Shown here in pieces: positions 1 to 64,000 of a stretch of DNA of 64,000 nucleotides. The notes beneath the pieces were generated by a model that had not been told where the DNA came from, searched no databases, and saw only the letters and a program-made list of their open reading frames with translations. The DNA lies in assembly GCA_027449125.1 (NCBI GenBank), contig DAIDME010000014.1, positions 1 to 64,000 on the forward strand, given 5' to 3'. The DNA comes from Solirubrobacterales bacterium (lineage in GTDB: Bacteria; Actinomycetota; Thermoleophilia; Solirubrobacterales; Solirubrobacteraceae). Every line of letters begins with the position of its first letter. The stretch's first letter is position 1. Both the position numbers and the translations under genes were made by a program.

Positions 1-657
1 CCAAGGCGGCTGATGCGGCAGATCCCATCCACAACGGCTAAGACGCCGAGGGCGACCAGGTCGTTCAGCTGGCTGACGGTCTCGGGCAGCAGCTCGTCGG
101 CTGGCTCGCGCTGCTGGCGTGCCCGGAGCATGCGCTCGAGGGCGGCCACGATCTCAGGCGTTCCTGGTGCTTGATCCTGGCTCGTGGAGCCCATTACGAC
201 TGCCGACGCGCGGACGTAGTTGTGCCGAGGCCGCAGCGACGCACTTTCCGGTAGTGCGTACTGGACCGCCATTGCCTCCTCCGGAAACCGCACTCGGAGG
301 ATCTGCCCGCATTGCAGCTGGTCTCCCCTCATGAGCCTGAGCAACGGGAACTCGAGGCCAGTCAGGGCCTCGGCGAGCACGAAAGGCGGCAGTCGGCGGA
401 CGCGCCTGTGCAAGTCGTCGATCAGGTAGTCGCGGATCGTGTCGGGCGTCTTGTTGCGGTAGGCGGTATGCAGGCCGTGCGCGAAGCGCCGGTAGACGAT
501 GTCGGCGAGGATCGTGAGCGCGACGTCGGAGTCGACCGCTGGCGGCACCTGTGAGCAGAGTGAGTCCAGGTGAAAGGCGCGGATCTGCTCGGCCAGCTGG
601 TTCTCGATTCCCCAGCGTCTCGGGCCATTGGCAGTGGGATTCTCAGCAACTGTCAGT
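1..657 (-). mobile_element. Transposase C-terminal fragment (IS4/IS1380-like), open to window edge
   Basis: Manual minus-strand translation is open from about 657 to 1 after an in-frame TAA: ...RRWGIENQLAEQIRAFHLDSLCSQVPPAVDSDVALTILADIVYRRFAHGL...; resembles the IENxIAEQIxxFHLxxLSSxVxxxVDxDxxLTxLA motif of DDE transposases. Absent from the ORF track because it runs off the edge. Confidence 0.5.
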
Positions 658-708
658 GATTAGCTCCAGGGATCGGACAGTCGCACCGCCGACGACCTCC
701 CACACCCG

Positions 709-1110
709 CTACACCGATGGTGCAAACAGTTCGACCGGGCACCGTGGGCCGGTTGCTCGCTTGAGTCGTCCGTCCGTTGTGAGGAGCGTCGCGTCAAGTG
801 CCTCACTCAGCGCCACGTACATCGCGTCCCAGCCGCGCACGTTGTCCCTCATCTCCCACGCTCTAGCCAGAAGCATCCGATGCGCGAACCGCTCGCCGGG
901 CCACTCTGAGAGATCCTCGACTGCCTGTGTGGCGGCAGTTCGATCCAGACGGCCGGCGCGGCGCTGATCCCGAATCAGGCTGAAGACTTCCACATCGATC
1001 ACGTGCGGCGCGGCCCAATCCTGATCGGCCGCCAGGCGGCGGCGTATGGGCTCGGCCTCGGCGGTCCCGGCGAGTATCTCGAACAGGCAGCTGGCGTCAA
1101 CTACGAGCAT
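709..1110 (-). CDS. vapC: PIN-domain toxin, VapC family
   Basis: MLVVDASCLFEIL..., WDAMYVALSEALDATLLTTDGRL PIN motifs; overlaps the antitoxin ORF by 14 bp. Confidence 0.85.
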   Translation of the reverse strand: MLVVDASCLFEILAGTAEAEPIRRRLAADQDWAAPHVIDVEVFSLIRDQRRAGRLDRTAATQAVEDLSEWPGERFAHRMLLARAWEMRDNVRGWDAMYVALSEALDATLLTTDGRLKRATGPRCPVELFAPSV

Positions 1111-1348
1111 CGGGCCACGGGCCGCGGTGCTCGTCCAGCGCGGCGATCACTTCATGCCTGCTGACGTCCGTGCTTCCCGTCCGCCGGCGCGTCCGCTCGA
1201 GCCACTCCTTCGCCGAAGGCCGCGCCGCCATCCGCGTCGCCTCCGCACGCAGTAACTCGGGCACGCTGATCCCAGCCTCGCTCGCTCGAGCAGCGAGCAC
1301 GTTGTAAACCTCGTCGTCGACGTCGCGGATCTGGATCGTCTTAGGCAT
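1097..1348 (-). CDS. FitA/VapB-like ribbon-helix-helix antitoxin
   Basis: MPKTIQIRDVDDEVYNVLAARASEAGISVPELLRAEATRMA; directly upstream of VapC. Confidence 0.85.
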   Translation of the reverse strand: MPKTIQIRDVDDEVYNVLAARASEAGISVPELLRAEATRMAARPSAKEWLERTRRRTGSTDVSRHEVIAALDEHRGPWPDARS

Positions 1349-1362
1349 CACCTCAGTCTAAC

Positions 1363-1396
1363 ATGCGCGTGCGCATGACGTCATGCGTGGGCGCAT
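1363..1396. promoter_or_regulatory. 34-bp near-perfect palindrome, candidate TA operator
   Basis: ATGCGC-gtg-CGCATGACGTCATGCG-tgg-GCGCAT; 16-bp perfect core palindrome plus 6-bp outer arms, about 15 bp upstream of the antitoxin ATG. Confidence 0.7.
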
Positions 1397-1541
1397 TCCT
1401 GTCCCATAGTCTCGAGACTGGCGGATGCGAACGTGCGTTTGCTGACAACAGACCACGGTCATCTGAGTGGCCTCCTGCAGCTTGCCTGTCGCTGGTCCCG
1501 CAAATGTCACCGCGAAGGTCGCGGCGTGCCAGCGGTTCCGA

Positions 1542-1898
1542 TCAGGCGATGTCAGCGGCTGTGTGCGTGAGTAGCGCGATCTGCTTGGAGATGGCGCGCC
1601 GCGCCTCGGTGCCGGCTGTCCCGATCTTGGTTGTCAGCCGGTCATGACTCACGGTCCGCACCTGGTAGGCCTCAGCGTAGCTCACCCTGAGCATGCCCTT
1701 GACCTCGAGTTCGATCGGGACGCCCGCTGGCCGCTTTGTGGTCGTGAGCGGTACGACGATCGAGCGACGCGCACGCTGAGCGTTCATCTCGTCAATGCTG
1801 ACGACCAAGACCGGGCGCGTCTTTGCGATCTCACTCCCGACGACGGGATCAAGAGCGCACCACCAGACCTCGCCCTGCCGCGGCGCTACTGCCGCCAC
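1542..1898 (-). CDS. mazF: MazF/PemK-family endoribonuclease toxin
   Basis: RQGEVWWCALDPVVGSEIAKTRPVLVVS, PemK signature. Confidence 0.85.
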   Translation of the reverse strand: MAAVAPRQGEVWWCALDPVVGSEIAKTRPVLVVSIDEMNAQRARRSIVVPLTTTKRPAGVPIELEVKGMLRVSYAEAYQVRTVSHDRLTTKIGTAGTEARRAISKQIALLTHTAADIA

Positions 1899-2146
1899 GT
1901 CGCGAAGTCGTCGCTGGGATCAAGCCCATCCATCAGGGTGCCGTCGATTTCAGCAGACTCCTCGACGATCGTAGGATCGTTCAGCGAGTCGACGATTCGG
2001 CCTAGGAGTTCGTCTTCGTCAAGGCGCGCGACCAGCTGATCGACGTAGTCGATCGTGGTGGTCGACGCCGCCCGTGCCAGCTCGTTAAGCCTGTCCCTTG
2101 CGTGCTCGCTGACCCTGATGGTCGTAGCTGTTGCCATAGACGTCAA
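1886..2146 (-). CDS. MazE/RHH-type antitoxin
   Basis: Small acidic ORF MTSMATATTIRVSEHARDRLNELA... overlapping the mazF start by 13 bp. Confidence 0.75.
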   Translation of the reverse strand: MTSMATATTIRVSEHARDRLNELARAASTTTIDYVDQLVARLDEDELLGRIVDSLNDPTIVEESAEIDGTLMDGLDPSDDFATWRQ

Positions 2147-2317
2147 TGTAGACGACGCAATGGATGTTCAGCGCGGCCGGGCTCGCGGCGAACATCGGTT
2201 CGCTGGCCAGAGCCCGCCGGCATTCGAACGCCATTCGAGACTCGGGGCCCGGGCGGTGATGACCGCCCGGATGCCGTCGCGCTGGCCTCGCGTGACAGCG
2301 GCCGGCTGCGCTGATCG

Positions 2318-2743
2318 TCAGCTCACGCTTGGTGGCGCGACGGGCCTCACTTCCAGGCCGGGAACCTCCGCGAACTCGCGCGCATTGCTCGTGTACAGCG
2401 GCAGGTTGTACGCAAGCGCCGAAGCTGCGATCAAAGCCTCATAGGACCGTGCGGCGCTCTCGCGCCCGCTCTGCGCGAGCGCTGCGCGCACCAGTCCAAA
2501 CTGGCGGGCGCACTCGCTCGTAAACGGCAGCGCGTCGAAGTCGAGCTCGGCGCGCTGCAGGTGCCGCTTGCGCTTTGCCTGCTCGACAAGGTCGTCGGTG
2601 GCGAGCGGGCCGGCCGTGAGCTCGGCGAGAGTGATTGCGGTAATGAGCGGCTCTTCCGGGAGATCCTCAGGCTGGAGATCCTCGACGTAGATCACGGCAT
2701 TCGTGTCAAGGAGCTCGACCTGCGGGCGTTCAGTCGGTGCCAT
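2318..2743 (-). CDS. PIN-domain toxin, VapC family (no clear antitoxin)
   Basis: VELLDTNAVIYVE..., LITAITLAELTAGP, ALIAASALAYNLPLYTSNAREF. Confidence 0.8.
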   Translation of the reverse strand: MAPTERPQVELLDTNAVIYVEDLQPEDLPEEPLITAITLAELTAGPLATDDLVEQAKRKRHLQRAELDFDALPFTSECARQFGLVRAALAQSGRESAARSYEALIAASALAYNLPLYTSNAREFAEVPGLEVRPVAPPSVS

Positions 2744-2921
2744 CGGAGTAACCCGTCGAGCCTCTCGACGATCTCGGCCTTCATCCGGTCAGGGTCAACC
2801 CGTCCGATATGCACGAGTGTCTCACGAACGTAGCCGCGCGGTGTCTTGGGCCGAGGATCTGACGCCCGGAACGGCCAGGCCGAACGTCCGGTCGCTGGCC
2901 ACAAGGCGCTGTCATTTGAAC

Positions 2922-2943
2922 GACACGTGACGGACACGTGACG
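2922..2943. repeat. Two tandem copies of GACACGTGACG
   Basis: Direct reading: GACACGTGACG GACACGTGACG, each containing CACGTG. Confidence 0.6.
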
Positions 2944-3635
2944 GTCAGCTCTGGCTGCTGGCATATGGCGCGAGCTCGTGGCGCTGCGTGCGGGTAGACC
3001 GAGCTGGGAGCGCGGTTGCCAGACGCTGAGCCGCCGAGCCAAGAGGTGAGCCGAACCAACCCGAGCGCCGGAGCCCGGACGAGGTCCATCCCGACCTGTG
3101 TCGCGCGCGGCGGCAGATGGGAGACGAGGACACCGGCCCGGTGTCCGGACAGGAACCACGGCAGATGGCCATCGCCATGACGGCGCCGACTGGACGAGAA
3201 TCGCGCGCCCTACCGCGACCGCGGTCAACGGCAGCGCCTCGGTGCTGATCGCAGACCAGAGGCCGCCGGTCGCAGAACCGTTGCGACAGAGGCAGAAGTG
3301 GGACGCTGGGCGGTCTGAGGCCACCCGCTGATGTGAGAGCGTCGCTCCGGCGCCGGGCCCGTCAGCCACACACGCTGCATACAGGGTCAGCCGGCTCGTC
3401 ATCTCCCCATACCCGCTGGACCGGTCTGTTGGCGCGCAAGGGTCGTCGTCGGCGTCCGTGTGTCCACGCCCGCCGGCCCTGGTCAACTGGCTGCGCATGC
3501 GGCGCCGGCTGCTTCGCTCTTGATGACGGCACACGATTCATCGCAACGCGCGGAGGATTAAGATCGAACGTCCAGTAAAATTGCAATAGCAGAACGCAGA
3601 CCACTCGCTCTCAGCGACGGGGCAACGCAGCGTAC

Positions 3636-4313
3636 GTGAGCATCTCCAACCTCAACCCACTCGAGAAGACCAGCCTGCGCGAGAAGGTGGCGAGCGCCCT
3701 GCGAGCAGCCATCATGGCCGGCGAGATGGAGCCTGGGGTCATCTATTCCGCGCCGTCGCTGGGTGAGCGCTTCGGAGTGTCCGCCACGCCCGTGCGCGAA
3801 GCGATGATCGACCTCGTGCGCGAAGGTCTGGTGGAGACGGTGGCCAACAAGGGTTTCCGGGTCACGGACATGACTCCGTCAGACTTCGACGAGATCATCG
3901 AGATTCGTCTGCTGCTCGAGCCACCGGTGCTGCGTAAGGTCACCGAGTTCATCCCCGAGCGGGACTTCGACCACCTGCAGAGCCTGGCGCAGACGATCGT
4001 GGACCGGGCGGCCGAGGGGGACCTCGTGGAGTTCATGGCCGCGGACAGCGTGTTCCATCTGGCGCTGATCGCCTACGCCAGCAACAGCAGGCTTGCGGCG
4101 CTGGTCGCCGACTTGCGTGCGCACGCTCGGCTTTACGGCCTGGACACGTTGAGGCGCAACGGGACGCTGATGGATGTCGCTCGCTCGCATCTGACCCTTG
4201 TGGACACGCTGCGGACTCGTGATGGAGCTGCCGCCGAGCGGTTGCTGACGGCTCACATTCTCGATACGCGCAGGCAGATGGCCAAGGAAGCGTTGGCGCT
4301 GGCCGGGAACTGA
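3636..4313 (+). CDS. GntR family regulator, FadR/FCD subfamily
   Basis: SLREKVASALRAAIMAGEMEPG...VSATPVREAMIDLVREGLVE; FCD-type C-terminus. Confidence 0.9.
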   Translation: MSISNLNPLEKTSLREKVASALRAAIMAGEMEPGVIYSAPSLGERFGVSATPVREAMIDLVREGLVETVANKGFRVTDMTPSDFDEIIEIRLLLEPPVLRKVTEFIPERDFDHLQSLAQTIVDRAAEGDLVEFMAADSVFHLALIAYASNSRLAALVADLRAHARLYGLDTLRRNGTLMDVARSHLTLVDTLRTRDGAAAERLLTAHILDTRRQMAKEALALAGN

Positions 4314-4320
4314 CGGCGCC

Positions 4321-5793
4321 TCATTCGCCGGCCAGGTGCGCGAGCGGAACCGGAGCGCACGGAAACTGCTTCGCCAAGGGCCTGAGATCGTCGGCTGTCA
4401 GCGCCCTCCCCTGCCCGCCGGCCGCCAGCGAGGCGCTCGCGTAGCCGCAGACGTGACCCTGGCACCAGCCCATAGCGCAGCGTGTCAACAGCTTCAGTGT
4501 GCGGGCATCGTTGGCGCCGAGCTCGGTGATGGCGTTGCCGAGCGTGGCGTAGGCAACCTCCTCGCAGCGGCACACAAGCGTCTCCGCCGTCAGCCACTGA
4601 GGCCAACGCGCTGGAACCGGATGCGCGTCGTGCATCGCCGCGGCGAAGGCACGAAGCCGACCGATCTCACGGCGCAGTGCCCGTACACGCGCGCGTTCCA
4701 GGTGGCCAGCTTCGGCGGCCACGATGCCGGCGAGCTCACCCCCGGCCAGCGCCAGCATGGCGCCGCCGACTCCTGTTGCCTCGCCGGCTATGAAGACTCC
4801 GGGAACCGTGCTCTGTTGATCGTCGTCCACCACTGCCACCAGCGACTGGTCGGCATCGATGCGCGTCTGCGCGCCGACCGCGTTGATGAGCTCCAGTGAC
4901 GGCGTGAACCCCCATCCGAGTGCGACCAGGTCAACTTCGAGTCTCTGACGCGCCTTCTCCACGAGCCCTCCGGGACCGACCCGCGCGAGTTCCACCGCGC
5001 CGACCTGTGTGCCTGAAGCGTCGGGGTCTACGCGGGTCAAGACCGTCGCGGTTCTATAGGGGATCCGCGCGCGTGCCAGCGACCGCGCGTAGGTGGCCGC
5101 TTCGCTGACCTTGGCAGGCGTGCGCGCAACGACCGGCATGTGCCTCATCCACCGGGCCAGACCGTTTGCCTCGCACACCGCGAGCACGTCCACGCCGTGG
5201 CGCGCGAGCTGCTGGGCGACCGGCAACAAAAACGGCCCCGTCCCGGCAACGACCGCACGCCGCCCGGAGAGCGTGTGATGCCCCTTGAGCAACGCCTGGA
5301 CTCCGCCCGCGGCCATGACGCCGGGGAGATCCCAGCCGGGGATCGGAAGCTGCCGGTCGTAGGCGCCCGGGCAGAGGATGAGACGCTCGGCGCATACGGT
5401 GCGCGGCGGCGTCTCTCGGGATGGCGGGCCGCCGGGCATGAGGTGCAGAGTCCAGCTCTGTCGCCCGCCGCCGGCAGCGGGCGGCTCGACGAACCACACG
5501 TGCGTGGACGCGAGGTGAACCGCCGCACCGGTCTGGCAATGTCGCAGGATGCGCTCGCGCAGCGCCAGGAACTCACCCCAATCGCGGTAGCCGGCTAAGC
5601 GTGTGGGGTCTGTGGTCGACTCGTCCGGGTGGCGCCAGTACTGGCCTCCGAGTTGGTGGCCAGCGTCGATCAGGACTACCCGTACGCCTGCCCTCGCCGC
5701 CGCAGCCGCGGCGCCCAGGCCGGCTGGCCCGGCGCCCACCACGGCGACGTCGAACACGGTCTGCTCGGCGGCGCTGGAATGTTGCCCGCTCAT
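4321..5793 (-). CDS. FAD-dependent oxidoreductase, HcnB-like subunit of putative D-hydroxyproline dehydrogenase
   Basis: N-terminal FAD motif VVGAGPAGLGAAAAAARAG; C-terminal LVCRCEEVAYATL...RCAMGWCQGHVCG BFD-like Cys domain. Confidence 0.85.
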   Translation of the reverse strand: MSGQHSSAAEQTVFDVAVVGAGPAGLGAAAAAARAGVRVVLIDAGHQLGGQYWRHPDESTTDPTRLAGYRDWGEFLALRERILRHCQTGAAVHLASTHVWFVEPPAAGGGRQSWTLHLMPGGPPSRETPPRTVCAERLILCPGAYDRQLPIPGWDLPGVMAAGGVQALLKGHHTLSGRRAVVAGTGPFLLPVAQQLARHGVDVLAVCEANGLARWMRHMPVVARTPAKVSEAATYARSLARARIPYRTATVLTRVDPDASGTQVGAVELARVGPGGLVEKARQRLEVDLVALGWGFTPSLELINAVGAQTRIDADQSLVAVVDDDQQSTVPGVFIAGEATGVGGAMLALAGGELAGIVAAEAGHLERARVRALRREIGRLRAFAAAMHDAHPVPARWPQWLTAETLVCRCEEVAYATLGNAITELGANDARTLKLLTRCAMGWCQGHVCGYASASLAAGGQGRALTADDLRPLAKQFPCAPVPLAHLAGE

Positions 5794-6131
5794 CGGGCGA
5801 GCGCGTCGTATGCAGGCGGCGTCTTGGCCGGTGCGCTTGTCGTCAGCCTCATGCCGTCAACCACTGGCAACAGGCACGCGCGCAGGTTCGGCACGCCGTC
5901 GGCGGTGATCAGGCAGTCGTAACAGATGCCGATTCCGCAGAACAGGCCGCGCGGGCGCCCGCCCCGCCGCGTGTGGCGCCAGGACCTGACACCCGCGTCG
6001 GTCAGTGCCGCGCCCACCGACTGGCCTGGTCGAGCGGTCAGCTCGCGGCCGTCAAGCGTGAACTTCAATACGCGCGCTGCGGCCGCTGCCAGCGCGTGCT
6101 CGTCGGTTGGGCGCTCACCCGTTCCGGTCAT
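5790..6131 (-). CDS. (2Fe-2S)-binding HcnA-like subunit of putative D-hydroxyproline dehydrogenase
   Basis: FTLDGRELTARPGQSVGAALTDAGVRSWRHTRRGGRPRGLFCGIGICYDCLITADG. Confidence 0.85.
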   Translation of the reverse strand: MTGTGERPTDEHALAAAAARVLKFTLDGRELTARPGQSVGAALTDAGVRSWRHTRRGGRPRGLFCGIGICYDCLITADGVPNLRACLLPVVDGMRLTTSAPAKTPPAYDALAR

Positions 6132-7336
6132 GCCGATGCCGATGCCGCGGCCGCGAAGCGCGCTGGCGAGAAGGGTTCGAGGTCGATGTCAGTGACCTCC
6201 CCCGCCAGCGCCTGACTGATCAGCTTGCCCGTTCCTACCGAGAGACCGATCCCCGCACCTTCGTGCCCGCCTGCATGCCAGAGGCCCGCGACCCGGGCAT
6301 CGGATCCGATCACGGGCAGGTGGTCGGGGGAATAGGGACGGAAGCCGGCGTAGCTGCGCAGGACGCGGGCGCCCGCGAGCCTCGGAAACAGCGCGACGGC
6401 GGCGTTCGCGATTGCGCGCAGCGCCGGTAGAGACATGGCAGCCTCGAAGCCGACGTGCTCGCGCGAGGACCCGATGAGGACGGTTCCGGATTGGGTGCCC
6501 TCGACCACGGCTGAGACCTCCAGCCCGAGGTTCTCGGATTGCGTCGAGGCCACGTATTCGCCCGCGTAGACCTTGTGATTGATGGTTGGTGGCAGCGGCT
6601 CAGTGACCAGAACGAAGCCTCGGCGCGGCATGATCGGCAGCTCGACCCCCGCCATGGCCGCGATCGCCCCCGCCCACGGTCCCCCAGCGTTGACGACGTG
6701 TCCGCAGCTGACCGTTCCCTGCGACGTGCGAACGCCCACGACGCGCCGGCCTCCGGCTTCCGGTCTGAGGTCGAAGCCGACGACGTTGGCACCGGTTGAG
6801 ACCAGGGCTCCTCGTTCACGGGCGAGCTTCAGCAGGTTGGCGGTCAAGAGCATCGGCTGGACCTGTGCATCCTGCGGGTAGTGGACCGCCGCTGCGAGCC
6901 CCGCGCGGATGTGAGGCTCGAAGTCTCCAATGGCCACGGGGTCAACATCGCGCGCGTCAACGCCCCGCTGCCGTTGTCCGGCGGCGAGCTCGAGCAGCGC
7001 CCGCCCGGCTGCCGCGCTCGCCGCGACAACCAAGCCGCCCTTGGCCTCGAACTCCCAGCGGTCGGCGTATTCGGCTAGCTCCTCACTCCACGTTGCGCGG
7101 GAATAGAGCGCCAGATCGAGCTCGTAGCCTGCCACCTTGTCAGAGACGAGCACGTTGCCCTCCCCTGCGCTGCTAGAGCCGGCGGCGACACCGCCACGCT
7201 CGAGCACGTGCACCGCGAATCCCTTGCTTGCAAGGAAATACGCGCAGGCAGCGCCGACCGCGCCGGCCCCGATGACGACGACATCAGCGCCACGCGGCGC
7301 TGCGGCGCTCCGGCCGTTCGAGCCGGGCGCCTGCAT
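6128..7336 (-). CDS. FAD-dependent oxidoreductase (DAO/HcnC-like) subunit of putative D-hydroxyproline dehydrogenase
   Basis: ADVVVIGAGAVGAACAYFLASKG; HAGGHEGAGIGLSVGTGKLISQ; start MQAPGSNG... abuts the upstream gene's stop. Confidence 0.85.
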   Translation of the reverse strand: MQAPGSNGRSAAAPRGADVVVIGAGAVGAACAYFLASKGFAVHVLERGGVAAGSSSAGEGNVLVSDKVAGYELDLALYSRATWSEELAEYADRWEFEAKGGLVVAASAAAGRALLELAAGQRQRGVDARDVDPVAIGDFEPHIRAGLAAAVHYPQDAQVQPMLLTANLLKLARERGALVSTGANVVGFDLRPEAGGRRVVGVRTSQGTVSCGHVVNAGGPWAGAIAAMAGVELPIMPRRGFVLVTEPLPPTINHKVYAGEYVASTQSENLGLEVSAVVEGTQSGTVLIGSSREHVGFEAAMSLPALRAIANAAVALFPRLAGARVLRSYAGFRPYSPDHLPVIGSDARVAGLWHAGGHEGAGIGLSVGTGKLISQALAGEVTDIDLEPFSPARFAAAASASA

Positions 7337-8352
7337 CAGAGCAGGAACCCGGTCGGGAAGGGATCGGACGGGTCGAGCAGGTACTGGGCGACGCCGGTGA
7401 CCCAGGCGCGGCCACGCACGGTGGGGACAACGGCCCGGAGCGTCGAGCCGTCGGTGGCAACGATTTCGCACTCGTCGATCAGCTCGCCGACGAAGCTCGA
7501 ACCGATGAACGACTCGTTGATGAACTCCTGGTGCAGGCTCAGCTCGCCGCGCGCGTGCAGCTGCGCCATGCGGGCGCTCGTGCCGGTCCCGCAGGGCGAG
7601 CGGTCGAACCAGCCCGGATGAATCACCATCGCATGCCTCGAGCGTTTCGCGTCGGACCCGGGTGCCTGCAGATAGACGTGGTGGCAGCCGGTGATGTCGC
7701 TGCGGGCCGGGTGTACCGGCGATGCCTGGGCGTTGATGGCATCCATGATCGCCAGACCAGCGTCGAGCAGGCGCTGCTTGGCGGCGCGATCGAACGGAAT
7801 GCCGAGCTCCTCCAGGGCGACGATCGCGTAGAAGTTCCCGCCGAAGGCCATGTCGAAGCGAACCGGGCCGAGCGCCGTCACCTCAACCACTTGATCCAAG
7901 CCCACGTTGAAGGACGGCACGTTGCGGATACGCACCGACTCAGCGTGTGAGTCTCTCACCTCCACCTCGGCGACGACCAGGCCTGCGGGCGTCTCCAACC
8001 TGATCACAGTCAGCGGCTCAACCACTGGGACCATGCCGGTCTCAACGAGCACGGTCGCGGTCCCGATCGTGCCATGACCGCACATCGGCAGGAGCCCCGA
8101 GACCTCGATGAACAGCACCCCGAAGTCTGCGTCGGGGCGCGTCGGTGGCTGCAGGATCGCGCCTGACATGGCGGCATGACCGCGCGGCTCATACATCAGC
8201 AGTGTGCGCAGCTCGTCGCTGTGCTCGGCGAACCAGAGGCGGCGCTCAGCCATGCTCGCCCCGGGAATCGTGCCGACGCCGCCGGTTATGACACGCGTCG
8301 GCATGCCCTCCGTGTGCGAGTCGACCGCCTGGATTACACGCGTGGCTCGCAT
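7336..8352 (-). CDS. 4-hydroxyproline 2-epimerase (proline racemase family)
   Basis: MRATRVIQAVDSHTEGMPTRVI; both catalytic Cys present: MCGHGTIGTAT and SPCGTGTSARMA. Confidence 0.9.
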   Translation of the reverse strand: MRATRVIQAVDSHTEGMPTRVITGGVGTIPGASMAERRLWFAEHSDELRTLLMYEPRGHAAMSGAILQPPTRPDADFGVLFIEVSGLLPMCGHGTIGTATVLVETGMVPVVEPLTVIRLETPAGLVVAEVEVRDSHAESVRIRNVPSFNVGLDQVVEVTALGPVRFDMAFGGNFYAIVALEELGIPFDRAAKQRLLDAGLAIMDAINAQASPVHPARSDITGCHHVYLQAPGSDAKRSRHAMVIHPGWFDRSPCGTGTSARMAQLHARGELSLHQEFINESFIGSSFVGELIDECEIVATDGSTLRAVVPTVRGRAWVTGVAQYLLDPSDPFPTGFLL

Positions 8353-8357
8353 AGGCC

Positions 8358-9824
8358 CTACGCGCCGGCGCTCGGGCGCGGCAACTCCGGCTGCCCGTCG
8401 ACCAGCCGCGGAGCCACCGACTCGTCCCCGAGTTCCGCCGGCAGAAGCGCCACCGGGAAACCCTGGAAGGCAACCGGCCTGGTGAACCGGTCGATCGCCG
8501 CCGTCCCGACCGACGTCGTGCCAGGAGCGGTCGTCGCCGGATACGGACCACCGTGCTGTTGCGCGTGTGTCACGGAGACACCGGTTGACCACTGGTTCCA
8601 CAGCAATCTGCCGGCCTTCGTCACGAGCACGGCGGTGAGCTCACGGGCGATGGCGTCGTGCTCCTCGGCCGCCAGTGTGGCGGTCAGCTGGCCGTCGAGC
8701 GCGGCGGCTACCTCGAGCAGCTGCTCTGTGGCGGTGTACTCGGCGATCAGGACAGTCGGGCCGAAGCACTCGGTCAGCAGCGAGCGCTGGTCGGCGATGA
8801 CGGCATCGGCCGTGGTGAGCAGCACGGTAGGCGCGGGTGGATCGCTCAACGCGCCCTCGCCCTCGTTGAGCACCTGGACGGCCGGATGCGCACGCAAGCG
8901 CCGCTCACCCGCGAGATAGAGCTCGGCGATGCGGCCGTTGAGCAGTGGTGCGGGGGCTGGGAGCTCGCGTACCCGCAGCGCCGAAACGAGACTGGCGCCG
9001 GCCGGCGCGAAGACCACACCGGGCTTTGTGCAGAACTGTCCAGCGCCTAGCGTGAAGGACCCGACCAGCCCTTCAGCTATCTGCTCGCCCCGCGCGGCGT
9101 CGGCCGCGGGAGTCACGAACACGGGGTTCACCGAGCTCAGCTCGCCGAAGAACGGGATCGGTTCCGGCCGTGCGGCAGCGATGTCGTAGAGCGCCCGCCC
9201 GCCCGCGAGCGATCCGGTGAACGCCGCGGCTTTGACGAGCGGATGGCGGAGAGCGGCAACGCCGGCCTGTTCGCCGAAGATCACCTGGAAGGTCCCTGCC
9301 GGGGCGCCCGCCCGCTCCAGTGCTCCGGCCACGAGCTGACCGGTCCTCTCCGACAGCTGGGGGTGCCCCGGATGCGCCTTGAGGATCACCGAGCAGCCTG
9401 CGGCCAGCGCCGAGGCCGTGTCACCGCCGGCAACCGAGAATGCAAACGGGAAATTGGAGGCCGCGAATACGACCACCGGGCCGACAGGCACCCGCCACCT
9501 ACGGATCTCTGGGCGCGCACCCATCGGCCAATCCGGGGCGGCGTGGTCGACGCGCACGTCCAGATAGCCGCCGTCGCAGACCGTGTCGGCCAGCAACCGC
9601 AGCTGAAAGGTCGTGCGCACGAGCTCGGATCTCAGACGCGGCTCTCCCAGGTGGCTCTCGGCGAGCGCGAGGGGAACCAGTTCATCAGCCGCATCATCGA
9701 GCACCGCAGCGGCCGCACGCATCGCGTCCGCACGGCGCACACGGCCGAGCTCTGCCCACTGCTCCCAGGCCGCCTGTGACCGTCGCGCGATCACGTCGAT
9801 CTCATTTTGCTGTGTCTCTAGCAC
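8358..9824 (-). CDS. Aldehyde dehydrogenase, 2-ketoglutarate semialdehyde dehydrogenase type
   Basis: VFAASNFPFAFSVAGGDTASALAAGCSVILKAHPGHP; FFGELSSVNPVF; GAGQFCTKPGVV. Confidence 0.88.
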   Translation of the reverse strand: MLETQQNEIDVIARRSQAAWEQWAELGRVRRADAMRAAAAVLDDAADELVPLALAESHLGEPRLRSELVRTTFQLRLLADTVCDGGYLDVRVDHAAPDWPMGARPEIRRWRVPVGPVVVFAASNFPFAFSVAGGDTASALAAGCSVILKAHPGHPQLSERTGQLVAGALERAGAPAGTFQVIFGEQAGVAALRHPLVKAAAFTGSLAGGRALYDIAAARPEPIPFFGELSSVNPVFVTPAADAARGEQIAEGLVGSFTLGAGQFCTKPGVVFAPAGASLVSALRVRELPAPAPLLNGRIAELYLAGERRLRAHPAVQVLNEGEGALSDPPAPTVLLTTADAVIADQRSLLTECFGPTVLIAEYTATEQLLEVAAALDGQLTATLAAEEHDAIARELTAVLVTKAGRLLWNQWSTGVSVTHAQQHGGPYPATTAPGTTSVGTAAIDRFTRPVAFQGFPVALLPAELGDESVAPRLVDGQPELPRPSAGA

Positions 9825-9894
9825 TCGCGTCTCCCGGGGCCGAGGATTGCCCTCATCGCAGCTCGCACCGTCAGGCTAGCGCCGGCGTGGCTCA

Positions 9895-10803
9895 TCAGTG
9901 GTAGCCCTTCGCGAGCGCTGCCTCGGTATCGCGCCTGATCCTGTCTGCGGCCTCCGGCGCCAGCGCGCCGCGTGGCGGGCGACACGCACCGCCCTTGCGT
10001 CCAACCACATCCATGGACAGCTTTATCGCCTGCACGAACTCCGTCTGCGAGTCCCAGCGCAGCAGTGAATGCAGGTCACGGTAGATGGTCAGCGCGTCCC
10101 CCAGCGCAGACGGGTCGGCGGAGGTTGTGAGCTCGTAGAGGTGGGTGGCGGTCGCCGGCAGCGCGTTGGTATACCCGGCGACCCAGCCGACCGCACCTGC
10201 GACCCCGAGCTCGAACAGCACGTCGTCGGCGCCGATCAGCAGATCAAGGTCCGGCGCGAGCTCCGCGATCTGATAGGCGCGCCGCACGTCTCCAGAAAAC
10301 TCCTTGACTGCTCTGATGAACCCCTCGGCGTGCAGCTCGGCCAGCAGCTCGGGCGAGAGGTCGACCTTGGTGTCGTGCGGGTTGTTGTAGGCCACGATCG
10401 GCAGCCCCACCTGCGAGGCCGCGCGGTAGTGCGCGATCACCGCCTCACGGTCCGCGCGGTAGCTGTTGGGCGGCAGCAACAGCACCGATTGGGCACCCGC
10501 CAACGCCGCCTGCTCGATCCAGCGCAACACCTCGAGCGACCCGTAGGCCGCCACACCCGGCATCACTCCGAACCCACCGCCTCCAGCCTGGACGGCGACC
10601 TCCACGACCCGCGCGCGCTCCTCGGCCGTGAGCGTCTGGTACTCGCCCAGCGACCCGTTCGGGCAGACGCCGTCCACCCCCTCCTGAGCCTGCCACCGCA
10701 CGTGCTCGGCGTAGGCGTCGTAGTCGACGCCCAGGCGGTCGTCGAAGGGCAGCGCGGTCGCTGTATAGACACCGCGCCAGGGCGCGTCTCCGGGGATCGT
10801 CAT
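9895..10803 (-). CDS. DapA superfamily protein, probable 1-pyrroline-4-hydroxy-2-carboxylate deaminase
   Basis: GVYTATALPFDDR...GSLGEYQTLTAEER..., Schiff-base Lys context FIRAVKEFSGDVRR; hydroxyproline operon context. Confidence 0.8.
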   Translation of the reverse strand: MTIPGDAPWRGVYTATALPFDDRLGVDYDAYAEHVRWQAQEGVDGVCPNGSLGEYQTLTAEERARVVEVAVQAGGGGFGVMPGVAAYGSLEVLRWIEQAALAGAQSVLLLPPNSYRADREAVIAHYRAASQVGLPIVAYNNPHDTKVDLSPELLAELHAEGFIRAVKEFSGDVRRAYQIAELAPDLDLLIGADDVLFELGVAGAVGWVAGYTNALPATATHLYELTTSADPSALGDALTIYRDLHSLLRWDSQTEFVQAIKLSMDVVGRKGGACRPPRGALAPEAADRIRRDTEAALAKGYH

Positions 10804-10848
10804 CAGGGTCTCCTCATCTGGTCAAGAGCAAGTCGGCGGCCTAAGTCT

Positions 10849-10878
10849 GGTAGTGGCATTTCACATACTACCTTAGTA
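10849..10878. promoter_or_regulatory. Nested inverted repeats upstream of the hydroxyproline operon, candidate GntR operator
   Basis: GGTAGT-N12-ACTACC (10849-10872) and TACTA-CCT-TAGTA (10866-10878), about 45-75 bp upstream of the 10803 start. Confidence 0.45.
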
Positions 10879-10896
10879 GCGGGCTGCCCCACTCAT

Positions 10897-10940
10897 GAGG
10901 TTTCAGTGGCAACGGCGCGGTTGCTAGCTACTGAAACCTC
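10897..10940. terminator. Strong hairpin (11-bp plus 5-bp stems), possible terminator of the EamA gene
   Basis: GAGGTTTCAGT-g-GCAAC-ggcgcg-GTTGC-tagct-ACTGAAACCTC, followed by TTTT on the + strand. Confidence 0.5.
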
Positions 10941-11012
10941 TTTTCACAAGCTCGGTAACGCCCGACGCTGGGCTCGCCCTCATCGGGCCCGCCGAGCGCC
11001 AAGCCCGGGCGC

Positions 11013-11915
11013 TCAGACCGGCGCGTCGTGAAGTGCTACCGCCCCGGCACAGATGACAGCAAATATGCCGATCAGCTGCGTCGCGTCGAGGTGCTGCCCG
11101 AGCGCGACGAACCCTACCAGCGCCCCGATCGCCGGCTCGATACTGAATAGGACGCCGGCCGTCGCAGCGGGAAGCCGTCGTAGGGCAGCCAGCTCGAGCG
11201 CATACGGTGCGACCGTGCCGAGGAACGCGACGCCTAGCAGAACCCCTAGCGTCCGCGGGCTGAGTGCGGTCGACGGAATCGTCACCGCGAAGGGCAGGGT
11301 GAGGACCGCAGAGACGACGACGGCAACCGTCAAGCTGTCTCGCGGACGCTCGAACGCGCCGGCGCGACTCGACGCGAGGATGTAGGCGGCCCAGCCCACG
11401 GCAGCGCAGATCGCGGCGATGATGCCAGGAAGCTCGTCGCTCAATCGCGTTGCGCAGAGGAGCATCACTCCGATAAGCGCTGCCAGCGCACAGGCGGTGT
11501 GTCGGAGTTGGCGGGCCTGAGTGAGCGAGAGAGTCAGCGGCCCGAGGAACTCCAGCGTGACGGCCATGCCGAGCGGCAGGCGGGACAACGCCAGGTAGAG
11601 ACACACTTCGTTGGCGGCGATCGCTACCCCGAAGGCCGCCACGACCCGCCACCGCTGCCGCGTCCACGATCGGGGACGCGGACGCACAGCGACGACCAGG
11701 ATCACGGCCGCGAGCAGGAACCGCCAGCCCGCGGCGCCGAGCGGAGTGGCGGCACTGAATGTCGTGGTGGCCAGGGCCGCGCCGATCTGGATCGAGACGC
11801 AGCTGGCGATCAGCAAGCCCCCTCCGCCAGCGGGTCCCGCGGCTCTGGCACGTAGGCCATCGCGTATCCGACGCGGCGCCCCTGCTCTGGGAGACTCAGC
11901 CGTGCTAGCACTCAT
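11013..11915 (-). CDS. EamA/DMT superfamily transporter (RhtA-like)
   Basis: About 10 hydrophobic helices; CVSIQIGAALATTTFSAATPLGAAGWRFLLAA; LFSIEPAIGALVGFVALGQ. Confidence 0.85.
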   Translation of the reverse strand: MSASTAESPRAGAPRRIRDGLRARAAGPAGGGGLLIASCVSIQIGAALATTTFSAATPLGAAGWRFLLAAVILVVAVRPRPRSWTRQRWRVVAAFGVAIAANEVCLYLALSRLPLGMAVTLEFLGPLTLSLTQARQLRHTACALAALIGVMLLCATRLSDELPGIIAAICAAVGWAAYILASSRAGAFERPRDSLTVAVVVSAVLTLPFAVTIPSTALSPRTLGVLLGVAFLGTVAPYALELAALRRLPAATAGVLFSIEPAIGALVGFVALGQHLDATQLIGIFAVICAGAVALHDAPV

Positions 11916-11967
11916 TCGATAACACCACTCCGCTCGGCGACACGAGCCTCCGCCGGCCCCCTGATAC

Positions 11968-12083
11968 CTAGGCCAGCAACTCGTCGCACAGGCTACCGAG
12001 GTTATGCACGTAGGCATCAACGGCCTCATCGGGATGAACGACCGAAAGCGTCCACTCCTGGTCTCTGTCGGGTGGAGGACAAA
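11968..12083 (-). pseudogene. C-terminal remnant of a class III aminotransferase
   Basis: Minus frame GVCPPPDRDQEWTLSVVHPDEAVDAYVHNLGSLCDELLA*; preceded by an in-frame TGA; resembles the C-terminus of GSA-aminomutase-type aminotransferases. Confidence 0.4.
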
Positions 12084-13225
12084 CGCCTCACCGAGACCCC
12101 TTCAGATGCCTACGAGCCGCGGAACTCCGGGGTGGAGCTGTGCTCCTATGACCTGACCTACGTAGACGGCGACTACGTGATGTCACGCGGGCGTGTAGTC
12201 AATGCGCTTGCGAGCACCGTCGTGCGTCTGACGACGGCAGACCGGCGCTCCGGCTTCGGCGAGACCTGCCCGCTGGGGTCCAACTACCTGCCGGCGCACG
12301 CGGCCGGGGCGCGCGCCGCGCTGGCCGAGCTGGCCCCACAGCTGATCGGCGCCGATGCCACCAACCCAACCGCCCTGACCCGCCTGATGGATCGTGCTCT
12401 GGCGGGCCACCCCTACGCCAAGAGCGCCGCGGACATAGCCTGCTGGGATCTCCTGGGCCAGTACGCCGGGCGGCCCGTCTGTGACCTGCTAGGCGGCCGC
12501 AACAGCGAGCGCTTTCCGCTGTATGTGGCGATATCCCTGGGCTCGCCCGCCGAGATGGCCGAGCACGTGCGCGAGCTGCGCAGCCGCGACATTCACCGCT
12601 TTCAGCTCAAGCTCGGCGAGGACCCGGTCGAGGATGCCGCGCGTGTCCACGCTGTGGTCCGGGCCACAGAGGGAGGCGACGTTGTGGTCGCCGACGCCAA
12701 CGGCGGCTGGTCTCTGCGCGATGCGCTCACCGCCGTCCGACTGATCGACGAGCTACCTGGAATCTTTCTGGAGCAGCCGTGCGCAACCTTCGAGGAGTGT
12801 CTGCGCGTGCGCCGTCGCAGCTCGCTGCCGATGTCCTCGACGAGGTCATCACCGACGTGGCGAGCCTGCTGCGCGCCTGGGAGAGCCACGCGCTCGAGGG
12901 CTTCAACCTCAAGATCAGCCGGGTCGGCGGCCTGACCAACGCCAAGCTGCTGCGCGACATCGGCGAACGGCTCGGTCTGATCGTCAACATCGAGGACTCG
13001 TGGGGCGGTGACCTGACGACGGCAGCCGTCAGCCACCTGGCCGCCAGCTCTGCAACCGAGTCGCTGGTGATGGTGTCCTTCATGAACGACTGGACCAACG
13101 AGCACATCGCCGGACACCAGCCGCGTTCAGACGCGGGCTTCGGTGCCGCTCCGCGCGCACCGGGATTGGGCATCACCGTCGATATGGAGGCCCTGGGTGA
13201 GCCGTTCGCGACATTCAGCACGTAG
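12072..13225 (+). pseudogene. Mandelate racemase/muconate lactonizing enzyme family protein with a single frameshift
   Basis: ORF 12072-12935 (VVNALASTVVRL...DIACWDLLGQYAGRPVCDLLGG...VVADANGGW...IFLEQPC) continues in ORF 12779-13225 (VLDEVITDVASLL...FNLKISRVGGLTNAK...NIEDSWGGD); junction near 12828-12833, consistent with one missing base. Confidence 0.8.
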
Positions 13226-13246
13226 CCGGCAGCCGGACCCCGGCGC

Positions 13247-14170
13247 TCACGCCGCCTGACGCTCGGGCCGCAGAGCGGTCAGCCGCACGAGGTTGCGCAC
13301 GGCCATCGCCACCGTCATCGGCCCGACCCGCGGCACGAACGCCGAAGCGACCTCCAGCACCGAGTCGTCGAAGTTGCGCAGCTGCGAGAAGTTCACGCAG
13401 ATCGCGCCCGGTTTGATCTCGGCGCCTCCGACCAGGGGGAACTCGCGCGAGGGCACTCCGGTGATGACCACGTCGGCTGCAGCCAGGGCGGCGGCGCGGT
13501 CCTGGCCACCGTCGCGCATCGCATATGCCCGCCGGCCGATCGCGGGCTCGAAGATGACCACGCCGTCGAGGTCGAGTGAGATCACGGTGGCACCGTCGTT
13601 GGCGAGCATCGCCGCGAGCGGCCGGCCGACGATGTCGCTGCGGTTGATGACACAGGCAACCACACCCTCAAGCGGTGCCTTGGGGTGGGCTCCGGGGGCG
13701 TGTAGACCCGCCTCCTCGAGCAGCTTCAGGATGCCGAGCGGGGTACAGGGCAGCACTGCGGGTATCGTCCGGGCGTCGTCCACGAAGCGGCGGTTCTCAT
13801 ACAGGAGCCGGCTCCAGAAGCTGTGCATGCCCTCGACGTCCTTGCGCGGATCGACGAGCTCACGCGCCCAGCGATCCTCCTGTGCGTCGACCAGCGGGTA
13901 GTAGAGGAAGATGCCGTCAACCGCCGGGTCGGCGTTGGCGGCACGGATTGCCTCGGGGACCTCACCAGGCTCGAGCTCCCACAGGTCCATCGTGACCCCC
14001 GTCTCCTCGGCGCCGCGGCGGGCGTACTGCGCGTAGGTATGGGCGGGACCGTCGGCCTGGCTGAGCAGACCCACCAGGCGCAGGTCACGACTCAGCGCCG
14101 CGACCTGCTCGCGCGTCTGCGCGCGGAATGGCTCGGCGACCGCGGCGGCATCGATCACGCGTGCGCTCAC
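13247..14170 (-). CDS. FolD-superfamily methylene-THF dehydrogenase, Mtd1-like, probably monofunctional
   Basis: KDVEGMHSFWSRLLYENRRF, VLPCTPLGILKLLEEAG, VINRSDIVGRPLAAMLANDGATVISLD; the usual YxxxK reads YAQYA. Confidence 0.8.
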   Translation of the reverse strand: MSARVIDAAAVAEPFRAQTREQVAALSRDLRLVGLLSQADGPAHTYAQYARRGAEETGVTMDLWELEPGEVPEAIRAANADPAVDGIFLYYPLVDAQEDRWARELVDPRKDVEGMHSFWSRLLYENRRFVDDARTIPAVLPCTPLGILKLLEEAGLHAPGAHPKAPLEGVVACVINRSDIVGRPLAAMLANDGATVISLDLDGVVIFEPAIGRRAYAMRDGGQDRAAALAAADVVITGVPSREFPLVGGAEIKPGAICVNFSQLRNFDDSVLEVASAFVPRVGPMTVAMAVRNLVRLTALRPERQAA

Positions 14171-14778
14171 GCGGGCGCGCCGCCTTCGCTCAGGCGTGCG
14201 ACCAACACAGCGCGCCGGTCGTGCAGCTCGTGGCGCTCAGGCGCAGCCGAGGACTCGAGCGCCGCAATGTTGACATCCGCGGTGCGCAGCGCCGCGAGCC
14301 CGGCCCCTCGCAGCAGGTCGCGCCCGGCCAGCACGTCGCTCACGATGCTCGCCTTGACCAGCGCCTCGGCCTCGTCGGCAAGGTCGATGCCGGCGGCGCA
14401 GTGGTCTCCGATCCACAGCGCGTGGCCGGCGGCGCTCGCCGTCAGGTCGGCGACCGTACGCGCGCGCTCGGTCCGCTGGGCTTCGCTGCCGCGCGGCATC
14501 CGGTAGCCGCGCATGAGTAGATCGAACGCCTCAACATCACGGTCGGCGCCCTGGGCCAGCGAGCCACGCAACCGCTGAGCTCGCGTCTGCGTCTCCGCCA
14601 GCTGCGTGCGTGCAGCTTCGTCTGCGGTCTGAATGGTGACCGCGAGCGCCATCTGCACGAGGCCCGCGCCGAAGGCACCAACGACCGCCGCGATCGCGCC
14701 GCCGCCCGGGGTCGGATCGGCTGAGGCGGTGCGTGCGAGCAGCTGTTCGGCGGTCACGTCCCAGAGGCTCTCGGTCAC
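14167..14778 (-). CDS. Cyclodeaminase/cyclohydrolase family protein (FchA-like methenyl-THF cyclohydrolase)
   Basis: GTG start VTESLWDVTAEQLLARTASADPTPGGGAIAAVVGAFGAGLVQMA; 4-bp overlap with the dehydrogenase gene. Confidence 0.85.
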   Translation of the reverse strand: MTESLWDVTAEQLLARTASADPTPGGGAIAAVVGAFGAGLVQMALAVTIQTADEAARTQLAETQTRAQRLRGSLAQGADRDVEAFDLLMRGYRMPRGSEAQRTERARTVADLTASAAGHALWIGDHCAAGIDLADEAEALVKASIVSDVLAGRDLLRGAGLAALRTADVNIAALESSAAPERHELHDRRAVLVARLSEGGAPA

Positions 14779-14833
14779 GCTCGGGCAGCATAGCGACGCC
14801 CGCCAGCGGGTACCGTTCGCGGCGGCACAGGCG

Positions 14834-15835
14834 ATGGCTAGCGCAGACCACGACAACGCCACGGCGACGGCGCCGCGGCCAACGGCGGTGATCGCCACCG
14901 GCGGCACGATCGCGATGCTGCCCGACCCTTCATCGGGCAAGCGCCGGCCGCTGCTGAGCGGCGCCCAGCTGGCGGCGAGCATCCAGGGGCTCGCGGCGCC
15001 GCTCGAGCACTTCCAGCCCTACGCGATCGCCAGTGAGGACGTCACCTTCGCGCACTGGTTGACGCTGGTGCGCCAGATTGCGGCGCTCGCGCCCGACCAC
15101 CAGGGGATCGTCGTGATGCACGGCACCGACACGATGGAGGAAGCTGCCCACTTCATCAGCGAGTGCGTTCCGCAGACGACTGTCGCGCTGTGCGGCGCGA
15201 TGCAGCCGCCCGGGACGCTCGGCTACGACGGCGGCCGCAACCTGCGTGACGCGGTCACCGTGGCACGCGACCCGGCCGCGCACACGCTCGGGACGGTGGT
15301 GGTGATGAACCACGAAGTGCTACCCGCCTGGGACGTGGTGAAAGGCGACTCGGTGGCGCTCAGCTCGTTCGCGACCCGACACGGGACGCGGATCGCGAAC
15401 GTGCACGACGGGCAGCTGCGCCTGCTCTCGCGCCCACTCGCCTTCAACTGGCTGGGCGCGATCCCGGCAGAGGTTCCCGACCCGGAGGCGGTCGCCTACG
15501 TGCGCCTCACCGCCAGCCCAGGACGCAAGCGCTTCCTGCGCTCGGTGGACGGCGCCTCCGGGCTGGTCGTGGACGCACTCGGCGCCGGCTCGGTGCCCGC
15601 AGCGATCCGGGATGATCTGCTCGCCCTCGCTCGGACTGTGCCGACCGTGCTCACGACCAGGACCGGCTCCGGACCAGTGCAGGCCGAAGACGCCTACCCA
15701 CACGCCTGGGATGACATGCTCGGGGCGGGAGTCGTGCTCGAGAAGCGCCTGGACGGCCCGCGCGCGCGGATCAGGCTCGCGCTCAGCCTCGCGCTCGGCC
15801 GCGCGTATGAGCCCTTCGAGCCACAGTTGCGATAA
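14834..15835 (+). CDS. L-asparaginase
   Basis: AVIATGGTIAM, IVVMHGTDTMEEAA signatures. Confidence 0.9.
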   Translation: MASADHDNATATAPRPTAVIATGGTIAMLPDPSSGKRRPLLSGAQLAASIQGLAAPLEHFQPYAIASEDVTFAHWLTLVRQIAALAPDHQGIVVMHGTDTMEEAAHFISECVPQTTVALCGAMQPPGTLGYDGGRNLRDAVTVARDPAAHTLGTVVVMNHEVLPAWDVVKGDSVALSSFATRHGTRIANVHDGQLRLLSRPLAFNWLGAIPAEVPDPEAVAYVRLTASPGRKRFLRSVDGASGLVVDALGAGSVPAAIRDDLLALARTVPTVLTTRTGSGPVQAEDAYPHAWDDMLGAGVVLEKRLDGPRARIRLALSLALGRAYEPFEPQLR

Positions 15836-15872
15836 TCGGCTCGCGGCGGCGCCCGAGACCGAGGAGCAGCGG

Positions 15873-16238
15873 ATGGCAGACCTGGAAGTTCGTGACGGTG
15901 AGCTGGTGCTGACCCTCGGCGCCGCCGAGAAGCTCGAGGGTGTCCACGGCGATCTGCACGCGCCGCTTGACGCCGTGGCCGGGATCGAGGTGCTGGACGA
16001 CGCCCACGCACCCGCCGGTCTCAGCGCCGGCGTCAAGATCGGCACGCGCATACCGGGGGTGATCGAGGTGGGAACCATTCAGGGCGTCAAGCGGCGGCTG
16101 TTCGCGGCCGTCCATCACGACACCCCGCGCGGCTTGCGGGTGCGACTCGACGGCCGCTCCTACGACGAGTGGATCGTGGGCCTGAGCGACCCAGAGGCCA
16201 CGCTCGGGCGCCTACGCCGGCACCTGCCGGCCGGCTGA
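15873..16238 (+). CDS. Conserved hypothetical protein
   Basis: Coding-like 121-aa ORF MADLEVRDGELVLTLGAAEKLEGVHGDL... Confidence 0.6.
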   Translation: MADLEVRDGELVLTLGAAEKLEGVHGDLHAPLDAVAGIEVLDDAHAPAGLSAGVKIGTRIPGVIEVGTIQGVKRRLFAAVHHDTPRGLRVRLDGRSYDEWIVGLSDPEATLGRLRRHLPAG

Positions 16239-16293
16239 CCGCCACCAGCGCGCCGGGGCGCCGCACGAGCGGGCGGCTACCGTCAGGTGAAGC

Positions 16294-16707
16294 ATGCGGG
16301 ATCCGATGCCAGTCAGCGCACGCACGGCCCTGCCGCTGTCAGAGGTGACGCTGCGTGCATCGCGCTCCTCGGGACCGGGGGGCCAGCACGCGAACGTGAC
16401 CGCCTCGCGCATCGAGGCGGTCTTTGACGTCGAAGCCTCCTCGGCCCTGAGCGCCGAGCAGAAGCGCCGGATCGTGGCGAGGCTCGGGCCACAGGTGACC
16501 GCCGTCGCCCAGGACGCGCGCAGCCAGGCACAGAACCGGGAGCTCGCGCTGGAGCGCCTGCAGGCACGCCTCACCGAGGCGCTGCGGGTGCCGCGCCCAC
16601 GCACGCCAACCCGGCCGAGCCGAGCCTCGCTGGAACGCCGCGAGGCCGAGAAGCGCGCACGGTCTGAGCGCAAGCGCGGCCGCCAGCCGCCCGCACCAGA
16701 GGGCTGA
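16294..16707 (+). CDS. arfB: ArfB-like peptidyl-tRNA hydrolase (RF1-type GGQ domain)
   Basis: SRSSGPGGQHANVTASRIEAVFDV and basic C-terminal tail. Confidence 0.85.
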   Translation: MRDPMPVSARTALPLSEVTLRASRSSGPGGQHANVTASRIEAVFDVEASSALSAEQKRRIVARLGPQVTAVAQDARSQAQNRELALERLQARLTEALRVPRPRTPTRPSRASLERREAEKRARSERKRGRQPPAPEG

Positions 16708-16718
16708 GGCGGCGGCGC

Positions 16719-17849
16719 TCAGGCAGTCAGCTCGCGGATCACCGCGTCCGCGAACAGGCGCCCGCGGCGGGTAAGCTCCACGCGCCCGTCCACGACCACC
16801 ACACGCCCGCGCGCGAGCTCGCGCTCGAGCGCCAGTCCACCGGCCCCGCCCAGCTGCGCGAGCGGAAGCCCGCCACGCTCGCGCAGACCGAGCATAACCG
16901 CCTCCAGGCCACGCTGAGCTTCTGTCAGCAGCTCACTGCCCTCCTCCGGCGAGCCGCCGGCCGCGAGCAGCGCACCGTAGCGCGCGGGGTGGCGCACGTT
17001 CCAGAAGCGCCGGCCGGCAACGTGCGAGTGCGCCCCCGGACCGATCCCCCACCAGTCATACGAGCGCCAGTAACCGATGTTGTGGCTGCAGCGAGCCGCC
17101 TCCGATCTGGCCCACGAGCTGAGCTCGTACCAGTGGAAGCCCTCGGCGCTGAGTCGCTCGTCGGCGTAGGCGTAGCGGCGGGCCTGTGCGGCGTCATCGG
17201 GCATTGGCAGCGCCCCGCGCGCGACCGCCCGCCAGAGTGCCGTCCCCGGCTCGAGCGTGAGCGCGTAGGCCGAGACGTGGTCGACGCCGCAGGAGAGCGC
17301 AGCATCCAGTGAGGCGGCCCAGTCCTCGTCGCTCTCCCCCGGCGTGCCGTAGATCAGGTCCAGCGAGACGTGCTCGAACCCGGCCTCACGCGCCTGGCGC
17401 GCGGCGTCCACCGCCCGCCCCGGCGTGTGTGCGCGCTCGAGGGTCGCGAGCACGTGTGCGGCAGCCGACTGCATCCCCAGCGAGAGGCGCGTGAAGCCTC
17501 CTCGACGGAGCCCCGCCAGCAGCTCGGGAGTGACCGTCTCGGGGTTGGCCTCGGCGGTCACCTCCACCCCGTCGGCGAGCGCGAACGCCGCGGCCACCGC
17601 GTCCAGCAGGCCGACCAGCGGCTCGGCGCCGAGCAGCGTCGGCGTGCCCCCGCCGAAGAAGACCGTCGAGACGACCCGCTCGCCGAGCTGCGCACGCGCG
17701 AGCGCAATCTCACGCTGCGCGGCCTCCAGGTAGCCGCGTGGCTCCTCAGGGCCACCAGCGACATACGTGTTGAAGTCGCAGTAGCCGCAGCGCGCGGCGC
17801 AGAACGGCACGTGTATGTAGATCCCAAGCGGAGTGGCGCGCTGAGCCAT
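16719..17849 (-). CDS. hemW: HemW (radical SAM heme chaperone, coproporphyrinogen oxidase-like)
   Basis: GIYIHVPFCAARCGYCDFNTYV; FFGGGTPTLL; IGPGAHSHVAGRRFWNVR. Confidence 0.9.
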   Translation of the reverse strand: MAQRATPLGIYIHVPFCAARCGYCDFNTYVAGGPEEPRGYLEAAQREIALARAQLGERVVSTVFFGGGTPTLLGAEPLVGLLDAVAAAFALADGVEVTAEANPETVTPELLAGLRRGGFTRLSLGMQSAAAHVLATLERAHTPGRAVDAARQAREAGFEHVSLDLIYGTPGESDEDWAASLDAALSCGVDHVSAYALTLEPGTALWRAVARGALPMPDDAAQARRYAYADERLSAEGFHWYELSSWARSEAARCSHNIGYWRSYDWWGIGPGAHSHVAGRRFWNVRHPARYGALLAAGGSPEEGSELLTEAQRGLEAVMLGLRERGGLPLAQLGGAGGLALERELARGRVVVVDGRVELTRRGRLFADAVIRELTA

Positions 17850-17879
17850 GGACCAATGATGCCTGAGGGCGCGCCGAGT

Positions 17880-19169
17880 TCACCGAGTATCGGGGCCGCC
17901 CAGCGGGGCGGCCCCGGCGTTGACGACCATGCCGCCGCCGGGAGCGGATGCGGCCGGCCGCGGTATCCAGCGCCAGAGCGCGACCCCGGCGGCGACGCCG
18001 ACCAGCCCGCTCACGACCAGGCCGTTACCGAGCCCGCCCACGCCGGTTGCCAGCGAGAGGATCACCGGGCCGAGCGCGGCGCCGGCGTCCGCCAGCTCGC
18101 GAAAGACCGCCAGGAACGTCAGGCGGCCGGCGGCGGGCGAGGCGTCGGCGGCGAGGGTCATCACGATCCCGGAGCCGATGCCGTTGCCGAAGCCCATCAG
18201 CGCCGCGACCAGGATCAGCGTCGTGAGCCCGTGGGTGAGCGGCATCAGGATGCAGGCGACGCCCATGACGACCGTGCACGGGACGGCCACGATGCGCCGG
18301 CCGTGACGGTCCATCACCCTGCCGGCCGGGTAGAAGGTCAGGGCGTCCACGGCACCGGCGATGCCGTAGACGATCGAGCTCTCGGCCGGTGAGACGCCGA
18401 TGTGGTGCGCCCACAGGGGGATCACCGTCTGGCGTGTCTGGCGGACCGCCGAGAGCAACAGCACGCCCAGGCCGAGCGTGGCAAACAGCCGCCAGTGCTC
18501 GCGCACGACCCTGCGAGTCGTCACCTCTGCCCCGGCCAGCCGCCGCTCGGGGCTCAGCTCGAGGTCGGGTGCGCGGTGAACGACCAGTGCGGCCAGCCCG
18601 ATCGCGGCAACGCCGACCAGGTAGGCCGCGCGCACGCCGCCGAGCTCGTTGGCGAGCGCGCCGAGAAACGGCCCCGCGAAGACGCCGATCCGCATCGTGC
18701 CGCCGAGCGTCGAGAGCGCGCGGGCGCGCATCTCGGACGGCACCATCTCAACCAGGTAGGACTGGCGGGCGAGGTTGTAGACGGAGCTTGCGCAGCCGAC
18801 CAGGAAGACCCCCAGCGCAAAGACGACGACCGAGCCGGGGCTGCGGCCCAGGTAGATCAGGCACAGGCCGAGACCGGCGACGGTGATCGCGGCCGCGGCC
18901 AGCATCGCGCGGCGCTCCCCGATGCGGGTGGCGAGTATTCCCGCCGGGATGTTGGTCAGCAGCGAGCCGATCCCGAGCAGCGAGCCGATGAAGGCGGTCA
19001 CCGCCGTGCTCGCGCCGCGCTGGTAGGCGGAGGTGACGATCACGGGCAGCATTGCACCGGAGGCCAGCCCGAAGAGCGCCGCGGGCGCGAACGCCGGCAG
19101 CGCGACCGAGCGCAGACGGAACGGAGGCTCGCTCTGCGGCTGCCCCGGTGCTCGGTTGGCGCCGGCCAT
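17880..19169 (-). CDS. MFS transporter
   Basis: 12-TM-like hydrophobic pattern; TRIGERRAML, RVMDRHGRRIVAV loops. Confidence 0.85.
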   Translation of the reverse strand: MAGANRAPGQPQSEPPFRLRSVALPAFAPAALFGLASGAMLPVIVTSAYQRGASTAVTAFIGSLLGIGSLLTNIPAGILATRIGERRAMLAAAAITVAGLGLCLIYLGRSPGSVVVFALGVFLVGCASSVYNLARQSYLVEMVPSEMRARALSTLGGTMRIGVFAGPFLGALANELGGVRAAYLVGVAAIGLAALVVHRAPDLELSPERRLAGAEVTTRRVVREHWRLFATLGLGVLLLSAVRQTRQTVIPLWAHHIGVSPAESSIVYGIAGAVDALTFYPAGRVMDRHGRRIVAVPCTVVMGVACILMPLTHGLTTLILVAALMGFGNGIGSGIVMTLAADASPAAGRLTFLAVFRELADAGAALGPVILSLATGVGGLGNGLVVSGLVGVAAGVALWRWIPRPAASAPGGGMVVNAGAAPLGGPDTR

Positions 19170-19227
19170 GGCAGCCAGCTTGCCAGCTGACGCGCACAAG
19201 TGGCACGCTGTGGGTAGCCAAGGGGCC

Positions 19228-19968
19228 ATGCTCGGACTACCAGACACGATCGAGGCGCTGCTGTTCGACATGGACGGCGTGCTCACGCAGACCGCCACTG
19301 TCCACGCGCAGGCGTGGAAGCAGGCCTTTGACGACTTCCTGCGCGAGCGTGCGCAGGCGACGGGCGACCGGATCGCGCCCTTCGACGCGGAGTCCGATTA
19401 CGACGAGTACGTGGACGGCAAGCCGCGCGAGGACGGTGTGCGCTCGTTCCTGGCCTCACGCGGTATCGCACTGCCGGAGGGAGCGGCGGACGACCCGCCC
19501 GGCGCCCGCACCGTGCACGGGCTCGGCAACGACAAGAACGGGCGGATGCTCGCGCTGATCCACCGTGACGGCGTGAAGCCCTATCCGGGCTCGTTGCGCT
19601 ACCTGCGCGCGGCCAAGCGGGCCGGCCGGCGGGTCGCGGTCGTCTCCTCGAGCACCAACACGCACGAGGTGCTCACCGCGGCGGGAATCGATGAGCTGTT
19701 CGCGACCGTCGTCGACGGACACGTGGCCGAGCGAGAGCGGCTCTCCGGCAAGCCGGCGCCCGACACCTACCTCGCCGCCGCCGCCGAGCTGCAGACCGAC
19801 CCGCAGCGCGCGGCCGTGTTCGAAGACGCGCTGGCGGGTGTCGCGGCGGGCCGAGCCGGGGCCTTCGGGTATGTCGTCGGCGTGGACCGCGTCGGCCAGC
19901 GCGAGGCTCTGCTCGAGCACGGTGCCGACGTGGTGGTCGCCGATCTGGCAGAGCTGCTCGGGCCGTGA
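19228..19968 (+). CDS. HAD hydrolase, beta-phosphoglucomutase family
   Basis: ALLFDMDGVLTQTATVHAQAWK; VVSSSTNTHEVL; KPAPDTYL; VFEDALAGVAAG. Confidence 0.88.
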   Translation: MLGLPDTIEALLFDMDGVLTQTATVHAQAWKQAFDDFLRERAQATGDRIAPFDAESDYDEYVDGKPREDGVRSFLASRGIALPEGAADDPPGARTVHGLGNDKNGRMLALIHRDGVKPYPGSLRYLRAAKRAGRRVAVVSSSTNTHEVLTAAGIDELFATVVDGHVAERERLSGKPAPDTYLAAAAELQTDPQRAAVFEDALAGVAAGRAGAFGYVVGVDRVGQREALLEHGADVVVADLAELLGP

Positions 19969-22328
19969 TTCAGCAGCCCGGATACCGCACCGAGCCGTGG
20001 GCGATCCGCGAGCGCGACCTCGACCTCGAGCGCCTGGCCCAGGGCGAGTCGGTGTTCGCGCTCTCGAACGGCCACATCGGCCTGCGCGGGAACCTCGACG
20101 AGGGTGAGCCCAACGGCGTTCCCGGGACGTACCTTGGGGGCTTCTGGGACACGCGCCGGCTCCCCTACGCCGAGGCCGGCTACGGCGATCCCGAACAGGG
20201 GCAGATGGTGGTCAACGTCACCAACGGCAAGGTGATACGGCTGCTGGTCGACGACTCGCCCTTCGACGTCCGCTACGGCACCTTAGGCCGCCACGAGCGC
20301 GTGCTCGACCTGCGATCCGGGACGCTCGAGCGCGATCTGGAGTGGACCACGCCCGCGCACAGCACGGTGGCGGTGCGCTCGACGCGGCTCGTGTCGCTGG
20401 TGCAGCGCTCGATCGCCGCGATCCGCTACGAGGTGCGGGCCCTCGACCGCGCGGTACGGGTGGTGTTGCAGTCTGAGCTGGTGGCCAACGAGCGGTTGGC
20501 CGTCGCCGCCGATGACCCTCGCGCCCAGAGCGCGCAGCAGGCTGACCTGCTGGCGGTGGACCACGACCACGCCGGGCTGCGCGCGCTGCTGGTGCACCGC
20601 ACCGCGGGCAGCGGCCTCTATGTCGCGGCCGCGATGGATCACGAGCTTGAGGCCCCGGGCAGCGAGCTGCATGAAGTCGAAGCATCCGGTGACGTGGCCC
20701 GGATGAGCGTGGGCGCCACGCTCCAGCCGGGCGAGTCGCTCGTGCTGATCAAGTTCCTGGCCTACGGATGGTCGCGCAAGCGCTCCGGGCAGGCGCTCAC
20801 CGACCAGGTGCTCGCGGCGCTCACGCAGGCGCGAGCGACCGGCTGGACGGGCCTGCTGAAGGAGCAGCGGGACGCTCTCGACGCGTTCTGGGAACACGGC
20901 GACGTGGAGATCGAGGGCGACCCAGCGCTGCAGCAGGCCGTGCGCTTCGGACTCTTCCACGTGCTGCAGGCGGCGGCGCGCGCACAGCAGCGGGCGATCG
21001 CCGCCAAGGGTCTCACGGGACCTGGCTACGACGGCCACGCCTTCTGGGACACGGAGTCGTTCGTGCTGCCGCTGCTCACCTACACCCTCCCCCAGGCCGC
21101 GGCCGACGCCCTACGCTGGCGCCACTCGACGCTGCGACGAGCGGGCCGCCGCGCGCGTGAGCTGGGGCTCGCCGGCGCCGCATTCCCGTGGCGCACGATC
21201 CACGGCGAAGAGTGCTCTGGCTACTGGCCGGCGGGCGCGGCCGCCTTTCACATAAACGCGGACATCGCCGCCGCCGCGGCGCGTTACGTCGAGGCCAGCG
21301 GCGATGAGCGGTTCGAGCGGGAAGTCGGCCTGGAGCTGCTGGTGGCGACCGCGAGGCTGTGGATGGCCCTCGGCCACTTCGACGCCGACGGCCGCTTTCG
21401 CATCGATGGTGTGACCGGCCCTGATGAGTACAGCGCGATCGCCGACAACAACCTCTACACCAACCTGATGGCCAAGCGCAACCTCACCGCCGCGGCGGCG
21501 ACCGTGGCACGCTGGCGGCAGGCAGCCGACGAGCTCGGCGTCAGCGAGGACGAGCCCGGCGGCTGGCTGGCAGCCGCCCGCGTGATGCGGATCCCCTTCG
21601 ACGAGCGCCTCGGGGTCCACCAGCAGACGGAAGGCTTCACCGCGCACGCCCGCTTCGACTTTGCCGCAGCGGGCCCAGACAGCTACCCGCTGATGCTGCA
21701 CTTCCCGTACTTTGAGCTCTACCGCAAGCAGGTCGTCAAGCAGGCCGACCTGGTGCTCGCTATGCACGTCTGCACGGATGAGTTCACGCCGGCCCATAAG
21801 CTTGCGAACTTTGATTACTACGAGCCACTGACCGTCCGTGACTCGTCGCTGTCGGCCTGTACGCAGGCGGTGATCGCGGCCGAGGTCGGCTACCTGGACC
21901 TGGCCCACGCCTACTTCCGGGAGGCGGCCCTGATGGACCTGGACGACCTGGAGCACAACGTGCGCGACGGGCTGCACATCGCCTCGCTGGCGGGCGCATG
22001 GATCGCCGCTGTGGCCGGTTTCGGCGGTATGCGCGACGACGGCGGCCAGCTGAGCTTCGCGCCGGCGTTGCCGGCGGCGATCGCCCGGCTGCGCTTCCGC
22101 ATGCTCTACCGGGGCTCGACGCTCGAGGTCGTCGTCGAGCGCCGCGAGGTCACCTATGCGCTGCTCGACGGCCCGGCGATAGTGATCCACGACCGGGGCG
22201 AAGCCGTCGAGCTCGCGGCGGGACGGCCGGTCAAGCGGCCGCTCGAGGCGCCTGTCAAGCGCGGCGAGGTGCCACGCCAGCCGCCGGGCCGGGAACCGCG
22301 CCATCAGGGCCGCCACGCCGCCACATGA
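19965..22328 (+). CDS. Glycoside hydrolase family 65 (trehalose/maltose/kojibiose phosphorylase-type)
   Basis: ALSNGHIGLRGNLDEG; GHAFWDTESFVLPLL; GVTGPDEYSAIADNNLYTNLMAK; overlaps the beta-PGM gene by 4 bp. Confidence 0.9.
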   Translation: MIQQPGYRTEPWAIRERDLDLERLAQGESVFALSNGHIGLRGNLDEGEPNGVPGTYLGGFWDTRRLPYAEAGYGDPEQGQMVVNVTNGKVIRLLVDDSPFDVRYGTLGRHERVLDLRSGTLERDLEWTTPAHSTVAVRSTRLVSLVQRSIAAIRYEVRALDRAVRVVLQSELVANERLAVAADDPRAQSAQQADLLAVDHDHAGLRALLVHRTAGSGLYVAAAMDHELEAPGSELHEVEASGDVARMSVGATLQPGESLVLIKFLAYGWSRKRSGQALTDQVLAALTQARATGWTGLLKEQRDALDAFWEHGDVEIEGDPALQQAVRFGLFHVLQAAARAQQRAIAAKGLTGPGYDGHAFWDTESFVLPLLTYTLPQAAADALRWRHSTLRRAGRRARELGLAGAAFPWRTIHGEECSGYWPAGAAAFHINADIAAAAARYVEASGDERFEREVGLELLVATARLWMALGHFDADGRFRIDGVTGPDEYSAIADNNLYTNLMAKRNLTAAAATVARWRQAADELGVSEDEPGGWLAAARVMRIPFDERLGVHQQTEGFTAHARFDFAAAGPDSYPLMLHFPYFELYRKQVVKQADLVLAMHVCTDEFTPAHKLANFDYYEPLTVRDSSLSACTQAVIAAEVGYLDLAHAYFREAALMDLDDLEHNVRDGLHIASLAGAWIAAVAGFGGMRDDGGQLSFAPALPAAIARLRFRMLYRGSTLEVVVERREVTYALLDGPAIVIHDRGEAVELAAGRPVKRPLEAPVKRGEVPRQPPGREPRHQGRHAAT

Positions 22329-22767
22329 CGATGTGCGGGCCGATCGGCGGAACGTCGAAGACCTCCCCCCAGGCGCTCATCCCGCCGCGCTCGTAGAGCC
22401 CGCGTGCGGCGATGCGCGCGTTACACCACAGGATCCCGCCGCCGTCGTGGGCGACGTGCGCGATCAGGGCGTCGAGCACGGCGCCGCCCACTCCCCGGTT
22501 GCGGTGCGCGGGCGCTACCGCCATGCCACGCAGCTGCCGCGCCCCGCTGTCCGCAGGGGCGAATGGCGGCGGGTGCGGCGTGAGCACCGCGACGCCGATC
22601 ACCCGATCCCGGCTGTCCAGCGCCGCGTAGGCGACGGTGTCAGGCGCTGTCGCGTCGGGCGGCAGGTAGGGCGTCTCGGCCGGCAGGTGCGGGCGCAGCA
22701 CCGCCTTGCGCAGCGCCAGGGTGCGCTCGACCGGTACGCGGCGCACCGTGTAGCTCTCGGTGATCAC
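22255..22767 (-). CDS. GNAT family N-acetyltransferase
   Basis: LRGMAVAPAHRNRGVGGAVLDALIAHV acetyl-CoA binding motif. Confidence 0.82.
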   Translation of the reverse strand: MITESYTVRRVPVERTLALRKAVLRPHLPAETPYLPPDATAPDTVAYAALDSRDRVIGVAVLTPHPPPFAPADSGARQLRGMAVAPAHRNRGVGGAVLDALIAHVAHDGGGILWCNARIAARGLYERGGMSAWGEVFDVPPIGPHIVMWRRGGPDGAVPGPAAGVAPRRA

Positions 22768-23076
22768 AGAGGGCGATGCTGGCACAGTGGGCGGCGAGCG
22801 TGGCTCCCGATGTTCGCGATCTACGCGAGCGCGGCGAGCTTCCTGCTTGGCGCGGTGCTCGTGCTGATGCTGCAGGCGCGCACCGCACGGGGCGTGTCGG
22901 CGCTTGCGCGGGGCGGCCGGTCCGTAGGTCACAGCCAGACTGGTCGGCGCGGGAGCCGTGCCCCTGTGGCCGGTGATCGCGGCGATCCTCGCCGCAGGGG
23001 CGCTGCCGACGACGGCGATCGCCAAGACGGCCGAGGCCAGCGGGGCGGCTGTGCCTGCCGCGCACGTCTGAGGGGA

Positions 23077-24312
23077 TCAGGCGGGCGCCTGCTGGGCCCC
23101 CTGCACCGCCGCCACCGCCGTCTCGAGATGGGCCCGGCGCTGCTCGCGGCGCGTGACCAGCCAAACGGCGCTCATCGCCACCACGGCGGCGATCGACACC
23201 AGCAGGATCCGGTAGTTGACCACTGTGATCAGCGCCGCTCCCCCGGCGATGGAGACCGCCTGGGGTGCGCCGAGCAGAAGGCTCGCCGCGGCATCGACGC
23301 GGCCCAGCAGCGCGTTCGGCGTCAGGCGCTGCAGCGCGGTGTTGTAGCCGACGAGCAACCAGGGAACCCCGACGCCGGCAAGCAGCATGCCCGGGATCAC
23401 AGCCGTCAGCGTCGGCGCCGTCAAGGCGAACAGCCCAATCGCCATCAGCCCGAGCCCGGCGGCCACGAGGCCGCCGGCACCGAGGCGGTGCATGACGCGC
23501 GCTGCCGCCAGGGCGCCGGCGAGCGCGCCGGCGCCCTGCAGCGAAACCAGCACGCCGAGGAACGGCGGCGAGCGATGCAGACCGTCGGTCACGACCGCGA
23601 AGCCGATCGACTCGAGCAGGCCCGCGAGCAGGAGCGTGGCCGCGACCGCCACTGTCATCTGTCTCAAGGGGACGCTGCGGCGTAGGTAGCTGATGCCGGC
23701 GAGCGTGTAGCCGCGCCAGGAGGGGTGCTGCTCGGGACTCGTGTCCGGCTCGCGCACAGTGATAGCCGCCAGCGTCCCGGCTGCGAACAGAAACGTGGCC
23801 GCATCGAACAGGCCCAGGGCGGCGCCGCCGATCAGGGTGAAGAGCCCGGCCCCGGCAAGCGGGGCGAACAGCCGGCAGCCCTCCGACACGGTCGAGCTGA
23901 AGGCGTTCGCCTCCCCCAGCTGCTCGCCGCGAAAGATCAGCGCAAGCATCGCCGAGCCGCCGGCTGAGAGCACCGTGGCGCCCGCGCCGTAGAGTGCCAT
24001 CACCAGGTAGATGAGCCACACCTCGCCGCGGCCGTGCACCAGCACCAGCGAGCAGACCACGGCGGCCGTGAGGAGGTTGACGGTGATCAGCAGCCGCCGC
24101 CGCGGGAGACGGTCGACGAGCGTGCCCGCAAGCGGCGAGAGCAGCGACGGGGCGACGAAGAAGAAGAAAGTGAGGCCGGCGGCGCCGTTTGAGCCGGTGA
24201 GCGTCTTGACCCAGATGCCCATCGCCAGAAACAGCACCCGGTCACCCACGCTCGATACGGCGGTGCCGACGAGGTAGAGACGGCGCTCGGGGCCCGAGAA
24301 CAGGGCGCGCAT
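23077..24312 (-). CDS. MFS transporter
   Basis: MRALFSGPERRLYLVGTAVSSVGDRVLFLAMGIWVKTLTGSNGAAGL; multiple TM helices. Confidence 0.87.
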   Translation of the reverse strand: MRALFSGPERRLYLVGTAVSSVGDRVLFLAMGIWVKTLTGSNGAAGLTFFFFVAPSLLSPLAGTLVDRLPRRRLLITVNLLTAAVVCSLVLVHGRGEVWLIYLVMALYGAGATVLSAGGSAMLALIFRGEQLGEANAFSSTVSEGCRLFAPLAGAGLFTLIGGAALGLFDAATFLFAAGTLAAITVREPDTSPEQHPSWRGYTLAGISYLRRSVPLRQMTVAVAATLLLAGLLESIGFAVVTDGLHRSPPFLGVLVSLQGAGALAGALAAARVMHRLGAGGLVAAGLGLMAIGLFALTAPTLTAVIPGMLLAGVGVPWLLVGYNTALQRLTPNALLGRVDAAASLLLGAPQAVSIAGGAALITVVNYRILLVSIAAVVAMSAVWLVTRREQRRAHLETAVAAVQGAQQAPA

Positions 24313-24956
24313 CAGGCTTCGGGGCGGGCGCCGCTGGGTTCTGAGGTGGCTGGGCGCAGCGGGTAGGCGAAGGCCAGGAACTCGACCGGCGCAGCGCCTG
24401 GCGGGCGCTTGGTGGGGTCCGCATGGCGCTCGCGGTAGCGCAGCAGCAGCGGCGAGATCTCGCTCTCGAGCGCCTCGAGCTCTTCTGGTGTGACCCACCA
24501 GATGGTCTGCATCGCCGCCTCGGCGCGACGCCAGCGCGGCGGATAGCTGCCCTTGGTCGCCCACCATCGGCGCAGGCGCGCGAGTGCCCGCTCGTACATC
24601 ACCAGTGAGAGCTGCGACAGGCCCACGGCAACTTCTGGTGCGCTGTCTGTGCCGGGTTGCAGCGCAAGCACGCGGTCGGCGAGCCGCCATGGGCGGTTGC
24701 GGCCCGGGCCCGGGCCTGCCTCCGCGACAAATCCGTACTTGGCCAGCTGACGCAGGTGAAAGGAGCAGCCGGCAGGGCTCTCCCCGAGCACCCTGCCCGC
24801 CTCGGTCGCCGTCAGCGGCCCCGCTGCCGCGAGCTCCTCCATCAGCGCCAGCCGCAGCGGATGGGCCAGGGCGCGGATCGCGCGTGGGTCGGTCAGCTCG
24901 GTGACCGGCACCGGCGCGTCCGCAGGCTGATCCTCACTCAAGTCATGTCCGCTCAC
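24312..24956 (-). CDS. ArsR-family winged-helix regulator
   Basis: DPRAIRALAHPLRLALMEELAAAGPLTATEAGRVLGESPAGCSFHLRQLAKYGFV; ATGA overlap with the MFS gene. Confidence 0.9.
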   Translation of the reverse strand: MSGHDLSEDQPADAPVPVTELTDPRAIRALAHPLRLALMEELAAAGPLTATEAGRVLGESPAGCSFHLRQLAKYGFVAEAGPGPGRNRPWRLADRVLALQPGTDSAPEVAVGLSQLSLVMYERALARLRRWWATKGSYPPRWRRAEAAMQTIWWVTPEELEALESEISPLLLRYRERHADPTKRPPGAAPVEFLAFAYPLRPATSEPSGARPEA

Positions 24957-24966
24957 ACCTCACAAC

Positions 24967-24997
24967 ATACCTTGCGAAAGATTTCTTTTCAAGGTAT
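24967..24997. promoter_or_regulatory. Inverted repeat, candidate operator for the ArsR-type regulator
   Basis: ATACCTTG-cgaaagatttctttt-CAAGGTAT, 10 bp upstream of the regulator start. Confidence 0.65.
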
Positions 24998-25059
24998 GGC
25001 GGCGCGAGCCTGCCGCGCGAACGGGCGCGCGAGCGGACGCGATTTGCCAACCTGTCGCG

Positions 25060-26109
25060 GTGGTGACCGCGAGCACTGACCAGATCCCCATCTTTGACGG
25101 ACACAACGACGCGCTGACACGCCCCGACCACGCGCGCCTGGCAGGTGGCCGTGAGGGCGGACACCTGGACCTGCCGCGGATGCGTGCGGGCGGCGTGCGC
25201 GGCGGGATCTTCGCCGTCTTCGTCGAGTCGCGACGCGCCGCGCGCGAGCCGGTGGCCGATACTCCCGGCGCCTTCTACGAGCCGCCCGCGGGGCGGGTGC
25301 CGTACCCGCGTGCGGCCGCGCTGACAGCCGCCGGTGCGGGGCGACTGCTGGCGTTGGAGCGCGAGGGTTCGGTGCGAGTCGCGCGCGGCAGTGCCGACCT
25401 GGACGCCGCGCGTGACGGCGAGGGACCGCCGGTGGCGGTGCTCCACTTTGAGGGCGCCGAGGCGGTGGACGGCCAGCTCGAGAGCCTCGAGAGCTGGTAC
25501 GCGGCGGGACTGCGCTCACTCGGGCCCGTGTGGAGCCGGCCCAACCGCTTCGCCCACGGCGTGCCGTTCGCCTTCCCGTCCTCCCCCGACACCGGCCCCG
25601 GCCTGTCCGCCGACGGGCGGCGCCTCGTGCGCCGCTGCGCCGAGCTCGGGATCGCGGTGGACCTCGCGCACATGAACGAGGCCGGCTTCTGGGACGTGGC
25701 GCAGCTGGACCTGGGCCCGTTAATCGTGAGCCACACGGGTGCGCACGCGATCGCCCCGAACTCGCGCAACCTCACAGACGCGCAGATCGACGCGGTCGGC
25801 GCGAGCGGCGGCCTGATTGGAATCGTCTTCTCCTGCTACTTCGTACGTCCCGACTACGCCAACGACCCCGAGGGCACGCCGCTCTCACAGATCGTCGCCC
25901 ACGTGCGCCACGTCGCGGAGCGGATCGGGGTCGCACACGTCGCCTTCGGCTCGGACTTTGACGGCACGACGATCCCGGCGGCGCTGGGTGACGTGGCCGG
26001 GATGCCGCGGCTGCTCGCTGCGCTGGCGGAGGGCGGGTTCAGCGATGAGGAGATCCGCCTGATCGCCTGGGATAACTGGCGGCGGGCACTCGGCGCCTGG
26101 TGGCGCTGA
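25060..26109 (+). CDS. Membrane dipeptidase, peptidase family M19
   Basis: IPIFDGHNDALTRP; VAVLHFEGAEAV; LIVSHTGAHAIAPNSRNLTDAQI; AFGSDFDGTTIPAAL. Confidence 0.9.
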   Translation: MVTASTDQIPIFDGHNDALTRPDHARLAGGREGGHLDLPRMRAGGVRGGIFAVFVESRRAAREPVADTPGAFYEPPAGRVPYPRAAALTAAGAGRLLALEREGSVRVARGSADLDAARDGEGPPVAVLHFEGAEAVDGQLESLESWYAAGLRSLGPVWSRPNRFAHGVPFAFPSSPDTGPGLSADGRRLVRRCAELGIAVDLAHMNEAGFWDVAQLDLGPLIVSHTGAHAIAPNSRNLTDAQIDAVGASGGLIGIVFSCYFVRPDYANDPEGTPLSQIVAHVRHVAERIGVAHVAFGSDFDGTTIPAALGDVAGMPRLLAALAEGGFSDEEIRLIAWDNWRRALGAWWR

Positions 26110-26196
26110 CGCGCGCTGCCGGCTGGCGGCACCGACACACGCTGTCGGCTGGCGGCACCGACGCGCGCTGCCGGCTGGCGGCACTGACACACGCCG
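26108..26196. repeat. 26-bp tandem repeat, 3 full copies plus partial
   Basis: GACGCGCGCTGCCGGCTGGCGGCACC / GACACACGCTGTCGGCTGGCGGCACC / GACGCGCGCTGCCGGCTGGCGGCACT / GACACACGCCG; full units contain TGYCG-GCTGG-CGGCA hairpins. Confidence 0.85.
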
Positions 26197-26274
26197 GGAA
26201 GGTACGGCCAGAACCCGTCACAAACGCCGGTATCCGGCCGTTCCCTGACGCCGGTCGCAGTGCCCTTGGGGGGC

Positions 26275-26664
26275 TCAGCGGTGCAGCACGCCCGCTTGCG
26301 CGAACGGCGCAAGCGTCTGGCCCGTGACGGACAAGTCGCCGAGCGCCTCGTCGATCTGCTCGGCGATCTGCCTGGCCGAGAGCCCCCTGTCCTCAGGGTC
26401 GTCGGACATCTGCCCGTGCACCTTGGTCGCGAGCACGTAGGAGTCACGACGGCGGCTCGAGAGGATCTCGCCCCACGCGCTCTCGGCGGCGCCGCGGCCG
26501 TACACGTTGACGGTGTCAAACAAGTTGATGCCCGCCTCGAAGGCGGCCTCGGGACACGCAGGCGTCTGCTCGGAGGCGACCCCACCCGCGTAGGTGAGCC
26601 AGGCTCCCAGAGAGATCTCGGAGACCTCGAGCTCAGAGCCTCCTGGCTTGCGGTGGCGCACCAT
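26275..26664 (-). pseudogene. Internally deleted aldo/keto reductase
   Basis: N-terminus ELEVSEISLGAWLTYAGGV...GINLFDTVNVYGRGAAESAWGEIL...YVLATKV, then directly QIDEALGDLSVTGQTLAPFAQAGVLHR*; 129 aa against about 320 aa expected. Confidence 0.75.
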
Positions 26665-28273
26665 GTCCCTCCAGGGTCGGCTTCTCAGGTATGAAGCTCA
26701 TCGCCCGCTCGGCCATCGCCGTGATTGTCAGGCTCGGGTTGGCGCCTACGTTGGCGGGAACCGCCGCTCCGTCGCACACCAGCAGGTTCTCGTAGCCGAA
26801 CACGCGATGCCGCGTGTCGATCACGCCGCTTCCGGCGTCGGCGCCGATCACCGCCCCGCCGAGGATGTGGGCGCTCAGCGGTATGCCCAGGACCGCCTCG
26901 GTGATCCCCGAGTAGGCGCTCCCGCCGACCCGGGCGGCGAACCAGCGCGCCGCGTCGTAGGCAGCCGGGATGTGATCGGGGTTGGGATGCTGTGGGTCCT
27001 GCTCGGTTCTCAGCGTCACGGCCCCGCCACGATGCCGGCGTTTGACCGCCAGGCGCATGGAGTTGTCGAGCGACTGCATCACGAGCAGGATGATCGTGCG
27101 CCTGGCGCTGCCGCGGATCCGCAGCGCACCGAGCGCCTGCGCCGGGTGCTTCAGGGCCGCCAGGGCGAAGTGCAGCGGCCTGGTGCCGCGACGGCCGGAT
27201 GTGACCATCAGCGCCCGCAGCAGGCTCTGGCTGTCACCGCCGGCGCCGTAGGTGACGACCTCGATATGGGTGTCGGGATCGGTGTGGATGCTCGAGCTGA
27301 TGGCGACTGAGCGGCTGAAGTCATAGCCCGAGCCCTCCGGCGCGGTGACTGCGACGAACGCCTCGCTGTTGGTCCTGACCATGTCGCCCAGGCGGTCTGA
27401 GAGGCGCGCCAACGAGCCGGCCAGGCGGCAGCGCTGCAGCAGGCGGTTGGTCCCCAGCGCACCTGCCGCAACGATGACGCCGTGGGCGCGCGCGCTCGCG
27501 CGCCCACGGACGACCAGGGCGCCGGAGCGCTCGTGCACGACCTCATAGCCGTCTGCGCCGCTGCCGTCGCCGAGCGGGCGGATGTCAGTCACGGTGCGCT
27601 CGGGCATGACCTCCACACCAAGCCGCTCAGCGAAGTACAGGTAGTTCTTGACCAGCGTGTTCTTGGCGCCGTGGCGGCAGCCGATCATGCAGCTGCCGCA
27701 GCGCAGGCAGCCGGTACGGGGCGGTCCCTGGCCGCCGAAGTATGGGTCCGGGACCGTGCGGCCCGGCTCGCCCAGGAACACACCGACGGGCGTGCGCGTG
27801 TAGGTATGCGCAACGCCGACGGTCTCGGCGTATTCGCGCAGCAGGCGATCTGCCGTGCCGTCACGGTCGTAGGTGGCGACACCGAGCATGCGCTCTGCCT
27901 CCGCGTAGAAGGGCTCGAGCTCGCTCTCCCAGTCGCCCATGGCCGGCCACTGCGGGTTCGTGTAGAAGCCAGGCCGCGCTCGATAGAGCGTGTTGGCGTA
28001 ACCGAGGCTGCCACCGCCCACGCCGCACCCGGAGAGCACGAACAGGTCGCGGAAGAAGGTGGTCCGCAGGATGCCGCGCATGCCGAGCTGCGGCAGCCAG
28101 TGGTAGCGGCGCAGCTGTGCCGTGCGTTCGGCGAAGTCCGCGTCGGCGAACCGCCGTCCGGACTCGAGCACCGCCACCCGGTAGCCCTTCTGGGCGAGTC
28201 GCAGCGCGCTGACGCTGCCGCCGAAACCCGATCCGACGATCAGCCAGTCGTAGTCATAGCCGTTGTCTGTCAT
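26633..28273 (-). CDS. GMC-family FAD oxidoreductase (cholesterol-oxidase-like)
   Basis: YDWLIVGSGFGGSVSALRLAQKGYRVAVLESG; GCLRCGSCMIGCRHGAKNTL; C-terminal HILGGAVIGADAGSGVIDTRHRVFGYENLLVCDGAAVPANVGANPSLTITAMAERA. Confidence 0.88.
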   Translation of the reverse strand: MTDNGYDYDWLIVGSGFGGSVSALRLAQKGYRVAVLESGRRFADADFAERTAQLRRYHWLPQLGMRGILRTTFFRDLFVLSGCGVGGGSLGYANTLYRARPGFYTNPQWPAMGDWESELEPFYAEAERMLGVATYDRDGTADRLLREYAETVGVAHTYTRTPVGVFLGEPGRTVPDPYFGGQGPPRTGCLRCGSCMIGCRHGAKNTLVKNYLYFAERLGVEVMPERTVTDIRPLGDGSGADGYEVVHERSGALVVRGRASARAHGVIVAAGALGTNRLLQRCRLAGSLARLSDRLGDMVRTNSEAFVAVTAPEGSGYDFSRSVAISSSIHTDPDTHIEVVTYGAGGDSQSLLRALMVTSGRRGTRPLHFALAALKHPAQALGALRIRGSARRTIILLVMQSLDNSMRLAVKRRHRGGAVTLRTEQDPQHPNPDHIPAAYDAARWFAARVGGSAYSGITEAVLGIPLSAHILGGAVIGADAGSGVIDTRHRVFGYENLLVCDGAAVPANVGANPSLTITAMAERAMSFIPEKPTLEGHGAPPQARRL

Positions 28274-28683
28274 CCCCTGGCCGAGAGCGCGACAACCGGG
28301 ATCGTCCGTGTGGTCTTGTCCTGGTACTCCTTGAAGTTGGGCATGGCCGCCGCCTGGGCGGCGTAGAGGCTGTCGCGCTCCTCGCCGGTGAGCTCGTGCG
28401 CGGTGACGGCGATCGTCTCGGAGCCTACCTCGATGGTCGTGTCGGGGTGCGCCTTCAGGTTGTGGTACCAGGCCGGGTTCTCGGGGGCGCCGGCCTTGGA
28501 AGCGAAGATCAGGTAGCGCTCGCCGTCGCGCATGTACACGAGTGGCGTGACCCGTTCTACGCCGGACTTTGCGCCACGGTGGTGCAGCAGCAGGAGCGGG
28601 GCGCCCGCGAACGGGCCGCCGACACTGCCGTGGTTCTCGCGGAACTCGTTGATCACCTGCGTGTTGAAGTCGGCCATTGACAT
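28270..28683 (-). CDS. Deazaflavin (F420)-dependent nitroreductase family protein
   Basis: LLLLHHRGAKSGVERVTPLVYMRDGERYLIFASKAGAPENPAWYHNLKAHP. Confidence 0.88.
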   Translation of the reverse strand: MSMADFNTQVINEFRENHGSVGGPFAGAPLLLLHHRGAKSGVERVTPLVYMRDGERYLIFASKAGAPENPAWYHNLKAHPDTTIEVGSETIAVTAHELTGEERDSLYAAQAAAMPNFKEYQDKTTRTIPVVALSARG

Positions 28684-28782
28684 CGTCTGCTCGCTCTCCT
28701 ACGGGGGTCGCTGATTCGTGAGAGAGACTGTGGCACGCGCACGGCCTCGGTGGCTGTGCGGGTCGTTAGTAGACTGCGCGCC

Positions 28783-29412
28783 ATGGCCAAGCAGCAGCGC
28801 GCAGTGCGCATCGAGCAGAAGAGTCAGCTGGCTGCCATGCAGACGCTCGAATCGCGCACCGACGAGGAGCTCGAGGCGGAGACCCGGTATCGCGCCGCGG
28901 CACAGTCGATCCTCGGTGCCCGTGCCGCCGAGCGCTACGACGCAAAGAAGGCACGGGCCCACTTCCAGAAGGCGCTCGCGGCCGCGCGGCCGCAGGAGCG
29001 GCTGCAGATCCGGCGCATGGCGGACGTGTCACTGGCGATGGCCGAGCGCCGCGCCGACGATCTCAAGGCCGCGACCGAGAAGCTGGGCGTCCAGGGGCCC
29101 ACGAAGTGGCAGCTGCGCGGCCTGCGCGTGATCGGGCTGGTCGCGCCGCCGGCCAGCGCCGGGATGCTGGCGCGCATCCGCGGCATCGTGGTGGCGATCC
29201 TCGCGATCGTCGCGATCCTCGGCCTCGGATTCGGGATCATCGAGGGCATCGGCCAGGCAGCCGGCGGGATCTCGCTCGATCTCGCGATCTTCTACGGGCT
29301 GCTGCTCTCGGGCGTGGCCGTGGGGGCCGCCGTGCTGATCGGGCGCCGCCGGCAGAAGGCGGCACTGGCACGGCGCCGCGAGCAGACCGCGGCCGGTGCA
29401 CCGCGACGCTGA
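28783..29412 (+). CDS. Hypothetical membrane protein, coiled-coil N-terminus and two TM helices
   Basis: MAKQQRAVRIEQKSQLAAMQTLESRTDEELEAETRYRAAAQ...; GIVVAILAIVAILGLGFGII. Confidence 0.6.
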   Translation: MAKQQRAVRIEQKSQLAAMQTLESRTDEELEAETRYRAAAQSILGARAAERYDAKKARAHFQKALAAARPQERLQIRRMADVSLAMAERRADDLKAATEKLGVQGPTKWQLRGLRVIGLVAPPASAGMLARIRGIVVAILAIVAILGLGFGIIEGIGQAAGGISLDLAIFYGLLLSGVAVGAAVLIGRRRQKAALARRREQTAAGAPRR

Positions 29413-29464
29413 CGCGGGGGCGAGCCTGCGGTCGCGCACAGGGCGACGTGAATCCGGGCTGAAG

Positions 29465-30142
29465 ATGTGTGGGCGCTTCTCACTGAGCGGCGTTGACGGC
29501 CGGCAGTTGCAGGCCAGGTTCGCCCTGGTCGAGCCGGCCGAGCTGGCGCCGCGCTACAACATCGCGCCCGGGACCGACGTCCTGACGGTGCGCGCACGGC
29601 CGAGCGGCGAAAGACAGGCGGAGATGCTCCGCTGGGGCCTCGTGCCGCACTGGGCGAAGTCGCCTCGCCTCGGACAGCGCATGATCAACGCACGCGCGGA
29701 GACGCTGCGCGAGCGGCCCGCATTTCGGGGGTCGCTCGAGCGCTTTCGCTGCCTGATCCCGGCTGACGGCTTTTACGAGTGGCAGCGGCGCGCCGACGGC
29801 CACGGCAAGCAGGCATACCACATAGCCCGGGCCGACAGGGCGCCGTTCGCGTTCGCGGGCCTCTGGTCCGTCTGGCATCGTGGCCAGGCGGACGAGCTGC
29901 GCAGCGTGACAATCATCACCACCGCAGCCAGAGGACCGATTACAGCGATCCACGATCGCATGCCGGTGATCCTGCGCCCGGCAGACGAGGGCCTGTGGCT
30001 CGCGCCCGAAACGCAGGGCGGGGTTCTGGCGGGGCTGCTCAGGGGGACCGGGGAAGATGCCCTGGCCATCTGGCCGGTCGGCCCGGCGGTGGGGGATCCG
30101 CGCAGTGACGGGCCCGAATGCCTGGGCGAGGACGTCGCGTGA
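29465..30142 (+). CDS. SRAP-domain protein (YedK/HMCES family)
   Basis: MCGRFSLSG (Cys2 after Met), PRYNIAPGTDV, MINARAETL, RCLIPADGFYEW. Confidence 0.92.
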   Translation: MCGRFSLSGVDGRQLQARFALVEPAELAPRYNIAPGTDVLTVRARPSGERQAEMLRWGLVPHWAKSPRLGQRMINARAETLRERPAFRGSLERFRCLIPADGFYEWQRRADGHGKQAYHIARADRAPFAFAGLWSVWHRGQADELRSVTIITTAARGPITAIHDRMPVILRPADEGLWLAPETQGGVLAGLLRGTGEDALAIWPVGPAVGDPRSDGPECLGEDVA

Positions 30143-30945
30143 GCGCCGGCATCTCAGCGCTACTGGCAGGTTATGACAACGTTGTCCTCGACCTCGACGG
30201 AACCGTCTGGGTGGGCGATCAGGCGACACCGCGAGCGGCCGCGGCGGTGGCCGCGATGCGCGCCGCGGGGCTCGGGATCGCGTTCGTCACCAACGACGGC
30301 ACCCATTCCCCCGAGGAGTACGTCCAGAAGCTGTGGTCGCTCGGCGTCACCGCCGCAGGCGACGAGGTCGTGAGTGTCGGCTCGGCGATCCAACACCTGC
30401 TCTCCGAGCGCGCGTCCGCCGCCCGCGTGTACGTGATCGGCGCGCCCGCGGTCTTCCGGCACGTGACCGACGCCGGACACAGGGTCGCCAACGGGACGCC
30501 GTCCGCCGAGCAGGCGGAGCTGGTGGTCGCTGTCGCTCACCCGGACTTCAACTACCGTGAGCTCACGATCGCGACCCGCGCCCTGCTGGCAGGTGCGCAA
30601 CTGATCTCCGGCGGGCGCGACCGCACGTATCCGGCAGGCGACGGCATCTCCCCTGGAACCGGCGCCCTGACCGCCGCGCTGGAGTACGCCGGCGGGACGA
30701 CGGCCCGCGTGGTCGGCAAGCCGGATCAGCGCGTCTTCCAGGTCGCCCTCGAGCGCCTCGGACCGGGCCGCACACTCGTGGTCGGCGACCACCTCGTGGC
30801 CGACCTCGGTGGTGCGGCGGCAGCCGGCCTCGACGCGGCGATCGTTCTGACCGGTGTGACGACCAGCGACCAGGCGCACGCGGCGACGGCCCCAGCCCCC
30901 GTGGCGATCGCCGCCAATCTGGCATCGCTCGTACTCTCGAGCTGA
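30139..30945 (+). CDS. HAD-IIA family hydrolase (NagD-like)
   Basis: NVVLDLDGTVWVGDQATP; VTNDGTHSPEEY; VVGDHLVADLGGAAAAGL; GTG start overlapping the upstream stop. Confidence 0.85.
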   Translation: MSAGISALLAGYDNVVLDLDGTVWVGDQATPRAAAAVAAMRAAGLGIAFVTNDGTHSPEEYVQKLWSLGVTAAGDEVVSVGSAIQHLLSERASAARVYVIGAPAVFRHVTDAGHRVANGTPSAEQAELVVAVAHPDFNYRELTIATRALLAGAQLISGGRDRTYPAGDGISPGTGALTAALEYAGGTTARVVGKPDQRVFQVALERLGPGRTLVVGDHLVADLGGAAAAGLDAAIVLTGVTTSDQAHAATAPAPVAIAANLASLVLSS

Positions 30946-32327
30946 TGGACACGCTGCCCGCGAAGCTGGCGCTGGCGCGCACGGTCGGCCTCGCGGCGCG
31001 CGCGTCCGGCCGCGGCGGCGGCACCAGCCTGCCAGGCCGCCTGCTGCTGCGCCTCGACGCCCGGGCGCTGCAGAGGCTCGCGTCCCAGCTCTCACAGGGC
31101 AGGTACGTGATCTCGGCCACCAACGGCAAGACCACCACCGCCGCGATCGCCGCCAGCGTGCTCGAACGCGCGGGGCGACAGCTGGTGCGTAACACGGCCG
31201 GCGCGAACATGGCGGGCGGGATCGCTTCGACGCTGCTCGCGGCCACCCGGGCAGACGGAACGCTGAGCGGCGACTGCGGGCTCTTCGAGGTGGATGAGTT
31301 CTGGCTCGACTCTGTCTCCGGTCAGCTGCGCCCGGACGCGCTCGTCCTGGGAAACCTCTTCCGTGACCAGCTCGACCGCTACGGCGAGCTCGAGTCGATC
31401 GCGGCGAGATGGACCGCACTCGTGCGGGACCTGGATCAAGCGACGGCGCTCGTCCTCAACGCCGACGACCCGCTGGTCGCCGACCTCGGCCGTGACCGCG
31501 ACGCGGCGATCTACTTCGGTGTAGAGGACGACCGGCTCGCGCTGCCGGAGCGCCAGCACGCATCCGACGCCACGCACTGCCGGCGGTGTGGGCACGCCTA
31601 CGTATACGACGCCGTGTACCTTGGACATCTCGGCCACTACAGCTGCCCGGGCTGCGGCTGGCAGCGGCCCGTACCTGTCCTGCAGGCCCGGCAGGTGACG
31701 CTCGACGGCACCAGCACCGCCAGCTTCACACTAGTCTACGGGCGCGAGCAGCGGCCGGTGAGGCTGAAGCTGCCAGGGCTCTACAACGTCTACAACGCGC
31801 TGGCGGCGGCGGCGCTGTGCGTCAGGGCCGGAGTCGAGCTGGACACGATCGCAGACGGCCTGGAGAGCGCCACGGCCGCCTTCGGCCGGGCGGAGACGAT
31901 CGAGCTGGACGGCTTGGCGGTCCAGATCCTGCTGGTCAAGAATCCCGCCGGGACGAACGCGATCCTGCAGACGCTCGCCCTCGAGACGGGCGCGCTGGAT
32001 CTGCTGGCGATACTCAACGACAACATCGCCGACGGGCGTGACGTCTCCTGGATCTGGGACGCTGACTTCGAGCCGCTCGTGCCGCATGTGCGCCACGTCG
32101 TGTGCGCCGGCCGGCGTGCCGCCGAGCTCGCGCTCCGCTTCAAATACGCCGGGCTCGCGCGCGACCGGCTCACGGTCGAGCCCGAGCTCTCCCGCGCGCT
32201 CGACATCGCCGCCGGCCAGGCGCATGGGCGGCTGTTCGCGCTGCCAACCTACACCGCCCTGATCGAGCTGCGTGCCGAGCTCGGCCGCCGCGGGGCCGCC
32301 TCGCCGTACTGGTCAGATGGCGCATGA
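30945..32327 (+). CDS. murT: MurT, lipid II isoglutaminyl synthase subunit
   Basis: VISATNGKTTTAAIAASVLE; Cys4 ribbon CRRCGHAYVYDAVYLGHLGHYSCPGCGW; LKLPGLYNVYNALAAAA. Confidence 0.9.
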   Translation: MDTLPAKLALARTVGLAARASGRGGGTSLPGRLLLRLDARALQRLASQLSQGRYVISATNGKTTTAAIAASVLERAGRQLVRNTAGANMAGGIASTLLAATRADGTLSGDCGLFEVDEFWLDSVSGQLRPDALVLGNLFRDQLDRYGELESIAARWTALVRDLDQATALVLNADDPLVADLGRDRDAAIYFGVEDDRLALPERQHASDATHCRRCGHAYVYDAVYLGHLGHYSCPGCGWQRPVPVLQARQVTLDGTSTASFTLVYGREQRPVRLKLPGLYNVYNALAAAALCVRAGVELDTIADGLESATAAFGRAETIELDGLAVQILLVKNPAGTNAILQTLALETGALDLLAILNDNIADGRDVSWIWDADFEPLVPHVRHVVCAGRRAAELALRFKYAGLARDRLTVEPELSRALDIAAGQAHGRLFALPTYTALIELRAELGRRGAASPYWSDGA

Positions 32328-33055
32328 GCGAGGTGATCTGGCACGACATCGAGTGCGGCTCCTACCGCCAGGATCTCCCGCTGTGGCTGGCACTCGCGGC
32401 CGAGTACGCCAGCCCGGGGGCTCAGATCCTGGATGTCGGGGCCGGCACCGGCCGAGTGAGCCTGACCCTCGCGCGGGCCGGCCACGAGGTCGTGGCGCTC
32501 GACACCAGCCGTGTGCTGCTGGCCGAACTGGCGCGACGGGCACGCGGCCTTCCGGTCGAGACCGCGCAAGCCGACGCACGCACGTTCACGCTCCCCGGCC
32601 GCAGCTTCCCACTGATCGTCGTGCCCATGCAGACGCTGCAGCTGCTGGGCGGTCCGGAAGCGCACGCCTCCTTCCTGCTGCGTGCCCGCCAGCACCTGAG
32701 CCCGGGCGGCGCGGTCGCGGTGGCAATCGCGTCAATGGACGACTTCGAGGAGTTCGACGCCGAGCAGGCCGAGGCCCTGCCGCTGCCGGACGTCGCCGAG
32801 ATCGCCGGCAGGGCGTATTTCAGCCAGCCGACCTCCATACGGCGCGAGGCGGACGCGTTCGTGCTGGAGCGCCTACGTGAGGTGGTGGACCAGCACGGCG
32901 AGCGTCGCAGCAGCGTGGACCGAACGAGGCTCGACCTGCTCACCCCCAGGCGACTGGAGACGCTCGCGCACGCTGTGGACCTGCAGACGCGTGAGCTGCG
33001 TAGGATTGAGCCGACGGACGCACACATCGGCAGCGAGGTGGTGATCCTTCAGTGA
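32324..33055 (+). CDS. Class I SAM-dependent methyltransferase
   Basis: ILDVGAGTGRVSLTLARAGHEVVALDTS; 4-bp overlaps with murT and gatD. Confidence 0.85.
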   Translation: MSEVIWHDIECGSYRQDLPLWLALAAEYASPGAQILDVGAGTGRVSLTLARAGHEVVALDTSRVLLAELARRARGLPVETAQADARTFTLPGRSFPLIVVPMQTLQLLGGPEAHASFLLRARQHLSPGGAVAVAIASMDDFEEFDAEQAEALPLPDVAEIAGRAYFSQPTSIRREADAFVLERLREVVDQHGERRSSVDRTRLDLLTPRRLETLAHAVDLQTRELRRIEPTDAHIGSEVVILQ

Positions 33056-33786
33056 GCGAGCCCGAACGACTGCGCGTGTGCGCGCTCTATCCCGATCTCA
33101 TGAACATCTACGCGGATAGAGGCAACCTGTTGATGCTGCGCCACCGCTGCCAGTGGCGGGGCATGGGCTTCGAGCTCACTGGGGCCGGGATCGGTGAGCC
33201 CATCGACGCGGACGGGGCCGACATCTATTACATGGGCGGTGGACAAGACCGCGACCAGGAGCTGTGTGCCGCTGACCTGGTGGCGCACAAGCTCGAGGCG
33301 CTCCGGTCGGCGGCGGCACGCGGGGCGATCGTGCTCGGTGTCTGCGGCGGCTACCAGCTGCTCGGCCACGACTACCAGCTGGGCGGGCGCGTGCTGCCAG
33401 GGATCGGACTGCTGGACGTGCGCACTGTCCGCTCGGAGGGCGCACGGTTGACCGGCAACGTGGCCATCGAGGTGGACCTGCCGCACGCGCACGAACGCGT
33501 GCTGGCCGGCTTTGAAAACCACGGCGGACGCACCCAGCTGGGCGAGCGGGCGAGTCCCCTGGGGCGCGTCCTGCGTGGGCACGGCAACAATGGCTCCGAC
33601 GGCTATGAGGGTGCGCGCCAAGGCACCGTGATCGGCACCTACCTGCACGGGCCGCTGCTACCGAAGAACTCCTGGTTCGCCGACTGGCTGATCTCGAGCG
33701 CGCTCGGCGGTCTCGCGCTGGACCCGTTGGATGACGAGCTGGAGGAGATGGCCCACGCCGCCGCGCGTGTGGCTGCCGGCCTATGA
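33052..33786 (+). CDS. gatD: GatD, glutamine amidotransferase subunit of lipid II isoglutaminyl synthase
   Basis: LYPDLMNIYADRGNLLMLRHRCQWRG; GVCGGYQLLGHDY; GTYLHGPLLPKNSWFADWL. Confidence 0.92.
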   Translation: MSEPERLRVCALYPDLMNIYADRGNLLMLRHRCQWRGMGFELTGAGIGEPIDADGADIYYMGGGQDRDQELCAADLVAHKLEALRSAAARGAIVLGVCGGYQLLGHDYQLGGRVLPGIGLLDVRTVRSEGARLTGNVAIEVDLPHAHERVLAGFENHGGRTQLGERASPLGRVLRGHGNNGSDGYEGARQGTVIGTYLHGPLLPKNSWFADWLISSALGGLALDPLDDELEEMAHAAARVAAGL

Positions 33787-34868
33787 GCGCCAGACGGCTG
33801 GCTGTCGCAGTGACGCTGGTGGTCGCCTTCGCATCTGGCCTCGCCGGTGGCTTGTGGACAGGCGCGGCCGCGGCCGGGAAGACCAGGCATGCCGGAGTGA
33901 GCGCCGCCGGCGCCAGCACGTCCACGCCCACGGCGGTCACGGCGCCCACCGTGACCCAGCCCGTGGTCACCGTCGTAAACCCACCACCGACCGGTGCCCG
34001 CAGGTTGCCGGGAACCGGTAAGCCGCCGATCGAGCTTGGTGACCTGGCAAGCCCGCAGCAGTTCATCATCGGCCAGCTCTACCAACTGGCGCTGCAGCAC
34101 GAGGGCTACACGATCTACCTGACGCGCAACGTCGGTGTCCCGGCGATCCGCACCGCGGCGGTGCTGCACGGCACACTCGACATCTACCCAGAGTCGCTGG
34201 GCGAATGGAACAGCGCCATAGCGCACCTGCACCGCCGCTTCTCGAGCGTCCGCGCGGCCTACCGAGCCGGATCCGCTTACGCGCGCCGACACGGATTCGT
34301 GCTCCTCCCGCCGACCCCGTTCAGCTCGACCAGCTGTGTGGCCGTGCTGTCCCAGTACGCCGTGGCAAACAACATTCATACGTTGCCGCAGCTTGCCCGT
34401 GCGGGCGGCGTGATCCTCGGCGTTCCCGCTGAGTTCGAGTACATAAACGACGGCCTGCCGGCGCTTGAACACGCCTATCACCTGCATCCGGGCTATGTGC
34501 AGTCGATCAGCGTGGGTCTGCAGTATTGGTGGCTTGACAGTGGCAACGTGCAGGCTGCCTACTGCGACACGACCGACCCGCAGCTATCCGGTCAAAGCTA
34601 TGTGGCGCTGTCTGATCCCAAGCAGATCTTCGGACACGGCAACATCGTCCCGGTCACGACGCCACGCGTCCTGCGCCGCGAAGGGCCGGCATTTGCGCGG
34701 ACGATCGAGCGCGTCGACAGGCTCCTGACGCTGCAGGCGATGCGTGGGCTGAACGCCGAGTACTCGCTGAGCGGCCACGGGCCGACATCCATCGCCTACC
34801 AGTTCCTCGAGGGCAACGGCATCCTGCCGCCATCTCGCTTCGCACCGGTCACACCACGCGCCGGCTGA
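33783..34868 (+). CDS. Osmoprotectant (glycine betaine) ABC transporter substrate-binding protein, OpuCC/OsmX-like
   Basis: Signal-peptide-like N-terminus; FIIGQLYQLALQHEGYTIYLTRNVGVPAIRTAAVLHGTLDIYPE. Confidence 0.8.
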   Translation: MSARRLAVAVTLVVAFASGLAGGLWTGAAAAGKTRHAGVSAAGASTSTPTAVTAPTVTQPVVTVVNPPPTGARRLPGTGKPPIELGDLASPQQFIIGQLYQLALQHEGYTIYLTRNVGVPAIRTAAVLHGTLDIYPESLGEWNSAIAHLHRRFSSVRAAYRAGSAYARRHGFVLLPPTPFSSTSCVAVLSQYAVANNIHTLPQLARAGGVILGVPAEFEYINDGLPALEHAYHLHPGYVQSISVGLQYWWLDSGNVQAAYCDTTDPQLSGQSYVALSDPKQIFGHGNIVPVTTPRVLRREGPAFARTIERVDRLLTLQAMRGLNAEYSLSGHGPTSIAYQFLEGNGILPPSRFAPVTPRAG

Positions 34869-34871
34869 GCA

Positions 34872-35369
34872 TCATGGCGAGCCGACCGCGGGCTGGCGGT
34901 CGGCCGGTGCGCCGAATCCACCGCTCGAACCGAAGCCCGCCGGCCCGCGGTCACCGTCGGCAAGCGACTGCACCTCGATGACCGCCGGCAGCTCGGCCAC
35001 CACCACGACCAGCTGCGCGATGCGATCGCCCGCGTTCACCGTGAAACTCTGTTCGGAGGTGTTCAGCAGCAGGACGCGCAGCTCGCCACGGTAGCCTGGG
35101 TCGATCAGGCCGGGAGCGTTGACGAGCGTGATCCCGTGATGGGCGGCAAGCCCAGACCGCGGCAGCACAAAGCCCGCGTGCCCTGGCGGGAGCTCGATGG
35201 CCAGCCCGGTCGGCACACTCGCTCGCGCGCCGGCCGACAGGAGCAGGGGCTCGAGCGCAAACAGGTCCAGGCCCGCATCGTGTGGATGCGCACGGCGCGG
35301 CAAGACCGCGGCCTCGGACAGCCGCTTGACCTTCAGCTCCCAGCGTTCAGACACCGCGCGACCCCCCAC
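34872..35369 (-). CDS. dut: dUTP diphosphatase
   Basis: RAHPHDAGLDLFA; LPRSGLAAHHGITLVNAPGLIDPGYRGEL; RIAQLVV; GPAGFGSSGGFG. Confidence 0.92.
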   Translation of the reverse strand: MGGRAVSERWELKVKRLSEAAVLPRRAHPHDAGLDLFALEPLLLSAGARASVPTGLAIELPPGHAGFVLPRSGLAAHHGITLVNAPGLIDPGYRGELRVLLLNTSEQSFTVNAGDRIAQLVVVVAELPAVIEVQSLADGDRGPAGFGSSGGFGAPADRQPAVGSP

Positions 35370-35384
35370 TCGCCGCTCGTGGGC

Positions 35385-36731
35385 TCACCTGAGGGCGGCC
35401 ACAGCGTCCGCCACGGCGTACCGCGCGAAGCGGGCCGCCGCGGGCGCCGAGAGCGCAGCGCTGACGCGCACGCCGTCAGCCGTGTCCTCACGCCTGAGAT
35501 CGCCAGCCAGCTCGTGCAACTCGGCGAGACGCGCACCGTCGCTGTAGGGGATGAGCAGCTCAACCTGGCGAAGCCTGCGGGCGAACTCCCGCTCGACCGC
35601 TTCCAACAGCTGCGCCAGACCTTCACCGGTCAGGGAAGAGACCTGGACCGCGCCGTCGTGACGGTGGCGCAGCTGCTCGCGCGCCGCGGGATCGATCCGG
35701 TCGATCTTGCCGATCACCAACAGGCGGGGAACTGTCGCGGCGCCGATCTCCTGCAGCACGGACTCCACTGCGGCGATCATCGCCGCGCGCGCCGGCTCGG
35801 TCGCTGAACCGTCCACCACGTGGAGGACCAGGTCAGCGAGCCGCGTCTCCTCGAGTGTGGCGCCAAACGCGTCCACCAGCTGGTGGGGAAGCTTGCGGAT
35901 GAAGCCGACCGTGTCGGTCACCAGATAATCACGGCCGCCTGCACGCATCAGGCGGGTGGTCGGATCGAGCGTGTGGAACAGCCGGTCGGCGACTCCCACC
36001 TCGGCGCCGGTGAGCGCATGCAGCAGTGTCGACTTGCCCGCGTTCGTATAGCCGGCGAGCGCGACCTGAGGCAGGTGTGTCCGCTCGCGTTCAGCGCGCA
36101 TCACGCCGCGGCTGGACCGCACGTGCCCCAGTCTGCGTCTGAGCGTGGCGATCCGGTCGCGCGCGAGCCGGCGGTCGGTTTCGATCTGGGTCTCGCCTGG
36201 TCCGCGCGTGCCGACTCCACCACCCAGCCGCTCGAGGTGCGTCCACAGGCCGCGCATGCGAGCGAGGTTGTACTCGAGCTGCGCCAGCTCGACCTGCAGC
36301 TTGCCCTCGGCGGTGTGGGCGTGCGCGGCGAAGATGTCCAGGATCACCGCCGTCCTGTCGATCACCGGCAAGCCCAGCGCCTGTTCCAGGTTCCGCTCCT
36401 GGCGGGCCGAGAGCTCATCGTCGCAGACGACCACGTTTGCGTCGCTGGCGCGCAGCTCAGCGGTCAGCTCCGCGAGCTTGCCCGGCCCCAGGTAGGTGTT
36501 CGGATGCGGCTGCTCAAGGTGCTGCACCGTGGCTCCGACCGTCGCTACGCCCGCGGTCAGCAGTAGCTCGCGCAGCTCGTCCAACGCCTCGCTGCCGCCC
36601 ACCGGCAGCGCAGCGATCATGTGGGCTCGCTGGCGGGCACGGGGCCTCAGCTCGTTCGCTTGCGCTGGCGTCACGACTCCGACGTTACAACCTCCCCGGC
36701 GAGCCGCCGCCAGGCCCAGCTCACCTGTCAT
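35385..36731 (-). CDS. hflX: GTPase HflX
   Basis: PGKLAEL; GPGETQIETDRRL; VALAGYTNAGKSTLLHALTGA; VTDTVGFIRKLPHQLVDAF. Confidence 0.95.
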   Translation of the reverse strand: MTGELGLAAARRGGCNVGVVTPAQANELRPRARQRAHMIAALPVGGSEALDELRELLLTAGVATVGATVQHLEQPHPNTYLGPGKLAELTAELRASDANVVVCDDELSARQERNLEQALGLPVIDRTAVILDIFAAHAHTAEGKLQVELAQLEYNLARMRGLWTHLERLGGGVGTRGPGETQIETDRRLARDRIATLRRRLGHVRSSRGVMRAERERTHLPQVALAGYTNAGKSTLLHALTGAEVGVADRLFHTLDPTTRLMRAGGRDYLVTDTVGFIRKLPHQLVDAFGATLEETRLADLVLHVVDGSATEPARAAMIAAVESVLQEIGAATVPRLLVIGKIDRIDPAAREQLRHRHDGAVQVSSLTGEGLAQLLEAVEREFARRLRQVELLIPYSDGARLAELHELAGDLRREDTADGVRVSAALSAPAAARFARYAVADAVAALR

Positions 36732-36746
36732 GCCGTTGCGAGGCGG

Positions 36747-46492: not shown

Positions 46493-47818
46493 TCAGTCGC
46501 GCTCACCGTGCAGCAGGGCAGCGATGAGATGCATGGCCACCGTCGTCGAACGGTCGCGCACGGCTGCGCGGCCACCGGCGAGGCGCTCCGTCCGGATCAG
46601 CGAACGCAACCCCCCAAGGCTGGAGACGGCACCCTGCACCACCGCGAAGCAGACCATGCCCACGGGCTTATCGACGGTGCCGCCAGCTGGCCCGGCGACC
46701 CCCGTGATGCCCACCCCAACGGTGCACTCGAAGCGCTCACGCGCGCCGCGGGCCATGGCAAGAGCCACTTCCGGGGAGACCGCGCCGTGCTGGGCGATCA
46801 GCCCCGAGTCCACCCCCAGCACGGCCGCTTTGGCCGCGTTGCTGTAGACCACGGCACCGCCGACCAGGTATGCCGACGCTCCGGGACGCTCGGTCAGGCG
46901 TGCGGCCAGCAGGCCGCCTGTGCAGGACTCGGCCGCCGCGATCGTCTCACCGCCGGCCAGCAGAAGTGAAGCGACCTGCTCGTCGATCGTCCTGCCATCC
47001 CGCGAGAACAGCCGCGCGCCATGGCGCGCGGCCAGAAACGCGAGCAGCGTGTCGTAGTCGGCCTGCGCTCCCGGCTCGAAGCGCGTGGAGACCTCGATCT
47101 CGCCGCGCCGCAGGCAGGTCGTTATCTCGAGCGCATCCAGCGAGAGCCCGGCCTGCGCTGCGGACCGCAGGGTGGCAGCGATCTCAGCCTCGGGGAGACC
47201 GTAGAGACGCACGATCTCACGCCGGTACACGGTCGCGCCGCTGATCGCCGCCTTGAACGCCGCGGTGCCCACCGCCTCGCCCCACATCGGCTGGAGCTCG
47301 CTCGGCGGACCGGGCAGGACGACCACGGTCGGCCCGCCGGCGCCGTCTGCGGGGGGCACAACCAGACCCGGAGCCGTTCCCCGCGGGCTGAGCACCGTCG
47401 CCCCCTCGGGAACCATCGCCTGCTTGCGAGTCGCCAGGCGCAACGCCTCCCGATCGGCTTCGGGCCAGCGCTCTGAGACCGACGCCGTGATCTGTTCGAT
47501 CCGCGACTCGAGCGAAGCGTCCAGCAGCAGCTCGCGTCCAGCGAAGCTCGCAACCACCGCGGCGGTCAGATCATCGGCGGTGGGGCCCAGGCCGCCGCTG
47601 GTAACGATCAGCGCCAATCCCGAGGCGGCCATCTGCGCGAGTGCGTCGAGCAGATCCGCCGGACGGTCGCCCACCACCACGATCCGAGCCAGGTCGACCC
47701 CCAGCTCACGTAGCCGCTCAGACAGCCAAGGCCCGTTGCGGTCGCTGATGATGCCGGTCAGCACCTCGGTGCCGGTCACCAGCACACCGGCTCTGACAAC
47801 GGGCCTAGACCCCGACAC
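46493..47818 (-). CDS. cinA: CinA-family nicotinamide-nucleotide amidohydrolase
   Basis: [59 protein letters not shown]. Confidence 0.93.
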
Positions 47819-47845
47819 GGCGCCCCGAATCGCCCGAGCCGACTC

Positions 47846-48823
47846 TCACCCGCAGGTGAACGTGGACGGTGCCGGCTTCACGCCCGTGGGCGTGATCTCG
47901 AGGTTGGTCACCTGACCGCCGGTGACCGCGTAGGGCTTGCCGTTCGCGGTCAGCGTCACGCTCGTGTTACCGAGCGTCACCAGCAGTGTGCTGCTGCGCA
48001 GCTGCGGGATCGTCTGACCGGGGTAGTAGTCGACCGCGGGCATCAGCGGAGTGCCGGACTGGCCTTCCGCGCAGATCCACACCTTGGCCGTGGGCACGAT
48101 CGTCAGCGTGGCCTCCGCCGAATTGGTCGTGCTCGCGCCGGCGCCGTTGGTGGTAGTGCTCGAACCCGTCGTGGCTGTCGCGCCCGGCCCGGTCGCCGTC
48201 GTGCTCGACCCCGTCGTCGTGCTGCCCGCACCGGTGCCGGTCGTGGTCGAGCCGGCCCCGGTGGTCGTCTTTCGCCTGGCGCCCTTTGCCGGGGTGGTGT
48301 CTGTCCCGGTGCTCGACCCACCGGAGCGACCGCGGCGCTTGCCGCCGGTGCCGCCGTTCTTTCCGGCGCCGCCACCGCCGCCCGTGGCGGGTGCGATCGG
48401 GTTCCCCGCCGGAGCAGGGCTCCTGCCATGGCTGCCGATGACATAGAGCGCGGCGACGATCACGACAAGCGCGGCGACGATCACGCTGCGCGGCGAGAAC
48501 AGCATGGCGGCCAGCGCGCTCGGCGGCGTCGATCGCCGCTCCCGCTCGCGCACATTGCTTGTCATCGCCCTCACGTCGTGGTCGCTCGGCCGCTCGTAGC
48601 GGCGCTTGAACTCATCGACGATCAGCCGGCTGTCCAGACCGAGAAAGTCTCCGTAGGTCTTCAGGAAGCTCTTGACATACACCGGACCGGGGAGCAGATC
48701 CCACTCCTCGTTCTCGAGCGCACGCAGATACTTGGCACGGATCTTCGTGCCGACCTCAACCTCACTGATGTCGATGCGTGCGCGCATGCGCGCTTCACGC
48801 AGGGTCGAGCCGATCTCAGCCAT
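47846..48823 (-). CDS. rodZ: RodZ-like HTH-TM-DUF4115 protein with Gly/Ser/Thr-rich linker
   Basis: GSTLREARMRARIDISEVEVGTKIRAKYLRALENEEWDLLPGPVYVKSFLKTYGDFLGLD; one TM; GAGSTTTGTGAGSTTTGSSTTATG linker. Confidence 0.85.
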   Translation of the reverse strand: MAEIGSTLREARMRARIDISEVEVGTKIRAKYLRALENEEWDLLPGPVYVKSFLKTYGDFLGLDSRLIVDEFKRRYERPSDHDVRAMTSNVRERERRSTPPSALAAMLFSPRSVIVAALVVIVAALYVIGSHGRSPAPAGNPIAPATGGGGGAGKNGGTGGKRRGRSGGSSTGTDTTPAKGARRKTTTGAGSTTTGTGAGSTTTGSSTTATGPGATATTGSSTTTNGAGASTTNSAEATLTIVPTAKVWICAEGQSGTPLMPAVDYYPGQTIPQLRSSTLLVTLGNTSVTLTANGKPYAVTGGQVTNLEITPTGVKPAPSTFTCG

Positions 48824-48916
48824 AGCAGCAAGCGTACGACGCTAAGCGCCAGTTGGCCACCAGCGGCAGCCGATGCCCAGACCTGGTGGGCGAGATCATA
48901 GCTCAGCGAATCTGAG

Positions 48917-51628
48917 CTATCCAGTCGCGTCCGTGCCCGCCGGCGCCTGCGACGGATCGTGCTCGCCGTCGTGCGGGTCTGTGAAGGCCGCCTCGGCCTC
49001 AGTCTGGCGCTCACGCTCGACGACGCGTGCGCCGCCACGCCCCTGTCCCCCACCATCTGCAAGCGCGACCAGGATCCGTGGCACGTCGGCCTCGCTGATC
49101 AGAACCTGTCGCGGCTTGGAGCCCTCGTAGCCGGAGATGATCCCGCGCCGCTCGAGCATGTCGATCAGCCGTCCAGCGCGCGTGTAGCCGAGCCGCAGCC
49201 GTCGCTGGAGCATCGACGTGGACGCCGTGCCCATCGATGCGACCAGGCTGATCGCCTCCTCCAGCAGCGGGTCCTCGTCGGGGTCGAAGCCGTCGTCCGG
49301 CCCCGAGCCCGCGCTCTCCTCCTCGTTCGGCTCAACCTCCTCGAGCAGCTCCTCCCGCAGCTCCGGCTCGCCCTGACGCCGCCAGGCCTCGGTCAGCTCG
49401 GCGATCTGCTCTTCGTCGATGTAGGCACCCTGAATGCGCTGCAGCTTGTTGGTGCCAACCGGCGAGAACAGCATGTCGCCCTGACCGAGCAGCGACTCGG
49501 CGCCGTTCTGGTCGAGGATCACGCGCGAGTCGGTCTGGCTCGAGACGGCGAACGCGATCCGCGAGGGGACGTTGGCCTTGATCATCCCGGTGATCACGTC
49601 CACGCGCGGCGACTGCGTCGCCAGCACCAGGTGGATGCCGACCGCACGCGCCTTCTGGGCCAGGCGGATGATCGAGTCCTCGACGTCGGCAGGGGCGACC
49701 ATCATCAGGTCGGCAAGCTCGTCGATCACGCACAGGATGTATGGCAGGGCGGGCTGGCCACGCCCCTCCAGCACCCGGTTGAGCTCGGGCAGCGAGCGCG
49801 TGCGCGCAAGCGACATCGTCCCGTAGCGCTGCTCCATCTCGCGCACCAGGTTCTGGAGCGCGTTGGCGGCCATCTTCGGGTTGGTGATGACCGGCGTCAG
49901 GAGGTGCGGAATCGACTCGTAGTGATTGAGCTCCACCTGCTTGGGGTCGACCAGCACCAATCGCACCTCGTGCGGAGTGGCGCGCAGCAGCACCGAGGAG
50001 AGCATCGCGTTCACACAGGCGGACTTGCCCGCCCCGGTGGTCCCGGCAACCAGCAGGTGCGGCATCTTCGCGAGGTCCGCGCCCACCGGTCGCCCGCCGA
50101 TGTCCTTGCCGAGCCAGACCGTGAGTGGCGACCAGTCGGCCGGCGGCTCCTGGAAGACGTCACCGAGGTGCACGATCCGACGGCGCTGGTTTGGCACCTC
50201 CACGCCGACCGCCGTCTTACCGGGAATCGGCGCGAGGATGCGGATGTCGATCGCCGCGAGCGCGTAGGCGAGGTCATCCTTGAGACCTGCCACCTTTGAC
50301 ATCTTGGTGCCGGGAGCGAGGCGGATCTCGTAGCGCGTGATGTGCGGGCCGCTCACCTGCCCCACCACCTTCGCCTCGATCCCGAAGTGGCCGAGCGCCT
50401 CGACCAGCGCCTTGGCAGTCTGCGCCTGACCGGTCGTGTCGGGCTTTGCCGCCTCGCCGGTCGAGCGCACGAGAAAGCGTGCCGGCGGCACGCGCCAGAT
50501 GAAGCCGGGGTCGTCTGTGACCGAGGCGCGGTAGCGCCCCGCCGGGGTCAGCTCGCTGGCGTCGACGGCGCGCGCCGGCCCCGCCGGCCGGGCGCCTGGC
50601 TCGTCCTCATCAGCCGCGTCCGCTCCGGGCTCATAGTTGATCGCATCCATCTCGCCGGTCTCGCTGTCGCTCTGGTCGAAGCGCACGAACTCGTCGAATT
50701 CGCGTGGGGCCAGCGGTTCGAGCTCGGCGGCGGCGTCGCCGCCGACGCTGAAGCTGCGCTGGCCGTCAGGGTCCTCGTAGATCCCGAGCGTCGCCCCCGC
50801 GCCGCCCGTCGCGCGCACCACCAGATCGTGCTGTGTGTCCTCGGGAACGACCAGCGGCGGCTCGACGTCACCGTCGCCATGCCCGCCGTGGCGCATCCGC
50901 TCCGCGCGAAGCTCAGCCCTGCGCGTGGCGCTGTGAATCCCCGAGCCGCGGTGCAGCGCCAGCGCATGCCGGTGACTCCAGTTCAGCGCCGAGGCGAACG
51001 TGGCGCCGCTCAGCAGGATCACACCGGCGAGCAGCAGGAACACGGCGAGGATGTCCGCGCCCGCGCCGGAGAGCAGGTGCGCGGCGACGTAGTACTCAAC
51101 CCCGCCCAGCAGCCCACCGCGCGGCTGCACGACAGACGCGGCCCAGGACCCCCGCGTCGGCGTCGCACCCGGCCCGAACAGGCCCGCGGCGAACGCGAGC
51201 GCCAGCGCCGCCAGCAGCAACAGCGAGCCGCTGCGCAGTGGTCGCGAGGCGGGCGCAAGCTCGATGTCGCGGGCGAGCACCCGCAGGCCACCCAGCACCA
51301 AGCCGATCGGAGCCAGATAGGCAAGCCGCCCGCCGAGCAGCTCGAGCAAGTTCATCACTCCGTGCCCGAGCGAGCCCCCCGCCCAGACGCCGTAGGCCAC
51401 CCCACCCAGGAAGATGCCCACCGCCACCAGCGCCAACGCCAGCACGTCGATCTGCGCCGGCTCGAGGTCACGCAGCCGCCGCAGCGCGGGGCGGCTGGCG
51501 ACCAGCGAACGCCGCGCGCGCGTCGGCGGGGCGCTTCTCCTCCCGCTGCTGGCCCGCTGGCCAGCAGCGGACCTACCGCGCTTGGCGGGCTGCTTGCTGT
51601 TGCGCTTGGCGGTGCGGGCGGCAGCCAT
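48917..51628 (-). CDS. ftsK: DNA translocase FtsK
   Basis: 4-TM N-terminus; LLVAGTTGAGKSACVNAMLSSVLLRATP; TQSPRVDVITGMIKANVPSRIAFAVSS; C-terminal gamma winged helix. Confidence 0.95.
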   Translation of the reverse strand: MAAARTAKRNSKQPAKRGRSAAGQRASSGRRSAPPTRARRSLVASRPALRRLRDLEPAQIDVLALALVAVGIFLGGVAYGVWAGGSLGHGVMNLLELLGGRLAYLAPIGLVLGGLRVLARDIELAPASRPLRSGSLLLLAALALAFAAGLFGPGATPTRGSWAASVVQPRGGLLGGVEYYVAAHLLSGAGADILAVFLLLAGVILLSGATFASALNWSHRHALALHRGSGIHSATRRAELRAERMRHGGHGDGDVEPPLVVPEDTQHDLVVRATGGAGATLGIYEDPDGQRSFSVGGDAAAELEPLAPREFDEFVRFDQSDSETGEMDAINYEPGADAADEDEPGARPAGPARAVDASELTPAGRYRASVTDDPGFIWRVPPARFLVRSTGEAAKPDTTGQAQTAKALVEALGHFGIEAKVVGQVSGPHITRYEIRLAPGTKMSKVAGLKDDLAYALAAIDIRILAPIPGKTAVGVEVPNQRRRIVHLGDVFQEPPADWSPLTVWLGKDIGGRPVGADLAKMPHLLVAGTTGAGKSACVNAMLSSVLLRATPHEVRLVLVDPKQVELNHYESIPHLLTPVITNPKMAANALQNLVREMEQRYGTMSLARTRSLPELNRVLEGRGQPALPYILCVIDELADLMMVAPADVEDSIIRLAQKARAVGIHLVLATQSPRVDVITGMIKANVPSRIAFAVSSQTDSRVILDQNGAESLLGQGDMLFSPVGTNKLQRIQGAYIDEEQIAELTEAWRRQGEPELREELLEEVEPNEEESAGSGPDDGFDPDEDPLLEEAISLVASMGTASTSMLQRRLRLGYTRAGRLIDMLERRGIISGYEGSKPRQVLISEADVPRILVALADGGGQGRGGARVVERERQTEAEAAFTDPHDGEHDPSQAPAGTDATG

Positions 51629-51688
51629 GGTCCGAACAGGCTCTAATTCGCGCTCGGGCGCACAACCCCTGCCTGCGACACTCTGGCG

Positions 51689-52231
51689 ATGGCGACCGGC
51701 GTGGCGATCCTGGCGGGCGGCGCGGGCAGCCGTATCGGTGGCGACAAGGCACTCGTCGAGCTGGCCGGCCGGCCGCTGATCGCCTACCCGCTGGAGGCCG
51801 CGGCCGGCGCGGGCCTGCAGGCCGTGGTGGTCGCCAAGCGCGGCACGCGCCTGCCTGCGCTGCGCGTGCCGGTACTGCTCGAGCCTGACCTGCCGCTGCA
51901 TCCCCTGCTCGGCGTCGTCACCGCGCTCGCCTCCTTCGCGACGGTGATCGCGCTCCCCTGCGACATGCCCTTCGTCGACGGCCCCGCGCTGACGGCGCTG
52001 GCGGCGATGCCGGCGCAGCTCGCGACGCTGCTCCCCGGCGAGCCGTTCCCCTCGCTGTACCGGCGCGCAGCCCTGCCGGCCCTGCGCGCGGCCCTGCGAG
52101 ACGGCCGCTCGTTGCGCGCGCTGCACGCGCGGTCTGCGCACGCGCGGACCGCGGGCGATCCGCTGCTCACCTTCAGCGTGAACACGCGGGCGGACCTGGC
52201 GCTCGCGCTGGCGCGGCTCAGGCCGCGTTGA
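51689..52231 (+). CDS. mobA: Molybdenum cofactor guanylyltransferase MobA
   Basis: GVAILAGGAGSRIGGDKALVELAGRPLI; LPCDMPFVDGPAL; FSVNTRADLALA. Confidence 0.88.
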   Translation: MATGVAILAGGAGSRIGGDKALVELAGRPLIAYPLEAAAGAGLQAVVVAKRGTRLPALRVPVLLEPDLPLHPLLGVVTALASFATVIALPCDMPFVDGPALTALAAMPAQLATLLPGEPFPSLYRRAALPALRAALRDGRSLRALHARSAHARTAGDPLLTFSVNTRADLALALARLRPR

Positions 52232-52430
52232 CCCGCTCGGCGGCGGCGAGCAGTGCGTCAGCGGAGGCACCCGCGCAGCCCGCCACCCAGCAGGCCAGTG
52301 GGGCCGCCGTCCGCTCGGAGCTGTGCGCGGCGACACCCGCCAGCGCCAGCAGCTGCTCGACCTGCTCCGGCGTGGGCGGCGCCACCCCGAGCTGCGCCGC
52401 GAACGCGGCGATCCATGCGTCTCGTTCCAT
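52218..52430 (-). CDS. DUF6457-like small protein
   Basis: MERDAWIAAFAAQLGVAPPTPEQVEQLLALAGVAAHSSERTAAPLACWVAGCAG. Confidence 0.65.
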   Translation of the reverse strand: MERDAWIAAFAAQLGVAPPTPEQVEQLLALAGVAAHSSERTAAPLACWVAGCAGASADALLAAAERVNAA

Positions 52431-52487
52431 GGGCGGAGCATACCCGTGCGCGACTACAATCACCTTGGGTCCGGTTCGTAGCTCGCC

Positions 52488-53438
52488 ATGTCCACCACAG
52501 AAGCCCCGCAGACACTCGAGCGGCCAGACCCGCGCAGGCGTGAGCGCTCATCCGTGGTGGAGGGCGAGATCACGGCAACCGTGCGCTTGGTCAGGCTGCT
52601 GATCACCGGCCTGATCCTCGCCGCCGTGGTGGCCGGGATCGTCCGAGGGTTCACCACACCGGCGAGCGGCAGGGCCGCGATTCTCGACGGCCTCTACGTG
52701 ACCGAGGCCTCGCTGGCTGCGATCCTGATCCTGCTCGGCAGCCTCGTCGAGGGCTTTGGCTTCGGGCTGTCACTCGGCACGCAGTGGCCCTACACGCGCA
52801 ACATCCTAGTGCTGCTGATCGAGGGCGACCCGGAGGCGGCGCACCGGATCGTGGCGACGCTGGTGGGCATCATCGCCGTGGCGCTGGTCGTGCTCGCGCC
52901 GGGCTCCGCCACGATCAGCGGACTGGTGCTGATCGTCCTCACGGCGCTGCTCGGGATCGGCACCCTGCACGTGCTCGCCGGCCGGCTGCCGTCGGTGGTG
53001 CACGGCGTGCACGGTCTGCTGGCCTACGGAGTGTTCCTCTGCTACCTGAGCGTGCTGCTGATCTCAGGCGTCCACTTCTGGTCGTTTCTGGGCAGCACGG
53101 TGCCGCTGCACGCGCTGCTCCTGACGATCTTCCTCGGTGGCATGACGACCGGCCAGCGTGGCTTCGGCAAGGCGATCGGCGCCTTTGACTGGCCGCGCAG
53201 CTCACCACAGGCGGTGATGATCATCCACCTGCTGTCGGCGCTCGCGGTTGTGGCCACGCTCGCTTCGCTGATGCCGCACTACCCGGTCGCGCTGTACATC
53301 GCCGTCGGGCAGATGTGCGTGGGCTTCCTGCTCTTCCAAGCCGTCAACCTGAGGCCCAAGAGCCCCGGGATCCTCGTGGCCCTCCACCAGCTGGTGGCGC
53401 TCTCGATCGCGGTGGCGGTCGTGGCGGCCGTCCACTAG
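52488..53438 (+). CDS. Polytopic membrane protein, CtaA/COX15-like or cytochrome-b-like (inference)
   Basis: About 8 TM helices with recurrent intramembrane His: AAHRIVATLVGI, IIHLLSALAVVATL, VALHQLVALSIAVAVV. Confidence 0.5.
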   Translation: MSTTEAPQTLERPDPRRRERSSVVEGEITATVRLVRLLITGLILAAVVAGIVRGFTTPASGRAAILDGLYVTEASLAAILILLGSLVEGFGFGLSLGTQWPYTRNILVLLIEGDPEAAHRIVATLVGIIAVALVVLAPGSATISGLVLIVLTALLGIGTLHVLAGRLPSVVHGVHGLLAYGVFLCYLSVLLISGVHFWSFLGSTVPLHALLLTIFLGGMTTGQRGFGKAIGAFDWPRSSPQAVMIIHLLSALAVVATLASLMPHYPVALYIAVGQMCVGFLLFQAVNLRPKSPGILVALHQLVALSIAVAVVAAVH

Positions 53439-53481
53439 GCAGGGTCGCGGCCGCCCGAGCCTCTCCGATCCGGGGCGCGAT

Positions 53482-54312
53482 ATGCACGCAGCATCGCCAA
53501 ACTTCGCCACCGAGATCGCGCCGGGTGAGGTTGCGCCCGGCTCGCTGCGGACGGTCGTGCACGACCACGGCAGCGACACGGTCGCGGTCGAGGAGCCACT
53601 CGAGGTACGCGTTGACGGCGAGCCGCTCGCGGTGACGATGCGCACCCCCGGCAACGACGAGGAGCTCGCGCTCGGCTTCCTCTACGGTGAGGGTCTGATC
53701 GACGGCCCGCGCGCCGTGGGCCTCACCGACGATCTGGCGAACAACACGGTCGTCGTGGCCGGCCCTCTGAGCCGGCGGCCGTCCACCCGCAACTTCTACA
53801 CCAGCTCATCGTGCGGGGTGTGTGGCAAGGGCGCGATCGAGGAGGTCACCGTCAGCTGCGACGTGCTGCCGGCGTGGCGCGGCACGCGGCTGGAGCGGGA
53901 GCTTCTGGCCGACCTTCCCAACCGCCTGGTGCAGCCCGGCTTCGCCCGCACGGGCGGACTGCACGCCACCGGCCTGTTCGACTCGGGCGGGCGGCTGCTC
54001 TGCGTCCGCGAGGACGTTGGCCGGCACAACGCCATGGACAAGGTGATCGGCTGGGCGCTCGCCGCCGGCCTCCTGCCGCTGCGTGAGCGCATCCTCTGCG
54101 TCAGCGGCCGGCTCTCGTTCGAGCTGGTGCAGAAGGCCGCCGTCGCCGGCGCGCCGGTGCTGGTGGGCGTGGGCGCTCCGACTTCACTGGCGGTCGAGCT
54201 CGCCCGCGACCGCAACCTGACGCTGTGCGGCTTTGCGCGCAGCGGGCACATGAACGTCTACACGGGTGCCGAGCGGCTGAAAGCGTCTGTAAAGACTCTC
54301 GAAGAGTCTTGA
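53482..54312 (+). CDS. fdhD: FdhD, formate dehydrogenase accessory sulfurtransferase
   Basis: TPGNDEELALGFLYGEGLI; SSSCGVCGKGAIEEV; REDVGRHNAMDKVIGWAL. Confidence 0.93.
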   Translation: MHAASPNFATEIAPGEVAPGSLRTVVHDHGSDTVAVEEPLEVRVDGEPLAVTMRTPGNDEELALGFLYGEGLIDGPRAVGLTDDLANNTVVVAGPLSRRPSTRNFYTSSSCGVCGKGAIEEVTVSCDVLPAWRGTRLERELLADLPNRLVQPGFARTGGLHATGLFDSGGRLLCVREDVGRHNAMDKVIGWALAAGLLPLRERILCVSGRLSFELVQKAAVAGAPVLVGVGAPTSLAVELARDRNLTLCGFARSGHMNVYTGAERLKASVKTLEES

Positions 54313-54339
54313 CAGTCCGTCGTGCTCTGGGCTTACCAT
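54292..54339 (+). promoter_or_regulatory. Promoter with inverted repeat for the two-component operon
   Basis: AAGACTCT-CGA-AGAGTCTT (54292-54310) abutting TTGACA (54309-54314); TANNNT-type TACCAT at 54334-54339; ATG at 54350. Confidence 0.55.
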
Positions 54340-54349
54340 CTGGAGCGCG

Positions 54350-55045
54350 ATGAGCGTAGCGACCGATTTTGAGCGTCCGGCGCGTGTGCTGGTCGTCGAG
54401 GACGACGACGCCATCTCGCAGGTGCTGCAGCGATCGCTGCGCATGGAGGGCTATGACGTGCGCCTGGCCGGCGACGGCTTGGCCGCGCTCGACGAGGCGC
54501 ACTCGTTTCTGCCGGACCTCGTGATCCTCGACCTCGGGCTGCCCAAGCTCGACGGGCTGGAGGTCGCAAAGACGCTGCGCGAGGCCGACGACGTGCCGAT
54601 CCTGATGCTGACCGCCAGGGACGCGGTCGAGTCGCGGGTCGAGGGCCTCGACGCCGGCGCCGACGACTATCTGGTCAAGCCGTTTGAGCGCCAGGAGCTG
54701 CTGGCACGGCTGCGGGCGCTGCTGCGCCGCCGGCCGCCGCGCGGGCAGGCGTCGATCACCGTCGGCGACCTGCGCCTGAACCCCGACACGCACGAGGTCC
54801 TGCGCGGTGAGCGCGCGCTGGATCTGACCCAGCGCGAGTTCGAGCTGCTCGAGTACCTGATGCGCAACGAGCGGATCGTGGTCTCACGCCAGCGGTTGCT
54901 CGATGAGGTCTGGGGGTATGACCCGTTTTCGATGACGAACACGATCGAGGTGTTCGTTTCCAATCTGCGGCGTAAATTGGAGGCTGGTGGCGAACCTCGG
55001 CTCCTACATACGATCCGCGGCGCGGGCTACGTTCTTCGCGTATAG
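54350..55045 (+). CDS. OmpR-family response regulator (MprA-like)
   Basis: VLVVEDDDAISQVLQRSLRMEGYDV; DLVILDLGLPKLDG; LVKPFERQELLARL; winged-helix HTIRGAGYVLRV. Confidence 0.93.
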   Translation: MSVATDFERPARVLVVEDDDAISQVLQRSLRMEGYDVRLAGDGLAALDEAHSFLPDLVILDLGLPKLDGLEVAKTLREADDVPILMLTARDAVESRVEGLDAGADDYLVKPFERQELLARLRALLRRRPPRGQASITVGDLRLNPDTHEVLRGERALDLTQREFELLEYLMRNERIVVSRQRLLDEVWGYDPFSMTNTIEVFVSNLRRKLEAGGEPRLLHTIRGAGYVLRV

Positions 55046-56531
55046 GCGCGTTCCTGTCCGCTGGCGGTTGAGCGGCGGCTCGGCCGCGCTCACGTTCGTG
55101 ATCCTGGCCGGCGTCGCCGGCGTCACCGACGTGCTCACCGACCGCCACGTCAGCAACGCCTTCTACCAGCAGCAGCAGGGCAACGCCCAGCAGTTCGCCA
55201 CCGAGATCCTGCCTCGCACGCTCCCCGGCTCGCCCACCGGCGTCGACTGCAGCGCCGCGATCACGCAGTTCGGGCAGGACACGGCGGCGCAGATCCGCCT
55301 CTTCACCCGCTCGGGCAGGCTGCTCTGCTCCTCGCAGCTGAGCGCGAGCCTGGTTCCGGTCAACGCCCCCGGCTTCCGCGCGCCCAGGCACGCCAACGCG
55401 AGCTACGTCGAGGGCGGCTTCCACGTCGACACCCAGCTCGTGCAGATAAAGCCGCACGGCCATGCGCTGATGCTCTACGCCGAGCCGCTGTCGAACCTGA
55501 ACGAGACGATCAGCGGGATCCGCGTCTACCTCACCGGAGGGGTCCTGGTCGGCACGCTGCTCGCGCTGCTGGCGGGGCTGCTGGTCGCCGAGCGCGCGAT
55601 GCGGCCCGTCGTCGAGCTGACCGAGACCGCCCGCGAGATCGAGCGCACCAGGGACCCGACGCTGCGCATCCCGCAACCGGAGGCAGACGACGAGGTCGCG
55701 GACCTGGCGCGCACGCTGGAGTCGATGCTGGGCGCGCTGGATGCCGCCCGCAACGAGAGCGAGACGGCGCTGCGACGCCAGCGCGAGTTCGTCGCCGACG
55801 CCTCACACGAGCTGCGCACACCACTCACGAGCGTGCTCGCCAACCTCGAGCTGCTCGCCGACGAGCTGGACGGTGAGCAGGCGGACTCGGCCAAGTCGGC
55901 GCTGCGCTCGACCAGGCGGATGCGTCGGCTCGTGGCCGACCTGCTGCTGCTCGCCCGCGCCGATGTGGGCCGCCAGCAGCCACGACGCCTAACCGATCTC
56001 GCCGCGCACCTTACCGACGCCGCCGCCGAGCTCGGGCCGGGCACCGACGACCACGAGATCACGATCGACCCCAAACCCGCGCCTGTGGACGGCCTCGGTG
56101 ACGACCTGCACCGGCTGATCCTGAACCTGCTGGAGAATGCGCGCAGCCACACGCCACCAGGGACGCGCATCACGGCGTCGAGCGGCGTCCGCGACGGGCA
56201 TCCGTTCCTGGTCGTCGAGGATGACGGCCCCGGCATCGATCCGCGGCTGCAGCGGCGCGTCTTTGAGCGCTTCGTCCGCGGCGGTGGCGACACCGGCTCG
56301 CGCGGCACGGGCCTCGGCCTGGCGATCGTGGATGCCGTTGCGAGCGCTCACGGTGCCAGCGTGCGCATGACCTCGCTGCCGGAGCTGCACGGCACGCGCT
56401 TCGAGGTCATCTTTCCCGTCAGCGCCACCGGTGAGGTTGACGCGGCGTTGCCCGCGACGGCCGAGTTCGAGGTGGCTCAGACCTCGACCACAACCGGCAG
56501 GACCATCGGGCGCCGCCGCAACCGGTCGTAG
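54987..56531 (+). CDS. Sensor histidine kinase (HAMP, HisKA, HATPase_c)
   Basis: FVADASHELRTPLTSVLANLELL; LILNLLENARSHTP; VEDDGPGID; GTGLGLAIVDAVASAHG; overlaps the regulator gene. Confidence 0.92.
   Translation: MANLGSYIRSAARATFFAYRRVPVRWRLSGGSAALTFVILAGVAGVTDVLTDRHVSNAFYQQQQGNAQQFATEILPRTLPGSPTGVDCSAAITQFGQDTAAQIRLFTRSGRLLCSSQLSASLVPVNAPGFRAPRHANASYVEGGFHVDTQLVQIKPHGHALMLYAEPLSNLNETISGIRVYLTGGVLVGTLLALLAGLLVAERAMRPVVELTETAREIERTRDPTLRIPQPEADDEVADLARTLESMLGALDAARNESETALRRQREFVADASHELRTPLTSVLANLELLADELDGEQADSAKSALRSTRRMRRLVADLLLLARADVGRQQPRRLTDLAAHLTDAAAELGPGTDDHEITIDPKPAPVDGLGDDLHRLILNLLENARSHTPPGTRITASSGVRDGHPFLVVEDDGPGIDPRLQRRVFERFVRGGGDTGSRGTGLGLAIVDAVASAHGASVRMTSLPELHGTRFEVIFPVSATGEVDAALPATAEFEVAQTSTTTGRTIGRRRNRS

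Positions 56532-64000: not shown

Follow-up and report, generated by a model that had tools for sequence, protein, structure and literature searches.

Besides Mtd1, yeast possesses trifunctional C1-THF synthases, and in Methylobacterium/Methylorubrum the dehydrogenase and the cyclohydrolase are two proteins, FchA and MtdA, the latter using NADP and belonging to a different dehydrogenase family. Yeast Mtd1 is monofunctional according to the title of Barlowe and Appling 1990 (cited in PMC6443876 and PMC11064299), and a gene-family survey, in the part available, treats MTD1 as fungal only (PMC11064299). Acetate-oxidising and acetogenic bacteria have fchA and folD in common clusters (PMC3584212), and references listed in PMC7793690 indicate that a dehydrogenase linked to NAD and a cyclohydrolase distinct from it were purified long ago from Clostridium formicoaceticum. 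Split dehydrogenase/cyclohydrolase systems are already known, both as MtdA/FchA and in clostridia.

The locus described here shares features with each of these systems. Its dehydrogenase falls in the same clade as yeast Mtd1 (PDB 1edz) and has its full-length fold, Tyr at Gln100, Glu at Asp125, a cofactor-site Asp and no catalytic Lys; unlike yeast Mtd1, it is bacterial, its kind is usually encoded with an FchA partner, and most of the actinobacterial group carries Ala at the Lys position where yeast has Thr. As in the MtdA/FchA system, the dehydrogenase and the FchA-type cyclohydrolase are two proteins, and the nearest structure to the latter is the FchA of that very system (7vg4), but the dehydrogenase is Mtd1-type. 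The fchA of acetogens and acetate oxidisers also neighbours a FolD-superfamily gene (PMC3584212), but within Wood-Ljungdahl clusters with fhs, the likeness being drawn from published descriptions. Bifunctional FolD (E. coli, 1b0a) has the same fold and two-domain layout but lies in a separate clade, at about 26-30% identity, and its K, Q and D are replaced here. What appears to be new is the bacterial Mtd1-type dehydrogenase, its pairing with FchA, a documented loss of folD and a rule linking the catalytic Lys to FTCD_C proteins; in the open-access literature we found neither bacterial Mtd1-type enzymes nor a replacement of FolD by such a pair.

The window, the whole 64,000-nucleotide stretch analysed (contig DAIDME010000014.1, positions 1 to 64,000, from a Solirubrobacterales bacterium, GCA_027449125.1; genome G000), carries an fchA-type ORF (gene B, fchA) followed on the minus strand by an mtd1-like ORF (gene A, mtd) (Table 1). 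Both ORFs lie where the initial annotation had placed them and share 4 bp (GTGA), and every motif it quoted for the FolD-superfamily ORF is present. The mechanical ORF of gene B extends to 14982, past the GTG start at 14778. The operon structure is read from the sequence, and the overlap makes translational coupling of fchA and mtd likely. The same overlapping arrangement is found in two congeners, G012 and G021, whose copies of gene A are 92-93% identical to it with a dN/dS of ~0.06-0.08, so gene A is not a chance ORF. In the same congener pairs (window versus L004 and L005), fchA is 56-59% identical with a dN/dS of ~0.5, as against 92-93% and ~0.07 for mtd; fchA evolves much faster than mtd.

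Table 1. Features of the mtd-fchA pair in the window and of the former folD slot in three genomes
Feature	Position	Strand	Basis
Gene A, Mtd1-like methylene-tetrahydrofolate dehydrogenase (predicted), 307 aa, GTG start	13247..14170	-	PF00763 + PF02882; 1edz; Mtd1 clade 100/100
Gene B, FchA-type methenyl-tetrahydrofolate cyclohydrolase (predicted; FTCD_C family), 203 aa, GTG start	14167..14778	-	PF04961; 7vg4
4-bp overlap GTGA, fchA stop / mtd start	14167..14170	-	sequence
Ala50 codon, position of FolD catalytic Lys (human Lys56; YAQYA)	14021..14023	-	alignment
Tyr90 codon, position of FolD Gln100 (Tyr in yeast Mtd1)	13901..13903	-	alignment
Glu113 codon, position of FolD Asp125 (Glu in yeast Mtd1)	13832..13834	-	alignment
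Asp200 codon, end of second Rossmann beta strand (His in FolD)	13571..13573	-	alignment; model strand 195-200
PTPGGG motif of FchA protein, family-wide conserved loop	14698..14715	-	PGGG invariant in alignment A2
Former folD slot inserts between pcrA and gatCAB	L192:4775-7943, L193:5520-8305, L194:3259-6436		unknown protein + ABC/FtsX genes

Elsewhere in the window, positions 3636-10803 likely hold a hydroxyproline catabolic cluster, composed of a GntR/FCD regulator, a three-piece FAD/2Fe-2S/DAO oxidoreductase, a proline-racemase family gene, an aldehyde dehydrogenase related to 2,5-dioxovalerate dehydrogenase and a DapA-like gene. An enolase-superfamily (MR_MLE) gene is apparently split over two reading frames on the plus strand (12072-12935 and 12779-13225); it is one 420-aa frame in G012 (L169:8778-10040) and G021 (L175:1032-2294).

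Gene A belongs to the FolD superfamily and is of the Mtd1 type, a resemblance that the initial annotation had proposed and that sequence, fold and phylogeny now confirm. Both FolD domains are matched in Pfam (PF00763, 5e-16; PF02882, 1e-16), and the best NCBIfam score, 89.8 against a cut-off of 411, lies far under every FolD equivalog cut-off shown. In a phmmer search of the PDB, yeast MTD1 (1edz) is matched at 2.9e-54 and FolDs at 6.6e-16 or worse; a profile built from the bacterial Mtd1-like proteins widens this to 1.8e-88 for 1edz versus 1.3e-26, and the score gap to yeast Mtd1 is 181-210 bits versus at most 73.5. The AlphaFold2 model of the gene A protein (mean pLDDT 90) superimposes onto 1edz in Foldseek with a TM of 0.92 (E 3e-30), with 37% identity over the fold alignment, ahead of a next match at 2.3e-19. 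A maximum-likelihood tree of 76 proteins, in which the only fungal sequence is yeast Mtd1 (residues 6-311 of 1edz), places gene A outside the FolD clade: a 100/100 branch sets yeast Mtd1 and 12 bacterial proteins, gene A and 11 others, apart from 63 FolDs. Within this group, the bacterial Mtd1-like proteins cluster together with a support of 86/89.

Genome-wide presence and absence were judged by family searches. The pair is present in G000, G012 and G021, which encode no other PF00763 protein, so the check for a canonical folD elsewhere in the genome comes back empty for the window's genome and for both congeners with the pair. A partial PF02882 match on contig C93 was considered as a FolD and rejected, being below cut-off with no accompanying PF00763 match. 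A fourth genome of the genus, G026, has mtd1-like alone, with FTCD_C nowhere in the genome, and keeps canonical FolD; wherever else in the genus a FolD-superfamily gene turned up, it was FolD without an mtd1-like gene. Outside the genus, mtd1-like genes occur in eight genomes. Six of these have an adjacent fchA (Propionibacteriales, L024; Proteobacteria, L026-L030), and none of the six has canonical FolD. The remaining two keep it: Auraticoccus, with no FTCD_C, and a Myxococcales bin, in which FTCD_C lies elsewhere, not adjacent. Where the two genes are adjacent, canonical FolD is absent (9/9 genomes); where mtd has no fchA beside it, canonical FolD is kept (3/3), and two of these three genomes lack FTCD_C entirely. 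The exact probability of this split (9/9 versus 0/3) would be 1/220 if the genomes were independent, which they are not; counted by clades, the comparison is about 4 versus 3 (1/35).

The gene order is fchA-mtd in G000, G012, G021 and L024 and mtd-fchA in L026-L030. Chance adjacency of the two genes is ruled out, because linkage occurs in both orders and in different phyla (Actinomycetota and Proteobacteria). No further pair was found among the 396 other genomes of the phylum sampled (a draw of 397, in which the window's own genome was the only one), so the pair is sporadic, a distribution consistent with horizontal transfer. In the gammaproteobacteria L027-L030, mtd-fchA lies between an SIS-domain sugar isomerase-like gene and a downstream gene, which is DUF885 in the two genomes tested.

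The two-gene operon very probably replaces bifunctional FolD, an Mtd1-like dehydrogenase and an FchA-type cyclohydrolase splitting its two steps. This is the split C1 module that the initial annotation had suggested, and the phylogeny, the active-site substitutions and the pattern of FolD absence and retention all support it. The Mtd1-like enzyme, lacking the Lys/Gln pair that FolD uses for methenyl-THF hydrolysis, would oxidise 5,10-methylene-THF to 5,10-methenyl-THF, probably with NAD+. The FchA-type enzyme would then turn methenyl-THF into 10-formyl-THF, which would feed the synthesis of purines and formyl-Met and which the FTHFS of this genome could interconvert with formate. We infer the catalytic activities, the preference for NAD, the action of FchA on methenyl-THF and the direction of flux.

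Gene B encodes a stand-alone FTCD_C protein (PF04961, 7.7e-33), in agreement with the family initially assigned to the overlapping gene. Its nearest solved relative by sequence, profile and fold is FchA of Methylobacterium extorquens (7vg4), and its model (mean pLDDT 91) reaches a TM of up to 0.88 against chain B of that structure. With 90.4 bits against a cut-off of 275 for the NCBIfam FchA equivalog NF045657, it is related to the curated equivalog and lies outside it. Both this score and the fast evolution of fchA count against the replacement of FolD by the pair. Fast as fchA evolves, the PGGG loop and a few other residues are invariant (alignment A2). The window's genome has a second FTCD_C gene, adjoining FTHFS (L145:819-1484, contig C89), in which PAPASG replaces PTPGGG, as it also does in G012 (L173). 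A protein similar to this PAPASG-bearing FTCD_C is encoded in G018 (L114).

Gene B could act in formimino-THF chemistry. FTCD_C proteins include cyclodeaminases, and the window's genome also encodes a stand-alone formiminotransferase; gene B might thus be the formimino-THF cyclodeaminase of a histidine-type (formiminoglutamate) pathway, feeding methenyl-THF to the Mtd1-like enzyme for reduction, with the second FTCD_C beside FTHFS, or the Mtd1-like enzyme itself, serving as cyclohydrolase. We consider this unlikely, given that gene B is nearer to M. extorquens FchA than to cyclodeaminases by both sequence and fold and is linked to mtd, not to the formiminotransferase, and given that the second FTCD_C lacks the PxPGGG loop. 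Moreover, each of the six outside genomes that have the pair and lack FolD has that single FTCD_C only. Although the genome contains the formiminotransferase and the second FTCD_C, the linkage of gene B to mtd and the loss of FolD suggest that it probably hydrolyses methenyl-THF, as the replacement of FolD by the pair would have it.

The key residues of human MTHFD1 include Tyr52, Lys56, Gln100 and Asp125, and in the cyclohydrolase step Lys56 may serve in proton transfer (PMC3368264; PMC6443876). Gene A departs from this YxxxK/Gln/Asp set, carrying the motifs YAQYA, GIFLYYP and KDVEG at the corresponding positions; YxxxK aligns to YAQYA, and the catalytic Lys is absent, as the initial annotation had it. 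The same holds across the clade: all 13 Mtd1-side proteins have Thr or Ala for Lys, Tyr for Gln100, Glu for Asp125 and an Asp at the cofactor site, whereas the 114 FolDs in the alignment have Lys in 107, Gln in 110, Asp in 108 and His in 110. Since the Lys, Gln, Asp and His positions are all substituted, gene A is expected to have lost cyclohydrolase activity and, from the acidic Asp200, to prefer NAD over NADP.

What exactly the Lys does in the cyclohydrolase step is under debate (PMC9173628), which leaves some room for gene A to retain cyclohydrolase activity by another mechanism, with gene B as an accessory. We regard this as highly improbable: both the Lys and the Gln are replaced in gene A as they are in Mtd1, the yeast enzyme is described as monofunctional in the title of Barlowe and Appling 1990, and genomes with gene A but no adjacent fchA always keep FolD.

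The former position of folD can be located. FolD-bearing congeners share the order pcrA-folD-membrane gene-gatC-gatA-gatB (L170-L172), and in G000, G012 and G021 the same neighbours flank a common insert of ~2.8-3.2 kb where folD stood. In G012, this insert encodes a PIN-domain protein, an unknown protein and an ABC ATPase with an FtsX-type permease. A search of the pcrA-gatCAB slot for a decayed folD remnant found none (best E about 0.1). Completeness is ~92% for G000 and ~69% for G021, and G012 forms one contig of 3.46 Mb, on which FolD is absent; because of the congeners and the folD locus, a missed folD in the 92%-complete G000 is unlikely. These loci give direct evidence that folD was lost from its ancestral slot, and that its absence does not reflect incomplete assembly. 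That FolD is present but missed, the pair being merely an addition, is scarcely credible: the incompleteness of G000 and G021 speaks for it, but the single contig of G012 has no FolD, all three assemblies span the slot and show other genes inside it, the same absence recurs in six unrelated genomes, and the reading is already contradicted.

Loss of the Lys is also seen outside the Mtd1 clade. Five FolDs in the alignment (L047, L053, L057, L085 and L091) have Gln for Lys and Glu for Asp, and each is the sole FolD of its genome. Four of the five genomes are labelled Planctomycetota, and the unlabelled one (L091) groups with two of them. An FTCD_C gene is present in all five. Seven genomes whose FolD is intact served for comparison, two of them likewise Planctomycetota or planctomycete-like according to their titles, and none of the seven has an FTCD_C gene. 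G049, which belongs to the window's order, offers a second type of pair: its sole FolD has Leu for Lys and adjoins an FTCD_C gene (L164, 4276-5819). From the 5/5 versus 0/7 genomes together with G049, FolD seems to lose its Lys in genomes that have an FTCD_C protein, and to have lost it more than once. The converse fails, as many congeners carry both FolD and FTCD_C. Beside a normal FolD, contig C52 of G017 (L166) carries a very divergent second FolD-like gene with Ile for Lys, Leu for Gln and Glu for Asp. A wider reading, which we put forward tentatively as a possibility short of probable, is that the cyclohydrolase activity of bacterial FolD was lost repeatedly and independently (in the Mtd1-type clade, in Planctomycetota with Lys to Gln and in G049 with Lys to Leu), and in every case only where its work passed to an FTCD_C/FchA protein; Mtd1 of fungi would then be a branch of this mostly bacterial split system, which the two groups share through ancient gene transfer.

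To our knowledge, FolD is nearly universal in bacteria and essential in many, and it is a drug target; the inhibitor carolacton is bound in a solved structure of E. coli FolD (PDB 5o22). Whether bacteria with the pair escape FolD inhibitors is a question raised by the present locus. FolD appears to be gone from an actinobacterium and some unrelated bacteria, in which a yeast-Mtd1-like dehydrogenase and a separate cyclohydrolase, encoded by neighbouring genes, would carry out its two steps; this swap is directly readable in their genomes. Within one genus, FolD has been removed and replaced, and sister species with intact FolD serve as natural controls. Yeast Mtd1 has close bacterial relatives, and the pair possibly offers an NAD-linked module for synthetic one-carbon pathways. 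The comparisons suggest a simple genomic rule, that an FTCD_C partner is required wherever the sole FolD-superfamily protein lacks the Lys, which would help annotators to spot genes mis-labelled 'bifunctional FolD'.
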